Positions 1 to 48,463 of a stretch of 48,463 nt of DNA are shown here, one piece after another. Each line of letters starts with the position of its first letter. Positions within the stretch are counted from its first letter, which is position 1. A model generated the notes under the pieces. The model was not told the DNA's origin. It worked only from the letters and a program-made list of their open reading frames with translations, and did no database searches. This DNA comes from Chthoniobacterales bacterium (lineage in GTDB: Bacteria; Verrucomicrobiota; Verrucomicrobiia; Chthoniobacterales; JAATET01), in NCBI GenBank assembly GCA_036569045.1, contig DATCRI010000009.1:1-48463 (forward strand), read 5' to 3'. The position numbers and the translations under genes are program-made.

Positions 1-1290
<1,290 letters not shown>

Positions 1291-1295
1291 TTATT

Positions 1296-1314
1296 CTGAG
1301 CAACTTTTGCTCAG
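1296..1314 (+). other. Perfect hairpin in the 23S-5S spacer
   Basis: Arms ctgagcaa (1296-1303) and ttgctcag (1307-1314) pair perfectly around a 3-base loop just after the 23S 3' end. This could be part of the precursor processing stem region or an RNase III-type processing site. That role is inferred from position only. The rest of the 140-base spacer shows no tRNA. Confidence 0.5.
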
Positions 1315-1432
1315 CAACATTGAAGAAACTGCGGAATTTTGCTCGATATGCGGATGTCAGAGAACTTTTGTTCTTTAGGTATCGTCAGATATCCGGGCCG
1401 CGACAAGCGACCAACGCTTATGCGGTCCGTAA

Positions 1433-1548
1433 TCTGGTGATCCTTGCACAGTGGACCCACCCGTTCCCATCCCGAACACGGAAGTGAAACGCTGTAGCGC
1501 CGATGGTAGTGCATCTATAGGTTGTGCGAGAGTAGGTCGTTGCCAGTA
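1433..1548 (+). rRNA. 5S ribosomal RNA
   Basis: A sequence of about 116 bases has the typical 5S core: a cacccgttcccatcccgaac-type segment at 1457-1477, then gaagtgaaac at 1481-1490 and gagagtaggtcgttgccag at the 3' end. The terminal stem is formed by tctggtga and tcgttgccag. It lies about 140 bases after the 23S end and directly before a terminator hairpin. Ends are accurate to a few bases. Confidence 0.93.
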
Positions 1549-1552
1549 ATAT

Positions 1553-1590
1553 GCCCCGTTCCTTGGAAACAAGGAACGGGGCTTTTTTTT
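1553..1590 (+). terminator. Rho-independent terminator of the rRNA operon
   Basis: gccccgttcctt (1553-1564) pairs perfectly with aaggaacggggc (1571-1582) over a 6-base loop and is followed by eight T residues. It sits immediately after the 5S gene and would end the rRNA operon transcript. Confidence 0.93.
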
Positions 1591-2457
1591 GCGAGTTCAT
1601 TATTCTCCTCGAGAGAATAGTGACTGTAATCAACATGCTGACCGACGGGGAGAGTTGATTTCATCATTTGTCGGAAAAGCAGCCCCGCACGCGAAATTGT
1701 CGCGTCGAACACTTTGTTATAGGCAGCGTTGCGGCGGCTTCCCTTGCCATAAATCGACGTCAAACGCGGTTTTCATGACGATCGGTTAATGTCTCAAAAT
1801 CTGGCTGGGCGACTGGAAAGGGGAGAGTGGGTTGTTCAAACCGTTGCGGGGAGAGTTTTTCGACTTCGGAAAGTTGGGCTCACTGCCCGTCTCCGTCTTC
1901 CGTTTAGAATCGTTCGTCCAGGCAGACGTCGATATCGCGGGGGCGTTTGGTGTTTCTGAATTCGCATGTCCAAGCGAATTCGTTTTTCCTTTCAACGGTT
2001 CGCGTGGTTTGGCTGCTTCGAGAGTTGATCAGCGTTTCGTATCCGGAAGATGGCGACCACCAGAACTGCTTTCGACGGTGTATGGAGATCTGCGACGCTG
2101 TAGTCGTGCGAGATGGTTTCTTGGAGAATGATTCGCCTCCAAGACTTGACCGCGTCAGCATTCTCCGACGGGTTCCCTTCAATCAGATCGAAGTAATACT
2201 TGGACCCGCACGATGGGGAGGGCTTTGGCGCAGGGTTCGCTCCTCAGAATTGATAGAACTGCGGCGGCTATTCGTCGCCACGAGGTCAGCTCGGTCCTTT
2301 GGTTTTGAAGAGAAATCCGACCGTTGGATTTTGCGAGAGCGAATGGATGAGATCGGAGATTCCAACTCCGTGATGCGGGGCGAATCGCAACTTCCACTGT
2401 TTTCGTGCTTGCTTACGCTGTGGAGATATCTATATTCGCCGACCCTACCGTTTTTAC
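1591..2457. other. Gene-poor region between rRNA operon and tRNA-Met
   Basis: About 870 bases with no recognisable coding region. Short open frames on both strands have no family resemblance, biased composition or convincing starts. The long plus frame that runs through here (from 1947) passes through the tRNA and merges with rpsT, so it is an artefact. One small perfect hairpin is visible at 1601-1619 (tattctc, 5-base loop, gagaata). No insertion sequence or further tRNA was recognised. Confidence 0.6.
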
Positions 2458-2532
2458 GCCAGAGTAGCTCAGGGGTAGAGCAGGGGACTCATAAGCCCTT
2501 GGTCGGGGGTTCAATTCCCTCCTCTGGCACCA
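2458..2532 (+). tRNA. tRNA-Met (anticodon CAT), CCA encoded
   Basis: The acceptor stem gccagag (2458-2464) pairs with ctctggc (2522-2528), followed by discriminator A and an encoded CCA. The anticodon loop ctcataa gives CAT. The first acceptor pair is G-C, unlike the mismatched initiator tRNA, so this is an elongator Met tRNA or a CAT-anticodon Ile tRNA that needs lysidine modification. The anticodon stem, read as ggga-type five-base arms, has an A-G apposition next to the loop. It lies 17 bases upstream of rpsT. Confidence 0.93.
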
Positions 2533-2549
2533 ATTTTACCAAACTTAAC

Positions 2550-2828
2550 ATGGCCAATACCAAATCCGCCGCCAAGCGTTCGCGACAGACCGTCGTTCGC
2601 ACCGAGCGCAATTCCAGCATCCTGACTGGCTTGAAGAATCAACAGAAGAAGTTCCGCAAGGCGATCGCTGAAGGAAACCTTGAAGCGGCGAAGGCCGGCT
2701 ACCAGAGCGTTGTTTCGGCTCTCGACAAGGCCGCCAAGCGTGGTGTCATCCACAAGAATGTGGCGAATCGCCGCAAGAGCCAGATCGGCCGTGCGCTGAA
2801 GCCGAAGGCTGAAGCGGCCGCCGCCTGA
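2550..2828 (+). CDS. rpsT: 30S ribosomal protein S20
   Basis: The 92-residue basic protein begins MANTKSAAKRSRQ and has the S20 pattern of Lys/Arg-rich helices (KNQQKKFRKAIAEGN, AAKRGVIHKNVANRRKSQ). S20 binds 16S rRNA in the body of the small subunit. Length fits the family (about 85-95 residues). The ATG at 2550 is chosen because it gives the canonical N terminus; a longer open frame upstream reads through the tRNA and is not credible. The end is Ala-rich. It may be co-transcribed with the preceding tRNA, only 17 bases away, and is followed by a terminator. Confidence 0.97.
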   Translation: MANTKSAAKRSRQTVVRTERNSSILTGLKNQQKKFRKAIAEGNLEAAKAGYQSVVSALDKAAKRGVIHKNVANRRKSQIGRALKPKAEAAAA

Positions 2829-2853
2829 TTCGGTTTCGCTTCTCGAAATTCAA

Positions 2854-2888
2854 GCCCGCTGGCTGCTCGGAGTGCCGGCGGGCTTTTT
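2854..2888 (+). terminator. Terminator after rpsT
   Basis: gcccgctggc (2854-2863) pairs with gccggcgggc (2874-2883), with one G-T wobble, followed by ttttt. It sits 25 bases after the rpsT stop codon. Confidence 0.85.
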
Positions 2889-2917
2889 GCGTTCTCTAAC
2901 CGGCCGGGGGGACGAGG

Positions 2918-3109
2918 TCAGGGCGTTGGCTGGCCTGGAAAAAGTGGCAGGCCTTGGGCGTTCGATGGGGACGTGCTCTCCCGTGAGATTGAAACGACCG
3001 TGTGGGCTGCGCTGTGAAAAATGATCGGGAGGACGTTGCCGAACCCGATGAGTGCTGCTACGAGCAGGAGTAATCTCGAGATTCCGCCAGAGGAGGGATG
3101 CGAACTCAT
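2918..3109 (-). CDS. Small single-span membrane protein, unknown function
   Basis: The 63-residue frame starts with ATG overlapping the plsC stop codon (ATGA at 3109-3106), the same coupling used elsewhere in this operon. Residues about 10-32 (ISRLLLLVAALIGFGNVLPIIF) form one hydrophobic span; the tail is polar and proline-rich. I do not recognise a family. The stop-start overlap, the membrane segment and the last position in a lipid and aromatic biosynthesis operon make it plausible, but it could also be a chance frame in GC-rich DNA. Confidence 0.45.
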   Translation of the reverse strand: MSSHPSSGGISRLLLLVAALIGFGNVLPIIFHSAAHTVVSISRESTSPSNAQGLPLFPGQPTP

Positions 3110-3738
3110 TTCTCGTCGACGCGCAGTTGACCGATTGCATCCATGACGCGCTGGCCGAGCTGGCGATAGGTTTCCCGATTCGGTGGAGCGACATCCGATT
3201 CTGAAAATTGGATGGGCTTGCCGATGACGACCGTAATCGGGTGCAGTTTCACTTTCTTGGACCCCTTTGGAAAGGCCTCGAACGATCCGAAAATGCGAAC
3301 CGGAACCACGGGAGCGAGGGTCTTGGCGATGACAAGACCGACTCCTGCCTGCGCAGGCTGAAGATTGCCATCGCTGGAGCGAGTGCCTTCGGGGAAAAGA
3401 ACAACACCTTCGCCCGACTTGACCTTGCGGATAACGGTCTTGAGCGCCGACATGTCATTGCCGTCCCGATCGACGGGAATGACGTTCATGTCCGGAAACA
3501 TGGGGCCGAAGAACGGCCAATCCATCAGGGTCTTGCGCGCGAGATAATGGACGGCGCGGCGGGAGCAGATTCCGACCAGCGGGGGATCGAAATAACTTTG
3601 GTGATTTGCGGCGAGAATGAAGCCGCCGGTTTCGGGAAGTCGTTCCCGATGGACGATACGGAAACGGAAAAATATTCGCGCGAGGATGCGGGAGAGGTTT
3701 GCGAAGAACCAATACGTGAATGTCATGCGCGCTGACAT
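3106..3738 (-). CDS. plsC: 1-acyl-sn-glycerol-3-phosphate acyltransferase
   Basis: This 210-residue protein would convert lysophosphatidic acid to phosphatidic acid at the inner membrane in phospholipid synthesis. The HX4D catalytic motif is NHQSYFD (residues 45-51, His46 and Asp51). The second hallmark FPEGTR is at about 115-120, and a hydrophobic aromatic N terminus fits membrane association. Length is normal for the family. Its start lies inside the end of cmk (16-base overlap), so the two are translationally coupled. A cmk-plsC order is common in several bacterial phyla. Confidence 0.93.
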   Translation of the reverse strand: MSARMTFTYWFFANLSRILARIFFRFRIVHRERLPETGGFILAANHQSYFDPPLVGICSRRAVHYLARKTLMDWPFFGPMFPDMNVIPVDRDGNDMSALKTVIRKVKSGEGVVLFPEGTRSSDGNLQPAQAGVGLVIAKTLAPVVPVRIFGSFEAFPKGSKKVKLHPITVVIGKPIQFSESDVAPPNRETYRQLGQRVMDAIGQLRVDEK

Positions 3739-4373
3739 GAGGGGAGGCCTTTCTCGAGAAGGGCGTCGTAGATGACCGCAATGACTTCTTCGAGGTTCAG
3801 CGAAGTGGTGTCGATGACGGTGGCGTCGGTCGCAATGGTGAGCGGAGCCGTGTGGCGAGAGGAGTCGAGACGATCGCGGGCCGCAATTTCGTCGGCCTGG
3901 CCCTGAGCGTTGCGGCGGCGCTGGCGCACCTCGGGGCTGGCATCGAGGTAGAATTTGAAGGGGCTATCGGGAAAGACCACCGAGCCGATGTCGCGACCCT
4001 CGACAACGGAATTGCTGGTGCGGGCGAGGGCGCGAAACTCCGCGACGAGGCGCTCGCGGGTGGCGGGGACGGAAGAGACCGCGGAGACAGCGCGGTTCAC
4101 CTCTTCGGCGCGAAGCTCGTCCAGTGGTCGGTAGCCATCGATCTCGATAAAGGAATGATAGTCCTCGAAGCCGGTGCGAAGGGAGGCCCCGGCGACGCTT
4201 TCGGCAATGGCGGAGGGCGATTGGGGGGCGATGCCGTTCCTCAGCACATACCAGGTGAGGGCGCGATACATGGCACCGGTGTTGATGAACGAAAAGCCGA
4301 GCAGCTGAGCCAGGCCTCGGGCGACGCTGCTTTTTCCGGAAGCGGCAGGTCCGTCGATGGCAATGACCGTCAT
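3723..4373 (-). CDS. cmk: Cytidylate kinase
   Basis: The 216-residue enzyme phosphorylates CMP and dCMP using ATP. The P-loop GPAASGKSS is at residues 8-16, directly after the start MTVIAID. The conserved VVEGRDIGSVVFPD segment and the RRR/RDRLDSSR lid-type Arg cluster follow. The ATG at 4373 is preferred over in-frame starts upstream because it gives the family N terminus and overlaps the aroA stop as ATGA. It lies between aroA and plsC in a compact operon. Confidence 0.95.
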   Translation of the reverse strand: MTVIAIDGPAASGKSSVARGLAQLLGFSFINTGAMYRALTWYVLRNGIAPQSPSAIAESVAGASLRTGFEDYHSFIEIDGYRPLDELRAEEVNRAVSAVSSVPATRERLVAEFRALARTSNSVVEGRDIGSVVFPDSPFKFYLDASPEVRQRRRNAQGQADEIAARDRLDSSRHTAPLTIATDATVIDTTSLNLEEVIAVIYDALLEKGLPSCQRA

Positions 4374-5734
4374 AGCGTGTTTTCGGAACGCTGACGTCGG
4401 ATGCTGGATCCGACAGAGCCGCGCTCGATCGACGATTTCCTTGGAAGGGCCTTTCCGGAGCGGACACGATTGAGCGTTTCTTCGAAGCCGGGATAGGACG
4501 TGGCGACGCATTCGACGTCCTCGATGATTGTCTCGCCGCTTGCGAAGAGGCCGGCGATGGCGAAGGACATGGCGATGCGGTGATCGCCGAAGCTGGGCAG
4601 CGTTGCTCCGCGAAGTTTGGCGCCGCCCGTGATTGCCATGCCGTCTTCGAATTCCTCGACGGTGACACCCATTGCGCGAAGGTTCTGGGCCACGGCCGCA
4701 ATGCGGTCGGTTTCCTTCACGCGGAGTTCCGCGGCGCCGCGGATCGTGGTCGTGCCCTGAGCGAGCGCTGCCGCCACGGCGAGGGCGGGAATCTCGTCGA
4801 TGACGTTCGGGATCTCATCGCCTTCGATGGTGGTGCCGTTGAGGGTGCCTCCGGTGATTTCGATGACGCCGCGAGGTTCGCCGTCGGCGGACTCCACGAT
4901 TTCGCGCAAACGGGCGCCCATGCGCACCAGCACATCGAGCACGCCGGTGCGTGTCGGATTGAGGCCGACGTTTTCAATGAGAAGATGGGCGCCAGGTTGC
5001 GCGGCAGCCGCGACGAGCCAGAAGGCGGCACTGGAAACATCGCCGGGCACTTCGAAGTCGCGGGACTCGAGGGTCTGGCCGCCGTAGACGGTGATTTCGT
5101 TGCCCAGGCGGATGGGGCGAACCTGAAAATACTCGAGCATGCGCTCGGTATGATCGCGCGAAGGTGCGGGCTCGACGACGGTGGTCTTGCCGGAGGCGAA
5201 AAGGCCGGCAAGCAGGACCGCGCTCTTCACCTGGGCACTCGCGTGGGGCATTTCGTAGCGGATGCCGGTGAGCGGGCCGCCGGTAATCTCGAGGGGCAGC
5301 GTGTCGCGGCTTCCATGAGCCTTTAGCTGGCCGCCCATTTCGGTGAGCGGCGTGATCACGCGGCGCATGGGACGTTGCGAGAGCGATGCGTCCCCGATCA
5401 TGCGGGTCGAGAATGGCTGCGCGGCGAGAATGCCGGAAAGCAGGCGCACGGTGGTGCCAGAGTTTCCGCAATCCAGATCGGACTCGGGTGCGGTGAAGCG
5501 ACCTTTCGAGCCGTGCACGATGACGGTGCCGGGCTCGGGGTGCTCGATCTGGACGCCGAGTTTTCGCATCGCCTCCATCGTGGCGAGGCAGTCCTCTCCC
5601 TCGAGGAAGTTCGTGATGACGCATGTGCCGTTCGACAGGGCGCCGAGCATGATGGAACGGTGCGAGATGCTCTTGTCGCCCGGAACGGTGAGCTCGGCGA
5701 CAATGGGCGCGGATTTGGTAACCTTAAAATACAT
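4370..5734 (-). CDS. aroA: 3-phosphoshikimate 1-carboxyvinyltransferase (EPSP synthase)
   Basis: The 454-residue enzyme transfers enolpyruvyl from PEP to shikimate-3-phosphate, the sixth shikimate pathway step. Signature elements are PGDKSISHRS (residues 18-27), the DCGNSGTTVRLL phosphate-binding loop, SSAAFWLVAAA, RVKETDRI and FGDHRIAMSFAI. The start MYFKVTKS at 5734 fits the family; the longer frame adds 26 unrelated residues. It overlaps the tyrA stop by 11 bases and the cmk start by four (ATGA). The C terminus carries about 30 extra basic and polar residues beyond the usual end, overlapping the cmk start region. Confidence 0.96.
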   Translation of the reverse strand: MYFKVTKSAPIVAELTVPGDKSISHRSIMLGALSNGTCVITNFLEGEDCLATMEAMRKLGVQIEHPEPGTVIVHGSKGRFTAPESDLDCGNSGTTVRLLSGILAAQPFSTRMIGDASLSQRPMRRVITPLTEMGGQLKAHGSRDTLPLEITGGPLTGIRYEMPHASAQVKSAVLLAGLFASGKTTVVEPAPSRDHTERMLEYFQVRPIRLGNEITVYGGQTLESRDFEVPGDVSSAAFWLVAAAAQPGAHLLIENVGLNPTRTGVLDVLVRMGARLREIVESADGEPRGVIEITGGTLNGTTIEGDEIPNVIDEIPALAVAAALAQGTTTIRGAAELRVKETDRIAAVAQNLRAMGVTVEEFEDGMAITGGAKLRGATLPSFGDHRIAMSFAIAGLFASGETIIEDVECVATSYPGFEETLNRVRSGKALPRKSSIERGSVGSSIRRQRSENTL

Positions 5735-6590
5735 CGAATTTCTGCCGGGCGGAGCGGCCTTCGGCGAGCAGGGCGTGAATGGCGGCCGTGTCGCCGGACT
5801 CCAGTGCGGCACGGATGTTTTGCAGGATTTCCGTCAATTCCGCAATCGAAGTCGAAATCTCGTGGCGATTTGCCTCGAGAATTCCGGTCCAGAGATCGGG
5901 ATGGCCGAGGGCAATCCGGGTGGAGTCGCGATAGCCGCCACCGGCCAGGTGGGGCCAGTCGGCGTCTGGAACGGAACGGTCGATGCAGGCGGCCAGCGCC
6001 GAGGCCACGGTGTGCGGAAGATGGCTGGTGCGGGCCAGGGCGGCGTCGTGGGCGGCAGCCGTCATCTCGACGATGCGGCAGCCGGCGGTTTCCCACAGAT
6101 CGCGCACGACCGCGAGCGTGTCGGGTTGGGTGGTCTCCGTCGGCGTGACGACACAGGTCGCCCCGTCGTAAAGGTCGGCCGAGGAAGCCTCGATCCCGGC
6201 GCGGTCGGAACCGGCGATGGGATGGGCGCCGAGAAAGCGGTCGCCAAGAATTGGCGGAAGGGTGTCACCAACGACGCCTTTCACGCTGCCGGCGTCGGTG
6301 ACGACGGCAGCCGGCGAGAGGCTGGCCGCGAATTGCGCGGCCAGCGCGGGCATGACTTCGACCGGAGTGCAGAGCACGACGCAGCGGGCGCCGGTGACGA
6401 TGGCCGGGAGGTCGGTGCTGGCGATGTCCGCAAAGCCGAGCTGGCGCACGGTCTCGAGCGGCGCCTCGTTCCGGCTCCAGACACGAATTTCGACTTCGGG
6501 TGCCCGGGCGCGCAAGGCGAGGCCGAGGGACCCTCCAATCAATCCGGGGCCGATGATGGCGACCGGGCTGAAGCGAGCAGCGGAGCTCAG
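5724..6590 (-). CDS. tyrA: Prephenate/arogenate dehydrogenase with an apparent CTG start
   Basis: This enzyme oxidatively decarboxylates prephenate (or arogenate) for tyrosine synthesis. The Rossmann motif is VAIIGPGLIGGSLG, followed by CTPVEVMP, DAGSVKG, FLGAHPIAGSDRAGI and HTVASALA. The only classical start in frame is a TTG at 6542, which falls inside GPGLIGG and would destroy the GxGxxG loop. Reading upstream for about 30 more codons I find no ATG, GTG or TTG, only a CTG at 6590 that overlaps the preceding stop as CTGA. With it the protein is about 288 residues. Start re-initiation from the lipoprotein gene is inferred. Confidence 0.88.
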   Translation of the reverse strand: MSSAARFSPVAIIGPGLIGGSLGLALRARAPEVEIRVWSRNEAPLETVRQLGFADIASTDLPAIVTGARCVVLCTPVEVMPALAAQFAASLSPAAVVTDAGSVKGVVGDTLPPILGDRFLGAHPIAGSDRAGIEASSADLYDGATCVVTPTETTQPDTLAVVRDLWETAGCRIVEMTAAAHDAALARTSHLPHTVASALAACIDRSVPDADWPHLAGGGYRDSTRIALGHPDLWTGILEANRHEISTSIAELTEILQNIRAALESGDTAAIHALLAEGRSARQKFDVF

Positions 6591-7006
6591 GGGACGAGGA
6601 AGATCTTGCCCGAGTAGGGGTCCTTGACTTCGGTGTTCGGCGGGAAGCCGCGGACGTCGACGTAGCCGGCATACGGGGCGTGCGGGCTGGTCACGAAACC
6701 GGGCTTTCCGGCCACCGGGGTGCCGAAGGGGATGTTGCGCTCGGGGGCGGCGGCGGTCGCGGGCTCCGGCGTGGGCGTCGGAGCGACATCCGTCGTGGTC
6801 GGAGCGGTCGGCTCCGGCGTGGGCGTCGGAGCGGCGTCGGTGACAAAATCCGTAGCGGTGCCGGGCGTCGAGGCCTGGTAGCCGTAGTTGTTCGTGCCGG
6901 TCTGGGCGGCCGTGTTCTGACGTTGCCGGGGACGGGATTCCTCTTCGCAGGCGGCGAGTAGCACCAGAGTGAGAGCTGCCGGAATGATCAGAGAGGAGAA
7001 TTTCAT
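6587..7006 (-). CDS. Lipoprotein with Pro/Thr linker and conserved C-terminal domain (paralog 1)
   Basis: The 139-residue secreted lipoprotein has a signal peptide and lipobox (LVLLAAC, Cys at 19), then a low-complexity Pro/Thr/Ala linker with PTPTPEP units. A conserved C-terminal block starts at NIPFGTPVAGKPGF and ends DPYSGKIFLVP. The last 49 residues match the neighbouring paralog at 39 positions by my alignment. The linker carries a 24-base perfect direct repeat (6762-6785 and 6810-6833). Function is unknown; the architecture suggests a surface-displayed module on a flexible stalk. Its stop overlaps the tyrA start. Confidence 0.82.
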   Translation of the reverse strand: MKFSSLIIPAALTLVLLAACEEESRPRQRQNTAAQTGTNNYGYQASTPGTATDFVTDAAPTPTPEPTAPTTTDVAPTPTPEPATAAAPERNIPFGTPVAGKPGFVTSPHAPYAGYVDVRGFPPNTEVKDPYSGKIFLVP

Positions 7007-7100
7007 AAATCTTGGCGAATGGGGATAGAGATCATTTTTTCTGGAGGAACTTCAAACCCTTTTTGGGCTTTCCCATGTTTCCGCCGACCGCGCGGGGCGA

Positions 7101-7484
7101 TCAGGGCACGAGAAAGGTCTTTCCGGAATAGGGATCCTTCACCTCGCTGTTTGGAGCGAAGCCTCGAACGTCGACATAGCCGGAATTCGGGGAATAGGGG
7201 CTGACGACAAAGCCGGGTTTGCCAGGCACCGGAATTCCGAACGGGATGTTGCCAGTGGTCGCGGGCGTGGCCTCGGGAGTCGGGGAGGGATTCGCTTCGG
7301 CCGGCGTGGGCGAAGCTTCCGGGGCAGGTGAGGGGGAGGCTTCGGGGGAGGGCGAAGGAGCCGGAGAAGCACCGGATTGCGCGGGCGGGACCGGGGGCGG
7401 CACGGGAGGTTTCGTTTCCGTTTCGCAGGCCGCGAGGAGAAGCATCGCGGAGACGGTCGAGGTGGCCAGCAGTGCAGTTTTCAT
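7101..7484 (-). CDS. Lipoprotein with Pro/Ser linker and conserved C-terminal domain (paralog 2)
   Basis: The 127-residue protein begins MKTALLATS with lipobox LLLAAC, then a Pro/Ala/Ser/Glu linker (SPSPEASPSPAPEASP type). Its C-terminal block, NIPFGIPVPGKPGF to DPYSGKTFLVP, is nearly the same as in the next gene. An ATG two codons earlier (7490) is also possible. The pair probably arose by tandem duplication, with the linkers diverging and the 49-residue domain retained. No enzymatic motif is visible. A 94-base gap separates it from paralog 1. Confidence 0.8.
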   Translation of the reverse strand: MKTALLATSTVSAMLLLAACETETKPPVPPPVPPAQSGASPAPSPSPEASPSPAPEASPTPAEANPSPTPEATPATTGNIPFGIPVPGKPGFVVSPYSPNSGYVDVRGFAPNSEVKDPYSGKTFLVP

Positions 7485-7519
7485 CGGCATTCCCGAGGAT
7501 CGATGGATGCGGGGGAAGT

Positions 7520-8203
7520 TCAATCCTTTTCCGCCTCGGGAGGCCATTGCACCGCGCCAGGTGGGGTCTTTTCGAAGAAGCGCAGAGCCTCGATCGGCCG
7601 GCCGAAGTCCTTGAGTGGATAGACGCCGCGCGCGCCGCCGGCGCCGGGGTCGCGAATGAGGTAGTCGAACCCGCGTTTGCCGACGATCACCACAAAATGC
7701 GTCGTGCCGCTCGGGTAGCGCACGCGCACGATCACGGGGTTGCCGGCGAGGAGGTTGCGGTCGATCAACGCGAAGGAGGGCTTGTCCTCGTAGGCCTTGC
7801 GGGCAATTGCCGGTGGATAGGCGGCAGCGGCTTCCCAATAGAGCCAGCCCTCCGGGGTGAAGCCGCCGTGTTCCGTGACGAAGGTATTCAAACGGCCGGG
7901 GTCCACGTCCGCGCCATAGCTGGCCAGCACCATCGCAGCGGAACTCACCGCGCAGCCCTCGGCGCCGAGGGTCGCGGGCGTCGGCCCGAGGGGATCGGAG
8001 GCCCAGCGGCGGTCTCCCTGGAAGAACTGCGGCACGTCGAGAATTTTCTCCGGAAAGAAATAGAGGCCGCCACTGGCGCTGAGCGGCGCGCGAGGCTCCT
8101 GCCACTGCCAATACCAGGCGCCGCCCGCGATCGCGCTCACCAGCACGATGGCGAGAGCGGCAAAAATGCGCCTTGCGGTCATGCGTCCACGGTATTTCTT
8201 CAA
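7520..8203 (-). CDS. Membrane-anchored C39-like cysteine peptidase family protein
   Basis: The 227-residue protein has an N-terminal hydrophobic segment (IFAALAIVLVSAIAGGAWYW, about 13-32) and a papain-like fold of the Peptidase_C39_2 type. The likely catalytic Cys lies in GAEGCAVSSAAMVLASYG, His in THFVVIVGK and Asp in YLIRDPGAGG. The domain would face the periplasm. Such proteins cleave or bind peptides; the substrate is unknown. An internal ATG (MTARRIF) seven codons in is an alternative start. It is transcribed divergently from the gene at 8216, with only 12 bases between starts. Confidence 0.75.
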   Translation of the reverse strand: MKKYRGRMTARRIFAALAIVLVSAIAGGAWYWQWQEPRAPLSASGGLYFFPEKILDVPQFFQGDRRWASDPLGPTPATLGAEGCAVSSAAMVLASYGADVDPGRLNTFVTEHGGFTPEGWLYWEAAAAYPPAIARKAYEDKPSFALIDRNLLAGNPVIVRVRYPSGTTHFVVIVGKRGFDYLIRDPGAGGARGVYPLKDFGRPIEALRFFEKTPPGAVQWPPEAEKD

Positions 8204-8215
8204 TGCACCCGCTCA

Positions 8216-8971
8216 ATGAGAATTCTTCGACTTCTTGCCGTCCTTTTGATTGCGCCGTCCCTCCATGCGGCGGACTGGAATGCGGCCGTTCTTGCGGCGG
8301 TGCGCAGCATGCCGACTGGCGGTGGGTATTCGGTGACGAGTGAGACCAGCGCGCGGTTGCGGGCGGCGACGGGCGTCGGGGCGGACAATCTACGGATCAG
8401 TCCTGCCATCGCGCGGCCGAGTTATTGCTCCGGAGCGACCTATCTCGTGCTGCTGAAAGCCCTGGCCGGGGCGCAGGCGACGGGTGCGTTGCAACTCGAT
8501 CCCGCCACGCTGCAGGCGCTCGCGCCGGCGATGCAACGCGATGGGCAGGGAGCGTGGGGCCGCTGGAATGCGAACGGGCCGGGAACGGCGAGGCTGTTTC
8601 ACGAGCTCGGCGTGGGGCGAAATTTTACGAGCTGGGAGGCCGCGCGGCCGGGAGACTTTCTGAAGATTTTCTGGCGGGATGCGGTCGGCTCGGACGAGCG
8701 CGGACATTCCGTGATCTTTCTGGGCGTGGAAAATCGTGACGGCGTCGAGTCGGTGAGGTTCTGGTCGAGCAACAAGCCGGATGGCTACGGCGAGAAGGTC
8801 GTGCCGAAGGCAAAGATCGCGAGGGCGCTGTTTTCGCGCCTCGAGCAACCCGAGCGCTTCGCCGGAATCGCGCGCGTCCCGGCGGTCGATCCCTATCTTG
8901 CAAGTCTGCTCGAGCGGCGTTCGAGCTTTGCGGAAGCCTGCGCGAAATCGGGAGTCGCGGTGCCGCGCTAG
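8216..8971 (+). CDS. Secreted protein with possible NlpC/P60-like Cys-His pair
   Basis: The 251-residue protein starts MRILRLLAVLLIAPSLHAAD, a clear signal peptide cleaved near residue 18-20. A Cys in RPSYCSGATYLVLLKAL and a later ERGHSVIFLGVE His segment resemble the Cys-then-His layout of NlpC/P60 and CHAP amidases, followed by an FWSSNKPDGYG strand. That assignment is tentative. The much longer open frame upstream of this ATG runs antisense over two genes and is ignored. Its stop overlaps the convergent ABC ATPase stop by three bases (8968-8971). Confidence 0.7.
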   Translation: MRILRLLAVLLIAPSLHAADWNAAVLAAVRSMPTGGGYSVTSETSARLRAATGVGADNLRISPAIARPSYCSGATYLVLLKALAGAQATGALQLDPATLQALAPAMQRDGQGAWGRWNANGPGTARLFHELGVGRNFTSWEAARPGDFLKIFWRDAVGSDERGHSVIFLGVENRDGVESVRFWSSNKPDGYGEKVVPKAKIARALFSRLEQPERFAGIARVPAVDPYLASLLERRSSFAEACAKSGVAVPR

Positions 8972-9969
8972 GTTTTCGCGGGCAGGCCGGCGCGGGCGTG
9001 GTTCTCGCCGAACGTGCGCCGGATCACTTCTTCGATCGGCATTTCCTGCACGGAGAAATCCACGACATCGGCCTCGGCCAGAATGTGACGGCAGATCTCC
9101 GCGACCCGGGGGCGGTCGACCTCGAGACGCAGGTGCGTGGGCGTTGCCTCGAGCACCGTGCCGAGGTGGGAAAACGAGCAGTGGCACGCGCGAGTGAAGT
9201 CGACCTCGATGATCTTCGTCTTTGCGAACTGCGTGGTGACGTCCTCGAGCGGGCCGTCGAAGAAGAGCCGACCGCGGTCGATGAGGATCACCCGTTCGCA
9301 AAGCTCCTCGATGTCCTGCATGTAATGGCTCGTCAGCAGGATCGTGATGCGGCTGCCTTCGTTATAGGTCTTGAGGAAGTCGCGCACCTTTTTCTGGCTG
9401 GTGACGTCGAGACCGATCGTGGGTTCGTCGAGGAAGAGCACCTTCGGGTGGTGCAGCAGCGCGGCGATGAGCTCAAATTTCATCCGCTCACCGAGACTGA
9501 GCTCGCGCACCATCACGCCGAGCTTGTCGGCGCAGTCGAGCATCGTCGTGAGATCGTCCACTGTGCGATTGAAGTCTGCGTGGTCGATGCCGTAGATGGC
9601 GCGGTTCAATTCCAGCGACTCGCGGGCGGGCAAATCCCACCATAGCGCGTTTTTCTGGCCCATCAGCAGGCTGAATTGCCGCTTCATGGCCGGACGCCGA
9701 TGCCAGGGAACGAAACCGAGCACGCTGGCGTCGCCGCTGCTGGGTTGAACGAGGCCGGAGAGCATCTTGAGCGTCGTCGTTTTGCCGGCGCCATTGGGGC
9801 CGAGGAAGCCGACGAACTCGCCGGGTTCGACCGAAAAGCTCACGCCATCGACCGCAGCCGTTTCGTCATAGCGCCGGTGGAGCAGGCCTTTCACCGCGCC
9901 GAGCACGCCCTGTTCCTTGCGATAGACGCGATAGATTTTGCGGAGGTTGCGGGCTTCGACGGACGGCAT
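8968..9969 (-). CDS. ABC transporter ATP-binding protein (COG4586-like)
   Basis: The 333-residue ATPase has Walker A GPNGAGKT, Q-loop in SLLMGQKNALWW, signature LSLGERMKFELIAALLHHP, Walker B VLFLDEP and the switch His in LLTSHYMQDIEEL. The long N-terminal insert (VYRKEQGVLGAVKGLLHRR) and C-terminal regulatory domain are typical of the uncharacterised ABC-2 exporter ATPase family COG4586. Its usual two membrane partners are not adjacent in this window. It begins three bases after trmL ends, so they form an operon. ATG at 9969 gives the family N terminus. Confidence 0.88.
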   Translation of the reverse strand: MPSVEARNLRKIYRVYRKEQGVLGAVKGLLHRRYDETAAVDGVSFSVEPGEFVGFLGPNGAGKTTTLKMLSGLVQPSSGDASVLGFVPWHRRPAMKRQFSLLMGQKNALWWDLPARESLELNRAIYGIDHADFNRTVDDLTTMLDCADKLGVMVRELSLGERMKFELIAALLHHPKVLFLDEPTIGLDVTSQKKVRDFLKTYNEGSRITILLTSHYMQDIEELCERVILIDRGRLFFDGPLEDVTTQFAKTKIIEVDFTRACHCSFSHLGTVLEATPTHLRLEVDRPRVAEICRHILAEADVVDFSVQEMPIEEVIRRTFGENHARAGLPAKT

Positions 9970-9971
9970 GG

Positions 9972-10454
9972 TCAGGAGTGGATCGGGGGCTCGAGCGGAG
10001 CCGGTCGGGCAAGCTGGCGTTTCGCTTCGTAGAGCGCAATGCCCACGGAGGTGGAAAGATTCAGGCTTCGCGCGCCCGGCTCCATGGGAATCGTGAGACA
10101 CGTGGCGGGGTTGGCGGCGAGCAGCGATTCGGGCAGTCCGCGGGTTTCGCGACCGAAGACGAGATGGTCGCCGTCGCGGAAGTCGGCGTCCCAGTAGAGC
10201 TGCGAGGTCTTGGTCGTGAAAAAGTGAAATCGCGCGGAGTCGGCGGCGGCCGCTCGCAATGTCGCGAAGTCGGACCAGAGATGCACGTCGACTTCCTTCC
10301 AGTAATCCATTCCGGCGCGGCGCAGAGCGCGGTCATCGAGCGAGAAGCCGAGGGGCTCCACAAGATGAAGTCGGGTGCCGGAGGCGAGACAGAGTCGCGC
10401 GATGTTTCCCGTATTCGGGGGAATTTCCGGTTCGACCAGCACGACGTGGAGCAT
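9972..10454 (-). CDS. trmL: tRNA (cytidine/uridine-34-2'-O)-methyltransferase
   Basis: The 160-residue SPOUT methyltransferase modifies the wobble ribose of tRNA-Leu isoacceptors. Family landmarks are VEPEIPPNTGNIARLC near the N terminus, HLVEPLGFSLDD, DYW, VFGRETRGLPE, and the knot-forming C terminus IPMEPGARSLNLSTSVGIALYE. ATG at 10454 gives the standard length (about 155). The longer frame adds a low-complexity leader unlike the family. It is upstream of and nearly touching the ABC ATPase gene. Confidence 0.93.
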   Translation of the reverse strand: MLHVVLVEPEIPPNTGNIARLCLASGTRLHLVEPLGFSLDDRALRRAGMDYWKEVDVHLWSDFATLRAAAADSARFHFFTTKTSQLYWDADFRDGDHLVFGRETRGLPESLLAANPATCLTIPMEPGARSLNLSTSVGIALYEAKRQLARPAPLEPPIHS

Positions 10455-10643
10455 CGCGCGGAGGCTAGCCGCGGGCGAGGCCGTTGGCAAATGCGGCCGG
10501 ACGATGAGGAAAACGGAGGCGGGAGCCTCCGGTGCCGTGGTGGTTTTTTCTTTGAGCTTGGAAGGACTTGCCTCAATCTTCGCAGGCGACGTCGCTGCGG
10601 CCGACTTGAAAAAATGGGAGTCGGGCAGCCGAGTCCCCACGAA

Positions 10644-10715
10644 GCCCCTGTAGTTCAACGGATAGAACGGAGGTTTCCTAAACCTTAAATCTGGGTTCGA
10701 TTCCCGGCAGGGGCA
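10644..10715 (+). tRNA. tRNA-Arg (anticodon CCT)
   Basis: The acceptor stem gcccctg (10644-10650) pairs with caggggc (10708-10714). The anticodon stem gaggt/acctt encloses ttcctaa, giving CCT. The T-arm is ctggg ttcgatt cccgg. CCA is not encoded, unlike the tRNA-Met above. A run of T residues follows (10717-10724) and may end the transcript. Confidence 0.94.
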
Positions 10716-10934
10716 TGTTTTTTGGTCCTGTGATTTCGATGGGCAGGGAGGAGCGTTTTACCGCCGCCGGTTTTGAGTCGCTGCGGGTGGGAGAGCGGTT
10801 AGTAGATCGACGCAGTCGATGCTGGAGAGTGCAGCGCATCAGGATGAAATCCTTCCTCACAGTCTTGCCTTGATCGCGTAATCCTCCCGGAGAAAATTGC
10901 GGCTAAATTGCATCGTTTGAAAGAGTCATCTCCC
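10716..10934. other. Intergenic, nothing recognised
   Basis: About 220 bases between tRNA-Arg and the isomerase-like gene. Apart from the T run just after the tRNA, I see no hairpin, promoter or gene that I can support. Confidence 0.4.
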
Positions 10935-11714
10935 ATGTTCCGGATTGGTTTGGTTTCTGCGACGTTTCGTCATCTGGCACCCGAGGAGATCATTGCGGTC
11001 GCGCAGGCGGCGGGCATCGAGGGGCTGACCTGGAGCGGAGACGTTCACGTGCCGCTGGGGCAGCCCGACCGCGCCTGCGAAGTGGCTCGCCGGACGAAGG
11101 ATGCCGGTCTGGAGATCGAGGGTTACGGATCCTATTACCGCGCGGGTTGTGCGGATGGCGTTCAACTGTTCGAGCGGGAATTGGAGGCCGTCCTTGCGCT
11201 CGGCGCGCCGCGGATCCGCGTCTGGGCTGGGACGAAGGAAAGCGCGGTGGTCACGGACCGCGAGCGGGAGACGATCATCGAGGATCTCCGGCGCTGCGGG
11301 CAAACCGCTCGACAAGCCGGAGTGACGCTGGCGATCGAATTTCACTCCCATTCGCTGACCGACACTGCGGAGTCGACGGCGGCGTTGATGATGGCCCTGG
11401 AGGGCTCCGGGGCGCGGCTTTACTGGCAACCGCCGAATGGAATGCCCTCCGGCGACGCGGTGGCGGGATTGCGAAAAATCCTGCCGTGGGTCGATCATGT
11501 CCATGTCTTCCACTGGATCGTTCGCGAGGGGGAGTTGATCCGGCTCCCGCTGTCGAAGGGGGGCGAGGTCTGGCCCGGGTATCTTGGCGTCTTCGCGGAA
11601 CGACCGATGCCTCGGTGGGCGCTGCTCGAGTTCGTTGCGGGGGATGATCCGAAACAATTCGCGGCCGATGCCCAACAGCTTCGAGACTGGCTACAGTCAC
11701 CGGGAAAATGCTAG
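10935..11714 (+). CDS. Sugar phosphate isomerase/epimerase-like TIM barrel protein
   Basis: The 259-residue protein belongs to the AP endonuclease family 2 / xylose isomerase-like TIM barrel group. Recognisable strands are MFRIGLVSATFRH at the start, GIEGLTWSGDVHVP, IRVWAGTKES, LAIEFHSHSLTDT (metal-binding Glu/His region), LYWQPPNG and WVDHVHVFHW. Members interconvert ketoses or act on inositols; the substrate cannot be told. An ATG nine codons earlier (10908) is possible but adds residues outside the fold. It precedes a block of secreted glycoside hydrolases, which suggests use of a released sugar. Confidence 0.8.
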   Translation: MFRIGLVSATFRHLAPEEIIAVAQAAGIEGLTWSGDVHVPLGQPDRACEVARRTKDAGLEIEGYGSYYRAGCADGVQLFERELEAVLALGAPRIRVWAGTKESAVVTDRERETIIEDLRRCGQTARQAGVTLAIEFHSHSLTDTAESTAALMMALEGSGARLYWQPPNGMPSGDAVAGLRKILPWVDHVHVFHWIVREGELIRLPLSKGGEVWPGYLGVFAERPMPRWALLEFVAGDDPKQFAADAQQLRDWLQSPGKC

Positions 11715-11896
11715 CGCGGCGGCTGCCCGGTCCTGTCCGGTAGCGAGCTGCCGTCGTGCGATTCGTCGCGGTGAACGAGGCGTGTCTTGACAGTAAAGTA
11801 TGCTCTCCTTTGACGGGCAGGAGAAGTGCCGTTCTAGTGACGGCTGAATTCCCTTCAAATCGGCCACCGACAAAGGTCCGGTCAACTTCCTCCTCC

Positions 11897-14308
11897 ATGT
11901 TTCTTTCCTTTCTTCGTTTCGCCCTTCTCTTGTGCTCAGGATTTCCCCTCGTGATTCGCGCGGCGGACGCTCCGATTTCTCCGCAGGCGCAACCGTTCCC
12001 GCTGGCGGATGTGCGGCTGCTCGATGGGCCGTTCAAGTCGGCGCAGGACGTGAATGCGCGCTATCTGCTCGAGGTGGTGAATGTCGATCGCCTGCTCGCG
12101 GGATTTCGCGCTCAGGCGAAGTTGCCGGCGAAGGCAGAGCGCTACGGCGGCTGGGAGGCGCGGGGCATCAACGGGCATAGCCTCGGGCATTATCTTTCCG
12201 CCGTTTCCGCGCTCTACGCCGCGACCGGCGATCCGAAGGCGTTGAAGAAGATCGAATACGTCGTCGCGGAGCTTGCCGCCTGCCAGCAGGCGAATGGCGA
12301 TGGCTACGTGCTGCCGGTGAACAAGCAGATCTACGAGGATATTCGCCGCGGGCAGATCCAGGCCTCTGGCTTCTCGCTGAATCGGGAATGGGTGCCGAAT
12401 TACAATTTGCACAAGGTCCTCGCGGGACTTCGCGACGCCTATCGCTACGCCGGCAACAAGCAGGCACTCGCCGTCGAGCGCGGCATGGCGGACTATCTCG
12501 CGGGCGTTTACAAGGACCTCACTCCCGCGCAGGCGCAGGAGATTCTTCGGGCCGAATATGGCGGGCTGAACGAGGTCTTCGCCGATCTCAGCGTGGACAC
12601 GGGCGATCCGCGGTATCTCGAGCTGTCGCGCACCATTTTTCACCACGATGCCATTCTCGATCCGCTCGAGCAGGGGCAGGATCGCCTCAACGGGCAGCAC
12701 GGCAACACGCAGATCCCGAAGATCATCGGCATTGCCCGCGATTACGAACTCACCGGCGAGGCGAAATACCGGACGGGAGTGCAGACGTTCTGGGACAGCG
12801 TCGTCAACCTGCGCACCTTTGCGAACGGCGGTCACGGTGAGCACGAGCATTTCTTCCCGCCGGCGCAGTTCCCGCAAAAGCTTGGCAAGCAGGACACGGA
12901 GACCTGCAACACCTACAACATGATCAAGCTCACCGGGCAGATGTTCTCGTGGGATCCGAATGCCGCGGAGATGGACTACGTCGAGCGCGGGATCATCAAT
13001 CATCTCCTCTCGAATATCGGCCGCCAGCCTGGGGAGTTCGGTTACTTCGTGAGCTTCGACCCGATCGCCACGAAGGTCTTCTCGAAGCCCGAGGGCGGCT
13101 GGTGGTGCTGCGTGGGGACGGGCATGGAAAATCCGGCGCGCTACGGCGAGCAGGTGTATTTCCACGATGCCACTTCGCTGTGGGTGAACCTGTTCATCGC
13201 GAGCGAGCTGAGTTGGAAGGAACGCGGAATCCAGCTGCGCCAGGAGACGGCGTTTCCGGATTCCGACACGGTGCGCTTCACGTTCAAGGCCGCCGCTCCG
13301 ACGAAGCTCGCGCTGCGCATCCGCCATCCTTTCTGGTGCACGCGGCCCGAGGTGAAGATCAATGGCGCCCCCGTGGCGGTGAAATCGGAGCCGTCCTCGT
13401 ATTTCACGATCGACCGCGTCTGGAAGACCGGAGATGTCGTCACGTTGCGCCTGCCCATGACGCTGCGCGTCGAGGCGCTGCCGCACTCCGATGGCAAGGT
13501 CGTGTCGGTGCTCTACGGTCCCAATCTTCTTGCGGGCATCGTGCCGGCGAAGCCCGGAGCGCCCGACCCCGCGAAGGAGCGGTGGGATGACCATCTCAAG
13601 GCGCCGGGGCAGGTCCCGGGGACGCCCCCGGTATTCATCGCGGAGAATTACGAGGCGCTGCTTCGGCGTTTTCAGCCGACGGGCCGGGCGTTTGCCGAAT
13701 TCCGCAGCGTCGGCGTCGTATTGCCGCAGGACCTCACGTTTGTGCCGCTCCATCGCGTCTACGAGGAGCACTACGCCGTTTATCTTCCCTTCGCGACGCC
13801 GACCGAATGGAAGCAGCGCGAAGAGGAGATTCGAGCGGCGGAGGCGGCAAAAGCCCGCCTGGACGCGGCGACGCTGGACGCCGTGCAGCCGGGATTTCAG
13901 CAGTCCGAGGTCGAGCACAACTTCCAGTCCGAGAACAGCGAGACCGGCTCCTTTCGCGATCGCAAATGGCGCGACGCGCGGACCGGTGGCTGGTTCTCCT
14001 ACGATCTTGCCGTCGATCCGAACAAGCCCATGGCACTTATCGTGACCTACTTCGGCGGAGATCGCGGCCGCACCTTCGACGTTCTTGTCGACGGGAAAAA
14101 GGTCGCCACCCAGAAGCTCGACGGCCGGCAGAATGGCAAGTTCCTCAATGTGGTTTATGCGCTTCCGGCCGATTCGACCCGGCGCAAGACCAAGGTCACC
14201 GTGCGGCTGCAGGGCGTTGGAAACTCGCTGGCTGGCGGCGCTTATGATCTGCGAGTGCTGCAGGCCGATGCGGCCAAAGCCCTCGTCCCCGCCACCGAAA
14301 ATCCCTGA
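11897..14308 (+). CDS. Secreted GH127-family beta-L-arabinofuranosidase-like protein
   Basis: The 803-residue protein has a signal peptide (MFLSFLRFALLLCSGFPLVIRAAD) and the DUF1680/GH127 (alpha/alpha)6 domain. The zinc-cysteine site known from HypBA1 is conserved: Glu335 and Cys337 in ETCNTYN, and adjacent Cys404-Cys405 in WWCCVG, one being the expected nucleophile. The last 150 or so residues add a beta domain (YFGGDRGRTFDVLVDGKK) like the DUF6805-type C terminus. It likely removes beta-L-arabinofuranose from plant glycans in the periplasm or outside. The GH43 gene start overlaps its end. Confidence 0.92.
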   Translation: MFLSFLRFALLLCSGFPLVIRAADAPISPQAQPFPLADVRLLDGPFKSAQDVNARYLLEVVNVDRLLAGFRAQAKLPAKAERYGGWEARGINGHSLGHYLSAVSALYAATGDPKALKKIEYVVAELAACQQANGDGYVLPVNKQIYEDIRRGQIQASGFSLNREWVPNYNLHKVLAGLRDAYRYAGNKQALAVERGMADYLAGVYKDLTPAQAQEILRAEYGGLNEVFADLSVDTGDPRYLELSRTIFHHDAILDPLEQGQDRLNGQHGNTQIPKIIGIARDYELTGEAKYRTGVQTFWDSVVNLRTFANGGHGEHEHFFPPAQFPQKLGKQDTETCNTYNMIKLTGQMFSWDPNAAEMDYVERGIINHLLSNIGRQPGEFGYFVSFDPIATKVFSKPEGGWWCCVGTGMENPARYGEQVYFHDATSLWVNLFIASELSWKERGIQLRQETAFPDSDTVRFTFKAAAPTKLALRIRHPFWCTRPEVKINGAPVAVKSEPSSYFTIDRVWKTGDVVTLRLPMTLRVEALPHSDGKVVSVLYGPNLLAGIVPAKPGAPDPAKERWDDHLKAPGQVPGTPPVFIAENYEALLRRFQPTGRAFAEFRSVGVVLPQDLTFVPLHRVYEEHYAVYLPFATPTEWKQREEEIRAAEAAKARLDAATLDAVQPGFQQSEVEHNFQSENSETGSFRDRKWRDARTGGWFSYDLAVDPNKPMALIVTYFGGDRGRTFDVLVDGKKVATQKLDGRQNGKFLNVVYALPADSTRRKTKVTVRLQGVGNSLAGGAYDLRVLQADAAKALVPATENP

Positions 14309-15347
14309 TTTTTCTCCCATCAAGATCCTTCGCACTCTTCTCATCACTGCGACCGCGGCCTTCTGCATGGCCGCCGAGCCGAGCCCGGCCGCCGCGCCGC
14401 CGAAGCCGATCCTCGGCGGATTCACGGCCGATCCCGCCATCCGCGTCTTCGGCGACACCTATTACGTGTATCCGACGACGGATAAGCCGAACTGGGAGAC
14501 GACGGAGTTCGTCGTCTGGTCCTCGAAGAACCTTGTCGATTGGAAACGCGAGGGCGTGGCCCTCGATGTCACGAAGGATCTGAAGTGGGCCGACCTCAAG
14601 GCGTGGGCGCCGGACTGCATCGAGCGGAATGGCACCTATTATTTCTACTTCTGCGCCCGCGGAAAAATCGGGGTGGCGACGGCGAAGGCGCCGGTGGGAC
14701 CGTTCAGGGACGCCCTCGACCGCCCTCTCCTTGAACGCATGGGCAAGACGGACAAGCGGATCACGTCGAACACGATCGATCCCTATCCCTTCATCGATGA
14801 TGACGGTCAGGCCTATCTCTATTGGGGGAACGGCAACGGCATCGTGAATGTCGTGAAGCTGAAGCCCGACATGATCACGATCGACGGCGATCCGATCGAA
14901 TTTCGTATCGAGGGTGGCGATGCGACCTTCCGGGAGGGCGTCGTGGTTTTCAAGCAAGGCGGAAAGTATTATTTCATGTGGTCGGTGGACGACGCGCGCA
15001 GCGACAACTATCGCATCGGCTACGGCACGGCCGACTGTCCCCTTGGGCCGGTGACGATTGCCGCAGCGCCGATCATTCTTCAAAAGAATGGCCTCGCCAA
15101 AGGCACCGGCCATCACAGTGTGGTGAACATTCCCGGGACCGATCGCTGGTATGCGGTTTACCACCGCCACGCGATTCCCAACGGCAGCGGCTATCAACGC
15201 GAGACCTGCCTCGCGCGCATGGAATTCGAGCCCGACGGCACCATCAAACCGATGGACCCCATGGTGACGCCGTTCAAGCCCGGCGATGTCGGCGAACCCC
15301 TCGTCAACGGCAAGGGGGCACCCGACGGTCTGCCGAAGAGCGAATAG
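14268..15347 (+). CDS. Secreted GH43-family glycosidase
   Basis: The 359-residue five-bladed beta-propeller protein has the expected carboxylates: base Asp in GGFTADPAIRVFGDTYY, modulating Asp in DPYPFIDDDGQAYLYWG, and acid Glu in FREGVVVFK. GH43 enzymes release arabinose or xylose (or act on galactans). The start is uncertain: the ATG at 14268 overlaps the GH127 gene by 41 bases and gives a 20-residue leader before the hydrophobic signal segment KILRTLLITATAAFCMA. An ATC at 14319 would be a better-placed but non-classical start. No closer ATG exists. Confidence 0.88.
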   Translation: MRPKPSSPPPKIPDFSPIKILRTLLITATAAFCMAAEPSPAAAPPKPILGGFTADPAIRVFGDTYYVYPTTDKPNWETTEFVVWSSKNLVDWKREGVALDVTKDLKWADLKAWAPDCIERNGTYYFYFCARGKIGVATAKAPVGPFRDALDRPLLERMGKTDKRITSNTIDPYPFIDDDGQAYLYWGNGNGIVNVVKLKPDMITIDGDPIEFRIEGGDATFREGVVVFKQGGKYYFMWSVDDARSDNYRIGYGTADCPLGPVTIAAAPIILQKNGLAKGTGHHSVVNIPGTDRWYAVYHRHAIPNGSGYQRETCLARMEFEPDGTIKPMDPMVTPFKPGDVGEPLVNGKGAPDGLPKSE

Positions 15348-15437
15348 CCGGGAACATCCTTCGCCCGGGCGACATCCGCGCGCCGTCCGCCCTTGTCGAA
15401 GCGGAGCTCCTTCTCCTAGGCTGCAGAATTCCCTCCC

Positions 15438-17810
15438 ATGAAATCCTGGCTTGCTTCCGCATTGCTCCTGTTCTCCCTGGCTCCGGCTCTTCCTCTCGCT
15501 GCCGCATCGGATGGTTCCGCGACCTCCGCCCCGAAGCATACGTTCGCCATTGGCGAAAAGGACTTCCTGCTCGATGGGAAGCCTCTGCAGATCCGCTGCG
15601 GCGAGATTCATTTCGCCCGCGTGCCTCGGGAATACTGGCGCAATCGGCTCGAAACCCTGAAGGCGATGGGCCTGAATGCGGTCTGCGCCTACCTCTTCTG
15701 GAATTTCCACGAGTTCGAGAAAGGGAAATTCGATTGGAGCGAGCAGCGGGACGTCGCCGAGTTTTGCCGGATTGCGCAGGAGGTTGGCTTGTGGGTCGTC
15801 CTGCGGCCCGGTCCATACGCCTGCGCCGAGTGGGACGGGGGTGGGTTGCCGTGGTGGCTGCTGAAGAATCCCGACATCAGGATGCGCTCGCAGGATCCGG
15901 AGTTTCTCTCCGCAGCCACGAAATGGCTGAAGGAAGTCGGGCGCGTGCTCGGGCCGCTGCAAATCACCCACGGCGGCCCGATCCTCATGGTGCAGGCGGA
16001 AAACGAATACGGCCTCTACGGCGCCGACGTGGAATACATGGGGAAGATTCGGCAGGCGCTCCTCGACGCCGGGTTCGACGTGCCGCTGTTCGCCTGCGAT
16101 CCCCGCAGCGCGCTGGCGAAGGGATATCGAGAGGACTTGTTTCAGGTCGTAAATCTTGGCCGCGATCCGAAATCGGCCTTCGCCAGGCTGCGGGAAGTGC
16201 AGCCGAAAGGGCCGTTGATGAGCGGGGAGTTCTATCCCGGGTGGTTCGACACGTGGGGCGCGCGCCATCACCTCGGGGACACGAAGCGCTATCTCGGCGA
16301 CCTCGAGACCATGCTCTCGATGGGCGCCTCTTTCAGTATCTACATGGCCCACGGCGGAACGTCGTTTGGCATGTGGGCGGGGGCGAATCGGCCGTTCAAG
16401 CCGGATACGAGCAGCTACGACTACGATGCCCCCGTCTCCGAGGCCGGCTGGGTTGGCGAAAAGTTCGAACTCACCCGCGACCTGATCAGGAAGTATCTCG
16501 CGAAGGGCGAGACGCTGCCCGAACCGCCGGCGCGCCTGCCGGTGGCGACCGTGCCGGCGTTCCCCTTCACGGAAATCGCTCCGGTGTTTGCGAATCTCCC
16601 GCAGGCCGTGAAGGACAAGGAACCTCGCAACATGGAGGATTACGATCAGGGCCACGGCTGCACGGTCTATCGCACGACCCTGCCGGCGGGCCCGGCGGCC
16701 ACTCTCAGCGTCGGCCGGGCGCATGATTTCGGCTGGGTCTTCATCGACGGCAAGGAGGTCGGCATGATGGATCGCCGCAATCGCACCTACGCCGTGGATC
16801 TCCCCGAACGCGCGAAGCCCGTGCAGCTCGATATCCTCGTCGAGGCGATGGGCCACGTTAATTTCGGCACCGAGATTCACGACCGCAAAGGCCTCGCGGG
16901 CCCCGTCGTTCTGCGCGCGAAGGACGGCGCGGAAACCCCTGTCGAAGGCCCGTGGGACGTTTTCCCACTGCGTCTCGATGCGCCGGAACTGGCCGGCTTG
17001 AAGTGGGAAAAAACCACGCCCGGAGCGAAGGCCGCCGGCCCGGCTTTCTGGCGCGGCTCCTTCGAGATCGAGAAGCCCGCGGATACCTTTCTGGACCTGC
17101 GAAAATGGGGCAAGGGCGTCGTGTGGGTGAACGGACACTGCCTTGCCCGCTACTGGAACATCGGCCCGACGCAGACCGCGTATCTGCCCGGAGTCTGGCT
17201 GAAGCCCGGCCGCAACGAAGTCGTCATTCTCGATCTCGTCGGTCCGGAAGAACCGGTGGCTGCGGGCCTGAACGAGCCGATCCTCGACGAACTTCGCCTC
17301 GATCTCGACAAGAGCCGTCCGCTCTCGGCCTACGGAAAATTGAAGATTTCCGGCGTGGCGCCGCTGGTCTCCGGATCGTTCGCGCCCGGTGAAGAGCCGC
17401 AGGAAGTGAAATTCGAGAAGCCGGTGAATGCCCGTCAGGTTTGTTTCGAGGCCGTGGACTCGCATGATGGCAGGCCCGTCGCGGCTGTCGCCGAAATCGA
17501 TTTCCTCGACGCCGGGGGGCGATCGATCCCGCACACGGACTGGTCCATCGCGTATGCTGACAGCGAGGAGGGCGTGAGGGACGACGGGGCCGCATCGAAT
17601 GCCATCGATGGCCAGGTTGCGAATTACTGGATCACGGAGTTCAGCAAATCCCAACCGGCTTATCCGCACCAGCTCGTCATCGATTTTGGAAACCCGACGG
17701 AGATCGCGGGCTTCCGCTACGTGCCGAAGGCGGGCGAAAAAGAACCCGGCCGCATCAAGAATTATCGCATCTTTGTCGGTGACGCGCTCGCCGAGATGCC
17801 GCAGAAGTGA
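15438..17810 (+). CDS. Secreted GH35 beta-galactosidase with C-terminal sugar-binding domain
   Basis: The 790-residue protein starts with a signal peptide (MKSWLASALLLFSLAPALPLAAA). The GH35 barrel carries RCGEIHFARVPREYW, LFWNFHE, LRPGPYACAEWDGGGLPWWL, acid/base Glu190 in AENEYG, and nucleophile Glu264 in SGEFYPGWFD. Jelly-roll domains follow (WVNGHCLARYWNIGP), and the last 120 residues look like an F5/8 type C (CBM32) domain (ASNAIDGQVANYWITEF, HQLVIDFGNP). It would cut terminal beta-galactose from galactans or arabinogalactan. It completes the GH127-GH43-GH35 set. Confidence 0.94.
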   Translation: MKSWLASALLLFSLAPALPLAAASDGSATSAPKHTFAIGEKDFLLDGKPLQIRCGEIHFARVPREYWRNRLETLKAMGLNAVCAYLFWNFHEFEKGKFDWSEQRDVAEFCRIAQEVGLWVVLRPGPYACAEWDGGGLPWWLLKNPDIRMRSQDPEFLSAATKWLKEVGRVLGPLQITHGGPILMVQAENEYGLYGADVEYMGKIRQALLDAGFDVPLFACDPRSALAKGYREDLFQVVNLGRDPKSAFARLREVQPKGPLMSGEFYPGWFDTWGARHHLGDTKRYLGDLETMLSMGASFSIYMAHGGTSFGMWAGANRPFKPDTSSYDYDAPVSEAGWVGEKFELTRDLIRKYLAKGETLPEPPARLPVATVPAFPFTEIAPVFANLPQAVKDKEPRNMEDYDQGHGCTVYRTTLPAGPAATLSVGRAHDFGWVFIDGKEVGMMDRRNRTYAVDLPERAKPVQLDILVEAMGHVNFGTEIHDRKGLAGPVVLRAKDGAETPVEGPWDVFPLRLDAPELAGLKWEKTTPGAKAAGPAFWRGSFEIEKPADTFLDLRKWGKGVVWVNGHCLARYWNIGPTQTAYLPGVWLKPGRNEVVILDLVGPEEPVAAGLNEPILDELRLDLDKSRPLSAYGKLKISGVAPLVSGSFAPGEEPQEVKFEKPVNARQVCFEAVDSHDGRPVAAVAEIDFLDAGGRSIPHTDWSIAYADSEEGVRDDGAASNAIDGQVANYWITEFSKSQPAYPHQLVIDFGNPTEIAGFRYVPKAGEKEPGRIKNYRIFVGDALAEMPQK

Positions 17811-17829
17811 GGGTCACACCACCGAGAGA

Positions 17830-18438
17830 ATGTCTGCCGTGAGCGTGCCCGAGAATATTCACACCCAGTTTCATCGCTTCGTTCCGCCGTCGGAAAAAGA
17901 GCAATTGCTCGGCCAGCGCGGCGTGGTGGCCTGGCTGATCGGGCTCTCCGGTTCAGGCAAATCCACCATTGCCGCGGCGGTGGAGCGCACCCTGCAGGAC
18001 GAGGGCCGGTTCAGCGTCATTCTCGACGGCGACAACCTGCGCAGCGGGCTCAATCGCAACGTCGGCTTTTCCGACGACGACCGGCGCGAGAACGTCCGTC
18101 GCACCGCCGAGGTCGCGAAATTGTTTGCGAGTCAGGGCGTCATCACGCTCGTGTCGCTGATCACGCCGCGCGAGGAATTCCGCCGCTCCGCACGCGAGAT
18201 TCTCGGCGACGCCTACGTGGAGGTCTACGTGAAGGCGCCCTTCGACCTGTGCGCCGAGCGCGACCCGAAGGGCCTCTACAGGAAGGCGGCTGCCGGCGGC
18301 ATCGCGAATTTCACGGGACGGGACAGCGGATTCGAGGAGCCGACGGAGGCAAATCTTGTGCTGGACACGGCGGCGGCATCCGTGGACGAATGTTCGGCTC
18401 GATTGGTCGCTCTGCTCCGGAATCATTTCGCGGCGTAG
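17830..18438 (+). CDS. cysC: Adenylylsulfate kinase
   Basis: The 202-residue enzyme phosphorylates APS to PAPS. The P-loop GLSGSGKST is at residues 38-46, followed by LDGDNLRSGLN, the NRNVGFSDDDRRENVRR motif and LITPREEFRR typical of CysC. It is a stand-alone kinase rather than the CysNC fusion common in many bacteria. It is the first gene of cysC-cysD-cysN (37-base gap to cysD). The preceding gene is GH35, 19 bases away. Confidence 0.95.
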   Translation: MSAVSVPENIHTQFHRFVPPSEKEQLLGQRGVVAWLIGLSGSGKSTIAAAVERTLQDEGRFSVILDGDNLRSGLNRNVGFSDDDRRENVRRTAEVAKLFASQGVITLVSLITPREEFRRSAREILGDAYVEVYVKAPFDLCAERDPKGLYRKAAAGGIANFTGRDSGFEEPTEANLVLDTAAASVDECSARLVALLRNHFAA

Positions 18439-18475
18439 GGCGCCGGCCGTCTCTGGCGGCATCCCTTCAATCCGT

Positions 18476-19381
18476 ATGCCTGATTACAATTTAAGCCACC
18501 TCGACCAGCTGGAAGCCGAGGCCATCTACGTTCTGCGGGAAACCGCGGCCCAATTTCGCAAGCCGGCCCTCCTGTTTTCCGGCGGCAAGGATTCCATCGT
18601 GATGGCGCACCTCGCGCGAAAGGCCTTCTGGCCGGCGAAGATGCCCTTTCCGCTCGTGCACGTGGACACGGGCCACAATTTTCCCGAGACGATCACCTAT
18701 CGCGACGAATATGTCGCGAAGCTCGGCGCGGATCTGCTTGTCGGATCCGTCCAGGAGTCGATCGACACCGGTCGCGTCGTCGAAGAAAAGGGCATCAACG
18801 CCTCCCGCAACAAGCTCCAGACCGTCACTCTGCTCGACACGATCGAGGCGAACCAGTTCGATGCCTGCCTCGGCGGCGGCCGCCGCGACGAGGAAAAGGC
18901 CCGCGCCAAGGAGCGCTTCTTCTCGCACCGTGACGAGTTCGGCCAGTGGGATCCCAAGAACCAGCGCCCCGAGCTCTGGAACCTCTTCAATGGCCGCAAG
19001 CACGAGGGCGAGCATTTCCGCGTCTTCCCGCTCTCGAACTTCACCGAGATGGACGTGTGGCTCTATATCCAGCGCGAGAAGATTCCCCTCCCAAGCCTCT
19101 ATTTCTCGCATGAACGCGAGGTTTTCGCCCGCAATGGCAGCCTGCTCGCCGTTACGGATTTCGTGACCGTTCAACCCAACGAAACCGTCGAAAAGAAGGT
19201 CGTGCGCTTCCGCACGATCGGCGACGCGACCTGCACCGGCGCCGTGGAATCCACTGCCGCGACGATCGAGGAGATCATCGACGAGGTGGCCGCTTCCCGG
19301 CAGACGGAACGCGGCACCCGCGCCGACGACAAGCGCTCCGAGACGGCGATGGAAGACCGCAAGCGCGAAGGATATTTCTAA
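18476..19381 (+). CDS. cysD: Sulfate adenylyltransferase subunit 2
   Basis: The 301-residue catalytic subunit of ATP sulfurylase makes APS from sulfate and ATP, driven by CysN GTPase. The PP-loop SGGKDS is at 35-40. Family segments are LVHVDTGHNFPETI, CLGGGRRDEEKARAKER, RVFPLSNFTEMDVW and RFRTIGDATCTGAVES. The normal length is about 300. cysN begins one base after its stop codon. Confidence 0.97.
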   Translation: MPDYNLSHLDQLEAEAIYVLRETAAQFRKPALLFSGGKDSIVMAHLARKAFWPAKMPFPLVHVDTGHNFPETITYRDEYVAKLGADLLVGSVQESIDTGRVVEEKGINASRNKLQTVTLLDTIEANQFDACLGGGRRDEEKARAKERFFSHRDEFGQWDPKNQRPELWNLFNGRKHEGEHFRVFPLSNFTEMDVWLYIQREKIPLPSLYFSHEREVFARNGSLLAVTDFVTVQPNETVEKKVVRFRTIGDATCTGAVESTAATIEEIIDEVAASRQTERGTRADDKRSETAMEDRKREGYF

Positions 19382-19382
19382 A

Positions 19383-20630
19383 ATGGACATTCTCCGTTTC
19401 ACGACCGCCGGATCGGTCGACGATGGCAAATCCACCCTCATCGGGCGCCTTCTCTACGATTCCAAAAGCATTTTCGAAGACCAGCTCGCCGCCGTGGAGG
19501 AAAGCTCCCGCCGCCGTGGCGATGCCGTCGTCAATCTCGCGCTGCTCACCGACGGCCTGAAGGCCGAGCGCGAGCAGGGCATCACGATCGATGTGGCTTA
19601 TCGCTATTTCGCGACGCCGCGCCGCAAGTTCATCATCGCGGACACTCCGGGGCACATCCAATACACCCGGAACATGGTCACGGGCGCCTCGACGGCAAAT
19701 CTGGCGATCATCCTCGTCGACGCGCGCAAGGGCGTCATCGAGCAGACGAAGCGGCATTCGTTCATTGCGGACCTTCTGCGCATCCAGCACGTCGTGGTCG
19801 CGATCAACAAGATGGATCTCGTCGACTACGACCAGGCCGTCTACGATCGCATCGTCGAGGAATACAAGGCTTTCGCGTCCCGCCTCGACAACCTCGTCGA
19901 GATCACGACGATTCCGATCAGCGCGCTCAACGGCGACAACGTCGTGGAAAAGTCCGCCGCGATGCCGTGGTATCAGGGCCCGTCGCTGCTCTATCATCTC
20001 GAGACCGTCTACGTCGGCGGCGAACACAACCACGTCGATGCGCGGTTTCCCGTGCAATGGGTCATCCGCCCGCAATCGAACGAGTGGCACGATTTTCGCG
20101 GCTACGCGGGCCGCGTGGCCGGCGGGGTTTTCAAGCCCGGAGACGATGTCACGGTGCTTCCATCTGGATTCACTACGAAAATCAAGGAAATTCATGCCGA
20201 CACAGGCTTGCTGGATGAAGCCTTCGCGCCGCAGTCGGTGACGATCACCCTCGCGAACGAGATCGATATCTCCCGCGGCGACATGATCGTGAAAGCCAAT
20301 AACCAGCCGGAGGTGTCGCAGGACATCGAGGCCATGATTTGCTGGTTTTCGCAGACCCCGCTGGCCGAGCGCGGCAAGTATCTTCTCCGGCACACCACTC
20401 GGGAGACCCAGGTCGCGATCAAGGACGTTCGCTATCTGGTCGACATCAACACCCTTCACAAGATCGAAGGGCCGGCTTCCTGCGCGATGAACGATATTGG
20501 TCGCGTGACGCTCCGCACGGCCGCTCCGCTCATCCACGACGCCTATCGGCGGAACCGAATGACAGGATCGTTTGTGCTCATCCATCCCGGAACGAACGAA
20601 ACCGTTGCGGCAGGGATGATTGTGCAATAA
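19383..20630 (+). CDS. cysN: Sulfate adenylyltransferase subunit 1 (GTPase)
   Basis: The 415-residue EF-Tu-like GTPase has G1 GSVDDGKST (residues 10-18), the REQGITIDVAYRYF switch, G3 DTPGH, and G4 NKMD, then two beta-barrel domains ending in a GMIVQ strand. No CysC domain is fused at the C terminus, which fits the separate cysC two genes upstream. It powers CysD. Confidence 0.97.
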   Translation: MDILRFTTAGSVDDGKSTLIGRLLYDSKSIFEDQLAAVEESSRRRGDAVVNLALLTDGLKAEREQGITIDVAYRYFATPRRKFIIADTPGHIQYTRNMVTGASTANLAIILVDARKGVIEQTKRHSFIADLLRIQHVVVAINKMDLVDYDQAVYDRIVEEYKAFASRLDNLVEITTIPISALNGDNVVEKSAAMPWYQGPSLLYHLETVYVGGEHNHVDARFPVQWVIRPQSNEWHDFRGYAGRVAGGVFKPGDDVTVLPSGFTTKIKEIHADTGLLDEAFAPQSVTITLANEIDISRGDMIVKANNQPEVSQDIEAMICWFSQTPLAERGKYLLRHTTRETQVAIKDVRYLVDINTLHKIEGPASCAMNDIGRVTLRTAAPLIHDAYRRNRMTGSFVLIHPGTNETVAAGMIVQ

Positions 20631-20722
20631 ATTTTCGTTGACGCAGCGTGGAAGTCGCTCTAACAACAGCGGCGGTGCGGTGAGAGATTCACCCTAAAGA
20701 ATTCCAATAAAAACAGGGAAAT

Positions 20723-21151
20723 ATGAACATCAAGAAAATTGCTACAATGATCGTCGTGGGCGCCATTGCCCTCGTGGTGGGAGCCCCGATGAAGGCGGAG
20801 GCGGCCTCGGACAACAAAACGCGGATCAAGAAACTGTCGAAGGAGCTTAAGAAGCTTCCGAACAATTCCGCGCCCATTGCCAAGGTCACCCAGCTGGTTT
20901 CCAAGCTCTCGAAGCTGGATCCCAAGAAAGCTGCGAAATACTACAAGACCGGCCTCAAGAAGCTTGCCAGCAATCCTGAGCAGCAGAAGCAGGCCAGCAA
21001 GCTCGCCAAGGTCGTGACGAAGATCGTGAACAAGTCCGGTCTGAGCGAGAGTGAAATCGCCAAGATCACCAAGGGCGTCGATAAGGAAGAAAACAAGGTC
21101 CCGCCCTATCAGGCTTACGTGACGGTTTCTTACGAATACGCACTCGCCTGA
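20723..21151 (+). CDS. Secreted small Lys-rich protein, unknown function
   Basis: The 142-residue protein has a signal peptide (MNIKKIATMIVVGAIALVVGAPMKAEAA, cleavage after AEA) and a Lys-rich, helix-prone mature part (KTRIKKLSKELKKLPNN, LSKLDPKKAAKYYKTGLKKL). It ends in a hydrophobic and Tyr-rich tail (YVTVSYEYALA). A purine-rich aaacaggga lies at 20709-20717, just upstream of the ATG. I do not recognise a family. It is a single transcription unit ending in a strong terminator, directly before the polysaccharide export genes. Confidence 0.78.
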   Translation: MNIKKIATMIVVGAIALVVGAPMKAEAASDNKTRIKKLSKELKKLPNNSAPIAKVTQLVSKLSKLDPKKAAKYYKTGLKKLASNPEQQKQASKLAKVVTKIVNKSGLSESEIAKITKGVDKEENKVPPYQAYVTVSYEYALA

Positions 21152-21179
21152 GTTCATAACCACAGTTTAAAGAAAAAAT

Positions 21180-21207
21180 GGGAGGCAGGTTTGCCTCCCG
21201 TTTTTTT
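21180..21207 (+). terminator. Terminator after the Lys-rich secreted protein gene
   Basis: gggaggca (21180-21187) pairs perfectly with tgcctccc (21192-21199) over a 4-base loop, followed by g and seven T residues. It separates this gene from the export operon. Confidence 0.93.
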
Positions 21208-21266
21208 ATCCCCATCGACCGTTTCTTTCTATTGCCCGGTCCGGTGAAAAATGTGACGCAATCTGT

Positions 21267-21878
21267 ATGAGTTTGAAGTTCGTTCTGCGGCGGGTCGTTC
21301 CTGCCATCGCTCTGGCGCTGGGAATCTCGAGTTGTTCGAGTCCCATCCAGGAGCGCGAGGTGACCGGAGTGGCGGCCACGACCTCCTCGGAAAACTACAA
21401 ACTCGTCTCCAATGATCTGGTTCGGATCGACGTTTTCCAGGAGCCGGACATGCAGACCGAGCAGCGCATCGCGCAGGATGGCACGGTTAACATCTCTCTC
21501 GCGGGTCGCGTTCCCGTCGGCGGGCTGACGATGGAGCAGGCCGGTGATCTCATCGCGGAGAAGCTGAAAGGCGGGATTCTGATCAATCCTCAGGTGACCG
21601 TGAGTGTGATCGAATACGCCCCTCGCCGCTTTTCGGTGCTCGGTCAGGTCAATCGGCCGGGAGCCTTTGAAATTCCCGGAGAGGAGATCGTGACCCTGCC
21701 TACGGCGATCGCCATGGCGGGTGGAAATACGCAGATCGCCAATCTGCGGGAAGTGCTGGTGACCCGGAATCGAGACGGCAAGGTTTACGACATCAAAGTC
21801 AACTTGCAAAGTCCGCAGGGTCGGCAATTTGTTGTTGGAAAAGGGGACATGATCATGGTCCCGGAAAGCCTGTTTTAA
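21267..21878 (+). CDS. Polysaccharide export lipoprotein (Wza-like, Poly_export/SLBB)
   Basis: The 203-residue outer-membrane export protein has an N-terminal signal with Cys23 in LGISSC as a probable lipid anchor. The Poly_export domain follows (YKLVSNDLVRIDVFQEPDMQ, RIAQDGTVNISLAGRVPVGGLT), then one SLBB domain (RFSVLGQVNRPGAFEIPG, LPTAIAMAGG). It is shorter than E. coli Wza and closer to the small EPS exporters of exosortase-linked loci. Its stop (21876-21878) overlaps the next gene's start by one base, so it is co-expressed with the kinase. Confidence 0.92.
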   Translation: MSLKFVLRRVVPAIALALGISSCSSPIQEREVTGVAATTSSENYKLVSNDLVRIDVFQEPDMQTEQRIAQDGTVNISLAGRVPVGGLTMEQAGDLIAEKLKGGILINPQVTVSVIEYAPRRFSVLGQVNRPGAFEIPGEEIVTLPTAIAMAGGNTQIANLREVLVTRNRDGKVYDIKVNLQSPQGRQFVVGKGDMIMVPESLF

Positions 21879-24079
21879 TGATTTCTCGACCGACCCCTCC
21901 CGAAGGATCTCAGCCTTATCCCGCGCCGGTGGAAACCGACGAAGGCGGAATTTCCATCGATTTTCACCGCATCTTCGAGGCCCTCAAAAAGTATTTTTGG
22001 GTCGTCCTTCTCTTCCTGATCGCCGGAATCGTCGGCGCAGTGGCGTATCTGAACATCGCCACACCGATTTACGAGTCCTACTCGGTGTTGAAGGTCGAGC
22101 AACGCGTGCGTGATGCGGCGCCATTTACCTCGAACAGTTCCGAGGGGTTGGAAGATTTGCGATCTCTCGAAATGGTGGCCACGTTGCAGCGGGGCTTCCT
22201 CAGTCGCACGCTGATGGGCGAAGTGTCCGACCACTTGAAACTCGCCGAGCGCAAGGGCTTTCTGCCCAAGAGCGTTCCGGCTGATGAGAAGCAGAATGCG
22301 ATCATCAAATATCTTTTGAAGAACACCGACGCTCAGGTGATCCGGGGAACGCGTCTGATCCAGCTGTCCTTCGAACATCCGGATCCGGATATTGCGACGG
22401 AAGTTACCGGCGCGTTGATCACCGAATACAAGGCCCTCGATGCGGATCAGCGCCTTCAGGCCGCGAGCGGAAGCCTTGCTTACCTCCAGCGCGAAAAGGA
22501 GCGCCTGGAGAAGCAGCTCACGGATTCCGGGGAAAAACTGGCCTCCTACACGCGCAACCTGGGAAGCGTGTCCGTGGATGACGAGCTGAACATCATCGCC
22601 GATCAGCTCAAGGAGCTCAACACACGGCTGACGATCGCGATTTCGGATCGGCTGAAGTTGGAGGCCGATTACGAGCAGATTCAGAACGTCCGGAACGATC
22701 CGCAGGCCCTTTTGCAGATCGAGAGCGTTTCCAAGCTGCCGGAAATCCAATCCGCGCGGACTTCCCTGAACCAGATCGACGGAGAGATCGCGAAAATGCA
22801 GGAGCGCTACGGGCGGGATAATCCCCAGCTCGTTCAGCTCCTCAGCCAGCGCGAAGGTTTGCAGAAGGCTCTTTACGCGGAAGCTTTGCGGGGTCCGCGA
22901 GCGGTGGAGATTTCGTTGCGCGCGGCGGTGCAGAACGAGAAGAGCCTCGAGCGGGAGACGAAGAAGCAGGAGATCAAGACTATCGACGTGAAGGATCTCG
23001 CCATGAAGACATCGGTGATGCGCCGGCAGATCGAGGCGGATCAGCTCGCCTACAAATCGGTGTGCGAGCGGCTGAACGACGAGGAGTCCCAGGCGCGTAG
23101 CCAGCAGATTTTCCTTCAGGTGATGGACGCTCCTTCTCCGGCAGCGCAGGTGAAACCGCGGCCGTTGCTCGTCGTTGCCCTGGCGCTGGTCGCCTCGATG
23201 GGTCTCGCGGTGGGCACGATTTTCCTTCTGGCGATTGCGGATACGTCCCTGAAGTCGGTGGACGAAACCGAGCGCGCCCTCGGCGTTCATGTGCTGGCGG
23301 CCATCCCCCAGCTTTCGGCGTCGCGTGACGAGAAGGGGAAGACACCGAGCACGCTGGCACGCATTCCCCTTCTGGAAGATCCGCATTCGACCATCAGCGA
23401 ATCCTTCCGCACGATGCGCGCTTCCCTTCTGCTTCTGGAGGAAGACGAACAGCCCTTCGTTCTGATGACAAGTGCGGTGCCCGGCGAAGGAAAGTCCTTC
23501 TGTTCGATCAATCTGGCTGTGGCCATGGCGCAGCAGGGCATGAAGACGCTCCTCGTCGACGCGGATTTGCGTAAACCGGTGATCGAAGGGCGCTTGTTTG
23601 GAACGTCGGATGAACGAGGTCTTTCCGATTTCCTGATGGGCAAGGTGGATTTCGAGGATGTTCTCCGCCCGACGAAAGTGCCCAATCTTTACGCGATTAC
23701 CGCGGGGCGGCGTTATGCGAATCCCGCCGAGTTGCTGCTCCGACAGGAACGCGTGAAGGAACTCCTCGACAATGTGCAGAAGCAGTTTGACCGCGGCATC
23801 GTCGATTCCGCCCCAGTTCTTGCGGTGAGCGATACCCTGAACCTTGCCCGTCACTTCAAGACGATCGGCCTGGTGCTGCGTTCCCACAAGACCCCGCGCC
23901 GGCTTGCCGTGCGGGCGGAGGATCTTCTCGCGCGGACCGGACATCCGGTCAGCGGCGTGGTGCTGAACATGGTTCCCGCGCGTGGTGCGGCCTACTATTA
24001 CTACAGCTACGGGAAGGAAGGACAGACTTACGGCGCGCCGGCCGACGGGGTGAAGGCTCCGGCACACGCCGAGGTCTAG
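21878..24079 (+). CDS. Polysaccharide co-polymerase with BY-type tyrosine kinase domain (Wzc-like)
   Basis: The 733-residue inner-membrane protein has a Wzz domain from residue about 30 with a first transmembrane span (VVLLFLIAGIVGAVAYL, 47-63), a long coiled-coil periplasmic part (about 190-400), a second span near 430-450 and a cytoplasmic BY-kinase. Walker A is SAVPGEGKS (about 532-540), Walker A' LLVDADLRKP (about 557-566) and Walker B GIVDSAP (about 640). A C-terminal Tyr cluster (AYYYYSYG, then TYG) is the expected autophosphorylation site. It controls chain length and export together with the Wza-like lipoprotein. Confidence 0.94.
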   Translation: MISRPTPPEGSQPYPAPVETDEGGISIDFHRIFEALKKYFWVVLLFLIAGIVGAVAYLNIATPIYESYSVLKVEQRVRDAAPFTSNSSEGLEDLRSLEMVATLQRGFLSRTLMGEVSDHLKLAERKGFLPKSVPADEKQNAIIKYLLKNTDAQVIRGTRLIQLSFEHPDPDIATEVTGALITEYKALDADQRLQAASGSLAYLQREKERLEKQLTDSGEKLASYTRNLGSVSVDDELNIIADQLKELNTRLTIAISDRLKLEADYEQIQNVRNDPQALLQIESVSKLPEIQSARTSLNQIDGEIAKMQERYGRDNPQLVQLLSQREGLQKALYAEALRGPRAVEISLRAAVQNEKSLERETKKQEIKTIDVKDLAMKTSVMRRQIEADQLAYKSVCERLNDEESQARSQQIFLQVMDAPSPAAQVKPRPLLVVALALVASMGLAVGTIFLLAIADTSLKSVDETERALGVHVLAAIPQLSASRDEKGKTPSTLARIPLLEDPHSTISESFRTMRASLLLLEEDEQPFVLMTSAVPGEGKSFCSINLAVAMAQQGMKTLLVDADLRKPVIEGRLFGTSDERGLSDFLMGKVDFEDVLRPTKVPNLYAITAGRRYANPAELLLRQERVKELLDNVQKQFDRGIVDSAPVLAVSDTLNLARHFKTIGLVLRSHKTPRRLAVRAEDLLARTGHPVSGVVLNMVPARGAAYYYYSYGKEGQTYGAPADGVKAPAHAEV

Positions 24080-24137
24080 CGTTATCCGGCGCGGAGAGGG
24101 GGCACGTAAACCCCTCATCTCGCTTGTCCGTGAGCGG

Positions 24138-25604
24138 TCAGGACGAAAGGGCGGACGCGGCTTGCCGCCGGCGTTCCGCCTTGGCTCGAAGAACTCGCCA
24201 TCCCAGCGCGACCCAGATCAGGAAGTAGAACTGGATCGAGACAATCTGCATGGGAAAATCGACCGCGGCATGGAGCGCGGTGAGCATGATTGCGACGAAG
24301 GCCCCCCGTTTGACGAGCGGCGCGTCTGAGGCGGGGATGGCGTCGAAGAATTTTCGGAGCTTTTCTCCGATCCCGTATTCGTAGCCGAATTCCTCGGGAA
24401 AACGGGATCGACCGTTTGCCGAAGTCTTGCCGGCAAGCAGAAGACAGGTGCCGGTAATCAGAATCAGTCCCCAGAAGGCCGTTCCGATGTAGCCCCATTC
24501 CACGAGGGTCTGGATGTAGTCTTCGTGTGCGACCCAGAAGGGGTAGTTCGCGATATTTGGTTCGTTACTGAAGTATTGAAGATGAACCAGTCGAAAGGTG
24601 CCGGCTCCGAATCCGGTCCAGCCGGCGTCGGGGATGAGCTTCACGAACAGTCGATAGGCCATGAGGCGGTCGTTCCCTGCGAAGGTGCTTCCCATAAGAG
24701 AGTTCCACCGGTTCCACGGCATCGCAATGGGGAGTGCGGCAAAGAGAAGAATTAACGGGATCGCCCCGGCAAGAAGAGCAGGCCAGGAGATGCGGCGAAA
24801 GACTTGGCGCTCGTTTCTGACGAGATAGAAGAGGCTCACAAGGACGAAGGCGATCAATCCGACGACGCCCAGTGCCTGCCCGGCTTTGGAAAGATTGACA
24901 TAAAGAGCTGCGAAAACGAGAAGAGCGCCAGCCAGCCAGATGGACCAGCCACGTCCGCGAGTGAGCGCCATCTGGACGCCGATCCCGGCCAGGGCCGGCC
25001 ACATGAGATTCAGGAACGACGCCCCGTTTCCCCAATAGCGGTAGGTTGCGAACGAGAGCCAGACGTTCGGATCGACCGAGGAACGGAGGCGGAAGGTGCC
25101 CGGGGCGATTTTCTGAAGGAAGAAGAAAATGACCATTCCCGTGGCGGTCACGGCGATTGTCAGGAAGAGTCCGCGAGTCCATTGCGGGTGAGCGAACAGA
25201 TCCGTCGCCAGGAGGAGGGTGCCCAGAAGCACGCTTGTGCGAACCATGGCGGCGACCGAGAGGTCGTAATCGAAGGTGGCGAAATCGAAGATGAAGTCCG
25301 ACCATGCCTCGGGTGCCGGAAGGGCATTTTCGTTCGTAGGGTCCCACCAGGAAGCGATGGTAACGGCCCATCCCAGGGCCAGAATCGCAATCACGAGAAG
25401 CGGGAGAACGATCCCAGTCTTGGGAAGCTTTCCACCGATCAGGCAGCCGAGAATCCAGACGACAATGGTGATCCCCATCGTCCAGTTGAATGCGTGAATG
25501 CCGTCTTCGCGCGTGAGGCCGTAGGCGACGGCGGCCGCAATGATGTGGATGAGGAAGGACAGGCGGGCACCCTGAATCAGCCTTTCTCCGAGGATGTCTC
25601 TCAT
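24138..25604 (-). CDS. O-antigen ligase/polymerase family membrane protein
   Basis: The 488-residue protein has about ten or more hydrophobic spans and a large loop before HEDYIQTLVEWGYIG, the conserved Wzy_C (WaaL/RfaL) region. The loop carries WTGFGAGTFRLVHLQYFSN, comparable to the GxGxGTF motif of this family. It would polymerise or ligate surface polysaccharide. It is on the opposite strand to its neighbours and convergent with the kinase gene. The start MRDILGERL at 25604 is preferred to an earlier ATG 14 codons upstream. Confidence 0.85.
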   Translation of the reverse strand: MRDILGERLIQGARLSFLIHIIAAAVAYGLTREDGIHAFNWTMGITIVVWILGCLIGGKLPKTGIVLPLLVIAILALGWAVTIASWWDPTNENALPAPEAWSDFIFDFATFDYDLSVAAMVRTSVLLGTLLLATDLFAHPQWTRGLFLTIAVTATGMVIFFFLQKIAPGTFRLRSSVDPNVWLSFATYRYWGNGASFLNLMWPALAGIGVQMALTRGRGWSIWLAGALLVFAALYVNLSKAGQALGVVGLIAFVLVSLFYLVRNERQVFRRISWPALLAGAIPLILLFAALPIAMPWNRWNSLMGSTFAGNDRLMAYRLFVKLIPDAGWTGFGAGTFRLVHLQYFSNEPNIANYPFWVAHEDYIQTLVEWGYIGTAFWGLILITGTCLLLAGKTSANGRSRFPEEFGYEYGIGEKLRKFFDAIPASDAPLVKRGAFVAIMLTALHAAVDFPMQIVSIQFYFLIWVALGWRVLRAKAERRRQAASALSS

Positions 25605-25706
25605 GCATGGGAAGGGATTCTCAAGCCCAAGGGCATTGCAAGACAAAACCTTGTCGCAGCGGAATTCCTATGCGATAGCGTCGTGCTCCTCCGAACGCCT
25701 TTTCCG

Positions 25707-27719
25707 ATGCCCGCTCCCGAACCGTCCCCGGTCACGCTCAAGAAGCGCAAAATTCCCATCTGGCAGCAGGTCCTGAACTGGTATCTGAAGCTGCGTCTGC
25801 TCAACAAAATCGCGTTGTTGTTGCTGCTGGCGGCCATTCCGACGGCCGCGATCGGCTACAAGGTGCTCCGCCCGGCTTACAAGGAGTGGAAACAGCGAAA
25901 TGCGCTGGCACTGGCCGCGAGTTGCATTGCCAGGAAGGACGACAAGGGGGCGGTGCTGGCTTTTCGGCGGGCCATCATGGCCAATCCCAAGAATCCCCGG
26001 GTCTGGGAGCAACTGGGAACTTATTTGGAGAGCAGGAAGTCTCCGGAGGCCCTCTGGGTGTGGGATCGCCTGGCAATGGTGCAGCCGACTACGGGAAATC
26101 ATCTCCGGGTGGCAAAAGCGGCATTGGCAATCGGGGACTGGCAGCGCGCCCGGACCCATCTGGATGCGGTTCCGGAGGCAGAGCGGAGTTCTCGGGAGTA
26201 TCGGCTGCTCTCCGCGCAGACGTTAGCCGCCTCCAATCAGGTGGCGAAGGCGGAATCCCTGATCACCCAGGTGCTCAAGGAGCATCCTGACAATGCCGAC
26301 GCGGCTTTTTTGCTGGGTCAGATCCGAATGAATTCGACGGATCCTGCCGTGCGGGCGCAGGCGCAGGTGCAGATGAGGGCTCTGGCCGATGGCAAGGGCC
26401 CGCTGGCAATGGAAGCCCTCCGCCTTCTGACGATTCAGGAAATGAGGACGGGGCAGAATATGCTCGCGGCCTCGGATGCCGGGGAGTTGATCAAGCGCCC
26501 GGAAGCTCAGGTGAGCGATCAACTGCTATTTCTCGATCTTGAATTCATGACGCAGAGTTTTTCGCTGCCGATTTCGATCGAGAAGGCCCGCAAACTCGCG
26601 TTGGCGAATCCCGAGAACACGCGTCCGATTATCAGTTATCTCATTCGCCGCGGACTCGCTGCCGAGACTCTCGCGTGGCTGGAGCGGCAGCCCCCCGAGA
26701 CGGTCAATGCACCGGAAGTTTTTCCGGTGCACCTCGACCTCGCGATTTCCGCGCGTGATTGGGACAAGGTCTACGCGCTCCTCGCGAAGGCCGATCCGCC
26801 CATCGCTCCGGAAATGCTGACGAAACTGCGCACGATTCAGGACGACTTCCGCGCCGATAAGCCGGATGCCATCACCAAATGGGGCGAACTCGCTTCCGGG
26901 GCTCGAAATAATCTTTTCCTGCTCGGCACGATGGAACAGCTCTCGGCGGCGTGGAACTGGCCGCAGGGTCGCGAGAAGGTCCTGTGGACGATCTCCGAGG
27001 TCGTGCCGTCGAACCAGTTCGTTTGGAAGGAGCTCCTGCCCATCGAGTTGAAGGCGGGGAATACCCCGGCAGTGCTCCGAATCCTGGCCGCGCTCACGGC
27101 GCTCGATCCGTCGAACCAGCAGTTGCGCACCAGTTGGCTGACGTTGCAATTCCTGCTCCAGCGTGGCGAGGGCAAGGATTTGCTGGGGATGGCGGAAGCC
27201 GATGCGAAAGTGTCGGACGCTCCCGAGGTGCAGGTGATTTATGCCGCGCTTCTCGCGGATGCCGGGCGCACCGATGACGCGATCACGGTGATCGAGAAGA
27301 TCCCCGCCGAGGCAAGGAACACCCCTCGAATTGCTGCGTATCTGACCTACGTCTACGCGAAGGCGAAGAAACCGGATGTCGTGAAAAGCCTGCTTGGAGT
27401 GGTGCAGGGGGATACCAAAGGGCTGTTGAATGAGGAGATTGCGCTGGCCCAGCGCTCGCTGGCGATCGCCGAGCAGCGCCCCGAGGACAGCATTCCCTCG
27501 AGGGCAGCGCAGGCCATGGATGAGGAGTCGGCCGCCCGCGTGCTCCACGAGCTCGAAGGTCTGCGAGCTGATCCGGGCGCGGACCGTCAACGTCTGCTCG
27601 AGCAGCTCAAAAGCCAGGGCGTCGATGCCACGGGAGCGAACGACCAGCTGAAACGCCTGCGGCAGGAACTGCAGAAGGACGCCGCGTCGACTCCCGCCCC
27701 GCGGCCGGTGAAACCCTGA
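25707..27719 (+). CDS. Membrane-anchored TPR-repeat protein
   Basis: The 670-residue protein has one transmembrane span (LNKIALLLLLAAIPTAAIGY, about 32-51), followed by helical repeats of TPR type (ALAASCIARKDDKGAVLAFRRAIMANPKNPRVWEQLGTYL, AESLITQVLKEHPDNADAAFLLGQI, PEVQVIYAALLADAGRTDDAITVIEKIP). The tail is Gln/Arg-rich and Pro-rich. TPR proteins of this design scaffold polysaccharide assembly; that role is inferred from the neighbours. The open frame continues about 900 bases upstream antisense to the ligase gene; ATG at 25707 is the first sensible start. Confidence 0.82.
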   Translation: MPAPEPSPVTLKKRKIPIWQQVLNWYLKLRLLNKIALLLLLAAIPTAAIGYKVLRPAYKEWKQRNALALAASCIARKDDKGAVLAFRRAIMANPKNPRVWEQLGTYLESRKSPEALWVWDRLAMVQPTTGNHLRVAKAALAIGDWQRARTHLDAVPEAERSSREYRLLSAQTLAASNQVAKAESLITQVLKEHPDNADAAFLLGQIRMNSTDPAVRAQAQVQMRALADGKGPLAMEALRLLTIQEMRTGQNMLAASDAGELIKRPEAQVSDQLLFLDLEFMTQSFSLPISIEKARKLALANPENTRPIISYLIRRGLAAETLAWLERQPPETVNAPEVFPVHLDLAISARDWDKVYALLAKADPPIAPEMLTKLRTIQDDFRADKPDAITKWGELASGARNNLFLLGTMEQLSAAWNWPQGREKVLWTISEVVPSNQFVWKELLPIELKAGNTPAVLRILAALTALDPSNQQLRTSWLTLQFLLQRGEGKDLLGMAEADAKVSDAPEVQVIYAALLADAGRTDDAITVIEKIPAEARNTPRIAAYLTYVYAKAKKPDVVKSLLGVVQGDTKGLLNEEIALAQRSLAIAEQRPEDSIPSRAAQAMDEESAARVLHELEGLRADPGADRQRLLEQLKSQGVDATGANDQLKRLRQELQKDAASTPAPRPVKP

Positions 27720-27766
27720 TCGCCAAGGAACTCGACGCGGAAGCGCTGGCCGAAAAGACTGTCCGG

Positions 27767-28543
27767 ATGAGCGATGTTCGACTTCTGGCCCTCGGGCAAT
27801 CCGGCTTCGTCCTCGATGCCTTTGGGACTCGCCTGGTCATCGATCCTTACCTCTCGGACAGCGTTGCGGAAACCTATGGCGAGAGCCTGCGCCGGCAGAT
27901 CCCCATTGTCCGGCCGCCGGGTGATCTGACGGGGGTCGATTGGATCCTTTTGTCGCACGCCCATCTCGACCACACCGATCCCGCCACGCTGCGCCCGCTT
28001 TTGCGAGCTTCTCCCGGAGCGAGGTTCATTGCTCCGTATGAGTCTCGCGCCATCGTCGAAGGCCTGACGGCGGGCGGTAACGAATTGTGTGTTCCTCCGA
28101 CGAACTGGCTCGAGCTGGGGCCGGAGCTCGCCGTGCGCGCGATCCCGGCCGCGCATCCGGAGCTCGCAAGGAATGCCGCGGGGGAGCTGCGGGACGTCGG
28201 CTATCTGTTGCGTTGCGGCACGAAGACGATCTACCACGCGGGAGATACCAGCCCGGATCCCGCCCTGGTGGAGGCGTTGGCCGGGGAGATGGTCGACTTT
28301 GCGCTGCTGCCGATCAACGAACGGAATTACTACCGCGATCGCGAAGGAATCATCGGCAACATGTCGGTGCGCGAGGCGTTTCAACTTGCCGCAGAGATCG
28401 GTGCGCGCACGCTGGTTCCGGTCCATTGGGACCTCTTTGCGCCAAACCGCGTCTATCCCGAGGAAGTCACCGCCCTTTTCGATCGCGAATCCCTGCCGTT
28501 CCGCCTTGAGTTTCTGGCTGCGGGTGAGGAAAAACAGCTCTGA
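27767..28543 (+). CDS. UlaG-like metallo-beta-lactamase-fold hydrolase
   Basis: The 258-residue protein has the metal-binding motif SHAHLDHTD, then AIPAAHPEL, IYHAGDTSPDP and the terminal VPVHWDLF, the set seen in UlaG-type L-ascorbate-6-phosphate lactonases. It probably opens a lactone or hydrolyses a sugar phosphate ester in the cytoplasm; the substrate is not known. It lies in the same orientation between the TPR gene (47-base gap) and the cytidylyltransferase (17-base gap), so a role in nucleotide-sugar precursor metabolism is possible. Confidence 0.82.
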   Translation: MSDVRLLALGQSGFVLDAFGTRLVIDPYLSDSVAETYGESLRRQIPIVRPPGDLTGVDWILLSHAHLDHTDPATLRPLLRASPGARFIAPYESRAIVEGLTAGGNELCVPPTNWLELGPELAVRAIPAAHPELARNAAGELRDVGYLLRCGTKTIYHAGDTSPDPALVEALAGEMVDFALLPINERNYYRDREGIIGNMSVREAFQLAAEIGARTLVPVHWDLFAPNRVYPEEVTALFDRESLPFRLEFLAAGEEKQL

Positions 28544-28560
28544 CAATTTGTCGTTGAAGT

Positions 28561-29247
28561 ATGTCCGTTCCGAAAGTCGTCGCCCTCCTTCCCATGAAAG
28601 CGCACAGCGCGCGCGTGAGCGGAAAAAATTTCCGGTCCTTTGCCGGCAAGCCGCTGTTTCGGTGGATTCTCGATGCGCTGCTGAGCGTGGAGGACATCTC
28701 GTCCGTCGTGATCAATACCGATGCCCGGGACATCCTCGCGGCCAACGGTCTCGTGGACGGCGATCGCGTGATGATCCGCGACCGAAAGCCGGAGATCTGC
28801 GGAGATTTCGTGAGCATGAACCTCGTTCTGGCCGACGATGTCGCGAACGTTGCAGCCGACGCCTACCTCATGACGCACACGACGAATCCGCTGTTGCGGC
28901 CGGCGACGATCCAGCGCGCGCTTGCGGCTTATCAGGAAGGCGTCGCGGCTGGCACCGCCGACAGCCTGTTCACCGTCAATCGATTCCAGACCCGCTTTTA
29001 TCGCGAGGATGGCTCTCCGGTGAACCACGATCCGAACGTGCTTCTCCGCACGCAGGATCTCGAACCGTGGCTCGAGGAAAACTCGAACGCCTACATTTTC
29101 AGCCGCGAGAGCTTTGCCGCGACCAACGCGCGCATCGGCGCCAGGCCGATTCTTTTCGAGACGCCGCGCATCGAGTCCGCCGACATCGACGACCAGGAAG
29201 GCTGGGACATCGCCGAGACGCTCGCCAAAGCCACCCTGCGGGCCTGA
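28561..29247 (+). CDS. CMP-sugar cytidylyltransferase (NeuA/KdsB-like)
   Basis: The 228-residue enzyme has the acylneuraminate cytidylyltransferase layout: VVALLPMKAHSARVSGKNFRSFAGKPL (a variant of the usual ARxGSKGxxxKN loop), VVINTDARDIL, MTHTTNPLLRPATI, and a C-terminal ESADIDDQEGWDIAETL. It would activate an acidic sugar with CTP. No NeuB-like synthase is present in the window, so the sugar is unknown. It forms an operon with the following dehydrogenase and SDR genes. Confidence 0.85.
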   Translation: MSVPKVVALLPMKAHSARVSGKNFRSFAGKPLFRWILDALLSVEDISSVVINTDARDILAANGLVDGDRVMIRDRKPEICGDFVSMNLVLADDVANVAADAYLMTHTTNPLLRPATIQRALAAYQEGVAAGTADSLFTVNRFQTRFYREDGSPVNHDPNVLLRTQDLEPWLEENSNAYIFSRESFAATNARIGARPILFETPRIESADIDDQEGWDIAETLAKATLRA

Positions 29248-29278
29248 GATTCCGCCCGCGCCAATTCCCTCACATCCC

Positions 29279-30229
29279 ATGAAAATTTTGCTGACCTGTC
29301 CCCCGATGCTGCGGGCAGTGGACCGCTTTCGCGACCGCTTTGCCGCGCTGGGCTATGAACTCACGACCCCCGACGTCCCTCAGATATTGCCCGAGGAGGA
29401 GCTCATCGAGCTCGTGCCGCAATTCGACGGCTGGATCATCGGCGATGACCCCGCGACCGCCCGCGTCTTCGAGGCGGGAAAAGCCGGCCGGTTGAAGGCC
29501 GCCGTCAAATGGGGGGTCGGCGTGGACAATGTCGACTTCGCCGCCTGCAAGCGCCTGGGGATTCCGATCACGAACACGCCGGGCATGTTCGGCCGCGAGG
29601 TGGCGGACATGGCGATGGGCTACGTCATCGCGCTGGCGCGCGAGCTTTTCGCGGTGCATGCCGGTATCCGGGCCGGCGGCTGGCCGAAGCCTCCCGGCAT
29701 TTCTCTCGCGGGCAAGACGGTCGCCCTCGCGGGATTCGGCGACATCGGCCGGAACACCGCGCGGCGTTTGCTGGCGAGCGAGATGCGAGTCGTCGCCTAT
29801 GACCCTTATTTCAAGCCCGCCGAAGGGCTCGAGGCCGTGGAAAATGCCGCGTGGCCCGATCGCCTCGAGGAGGCGGATTTCATCGTGCTGACCTGCGCGC
29901 TCACGCCGGAGAATCGTCACATGCTCGGGGCCGCGGCGCTCGGAAAAGTGAAGCCCGGTGTGCGTGTCGTGAACGTCGCCCGCGGTCCGCTCGTGGACGA
30001 GGCTGCGCTCTCGGCGGCGTTGGCCGATGGCCGGGTGCGCAGCGCGGCGCTCGACGTCTTCGAGGTCGAGCCGCTGCCGATGAATTCGCCCCTGCGAGCG
30101 TTCGACCAGTGCCTCTTCGGCTCGCACAATGGTTCCAACACGATCGACGCCGTCGTGCGGACGAGCGAGCGGGCGATCGACTTGCTCGACGGATTCCTGA
30201 AAGCCCTCCCGGCGGAGGTCGCATCATGA
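29279..30229 (+). CDS. D-2-hydroxyacid dehydrogenase (phosphoglycerate dehydrogenase-like)
   Basis: The 316-residue NAD-dependent enzyme has the nucleotide-binding loop LAGFGDIGRNTARRLLA, catalytic Arg in VVNVARGPLVDEAAL, Glu in DVFEVEPLP and His in LFGSHNGSNT. It lacks the ACT domain of many SerA proteins, so it is less likely to be the serine enzyme. Genes of this kind often accompany CMP-sugar synthesis in surface-glycan clusters. The stop overlaps the next start (ATGA at 30226). Confidence 0.85.
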   Translation: MKILLTCPPMLRAVDRFRDRFAALGYELTTPDVPQILPEEELIELVPQFDGWIIGDDPATARVFEAGKAGRLKAAVKWGVGVDNVDFAACKRLGIPITNTPGMFGREVADMAMGYVIALARELFAVHAGIRAGGWPKPPGISLAGKTVALAGFGDIGRNTARRLLASEMRVVAYDPYFKPAEGLEAVENAAWPDRLEEADFIVLTCALTPENRHMLGAAALGKVKPGVRVVNVARGPLVDEAALSAALADGRVRSAALDVFEVEPLPMNSPLRAFDQCLFGSHNGSNTIDAVVRTSERAIDLLDGFLKALPAEVAS

Positions 30230-30966
30230 GCCAGCGCACCGCTTTGATCACCGGCGCCCTCGGAGGCATCGGCATTTCCCTCTGCGAGGAGTTTCGCCGC
30301 GCGGGCTATTTCGTGATTGCCACCGATCGCAAGGATGGCGATTGCGCCTGCGACGAGTTCCTGAACATCGATGTGCGCGATCTTTATCGGAGCGAGGAAA
30401 CCCGAAAATCGGTGCGCGCCGATGTGCAGCGGCTGGTCGGCGACACGGGCCTGCACGTGCTGGTCAATAACGCCGCGTCCCAGGTGCTCAACCGCACCGA
30501 CGATATCCAGATCTCGGACTGGGACGAGACGCTCCAGACGAACCTCATCGCCCCGTTCCTCTTCTCGCAGATGCTGCTGCCGGAGATCGAGCACGCAAAG
30601 GGCTCCGTGATCAACATTGCGAGCATTCATTCCGTGGCCACGAAGCCCGGCTTCGTCTGCTACGCGACGAGCAAGGCCGCGCTGGTGGGGATGACGCGCG
30701 CCATGGCCGTCGATCTCGGACCGCGCGTGCGCGTGAACGCCATCAATCCCGCGGCGACGGCGACGCCCATGCTGCTGGCGGGATTCGAGGGCAAATCGGC
30801 GGAGTTCGACGAGCTCGCCAAAAAGCATCCCCTCGAACGCATTGCCCAGCCCTGGGAAGTCGCCAAGACCGCTCTCTTTCTGGCCTCTTCGGATGCGGCG
30901 TTCATCACCGGCGCCTGCCTTCATATCGACGGCGGAATCGGGGGGCGTCTGCACGATCCGGTGTGA
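30226..30966 (+). CDS. Short-chain dehydrogenase/reductase
   Basis: The 246-residue classical SDR has the cofactor motif TGALGGIG (residues 9-16), NNAAS, the catalytic Ser in INIASIHS, YxxxK as YATSK, and a C-terminal ITGACLHIDGGIG like FabG-type reductases. It is translationally coupled to the preceding dehydrogenase. With the cytidylyltransferase it probably makes an oxidised or epimerised sugar acid for the surface polymer; that is inference. Confidence 0.9.
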   Translation: MSQRTALITGALGGIGISLCEEFRRAGYFVIATDRKDGDCACDEFLNIDVRDLYRSEETRKSVRADVQRLVGDTGLHVLVNNAASQVLNRTDDIQISDWDETLQTNLIAPFLFSQMLLPEIEHAKGSVINIASIHSVATKPGFVCYATSKAALVGMTRAMAVDLGPRVRVNAINPAATATPMLLAGFEGKSAEFDELAKKHPLERIAQPWEVAKTALFLASSDAAFITGACLHIDGGIGGRLHDPV

Positions 30967-31026
30967 GCCCCAGCCCGAAAATCCCGAAGGTCGCGACTTG
31001 GCAACGGTTGCTTTCAGTTAGGAATA

Positions 31027-31045
31027 AATGACCGGGCGAGTCATT
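31027..31045. promoter_or_regulatory. Inverted repeats upstream of the GbsR-like regulator gene
   Basis: aatgac (31027-31032) and gtcatt (31040-31045) form a perfect inverted repeat with a 7-base centre. A second near-palindrome, cttgaa catt ttcaa, lies at 31059-31073. Both lie in the 240-base gap between the SDR and regulator genes. They are candidate operators for the regulator or neighbouring transcription units. No clear T-run makes the first a terminator. Confidence 0.3.
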
Positions 31046-31207
31046 CTGTTCACTTTTTCTTGAACATTTTCAAAGTTCGCGATTCCTTGCGTCCATGGCG
31101 GCGGGGATCGAACGAACCGGACGCATGGGCGAGGGGCCTTTCGGCTCCCCGCACCAAGGGCGGCAGCATGCCCGGACGTTACGCAAGACGTTATCGAGGC
31201 GGGACTA

Positions 31208-31723
31208 ATGGGGGAAAATCCGTTGCCAGAATCCGCGGATGCTGCGGAGGAGTTGACTGCGTTCCAGAACGAATGCATCGAGATTTTCGTGCGCGCGTCG
31301 CAGTTGCTTTCGATTCCGCGATCGATCGGCGAAATTTACGGTCTGCTCTATGCGAGTCCGCAGCCGATCTCGATGGACGCGATCATGGAGCGTCTCGCGA
31401 TGAGCAAGGGCTCGGTAAGCCAGGGATTGCGCTGGCTGCGCGAGATTGGAGCCGTGCGCTCGACCTATTTTCCCGGCGATCGGCGGGATCACTTCCTCGC
31501 GGAAACCGAACTCCGAAAACTCGCGGCCGGATTCTTGAGGGAACGGATTGGCCCCCATTTGCGGTCCGCGGAGGACAATCTGGGCCGTCTGACAGAGACG
31601 GCGGCCAAAATTGGGGACGGCGATAAGGAGTTTGTGGCCGACCGGCTGGCAAAGATGCAGACCTGGTATCGGTTGTCGAATCAAGTGCTGCCGTTTTTTT
31701 TACAGGCGACAGGCAAGTTTTAG
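31208..31723 (+). CDS. GbsR/MarR-like winged-helix transcriptional regulator
   Basis: The 171-residue protein resembles COG1510 regulators: SIPRSIGEIYGLLYASPQPISMDAIMERLAMSKGSVSQGLRWLREIGAVRSTYFPGDRRDHF covers the helix-turn-helix and wing (about residues 36-97). The C-terminal half is helical and likely dimerising. It sits directly upstream (30 bases) of gmd and in the middle of the polysaccharide locus, so it probably controls it. The gene starts after a 240-base intergenic region with inverted repeats. Confidence 0.85.
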   Translation: MGENPLPESADAAEELTAFQNECIEIFVRASQLLSIPRSIGEIYGLLYASPQPISMDAIMERLAMSKGSVSQGLRWLREIGAVRSTYFPGDRRDHFLAETELRKLAAGFLRERIGPHLRSAEDNLGRLTETAAKIGDGDKEFVADRLAKMQTWYRLSNQVLPFFLQATGKF

Positions 31724-31753
31724 AAGTTCGATCGTAACACCCTGAAACAATTT

Positions 31754-32812
31754 ATGAAGACAGCGCTTATCACCGGCATTACGGGCCAGGACGGCTCCTA
31801 TCTCACGGAGCAGCTGCTTGCCAAGGGCTACACCGTTCACGGCATGATTCGCCGCTCGAGCAGCTTCAATACGGGACGGATCGATCACCTTTACAGCGAT
31901 CCGGAGATCATCGATAAGCGACTTTTCCTCCACTACGGCGATCTCACCGATTCCAGCAATCTCAACCGCATGCTCGAGAAGGTCGGGCCGGATGAAATCT
32001 ACAACCTCGGCGCCCAGAGCCACGTGAAGGTCTCGTTCGATGTCCCGGAATACACCGGCGAGGTCGACGCGATGGGCACGCTGCGCTTCCTCGACGCGAT
32101 CAAGGAAGTCGGTCTGAAGGACAAGACCCGCTTCTACCAGGCGTCGACGAGCGAACTTTACGGCCTCGTGCAGGAGGTTCCCCAGACCGAGAAGACGCCT
32201 TTCTATCCGCGTTCGCCCTACGCCGTCGCGAAGCTCTACGGCTTCTGGATCATCGTGAACTACCGCGAGGCCTACGGCATCCATGCCTCGAACGGCATCC
32301 TTTTCAACCACGAGTCTCCCCGCCGTGGGGAGACCTTTGTCACGCGCAAGATCACGCGGGCCGCGGGCCGCATCAGGGAAGGTCTCGAGGATTGCCTCGT
32401 CATGGGCAACATCGATTCCAAGCGCGACTGGGGTTATGCGCCGGAATACACCGACGCGATGTGGCGCATCCTTCAGCAGGACACGCCGGACGACTACGTC
32501 TGCGCGACGAACGAGACGCACACCGTCCGCGAGTTCATCGACCTCACCTTCAGGCAGCTCGACATGGAGTTGGAATTCAAGGGTGAGGGCGTGAACGAAG
32601 TCGGTATCGAGAAGAAGACCGGCAAGGTTCGCCTGAAGATCGATCCCCGCTATTTCCGTCCGACCGAGGTCGAACTCCTCATCGGCGACTACACGAAATC
32701 GAAGCTCAAGTTCGGCTGGGAGCCGACCACCCGTTTCGAGGAGCTCGTCCGCATCATGACCGACGCGGATTGGAAGCTCGCCCAGCGCGAAAAACTCGGC
32801 CTTGGGCAGTAA
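31754..32812 (+). CDS. gmd: GDP-mannose 4,6-dehydratase
   Basis: The 352-residue extended SDR converts GDP-D-mannose to GDP-4-keto-6-deoxy-D-mannose. It has [17 protein letters not shown] at the start, [25 protein letters not shown], YxxxK as [29 protein letters not shown] and [14 protein letters not shown]. Residues match the family throughout. No GDP-fucose synthase or Rmd-type reductase is next to it, so the final sugar (for example GDP-fucose, GDP-rhamnose or perosamine) is open. Confidence 0.96.
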
Positions 32813-32844
32813 TCAGCCGCATTTCGATTTCACCATCATTTACC

Positions 32845-33771
32845 ATGCGCATTCTTGTCACCGGCGGGGCAGGGTTTCTCGGTTCCCATTTGTGCGATCG
32901 GCTCGTCGAGCGCGGAGATGAGGTGCTCTGCCTCGATAATTTCTTCACGGGGCGGAAGGCGAATATCGCCCACCTGCTCGGGAATCCCCGCTTCGAGCTC
33001 ATTCGTCACGACGTCATCGATCCTTTCAAGTTCGAGGTCGACCAGATTTACAATCTCGCCTGCCCGGCCTCGCCGCCGCATTACCAATACAACCCCATCA
33101 AGACGACGAAGACGTCGGTGATGGGCGCGATCAACTGCCTCGGCCTCGCCAAGCGCGTGAAGGCGCGCGTTTTCCAGGCCTCCACGTCGGAGGTTTACGG
33201 CGATCCCGCGATTCACCCGCAGGAAGAGAGCTACTGGGGCAACGTGAACCCGATTGGTCGCCGGTCCTGCTATGACGAGGGCAAGCGCGTCGCCGAGACG
33301 CTCTTCTTCGACTACCATCGCGAGAACAAGGTCGATATCCGCATCGTTCGCATTTTCAACACCTACGGGCCCCGCATGCACCCGAACGACGGCCGCGTCG
33401 TCTCGAACTTCATCGTGCAGGCGCTCAAGGGCGAAGACCTCACCGTTTACGGCGATGGCTCGCAAACGCGCTCGTTCTGTTACGTCGACGATCTCATCGA
33501 GGGCTTCATCCGCCTGATGAACCAGGACGAAACCGTGGGCCCGGTGAACATTGGCAACCCCGGGGAATTCACGATGCTCCAGCTTGCGGAACTCGTGCTC
33601 GAAAAGGTTGGCGGCCCGTCGAAGATCGTGCATCGTGACCTTCCGGCAGACGATCCGAAGCAGCGGCGACCCGACATCACCCTCGCCAGGAAGCATCTCG
33701 ATTGGGAGCCGACCGTTCCCCTCGAGGAGGGCATCGAACGCACGATCGCCTACTTCAAAACGGCCATCTGA
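32845..33771 (+). CDS. UDP-glucuronate decarboxylase (UDP-xylose synthase)
   Basis: The 308-residue SDR decarboxylates UDP-glucuronate to UDP-xylose. Landmarks are [80 protein letters not shown] (YxxxK) and [19 protein letters not shown]. These closely follow plant and animal UXS sequences. It directly precedes the UDP-glucose dehydrogenase gene that supplies its substrate. ATG at 32845 gives the family N terminus. Confidence 0.95.
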
Positions 33772-33807
33772 TTGGCTGAAATCCTTTTTAATCGCGCAAC
33801 GTCTTAC

Positions 33808-35202
33808 ATGAAAATTACCTGTCTTGGAGCTGGTTACGTGGGTGGTCCCACGATGGCGATGATCGCCGCCAAATGCCCCGATATCGAAGTCACCGTCGTC
33901 GATCCCAACGCCGCCCGCATCGCCGCATGGAATTCCGACACCCTGCCCGTTTACGAACCGGGGCTCGATGAGGTCGTCAAGGAAGCCCGCGGTCGCAACC
34001 TCTTCTTCACCACCGAGGTCGAGGCCGCCATTCGCGCCGCGGAGATCATTTTTGTGAGTGTCGGCACTCCGACGAAGACCTACGGCATCGGCGCCGGTCG
34101 CGCGGCCGACCTCAAGTATATCGAGAGCGCCGCTCGTATGATCGCCGAAGTCGCCGAGGGGCCGAAGATCATCGTCGAGAAGAGCACCATCCCGGTGAAG
34201 ACCGCCGAGGCCATGCTCACGATCCTCCGCGCGAATTCCAAGAAGGGCACCTTCCAGGTCCTCTCGAATCCCGAGTTCCTCGCCGAAGGCACGGCGATCG
34301 CCGACCTGCAGAAGCCCGATCGCATCCTCATCGGCGGCGAGACCACCCCCGAAGGCGCCGCCGCCGTCGAAAAGCTCGTCTCCGTCTATGCCCGCTGGGT
34401 GCCGCGCGAGCGCATTCTCACGACGAACCTCTGGTCGTCCGAGCTTTCCAAGCTCGTCGCGAATGCCTTCCTCGCGCAGCGCATCTCGTCGATCAATTCC
34501 ATCTCGGCCCTCTGCGAAGCCACCGGCGCCGACGTCGACGAAGTCGCTCATGCCATCGGCACCGACTCGCGCATTGGCCCGAAGTTCCTCAAGGCCTCCG
34601 TCGGCTTCGGCGGGTCCTGCTTCCAGAAGGACATCCTCAACCTCGTCTATCTCTGCGGCCACTTCGGCCTGCCCCAGGTCGCCGCGTATTGGGAGAGTGT
34701 CGTGCAGATGAATGACTGGCAGAAGCGCCGCTTCGCGCACCTGATCGTCAGCACGCTCTTCAACACCGTCTCCGGCAAGCGCATCGCCGTGCTCGGCTTC
34801 GCGTTCAAGAAGGACACCAACGACACCCGCGAATCCGCCGCGATTTCCGTCGTGCAGGACCTCCTCGAGGAAGGCGCGACCGTCGTCGTGTATGACCCCA
34901 AGGTCTCGGCCGAGGAAATCCGCCGCGACGTGCTCGGGGCCAGGGAAAATTCGCGGCTCGTCATCGCCGAGAGCGCCGAGGAAGCCGCCAGGGGCGCCCA
35001 CGCCGTGGCGATCGTCACCGAATGGGACGCCTTCAAGGAGCTGGACTGGGCGGCAATCTACGCCGGCATGCCGAAGCCTGCGTTCGTGTTCGACGGCCGC
35101 AACATCCTGCCGGCCACGAAGCTGCGCGAGATCGGTTTCCGCGTCTTCGCGATCGGCAAGCCCGTCCAGCGTCGCGAGAGCGACCTCATCGGCGCGAACT
35201 GA
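33808..35202 (+). CDS. ugd: UDP-glucose 6-dehydrogenase, eukaryote-like type
   Basis: The 464-residue enzyme oxidises UDP-glucose to UDP-glucuronate. It begins [19 protein letters not shown] and has [27 protein letters not shown], the catalytic [18 protein letters not shown] (Cys271), [17 protein letters not shown] and [11 protein letters not shown]. The wording and the length match plant and animal UGDH better than the shorter bacterial Ugd/TuaD type, as I recall those families. With the upstream UXS it forms a UDP-xylose route. Confidence 0.95.
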
Positions 35203-35296
35203 TCCATCCCTCTTCCGCCGGGCGGCCGGGGGCATTAGTCCTTGCGCCCGGCTCTCCCCTCCGTAGATTCCGGCCTCCCCTCCGGATTTTCCTGTT

Positions 35297-36199
35297 TTGA
35301 ACTCGTCCCCCGTTTCCGCTTCCGCCGATTCGCGCTCGGGCGTGGCCAGCATGGCTGTCTCGCCATGGATCCTGGTCGCGCTGCTTGCCTTCGTCTGGCT
35401 GCCGGCGATTCGGCAGTGGAGTTACGACTGGAGCACGAATCCTCAGTATTACTATGGCTGGGCCGTGCCCTTGCTTGCCGCCTACCTTGCCTACGAGAGG
35501 TGGGAGACACGCCCGGCGGCGCGCCCGCTTGTCCGTTTCTGGGTGTTCCTTCCGCTCGTTGGGCTTGCGGCCCTGCAATTGCCCGTGAGGTGGTTCGGCG
35601 AGGCGAATTCCGATTGGTGGCCCGTGTGGTGGGCCTACGGAACGATCTGCGTCGGGGTCACGCTCGGCCTGCTCGCCCTGTTCGGCGGCGCGGGCTGGGT
35701 CAGGCATTTTTTGTATCCGTGCCTGTTCATGTTCACGGCGATTCCCTGGCCGACCTATTTCGAAATTTCCGTGGTGCAGCGGTTGATGGGAATCAATGCC
35801 GCGATCTCCGCCGAGATCGTTTCTGCCCTGGGAGCGCCGGCGATCGCGGTCGGTAATGTCATCGAGGTTTCCAGCGGAGTGCTCGGAGTGAACGAAGCCT
35901 GCAGCGGAATCCGCTCCCTGCAATCCACGCTCATGGCGGCATTCTTCCTCGCCGGTCTCTACCAGTTGCGGAGCTTCGGCATTGCGCTCCTTGCCGGGGT
36001 GGGGGTGTTGATCGCGTTCACCTGCAACATCATTCGCACGACTTTCCTCACTTACGAAGGCGCCACCAAGGGCGTGGAGGCCACCGAGAAGTGGCACGAC
36101 ACGGCCGGCTTCGTCATTCTCGGCGTGGTCCTCGTTTGTCTCTTCTTCATCAGCCAGTTTCTCGACCGGCGCACCGCTGCTCGGAATGTCCACCGCTGA
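35297..36199 (+). CDS. Exosortase/archaeosortase family protein
   Basis: The 300-residue multi-span membrane protein has the exosortase catalytic triad: Cys202 in VNEACSGIRSLQS, Arg247 in CNIIRTTFL and His267 in EKWHDTAGF. Exosortases process proteins bearing C-terminal PEP-CTERM-like signals and are typically encoded with exopolysaccharide genes, as here. No protein in the window shows an obvious C-terminal sorting signal, so the substrates are elsewhere. The next gene (EpsI) overlaps its end by 14 bases. Confidence 0.93.
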   Translation: MNSSPVSASADSRSGVASMAVSPWILVALLAFVWLPAIRQWSYDWSTNPQYYYGWAVPLLAAYLAYERWETRPAARPLVRFWVFLPLVGLAALQLPVRWFGEANSDWWPVWWAYGTICVGVTLGLLALFGGAGWVRHFLYPCLFMFTAIPWPTYFEISVVQRLMGINAAISAEIVSALGAPAIAVGNVIEVSSGVLGVNEACSGIRSLQSTLMAAFFLAGLYQLRSFGIALLAGVGVLIAFTCNIIRTTFLTYEGATKGVEATEKWHDTAGFVILGVVLVCLFFISQFLDRRTAARNVHR

Positions 36200-36917
36200 A
36201 TCCTCTCGCCGGCAACCGGCTTCCGACGCACAAGGCCGGGTGAAGTTCTCCCGCATCGGCTGGGGAATCGCCATCGCGGTGGCCCTGTGGTTCGCGCTCA
36301 GCGAAGGGGCGACGGAAATCTGGTATCGGCTGCACGAAATGCGCGCCACGAAGAATCCGGCATGGTCGTTTTTGTGGCCCGACTCGCCGGAGGCGCAGGC
36401 CGAGGGAATCTCCGTCGCGAATTTTCAGGAATTTCCGGTCGCTGGTCAGGAGGTGCTCCATTTCGACCGCGCCCGGGCCGCGACCTGGCAGGCGGGTGAC
36501 ATTCGCTGGATTGTCACCGTGCTTGAATGGAATCCCGGCACGAAGGCCAGCGCGATGGATTCGCGCCACAATCCCATGATCTGTCTGCCTTCCGTGGGGT
36601 TCCAACTCGTCAGGGAACTGGGCTCCTCGAAGATTTCTTCACCGGTCGGCGACATTTCCTTCCGCGGTTACGAATTCCGGCGCGGCGGAGGGACGCCGTA
36701 TGTCTTCTCCGCCGTCATTCGTCCATTGGAGATGCCGGAGGGAACCCTGCGCTCGGGTCGCTTGGAGCGTCGACTCACTCAGCTCGAGAAAGCCGTGAAT
36801 GGCAATCGCCAGAGCCCGGAGCGCATTCTTCTCATCGCTGTCGAGGGGCCGAAGACCCCGGAGGCGGCGGAGAAGGCCCTTCGCGAGACCTTCCCGGGCT
36901 GGGTCAAGGTCAGCTAA
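36186..36917 (+). CDS. Exosortase-associated EpsI family protein
   Basis: The 243-residue protein has one N-terminal membrane span (IGWGIAIAVALWFAL, about 24-38) and the EpsI/DUF3485 hallmark RHNPMICLPSVGF (about 127-139, Cys133). In many loci this domain is fused to the exosortase; here it is separate but overlaps it by 14 bases. The role is assumed to be in exosortase-linked polysaccharide or protein export. Confidence 0.88.
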   Translation: MSTAESSRRQPASDAQGRVKFSRIGWGIAIAVALWFALSEGATEIWYRLHEMRATKNPAWSFLWPDSPEAQAEGISVANFQEFPVAGQEVLHFDRARAATWQAGDIRWIVTVLEWNPGTKASAMDSRHNPMICLPSVGFQLVRELGSSKISSPVGDISFRGYEFRRGGGTPYVFSAVIRPLEMPEGTLRSGRLERRLTQLEKAVNGNRQSPERILLIAVEGPKTPEAAEKALRETFPGWVKVS

Positions 36918-36935
36918 CGCCGGTCGAAGGCCGAG

Positions 36936-36987
36936 GTTCAAGTTGAAGGCAACGAGGGGCTCCTCTCTCGAGGCTGGCAACTTGAAC
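36936..36987. repeat. Inverted repeat gttcaagttg / caacttgaac
   Basis: gttcaagttg (36936-36945) and caacttgaac (36978-36987) are perfect 10-base inverted arms around a 32-base centre, followed by a further acttcaac copy. The same aagttgaa/ttcaactt words recur at 40445-40500, 40624-40652 and 41397-41450, so this belongs to a local repeat family that accompanies the AGGGAT arms. No T-run follows, so a terminator role is uncertain. Confidence 0.6.
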
Positions 36988-37027
36988 TCGAGACTTCAAC
37001 GTCCACTTTCCTCTTAAACTTTACGTC

Positions 37028-37942
37028 ATGATCTATCTGCTCGGAGGCTCCGGCTATGTTGGCCTGGCCTATCAGGAACTGCTCACCCGCAAGGGCATCG
37101 CCTTTCGAAATCTCCGCCGCGCGGAAGTCGATTATTCCGACACGGCCACGCTCACCGCGACGCTGGAACGGGATCGCCCGGATTTCGTGATCAATGCCGC
37201 CGGCTACACCGGCAAGCCCAATGTCGACGCCTGCGAGCTGCATCGCACCGATTGTCTCTTCGGGAATGCCGTCCTTCCGGGGCGGATCGCCGATGCCTGC
37301 GAGGCGGCGGGCATTCCGTGGGGGCATGTCTCGTCGGGTTGCATCTACACCGGCGCCCGGCCGGATGGGGGCGATTTCACCGAGGAGGATGCGCCGAATT
37401 TCAGTTTCCGGCAGAATAATTGCAGCTTCTACAGCGGCACGAAAGCCCTCGGGGAAGAAGTCCTTGCTGGCCGGCCGAATGTTTACATCTGGCGCCTGCG
37501 CATCCCGTTCGATCACGTCGACAGCCCGCGCAATTACCTCACGAAGGTCATGCGCTACCCCCGCCTCCTTGCCGCGGAGAACTCCATCTCGCAGCTCGAG
37601 GAATTCGTCGCCGCGACCTTCGCCTGCTGGGAAAAACAGGTGCCCTTCGGCACCTACAACGTCACGAACCCCGGCCGCATCACCACTCACCGTGTGGTCG
37701 AGCTCATCGAGGAAAGCGGCGTCTGCCGGAAGGACTGGGATTTCTTCGAAACCGAGGAGGAGTTCATGCGCCTTGCCGCGAAGACCCCGCGCTCGAACTG
37801 CGTGATGACCTCCGCCAGGCTCGCCTCGGTCGGCATCACCATGACGCCCGTGGAGGACGCCGTCCGCGCAGCCCTCGCCAACTGGAAAAGTGCGCCGTCC
37901 ACAGGGATTGAAGGGGTAAAAGGGATCCGGGGAGAAGAATAG
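37028..37942 (+). CDS. NRS/ER-like dTDP-rhamnose 3,5-epimerase/4-reductase
   Basis: The 304-residue SDR starts [12 protein letters not shown] and contains [34 protein letters not shown], YxxxK as [13 protein letters not shown] (Tyr135, Lys139), [19 protein letters not shown] and [16 protein letters not shown]. These follow the plant NRS/ER (UER1) and RHM C-terminal domain, which both epimerise and reduce the 4-keto-6-deoxy intermediate, more closely than bacterial RfbD. No rfbC is nearby, consistent with a dual function. The last 14 residues or so ([13 protein letters not shown]) are encoded by an AGGGAT repeat arm. Confidence 0.85.
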
Positions 37943-37987
37943 ATTCCCAGAACGCAAAGTCATCCCTTGAATCCTTTCCATCCCTGT
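37901..37987. repeat. AGGGAT hairpin repeat, copy 1
   Basis: The left arm (37901-37926, starting acagggat) and right arm (37962-37987, ending atccctgt) are inverted 26-base sequences agreeing at 21 positions, separated by 35 bases. Each arm holds three AGGGAT-like units at 9-base period. The left arm lies inside the end of the preceding coding region. Confidence 0.8.
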
Positions 37988-38001
37988 TAGACCTCCTTCT
38001 C

Positions 38002-39069
38002 ATGAACTTGCTCGTCACCGGCGGCTGCGGATTCATCGGCAGCAATTTCATTCGCCAGCGCCTCACGGAAGCGAATTCGCCGCTGCAGAAGCTGGTCAAT
38101 CTCGACAAGCTCACCTACGCGGGAAACCCCGCCAATCTCGCCGACCTTGCCGACGACCCGCGCTACGTCTTCGTCCACGGCGACATCGGCGATCCCGCGC
38201 TGGTGGATGCCCTTCTGCGCGACCACGCGATCGACGCGATCGTCAATTTCGCCGCGGAGTCCCACGTCGACCGCTCCATCGACTCGCCCGAGCCCTTCAT
38301 CCAGACGAACGTCGTCGGCACGCTGCGCCTGCTGGAGTCCGCCCGGAAATATTGGCAGGGCCTCGACGGCGCGCGAAAGGCGGGCTTTCGCTTCCTGCAC
38401 GTCTCGACCGACGAGGTCTACGGCACGCTCGCGCCCGAAGATCCCGCCTTCACCGAGGAGACGCCCTTCGCGCCGAACAGTCCCTACGCCGCGTCGAAGG
38501 CCTCCAGCGACCATCTCGTCCGCGCCAGCCATCACACCTACGGCCTGCCGACGCTCACGACGAACTGTTCGAACAACTACGGCCCGTTCCACTTCCCCGA
38601 GAAGCTCATCCCGCTCATCATCCTCAACGCGCTGGACGGCAAGCCGCTCCCCATCTACGGCGACGGCCGGCAGATCCGCGACTGGCTTTACGTCGAGGAT
38701 CACGCCCGCGGCATCTGGTCCGTTCTCCACGGCGGCCGGCTCGGCGAGACCTACAATATCGGCGGCATCAACGAGCAGGCAAACGTCGACGTCGTCCGCA
38801 TTGTCTGCGCCCTGCTCGACCGCAAGCAACCCCGCGCCGACGGCCGCTCCTACGCCGAGCAGATCACCTTCGTCGCCGACCGCCCCGGCCACGACCGCCG
38901 CTACGCGATCGACTGCACGAAGATCACCCGTGAACTCGGCTGGCAGCCACAGGAATCCTTCGAGACCGGCATCGAGAGAACCGTCGACTGGTATCTGGCA
39001 AACCGCCCCTGGGCCGACGACATCACCGCCACCCGCTACGCCCGTCAGCGCCTCGGCGCCAGCCGCTGA
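38002..39069 (+). CDS. rfbB: dTDP-glucose 4,6-dehydratase
   Basis: The 355-residue SDR makes dTDP-4-keto-6-deoxyglucose. It has [52 protein letters not shown], YxxxK as [32 protein letters not shown] and [17 protein letters not shown]. Full length. It lies 15 bases after repeat copy 1 and ends shortly before the four-helix-bundle gene. Confidence 0.97.
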
Positions 39070-39079
39070 CGAGAGAGAG

Positions 39080-39504
39080 GAGTCGAGGGACGAGAGCCAT
39101 GACTTTTCGCTTTGAGAAATTGGAAGTGTGGCAGCGCGCACGCGAGTTCAACCGCGCCGCCTATGACGCCGTTCGCCATTTTCCGAAAAGTGAAGAATAC
39201 GCACTGTCCGCTCAACTGCGGAGAGCGGCGATCTCGGTCTCTTCCAATATCGCGGAAGGCTCTGGCCGAAATTCCGACGCGGATTTCGCGCACTTTTTGG
39301 AAATTGCCTACGGCTCTTTGATGGAAGTCGTGTCCCAGATCTACTTGGCCTTCGATCAATCTTACATGAACGAATCCGAGCTGAATGCTCTTTTGCAAAA
39401 GGCGGACGTCATCGCTGGCCAGCTTTCCGCACTGGCTCGATCGCTGGGACGCGAACCCCGCCGCACCAAATAGCCCTCGACGCCCGACTCTCGCCCCTCG
39501 ACTC
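39080..39504. mobile_element. Candidate non-autonomous element: four-helix-bundle gene between inverted repeats
   Basis: gagtcgagggacgagag (39080-39096) and ctctcgcccctcgactc (39488-39504) are inverted and match at 16 of 17 bases. They tightly bracket a single gene for a 23S-IVS-type four-helix-bundle protein. The unit splits rfbB from rfbA. No transposase is present and no target duplication was confirmed, so mobility is an inference from structure. Confidence 0.45.
39099..39473 (+). CDS. Four-helix-bundle protein (23S rRNA intervening-sequence protein family)
   Basis: The 124-residue protein matches the TIGR02436 family: [66 protein letters not shown] and a C-terminal helix [18 protein letters not shown]. 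Homologs are encoded in intervening sequences of 23S rRNA genes and are also found scattered in genomes; the biochemical role is not known. It is inserted in the rhamnose operon with inverted repeats immediately on both sides. Confidence 0.92.
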
Positions 39505-39544
39505 ATCCCCAATGCCCTCGCCCCTCGACTCCCGCCCCTCGACT
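39492..39544. repeat. Three direct copies of cgcccctcgact
   Basis: The 12-base unit occurs at 39492-39503, 39519-39530 and 39533-39544. The first is part of the right inverted repeat of the four-helix-bundle unit. The other two are inside the first codons of rfbA. The spacing (27 and 14 bases) is irregular. Confidence 0.75.
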
Positions 39545-40438
39545 TCCGCGCCGCCGGCGCGGCGCGGAATCATCCTCGCGGGCGGCTCCGGCACGCGGCT
39601 GTATCCGCTCACCATCGCGGTGAGCAAGCAGCTCATGCCGGTTTACGACAAGCCGATGATCTACTACCCGCTGTCGGTCCTCATGCTGGCCGGCATTCGG
39701 GAGATCCTCATCATCTCCACGCCGGCCGACCTGCCGCTTTTCGAGCGCCTGCTCAGCGACGGATCCCAGTTCGGCCTCTCGCTCACCTACGCCGAGCAGC
39801 CTCGCCCCGAGGGCCTTGCCCAGGCCTTTCACATCGGCGCGGACTTCCTGGCCGACGCGCCCTCCGCCCTTGTGCTGGGCGATAACATCTTCTACGGCCA
39901 CGATTTCGTCGGCGCCCTCGAAGCGGCCGACGCGCTGGATTCGGGCGCCACCGTTTTCGGCTACCACGTCGCCGAGCCTTCCGCCTACGGCGTCGTCGAG
40001 TTTGCGTCCGACGGTCGCGTGATTTCCCTCGAGGAAAAACCGGCGAAGCCAAAGTCGAACTACGCCATTCCCGGGCTCTACTTCTACGACAGCTCCGTCG
40101 TCGAGAAGGCGCGCAGTTTGAAGCCCTCGGCCCGCGGCGAACTCGAGATCACCGACCTCAACCGCCTCTACCTCGACGAAGGCACCCTGCGGGTGGAACT
40201 GCTCGGCCGCGGCACCGCCTGGCTCGACACCGGCACGCATGACTCCCTGCTCGACGCCGCGGATTTCGTCAGCGTGATCGAGCGCCGCCAGGGCCTCAAG
40301 ATCGCCTGCCTCGAGGAAATCGCGTTCCGTTCCGGCTGGATCGACGCTGCCGGCCTCCAGCGTCAGATCGACCGCCTCGGTAAATCGAGCTATGGCGCCT
40401 ACCTTCGTCGGGTCTCCACGAGCGGCGGAGACCGTTGA
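39512..40438 (+). CDS. rfbA: Glucose-1-phosphate thymidylyltransferase
   Basis: The 308-residue nucleotidyltransferase makes dTDP-glucose, the first step to dTDP-rhamnose. It has [17 protein letters not shown] (from residue 18), [60 protein letters not shown] and [11 protein letters not shown]. The first 17 or so residues ([15 protein letters not shown]) are extra and are encoded by the cgcccctcgact repeats. No other start codon lies nearer to the conserved domain, so the repeat seems to supply the translation start. Confidence 0.94.
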
Positions 40439-40444
40439 AGAGGG

Positions 40445-40591
40445 AAAGTGGAAGTTGAAGAAGAGTGCCAGAAACCGAACTTCAACCTCAACTTGAACCT
40501 TCCACTTCGCTTTTCAGAGCGAACCGAAGCGATCCCTTGAATCCCTTCCATCCCTGTGAAAATAGGCAGGGATTTTCGGGATAAAAGGGAT
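40445..40591. repeat. AGGGAT hairpin repeat, copy 2, with aagttgaag arm region
   Basis: aaagtggaagttgaag (40445-40460) faces the cttcaac/cttccactt words at 40479-40507. Next come an AGGGAT-type arm atcccttgaatcccttccat plus ccctg (40532-40556) and its inverse (40567-40591), agreeing at 19 of 25 positions with a 10-base loop. The whole stretch resembles copy 3 at 41397-41535. The perfectly placed loop could also let it act as a transcription stop after rfbA. Confidence 0.75.
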
Positions 40592-40669
40592 GGAGAATGT
40601 CCGAACGACGCGTCCGCTCGATCTTCAAACTTAAACTTCTCTCTTCAACTTGAGATCCGGGAGCCGTCG

Positions 40670-40698
40670 TTGACATCATTTTTACAGCGTTGCATATT
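40670..40698 (+). promoter_or_regulatory. Sigma70-type promoter of the vapB-like gene
   Basis: ttgaca (40670-40675), a 17-base spacer and catatt (40693-40698; four of six -10 bases) lie immediately before the ATG at 40705. The very short leader is common for toxin-antitoxin operons. Confidence 0.5.
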
Positions 40699-40704
40699 TG
40701 CGAC

Positions 40705-40959
40705 ATGGTAAGGACGCAGATCCAGCTCCCAGATCCGCTTTATCGAGAGGTTCAGAGGGTTGCCCGCGAGCGGGAGTGGAGCATCGCGGAAGTCCTTCGG
40801 CGCGGGGCCGAGGCTGTTACGAGAGCTTATCCCGCCGGGGATCGGGAGGCCGCGAAATCCTGGAAACTTCCGCCGCCTCTTACGGCGCGATTGCTGATTC
40901 TGGAGCCCGAGGCGTTGAGCGACATCATCCGAGGGGACGACGAACCAAATATGGGATGA
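40705..40959 (+). CDS. VapB-like ribbon-helix-helix antitoxin
   Basis: The 84-residue protein starts MVRTQIQLPDPLYREVQRVAREREWSIAEVLRRGAEA, a ribbon-helix-helix DNA-binding fold, followed by a toxin-binding tail. ATG at 40705 puts the beta strand at the start; an ATG 15 bases earlier is less likely. Its stop overlaps the PIN toxin start (ATGA at 40956). It would repress its own operon and neutralise VapC. The toxin is broken, so the antitoxin may be a relic. Confidence 0.78.
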   Translation: MVRTQIQLPDPLYREVQRVAREREWSIAEVLRRGAEAVTRAYPAGDREAAKSWKLPPPLTARLLILEPEALSDIIRGDDEPNMG

Positions 40960-41385
40960 TCGGGATCGATACGAACATCCTCATCTGTGCCCGGGCGGCG
41001 GCCTCTCCATGGCAGGCGACCGCAGCCGCGTTTCTGGAAGGGCTGGGAGCAAATCCCAATGTGGTGACGCTGAATTGGTTCTGGTGGAATTTATCTGGCC
41101 CTCCGAAACCCGGCGATATTTTCTCCGGCTCTTGGCGCGAGTGCCGCCGTGGCCGAATGCCAGATCTTTCGCCGCCATCCGAGTTGGGCGGTCGCCGAAA
41201 ACGCGGAGATCATGGATGAGTTGTGGTCCCTCGCCAGTCAATCTGGGTTCGCCCGGCGCCGAATCATCGATGCGCGACTGGCTCTGACCTTGCAGCGCCA
41301 CGGCGTCACGAAATTTGCCACGGTCAACACCCGCGATTTCGAGACCTTTGGCTTTGCTCGAGTTTGGAATCCGCTCGAGGGTTAA
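40956..41385 (+). pseudogene. VapC-like PIN toxin, two frameshifts
   Basis: The start MIGIDTNILICARAAASPW is a PIN domain N terminus (Asp5). The frame is lost near 41068 and again near 41090-41094. Reading across three frames restores NVVT-AELVLVEF-LALRNPAIFSPALGAS and AVAECQIFRRHPSW, then IIDARLALTLQRHGVTKFATVNTRDFETFGFARVWNPL with the remaining acidic residues. Each break fits loss of one base (one in a T run). It is either a genuinely inactivated toxin or two sequencing errors 25 bases apart. Confidence 0.8.
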
Positions 41386-41396
41386 GTTGAGGAGAA

Positions 41397-41535
41397 AAAG
41401 TGGAAGTTGAAAGAGGGCCAGAAAGCGGAACTTCAACTTAAACTTTCAACTCATCAGGTTGAACCGAAGCGATCCCATGAATCCCTTCCATCGCTGTAAA
41501 AAACAGGCAACAGGGATTTCAGGGATGAAAGAGAT
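41397..41535. repeat. AGGGAT hairpin repeat, copy 3
   Basis: aagtggaagttgaaa at 41397-41412 and the following ttcaactt segments resemble the first half of copy 2. AGGGAT-type arms then lie at 41472-41497 (atcccatgaatcccttccat start) and 41510-41535 (acagggatttcagggatgaa start). Long stretches such as ttgaaccgaagcgatccc are shared almost exactly with copy 2. Confidence 0.78.
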
Positions 41536-41536
41536 G

Positions 41537-41764
41537 GGAAAAGTCAGCTTCTGGTTTTCTGGAGGTAACCGGATCCTTTGCGCCTCCGCGCGAAAATCCC
41601 TTCTATCCCTTGTATCCCTGTGGATAAGTTTTTGTGCCGCGCTCCAGCGCTTGTGAAAGAGGGACGCAGAGGGTAAGGAACATGAAAGAGGGGAACAGGG
41701 ATGGAAGAGATGAAAGGGATGGCAAAGGTCAGTTCCTTGTTTTCTGAGGTGACTGGATCCTTTG
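41537..41764. repeat. AGGGAT repeat, copy 4, with ~43-base direct repeat on both sides
   Basis: Arms at 41596-41621 (atcccttctatcccttgtat start) and 41695-41720 (acagggatggaagagatgaa start) agree at 21 of 26 positions. A GC-rich arm cgcctccgcgcg precedes the first and ggacgcagagggt precedes the second. A segment with ttctggttttctggagg and ggatcctttg at 41537-41580 recurs with changes at 41722-41764, after the right arm, so units seem to be arranged head to tail. Confidence 0.75.
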
Positions 41765-41971
41765 CTTGAAGGCCGCTGTCCCGTCGCAGCGGCAAACTGG
41801 CAACCAGGAATAACGAATCCCAAGCACCCCTCCATAACCTTCTCTCCTGTAAAGACGCCATTCTTCGCGCTCTTCGTTTCCTTCTGTAAAAACCCCGCGG
41901 AAGTTCAGCGGTAAGATCATTCCCTTCACGCCCTCGGCGATCTTCTGTTTAAATGCGGAAGCTTGAAAGAA
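41765..41971. other. Intergenic stretch before the Rv0078B-like gene
   Basis: About 200 bases with no gene that I can support. ccctcggcg occurs at 41932-41940 and again at 43023-43031 upstream of the third toxin-antitoxin module, which may be a further shared word. No clear promoter was found. Confidence 0.35.
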
Positions 41972-42190
41972 ATGCCACAGCCCGCGCACGTCGCAGAAGC
42001 CCAGCGCCGACAGGACGACATCATCCGGCGGATGACACCCTGCCGTCGGCTCGAGATCGCGATGGCGCTCTACCGCACGGCATGGGATTACAAGCAGGCG
42101 TGGCTGCGCTCCCAGCATCCCGACTGGAGCGAAGAAAAGATCGCCTCCGCCACGCGGCGCATATTTCAGACCGGCCATGCAGGAGATTGA
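41972..42190 (+). CDS. Rv0078B-like antitoxin candidate
   Basis: The protein of about 72 residues (an ATG three codons earlier, at 41963, is also possible) has the pattern RRMTPCRRLEIAMALYRTAWDYKQAWLRSQHPDWSEEKIASATRRIF. This resembles the small Rv0078B-type antitoxins (MTPxERL...ALRARHPDWSEEEV). It overlaps the following nucleotidyltransferase gene by 14 bases, as expected for a two-gene module. The assignment rests on remembered family pattern and gene pairing. Confidence 0.62.
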   Translation: MPQPAHVAEAQRRQDDIIRRMTPCRRLEIAMALYRTAWDYKQAWLRSQHPDWSEEKIASATRRIFQTGHAGD

Positions 42191-42725
42191 TCTGATCACG
42201 CGCCGCCTCGACGAGGCGGGCATCGTGTATTGTCTGGTTGGAGGACTGGCTGCCATCGCCTACGGTCGCCCCCGTCTCACGCTCGACGCGGACCTCGTCC
42301 TCGCGCTCTCTCCCCGCGACGTGTCCCGATTGCCAGACCTCTTTCCCGAACAGGATTTCTATCTGCCACCACCGGAGGTGCTTTTAGCCGAGATCGAGCG
42401 GGAATCCCGGGGACACTTCAATATCCTCCATCAACACAGTGCGCTGAGAGCGGATTGTTACCTTCCGGGCAAAAGCGCTTTGGCGCATTGGGAGCTGCGA
42501 AATCGCCGACTGCTCGATGGCCCGTGGGGCGCGAACTGGTTTTCCCCGCCGGAAGCGGTGATTGTGCACAAGCTTCTCTTCTACCGCGAAGGCCGTTCGG
42601 AAAAGCACCTCGACGACATTCGCGCCATGCTTTCCACGGGAGCACTGCCCGACCTCGCAACCCTGCGCGAATGGATCGACCGCCTCGGCCTTGCCGGGGA
42701 ATGGGAAACCGTCCAGGCCGGATAA
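42177..42725 (+). CDS. Nucleotidyltransferase, AbiEii/Rv0078A-like toxin candidate
   Basis: The 182-residue protein has a nucleotidyltransferase core: YCLVGGLAAIAYGRPRLTLDADLVL (GG at 22-23 and DxD at 37-39), then HFNILHQHSALRADCYLPG and PEAVIVHKLLFYREGRSEKHLDDI, the Lys-rich region seen in AbiEii-type and related proteins. Such toxins transfer nucleotides to tRNA or proteins. The upstream small gene is its probable antitoxin. It is full length with no obvious damage. Confidence 0.7.
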   Translation: MQEIDLITRRLDEAGIVYCLVGGLAAIAYGRPRLTLDADLVLALSPRDVSRLPDLFPEQDFYLPPPEVLLAEIERESRGHFNILHQHSALRADCYLPGKSALAHWELRNRRLLDGPWGANWFSPPEAVIVHKLLFYREGRSEKHLDDIRAMLSTGALPDLATLREWIDRLGLAGEWETVQAG

Positions 42726-42733
42726 CCACTTTG

Positions 42734-42911
42734 CTTCTCCGCGCCTCCGCGTCTCTGCGCGAAAATCCCTTCTATCCCTTGCATCCCTGTGGATAAGTTT
42801 TGTGCCGGGCTCCAGCGCTTGTGAAAGACTCCTGAGAAGCTCGCGCAGAGGCGCAGGGACGCAGAGAAGAAAACGTGAATGGGGAACAGGGATGGAAGGG
42901 ATGAAAGAGAT
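42734..42911. repeat. Bipartite AGGGAT repeat, copy 5 (interleaved inverted arms)
   Basis: Order is A-B-A'-B'. A (42734-42760, GC-rich, cttctccgcgcctccgcg start) is inverted at A' (42843-42869) with 22 of 27 matches, all five differences being transitions. B (42765-42790, three atccct units) is inverted at B' (42886-42911). The arms are interleaved, not nested. The centre (ggataagttttgtgccgggc, then tccagcgcttgtgaaag) is shared with copy 4. Confidence 0.82.
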
Positions 42912-42953
42912 GAGGGAAACGTGAATTCAGGTTTCGATGCAGAAAACGAAAAC

Positions 42954-43016
42954 CCTCTCCTCTCCGCGCCTCCGCGACTCCGCGCGAAGATCCCTTCTAT
43001 CCCCTTGCATCCCTGT
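42954..43016. repeat. Unpaired A-B half of the AGGGAT repeat, copy 6
   Basis: A GC-rich A-type arm (cctctccgcgcctccgcg region, about 42956-42986) is followed by a B arm atcccttctatccccttgca (42990-43016). No inverse arm follows at close range; the nearest is at 43790, after the Phd/PIN operon. Confidence 0.68.
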
Positions 43017-43047
43017 GAATAACCCTCGGCGTCCTGGCGGAAGCCCG

Positions 43048-43075
43048 TTGACACGTTTGTCAATCTGGCTATTAT
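43048..43075 (+). promoter_or_regulatory. Promoter and overlapping palindrome of the phd-like operon
   Basis: ttgaca (43048-43053), a 16-base spacer and tattat (43070-43075) precede the ATG at 43082. The palindrome tgaca cgtt tgtca (43049-43062) covers the -35 element, and tggc/gcca arms bracket the -10. The layout suits autorepression by a Phd/YefM-type antitoxin. Confidence 0.6.
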
Positions 43076-43081
43076 GGCCAT

Positions 43082-43348
43082 ATGCTTTCCAGCATCTCTC
43101 AAACGAAGAATAATTTGAGCGCCCTGCTGGAGAAGGTTCAGGCAGGGGAAACGTTGATCATTCTCGATCGGAATCGCCCGGTGGCTCGGGTCGAACGTGT
43201 CGCGATCGGGGAGGACCTCACTCACCTGACCCCCCCGAGAGAAGCAAAAGCCATCACTGCGGTTCTGGATTTGCCAATCGGCGGAACCCCGGGAGTGCCT
43301 GGAGGAGCCGTCGACGCGCTCCTCGATGAACGATCCGGGTCGCGATGA
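43082..43348 (+). CDS. Phd/YefM-type antitoxin
   Basis: The 88-residue protein has the Phd/YefM fold: MLSSISQTKNNLSALLEKVQAGETLIILDRNRPVARVERV. The first helix-strand unit binds DNA, and the C-terminal tail (DALLDERSGSR) would wrap the toxin. The stop overlaps the PIN toxin start (ATGA at 43345-43348). It likely represses its own promoter through the palindrome directly upstream. Confidence 0.85.
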   Translation: MLSSISQTKNNLSALLEKVQAGETLIILDRNRPVARVERVAIGEDLTHLTPPREAKAITAVLDLPIGGTPGVPGGAVDALLDERSGSR

Positions 43349-43764
43349 AATTCTGGGATTCCTCCGCAGTCCTGCCGCTCCTCTTGTGGGAACAGGATAC
43401 TGTAATCCGGGAAGGCCAATTGCGGGAGGATGCGGATTTCGTCGTCTGGTGGGGCACCCGGATCGAGTGTCACTCCGCGCTTCGCCGCCGGCTTCGGGAA
43501 GGAGGCATCGGTTCGAAGGATGGTGATCGAGCCCTCGCCCGTCTCACGGCCCTGGCCGGAAGCTGGATCGAGGTTCCTCCTTCGGAAGCCGTGAGACTCC
43601 GCGCGGAACGACTGCTGGTCGGGCACAACCTTCGCGCCGCCGACGCCCTGCAGCTCGGCGCCGCATTGAACGCCTTCAAGGAACAAACGGCGAATCAGCA
43701 TTTCCTCACTGCCGACGCCCGTCTCGCTTCCGCCGCCGCCGCGGAAGGATTTCAGATTCGGTGA
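43345..43764 (+). CDS. PIN-domain ribonuclease toxin (VapC family)
   Basis: The 139-residue protein keeps all four acidic active-site residues: Asp5 in KFWDSSA, Glu41 in TRIECHSAL, Asp100 in LRAADALQLGAAL and Asp124 in FLTADARL. Metal-dependent cleavage of tRNA or rRNA is the known activity of the family. It is intact, unlike the VapC copy at 40956, and paired with the preceding antitoxin. Confidence 0.9.
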   Translation: MKFWDSSAVLPLLLWEQDTVIREGQLREDADFVVWWGTRIECHSALRRRLREGGIGSKDGDRALARLTALAGSWIEVPPSEAVRLRAERLLVGHNLRAADALQLGAALNAFKEQTANQHFLTADARLASAAAAEGFQIR

Positions 43765-44105
43765 TGACACGTTCTCGCGCAAAGGTTTAACAGGGATGAA
43801 AGCGATAATGGGATGAGGGAAAGGGAATGAATATCCCCAGACCCAAAAGCCCTTACGGATCAACATCCTCTTCGTAAACGTTCAGCCTCGGCAGCTTCGA
43901 CCATCAGGCATTCGAGCCTCGCTTTCCGAGAGTTTCTGGAGGCTCTTACTCTCCGACACACCGAGGACGAGGCTCTGCAAGCGTGAATGCGAGCTTTATG
44001 GGCCCTAGGGTTCAGCCGTTGATGTAAATGTCGCTTCGGAAAAGAATATTTCCTCTCTGTATCGACTGAGATATTTCAGGAAAACGGACTCAAGCCGCAG
44101 AATAA
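43765..44105. other. Intergenic boundary region with one AGGGAT arm
   Basis: acagggatgaaagcgataat (start of 43790-43814) is a right-type arm without a close partner. Farther on, gagcctcg (43914-43921) and cgaggctc (43968-43975) form an 8-base inverted pair of doubtful meaning. Base composition falls toward the end, where the low-GC cassette begins. No gene or attachment site was recognised. Confidence 0.5.
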
Positions 44106-44684
44106 ATGCTTCTAATTGGAAAAAAAATCCGGGATTACCTATTTGGACCTCGAGGGTTGGCGAGGTTGGGAGCCGGGGCAATCATCAGACCACCTTTCGA
44201 TTTGAATGGACGTGATCGGATTGAAATCGGTGAGAATACCATCATCCTCTCACATGCTAATATCTGTGCACTTTCCGGCTATGCCGACGCGTCGCTCGAT
44301 GGTCGGGTGATTATTGGAAATCGCGTATATATCGGAAGGCGATTCTATATTGGAGGGGCGGCTAAGCTGATTAAAATCGGGGATGACTGCGTTTTAAGTG
44401 AAAATGTATCAATCTTTGATAATTCACATGGGTTGTCTCCCGAAGGCCTAGCAATCATGCAGCAAGCGCTGGAAGACATTCGGGAAGTTGTCATTGGAGA
44501 TAGTTCATTCATTGGAATTAACTCGGTCATTTTGCCGGGGGTGACACTTGGAAAACACTGTGTGGTCGGAGCCGGTTCCGTAGTCACTAAGAGTTTTTCG
44601 GATTATTCCATGGTTGCGGGGGTTCCCGCGCGACTTCTCAAGAGATATAATTTAGAAACCCATTGTTGGGAAATTTGTAGATGA
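44106..44684 (+). CDS. Hexapeptide-repeat acyltransferase (first of two)
   Basis: The 192-residue left-handed beta-helix protein has repeated [LIV]-G-x-x-x-x units (RIEIGENTIILSHANI, RVIIGNRVYIGRRFYIGG, VVIGDSSFIGINSVILPGVTLGKHCVVGAGSVVTKSF) and the typical end VAGVPARLLKRY. The NSHGL loop carries the likely catalytic His. It probably O- or N-acetylates a sugar of the surface polymer. It overlaps the next start by four bases (ATGA). Composition is AT-richer than the genes to the left. Confidence 0.88.
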   Translation: MLLIGKKIRDYLFGPRGLARLGAGAIIRPPFDLNGRDRIEIGENTIILSHANICALSGYADASLDGRVIIGNRVYIGRRFYIGGAAKLIKIGDDCVLSENVSIFDNSHGLSPEGLAIMQQALEDIREVVIGDSSFIGINSVILPGVTLGKHCVVGAGSVVTKSFSDYSMVAGVPARLLKRYNLETHCWEICR

Positions 44685-45760
44685 AAGTATTAGTTACAGG
44701 TGGGGCAGGATTTATTGGTTCTTATCTTTGCGAAGAACTGATTGCGGCAGGGCATGACGTGACGGTGTTCGATTCTTTCCATGCGCAAATTCATGGCTCT
44801 CAGCCCTGTTTTGACAGGCCGTGGCTTAAGCCGTGTGAGGTGATTCGTGAAAGCGTGGAAAATCGGGATGCTCTCTATTCGGCTGCGATCTCTGCCGAGG
44901 TTGTTGTGCATCTTGCTGCTGAAACGGGAACCGGTCAGTCGATGCAGGAGGTGAGTCGCTATTCTAGCGTGAATCTGGTCGGAACGACCAATCTGGCACA
45001 CCTGATTGCCAACAAGAGTTTGCCGAATCTCAAACGAGTTGTCATTGCCTCGTCGCGTGCGATATATGGCGAAGGGAAATATAACTGTGCAAATGATGGC
45101 GTTGTTTATCCCAAACCCAGATCGGCGGAACGAATGCTCAAAGGGCAATTTGATCCCGTTTGTCCGATGTGCGGAGGAGAAGTTGAATTGGCACCGACAG
45201 ACGAAACTTCGCTCAAGCAGCCTTCGTCGTTTTACGGGTTATCCAAACAGTTTCAGGAGGACTGCCTGACCCTGATTTGCGATGCCGCCGGAATTTCCTG
45301 TGCGGCGCTTCGATTCCAAAATGTCTACGGTCCCCGGCAGTCTCTTAACAATCCTTACACGGGGGTCCTGACCGTTTTCGCACGAAATGCGTTCCACGGT
45401 AGGCGGATCAATGTTTTTGAGGACGGAAAAGAAAGTCGGGATTTTGTCTACGTGACGGATGTTGTGGCAGCAATTGTTGGTGCCATTAGTTTTAGTTATC
45501 AGAGTTCACTTGTTTTGAATGTCGGAACGGGAGTTGGGGTTCCGTTGAAGCAATTGGCGGAGATGATTAATCTTTATTACGGAGGTAAGTCAGATGTTTA
45601 TGTATCTGGGGATTTCCGAGTTGGAGATATCCGGCACAATGTTGCTGATATTGCAGCGATTGGACGTGCTTTCGGTTACAGTCCTAAAATTGCTGTAGAC
45701 GAGGGGGTCGGGCGTTTTTGTGATTGGGCTCGTGCTGAGCTTGAGGCGGAATTGCAGTGA
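44681..45760 (+). CDS. NAD-dependent nucleotide-sugar epimerase with CPxCGG insert (dTDP-rhamnose 4-epimerase-like)
   Basis: The 359-residue extended SDR has VTGGAGFIGSYLCEELIAAG, HLAAETGTGQSM, ASSRAIYGEG, YxxxK as YGLSKQF and RFQNVYGPRQSL. Between SSRAIYG and YGLSK it carries an insert with Cys136 (YNCANDG) and Cys161/Cys164 (CPMCGG), probably a small metal-binding knuckle. As I recall, this insert is typical of proteins annotated as dTDP-L-rhamnose 4-epimerase, which would fit the rhamnose genes upstream. The product is inferred, not certain. Confidence 0.82.
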   Translation: MKVLVTGGAGFIGSYLCEELIAAGHDVTVFDSFHAQIHGSQPCFDRPWLKPCEVIRESVENRDALYSAAISAEVVVHLAAETGTGQSMQEVSRYSSVNLVGTTNLAHLIANKSLPNLKRVVIASSRAIYGEGKYNCANDGVVYPKPRSAERMLKGQFDPVCPMCGGEVELAPTDETSLKQPSSFYGLSKQFQEDCLTLICDAAGISCAALRFQNVYGPRQSLNNPYTGVLTVFARNAFHGRRINVFEDGKESRDFVYVTDVVAAIVGAISFSYQSSLVLNVGTGVGVPLKQLAEMINLYYGGKSDVYVSGDFRVGDIRHNVADIAAIGRAFGYSPKIAVDEGVGRFCDWARAELEAELQ

Positions 45761-46653
45761 ACGGTATGCCTCCGATTGCGTTAGTAACGGTTCTTTTTAA
45801 CAGTCGTCCGATATTGCCGGCGTTTGTTGAGTCGCTGAACGCTCAGACTTATGAAAATTGGCGATTGATCGCTATTGATAACGCTAGTTCTGATGACGGA
45901 GCTGATTATTTGAAGGGTCTTAGGCATCCTAAAATTGAAGTTATTGAGAATGATGAAAATCTGGGTGTCGCTGCCGCAAATAATCAAGGCATTGCGCGAG
46001 CTTTGTCAGACCGAAATGTCGACTGGATTGGAGTTATAAACAACGACGTCACCTTTTTGCCCGATTGCTTTGAAAGTCTGTTGAAGTCTGCAAGCTCCAA
46101 GGGGGCGAAGTTTGTTTCGCCGCAGATTGTTTACGCGGAAGATCGCGACCGTATCTGGTATGCCGGAGGCAGTTTGAAACGGTGGCCGATCATCGACAAC
46201 TCTCATTGGGACATGGAAAAGTCCCTTCAGAAAACGAATCCGACTTCTCAGTGGGTATCGTATGCCCCGACTTGTTTTCTCTTTGTCCAGCGGGATGTCT
46301 TCTTGGACGTTGGGCTCATGTGGGAGCCGTATTTCGTCTATAACGATGATGTCGACTTCATCTTTCGGGCGGCGGCGAGAGGGTATCGCATCTGGATGGA
46401 AACAAATGTCACCATTGATCATTATGTTGGATTCAGTAGTGGGGGAGGGCTTTCGCGCTTCTCGCTGTATTATGGATCGAGAAATGCCGTTTTGCTAATG
46501 AGAAGAAATCTTCCGGAACTGTTGTGGCGAATTCAGTATGGTTTCCTTTGGGTAAAATATCGAGCAACCGCATCCCTGAAGCGCAAGGCTGCCTACATTC
46601 TCGAAGCGCAGATTGAAGGACTTCGTGACGGGTTGCGGGCAGAGGCGCGTTAA
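45757..46653 (+). CDS. Glycosyltransferase family 2 (rhamnosyltransferase-like)
   Basis: The 298-residue GT-A enzyme has ALVTVLFNSRPILPAFVESL, AIDNASSDDGADYL, NENLGVAAANNQGI in variant form (ENDENLGVAAANNQG), the metal-binding WIGVINNDV, and FVYNDDVDFIFRAAARGYRIW near the acceptor site. It is similar to dTDP-rhamnosyl transferases. GTG at 45757 overlaps the epimerase stop (GTGA); ATG at 45766 is an alternative. No C-terminal membrane span is seen. It likely adds a sugar in repeat-unit assembly. Confidence 0.88.
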   Translation: MNGMPPIALVTVLFNSRPILPAFVESLNAQTYENWRLIAIDNASSDDGADYLKGLRHPKIEVIENDENLGVAAANNQGIARALSDRNVDWIGVINNDVTFLPDCFESLLKSASSKGAKFVSPQIVYAEDRDRIWYAGGSLKRWPIIDNSHWDMEKSLQKTNPTSQWVSYAPTCFLFVQRDVFLDVGLMWEPYFVYNDDVDFIFRAAARGYRIWMETNVTIDHYVGFSSGGGLSRFSLYYGSRNAVLLMRRNLPELLWRIQYGFLWVKYRATASLKRKAAYILEAQIEGLRDGLRAEAR

Positions 46654-46665
46654 TGTATTTGAGTG

Positions 46666-47298
46666 ATGATTCGCTCGATTTTGAAATCAAATCTGGTTCG
46701 CTGGGCGGCGGGTCCTCCACTTAATTTGATTTCCAAAGGTTGTGTCCGCGTAAAGAGTCTTTTTGAATTTTGGTCTTTGCCCGAATTTAAGAGTCTTGGA
46801 GACGAGGTGGTATTTAGAATGCCTCGAGCTATAGCTCGCCCTGAATGCATCTCGATTGGATCAAATGTTTATCTCGGTCCGAACTCAGTGTTGTGCTGCG
46901 CAAAATCGTTGGCGGAAAATCAGAATCCTCAACTGATAATAAGTTCGGGAGTCTGGGCGACTCTAGGATTGCAGATTTACTGCATTTCATCCGTTATCAT
47001 TGAAGAAGATGTGATGATCGCAGGTAATGTATTTGTTTCCGACTACTCCCACGGCTATTCTGACGCCACCACTCCCTATATTTCTCAAGGATTTAGTGAA
47101 ATTCGCCCAGTCAAGATTAGTAAAGGCTGCTGGATTGGTCAGAATGTTGTAGTTCTGCCAGGTGTTCACATCGGCGAGGGAGCAATTGTTGGCGCAAATA
47201 GTGTAGTTACGAAATCAATCCCGCCTCGATCTATTGCTGTCGGAGCCCCAGCCCGTGTTATTCGAACGTGGGATGATGATCGCAAGGGGTGGCGCTAG
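46666..47298 (+). CDS. Hexapeptide-repeat acyltransferase (second)
   Basis: The 210-residue protein has beta-helix units (CISIGSNVYLGPNSVLCC, VIIEEDVMIAGNVFVSDYSHGY, VKISKGCWIGQNVVVLPGVHIGEGAIVGANSVVTKSI) and the typical AVGAPARVIRTWD end. The DYSHGY His is the expected catalytic base. ATG at 46666 is preferred; a GTG precedes it. A second acetyltransferase next to the first suggests a polymer with two modified positions, or one enzyme for sugar-nucleotide modification. Confidence 0.88.
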   Translation: MIRSILKSNLVRWAAGPPLNLISKGCVRVKSLFEFWSLPEFKSLGDEVVFRMPRAIARPECISIGSNVYLGPNSVLCCAKSLAENQNPQLIISSGVWATLGLQIYCISSVIIEEDVMIAGNVFVSDYSHGYSDATTPYISQGFSEIRPVKISKGCWIGQNVVVLPGVHIGEGAIVGANSVVTKSIPPRSIAVGAPARVIRTWDDDRKGWR

Positions 47299-47312
47299 CT
47301 TTCAAAAAGCGA

Positions 47313-48463
47313 ATGGGAATCGTCCATTTTCTTAAAAAGGAATTAAAACGGGTGCCGGGGATGGCTGATCTTTTGGCGGCCCAGAAAATCGCCCCGATCG
47401 TAAGATCTCCGATCAAGAAGCTGGCGGGGAATTCCAAGGTTGCGATCTCTTCGGGACAGATTGCGGGAGAAGTCCAGGTTGTTCACGGTCCGGATTCGAG
47501 GGTAAGATATTTGCCGCAAGATGTCGCTTGGGCGACGGATCGGATTTTCACGGAAGCCGCTCCTGCGGAATATCCGGAATGCTTTCTTGTCCGCCTGCCA
47601 GATGGAGGAGTTTGGGACTTTTGCACAATTTCAAAAGAAGGGGCGCTTCTCGCGGATGTTTCCTACGAGCCGGGCTTGGATCTGGCGACGGGTCGTAATC
47701 ATAGTTTTCTTGCTCGTCGATTTTCTCCTGCTGCAACGCACTTGGAGGGGACTGCGGTGAACCTCTGCACAAGTTGGGCTCACATCGCTTTTTATCATTG
47801 GATGATCGAATTATTGCCCCGGTTCTCCATTGCGAAGGAAGCGGGTGTCGATTTGGAGAAAGCGACCGTTCTCGTCAATTCCCTGAACCTTCCCTTTCAA
47901 AGAGAAAGTTTGCGGATTTTTAATATATCAAGAGCGCTGGCGGCTAATGGACTTCGTGTATCGGCCGATGAGATGTGCGTTCCTTCGTTGGCAGGGATTA
48001 CGAGTAAGCCTCCACGATGGGCAGTTGATTTTTTAAGAGATTCCTTCTTCAACGGGGCTCGGAAGGTGACTGTCGAATGTCCTTCCAAAATCTATATTTC
48101 GAGAGGTGACACGGGATCTCGTCGGGTCCTTAACGAGGTGGAATTGACTGCACAACTCGCGCGACGGGGGTTTGTCGCCATGACGCTTTCGAAATACCAT
48201 TTGCTGGAGCAGGTGGCGCTCTTCATGAACGCTTCCCACATCGTTGCGCCTCACGGTGGAGGGCTGACGAATATCGTGTTTTGCAATGCGGGCTGCCGCG
48301 TGGTGGAGTTGTTTGGGCCGAAGTATGTCAATCCCTGCTACTGGTCCCTCGCTGAGCTGGTGGGATTGGATTACCATGCGGAAATTGCGCCGGGCGTGCG
48401 CGAGTATCTCTACGATGGCCCCCGCGTGGCGGACGACTACGAGGTCGATGTCGAGCGGGTGTT
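47313..48463 (+). CDS. Glycosyltransferase family 61 protein, 3' end outside window
   Basis: The open frame begins MGIVHFLKKELKRVPGMAD and continues without stop to the window end (at least 383 codons). GT61/DUF563 features are SWAHIAFYHWMIELLPRFSIA, KIYISRGDTGSRRVLNEVEL, and the strongly conserved VAPHGGGLTNIVFC. It would transfer a pentose or hexose to a surface glycan. A possible xylosyl role is only suggested by the UDP-xylose genes upstream. It is the last visible gene of the low-GC cassette. Confidence 0.88.
   Translation, partial: MGIVHFLKKELKRVPGMADLLAAQKIAPIVRSPIKKLAGNSKVAISSGQIAGEVQVVHGPDSRVRYLPQDVAWATDRIFTEAAPAEYPECFLVRLPDGGVWDFCTISKEGALLADVSYEPGLDLATGRNHSFLARRFSPAATHLEGTAVNLCTSWAHIAFYHWMIELLPRFSIAKEAGVDLEKATVLVNSLNLPFQRESLRIFNISRALAANGLRVSADEMCVPSLAGITSKPPRWAVDFLRDSFFNGARKVTVECPSKIYISRGDTGSRRVLNEVELTAQLARRGFVAMTLSKYHLLEQVALFMNASHIVAPHGGGLTNIVFCNAGCRVVELFGPKYVNPCYWSLAELVGLDYHAEIAPGVREYLYDGPRVADDYEVDVERV

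Follow-up and report, generated by a model that had tools for sequence, protein, structure and literature searches.

How would L-rhamnose synthesis be completed at a bacterial locus that encodes rfbA and rfbB, when the enzyme beside them resembles a plant protein? The window, by which we mean the whole stretch of DNA analysed (48,463 nucleotides of a Chthoniobacterales bacterium, contig DATCRI010000009.1), contains such a locus and belongs to a 3.4 Mb assembly of 91 contigs that is 98% complete. A sequence-only reading had placed there a plant-like NRS/ER enzyme "in place of rfbC and rfbD", in a three-gene dTDP-rhamnose route possibly also active on UDP sugars. The RmlA and RmlB steps of such a route are like those of the canonical RmlABCD pathway, but the canonical pathway has a cupin RmlC, which was not found here, and epimerisation and reduction are assigned to one SDR. 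We propose that this SDR, P0001 (304 amino acids), is very probably a bifunctional 3,5-epimerase/4-reductase that completes a route made of RfbA, RfbB and P0001.

Gene layout of the locus

The open reading frame of P0001 and the motifs quoted for it (26 protein letters and NVTNPG) are present, and the genes reported as rfbA and rfbB both score above the NCBI cut-offs, 3' of P0001 (Table 1). Only 59 bases separate P0001 from rfbB, and rfbA lies further 3' on the same strand. The earlier description of P0001 as the only other gene of the cluster is inexact, because a 124-amino-acid ORF, probably unrelated to the pathway, is inserted between rfbB and rfbA. With GDP-mannose dehydratase-like, UXS-like, UDP-glucose dehydrogenase and exosortase genes upstream, the region looks like an exopolysaccharide locus; the name UXS is our own reading, and a Pfam search gave no match for the ORF that follows the exosortase gene. 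Elsewhere, the window holds a possible antitoxin/PIN-domain toxin pair (43082-43764; PIN match slightly below the Pfam cut-off) and a likely polysaccharide degradation locus with GH127, GH43 and GH35 glycosidases side by side (11756-17810).

Table 1. Features of the polysaccharide locus, in window coordinates
Feature	Position	Strand	Basis
GDP-mannose 4,6-dehydratase-like gene	31754..32812	+	PF16363, 505 bits
UDP-xylose-synthase-like SDR	32845..33771	+	PF16363/PF01370
UDP-glucose dehydrogenase family	33808..35202	+	PF03721, PF00984, PF03720
Exosortase (EpsH family)	35297..36199	+	PF09721, 3e-44
EpsI-like ORF, by position only, directly 3' of exosortase	36186..36917	+	
NRS/ER-type 3,5-epimerase/4-reductase (P0001), predicted	37028..37942	+	sequence match, tree, C105, Y135, K139, K173
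rfbB, dTDP-glucose 4,6-dehydratase	38002..39069	+	TIGR01181, 495 bits (cut-off 365)
23S-rRNA-intervening-sequence (four-helix) family ORF	39099..39473	+	PF05635, 4.8e-37
rfbA, glucose-1-phosphate thymidylyltransferase	39512..40438	+	TIGR01207, 484 bits (cut-off 361)

P0001 is of the NRS/ER type

Among sequences with solved structures, the best match of P0001 was Arabidopsis NRS/ER (4qqr; 125.5 bits, 2.4e-35), followed by the mimivirus UDP-L-rhamnose synthase (7jid; 72 bits), whereas RmlD structures reached at most 34 bits. The family profile likewise gave 171 bits on the NRS/ER side versus 64 bits on the RmlD side. No NCBIfam model names P0001 above its cut-off: the RmlD model TIGR01214 gave 73.3 bits (cut-off 224) and the GDP-fucose synthase (Fcl) model NF047922 gave 20.4 bits (cut-off 500). 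In a 40-row maximum-likelihood tree with ten RmlDs and only two eukaryotic/viral references, the bacterial, plant and viral NRS/ER rows were separated from the RmlDs by a branch with 100/100 support, which is also where long branches join. Constraining P0001 to group with RmlD was rejected (p-AU 0.005). The AlphaFold model of P0001 (pLDDT 91) had NRS/ER and the mimivirus synthase as its top Foldseek matches; in VIA-align 7jid led (Z 35.8) and the RmlDs (Z 30.9) were level with 4qqr (Z 30.6), so the fold alone does not discriminate. We conclude that P0001 is an NRS/ER-type protein and lies outside RmlD, as the sequence-only reading had supposed.

The closest sequence family is thus plant NRS/ER (UER1) together with the C-terminal domain of RHM, which share with P0001 the clade, the SDR Tyr/Lys and the epimerase Cys and Lys. 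They differ in that identity is about 30%, that P0001 is bacterial and accompanied by dTDP-type rfbB and rfbA, and that the plant enzymes favour UDP substrates. The mimivirus protein L780 (7jid), the top structural match, also has the Cys and Lys, but is only 24% identical and is reported as a UDP-sugar enzyme.

Active-site residues and proposed mechanism

The candidate catalytic residues are conserved almost throughout the family. C105 is kept in all 214 relatives (135/135 bacterial, 79/79 viral) and has no equivalent in RmlD-type proteins (0/26); its counterparts in the alignment are the Cys of NRS/ER, that of the mimivirus enzyme and that of E. coli GDP-fucose synthase (Fcl). K173 occurs in 134 of the 135 bacterial and in all 79 viral relatives and may fill the role of the acid, although the alignment does not place it in the same column as the His of GDP-fucose synthase. 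The YxxxK motif of the SDRs is present (Y135, K139); its Tyr and Lys, for reduction at C4, are invariant in the family, and the reduction triad and cofactor motif as a whole are nearly so. The roles proposed for Cys and Lys in NRS/ER itself follow largely by analogy with GDP-fucose synthase. In the human form of the latter enzyme, the equivalent Cys acts as general base when C3 and C5 are epimerised, and the H186K variant, in which the acid His is replaced by Lys, keeps activity (PMC12362431).

In the proposed route, RfbA and RfbB would make dTDP-4-keto-6-deoxy-D-glucose, the substrate of P0001. P0001 would epimerise C3 and C5, with C105 as the base and K173 as the likely acid, and then reduce C4 with NAD(P)H via S103/Y135/K139. 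The product would be dTDP-L-rhamnose, with one gene doing the work of RfbC and RfbD. Both activities, the stereochemistry and the nucleotide are what we infer from these observations.

RfbC was not found in the genome, and an RmlD is encoded elsewhere

The absence of a cupin RfbC, previously reported for the window, extends to the genome: in the 98%-complete assembly neither PF00908 nor TIGR01221 matched, the latter even at E<=10, and controls did match. By contrast, the part of the claim concerning rfbD is not supported for this genome. Contig C8 carries a gene (L014:10669-11559) for an RmlD that scores 239 bits against the cut-off of 224; it lies apart from the cassette, flanked by a TauE-like transporter gene and dnaX, and P0001 therefore does not substitute for a missing rfbD here. 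From the canonical set, this genome encodes RmlA, RmlB and RmlD.

RmlD proteins above the cut-off were found in all four genomes searched in the genus. One of them, G009, keeps RmlD, and neither RmlA nor RfbC was detected in it. In G029, which has no cassette, an rfbB separates rmlD from the gene that comes next; in the cassette carriers G000 and G020, rmlD stands without rfbB at that site. The orphan rmlD persists across the genus, its rfbB partner missing in two cassette carriers, which would fit decay of an older rfbB-rmlD pair once the cassette had arrived. In the 40-row tree, P0001 and its congener are nested within Opitutaceae sequences, a position consistent with horizontal transfer, and the cassette probably came to the genus from an Opitutaceae-like source.

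The cassette recurs in Verrucomicrobiota

Close relatives of P0001 were found in 18/197 genomes of the order. In families f1, f4 and f6, rfbB follows the gene in every locus, and rfbA follows in turn wherever the contig reaches (in G038 and for one G045 copy it stops too early for rfbA to be seen). The f7 copies (43-49% identity) are unlinked to rfbBA and lie near glycosyltransferase-like genes, and f7 genomes such as G066 also have the canonical operon. A scan of GTDB genomes returned 499 relatives, the best 80 nearly all from Opitutales. Among these 80, 62 Opitutales-type loci were testable because 3 kb or more of sequence lies downstream: rfbB and rfbA both occur in 59 of them, and rfbB in the remaining three. 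In a diverse set of 39 Verrucomicrobiia loci, both genes occur in 22 and one in six, often in the order rfbA-NRS/ER-rfbB. The three-gene unit suggested from the window alone is therefore conserved in most close relatives. Neither rfbC nor rfbD was found beside the NRS/ER gene in any of the 181 loci inspected (these 62 and 39 from Verrucomicrobiota, and 80 from IMG/VR).

We surveyed 384 genomes of the class with completeness of at least 90%. The full-length gene is present in 81; RmlA accompanies it in 79 of them, and RfbC is missing from 65. In family f23, which we take to be Opitutaceae, 31/32 lack RfbC, and several of these are one-contig genomes. A deficit of RfbC among carriers shows across the class (Fisher p=4.7e-5, uncorrected for phylogeny). 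Yet 116/294 RmlA-positive genomes have neither the NRS/ER gene nor RfbC, and a missing RfbC alone does not prove replacement. Finished, one-contig genomes such as G218, G286, G363, G240 and G244 carry the NRS/ER gene and RmlA, without RfbC and without an RmlD above the cut-off; several cassette-bearing Opitutaceae genomes belong to this set.

Strict mutual exclusion with RfbC does not hold in the order, where 8/18 carriers have RfbC, versus 81/197 genomes overall. The RfbC of G003 was discarded as a counter-example: it lies with CDP-glucose genes (TIGR02622 and TIGR02623 above cut-off). The RfbC of the cassette-less congener G029 is also among CDP-glucose genes (TIGR02622 above cut-off). The RfbC of carrier G045 is above the RmlC cut-off and adjoins a stretch with an ambiguous frame, and no CDP genes were seen near that of carrier G030. 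RfbC-like genes in the CDP-glucose clusters L068 and L072 score 143 and 156 bits (RmlC cut-off 156), and labelling them rhamnose epimerase may be misleading.

Relatives in uncultured viruses

At least 180 relatives are present in IMG/VR, and identity is 40-52% for the 80 best. Among these 80 loci, 37 carry both rfbA and rfbB no more than about 4 kb away, whereas RfbC or RfbD was seen near the NRS/ER gene in none. A terminase was found in 14/40 records tested, and at least those 14 look like tailed phages. The IMG/VR contigs L258-L337 include rfbA-NRS/ER-rfbB clusters, some with glycosyltransferase-like genes. Cultured phage records and plasmids gave no match at the limits used.

Alternative readings

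The RmlD on contig C8 raises the question of whether two proteins share the job, P0001 performing only the 3,5-epimerisation and RmlD the 4-reduction. Such a split is possible because RmlD is kept here and in G041 and G047, which retain RfbB-RmlD and are also without RfbC; it persists, moreover, throughout the genus genomes searched. Against it stand the nearly invariant reduction motifs of the P0001 family, the finished genomes (G218, G286, G363, G240 and G244) that have the gene and RmlA but no RmlD above the cut-off, and G009, where RmlD is retained though RmlA and RfbC were not detected. We regard a division of labour as very improbable.

The nature of the product can also be questioned. 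Many dTDP sugars are built from what RmlA and RmlB supply, and the sequence does not reveal the stereochemistry at C4, so that P0001 might form dTDP-6-deoxy-L-talose, by reduction on the opposite face of C4, or a sugar reduced at C4 without epimerisation. Its residues, the epimerase Cys included, and its clade are nevertheless those of rhamnose-forming enzymes, making another dTDP sugar a very improbable product too. Least probable of the three is that P0001 works mainly on UDP sugars and yields UDP-L-rhamnose in the plant fashion. Plant and viral relatives do favour UDP substrates (PMC6556577), but in bacteria as well as on viral contigs the gene usually sits beside dTDP-type RmlA and RmlB, and the UDP activity once suggested for this locus finds no support in that context. 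The bifunctional, dTDP-linked P0001 remains our preferred reading.

Relation to known systems and significance

One protein performing both steps on a TDP sugar is known from Prymnesium as an RmlC-RmlD fusion (PMC6556577); that fusion joins cupin and RmlD domains, whereas P0001 is a single SDR domain. Closer to our case, the main text of Yin 2011 describes only four bacterial NRS/ER homologues, all verrucomicrobial, and postulates, as donor for eukaryotic RHM, an operon in which epimerase and reductase were merged (PMC3220709). These homologues, picked up with a plant NRS/ER model and from the same phylum as P0001, very likely represent its family; their operon context, rfbC status and activity are not given in that main text (PMC3220709). 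A review from 2022 continues to attribute the steps to separate enzymes in bacteria (PMC8987622). In the open-access literature we found neither an assayed bacterial enzyme of the NRS/ER kind nor an account of the operon, of the loss of rfbC or of the clusters in phages. The enzyme family is thus already known, and the three-gene bacterial route would be a novel variation on an established pathway. We also considered that the bacterial NRS/ER-rfbB-rfbA cassette is the donor operon of the type postulated by Yin et al., exchanged among Verrucomicrobiota and phages and only later acquired by eukaryotes, which we think unlikely.

Our results point to a plant-like enzyme and a shortened L-rhamnose route in many verrucomicrobial relatives and some uncultured phages, as predicted from their genes. 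If true, a bacterial one-protein version in a dTDP operon would change the current picture. The annotation of P0001 would be corrected, and a dTDP-linked enzyme would become a comparison partner for the UDP-using plant ones. The origin of the first 3,5-epimerase/4-reductase gene, left open by Yin et al., would then become testable.
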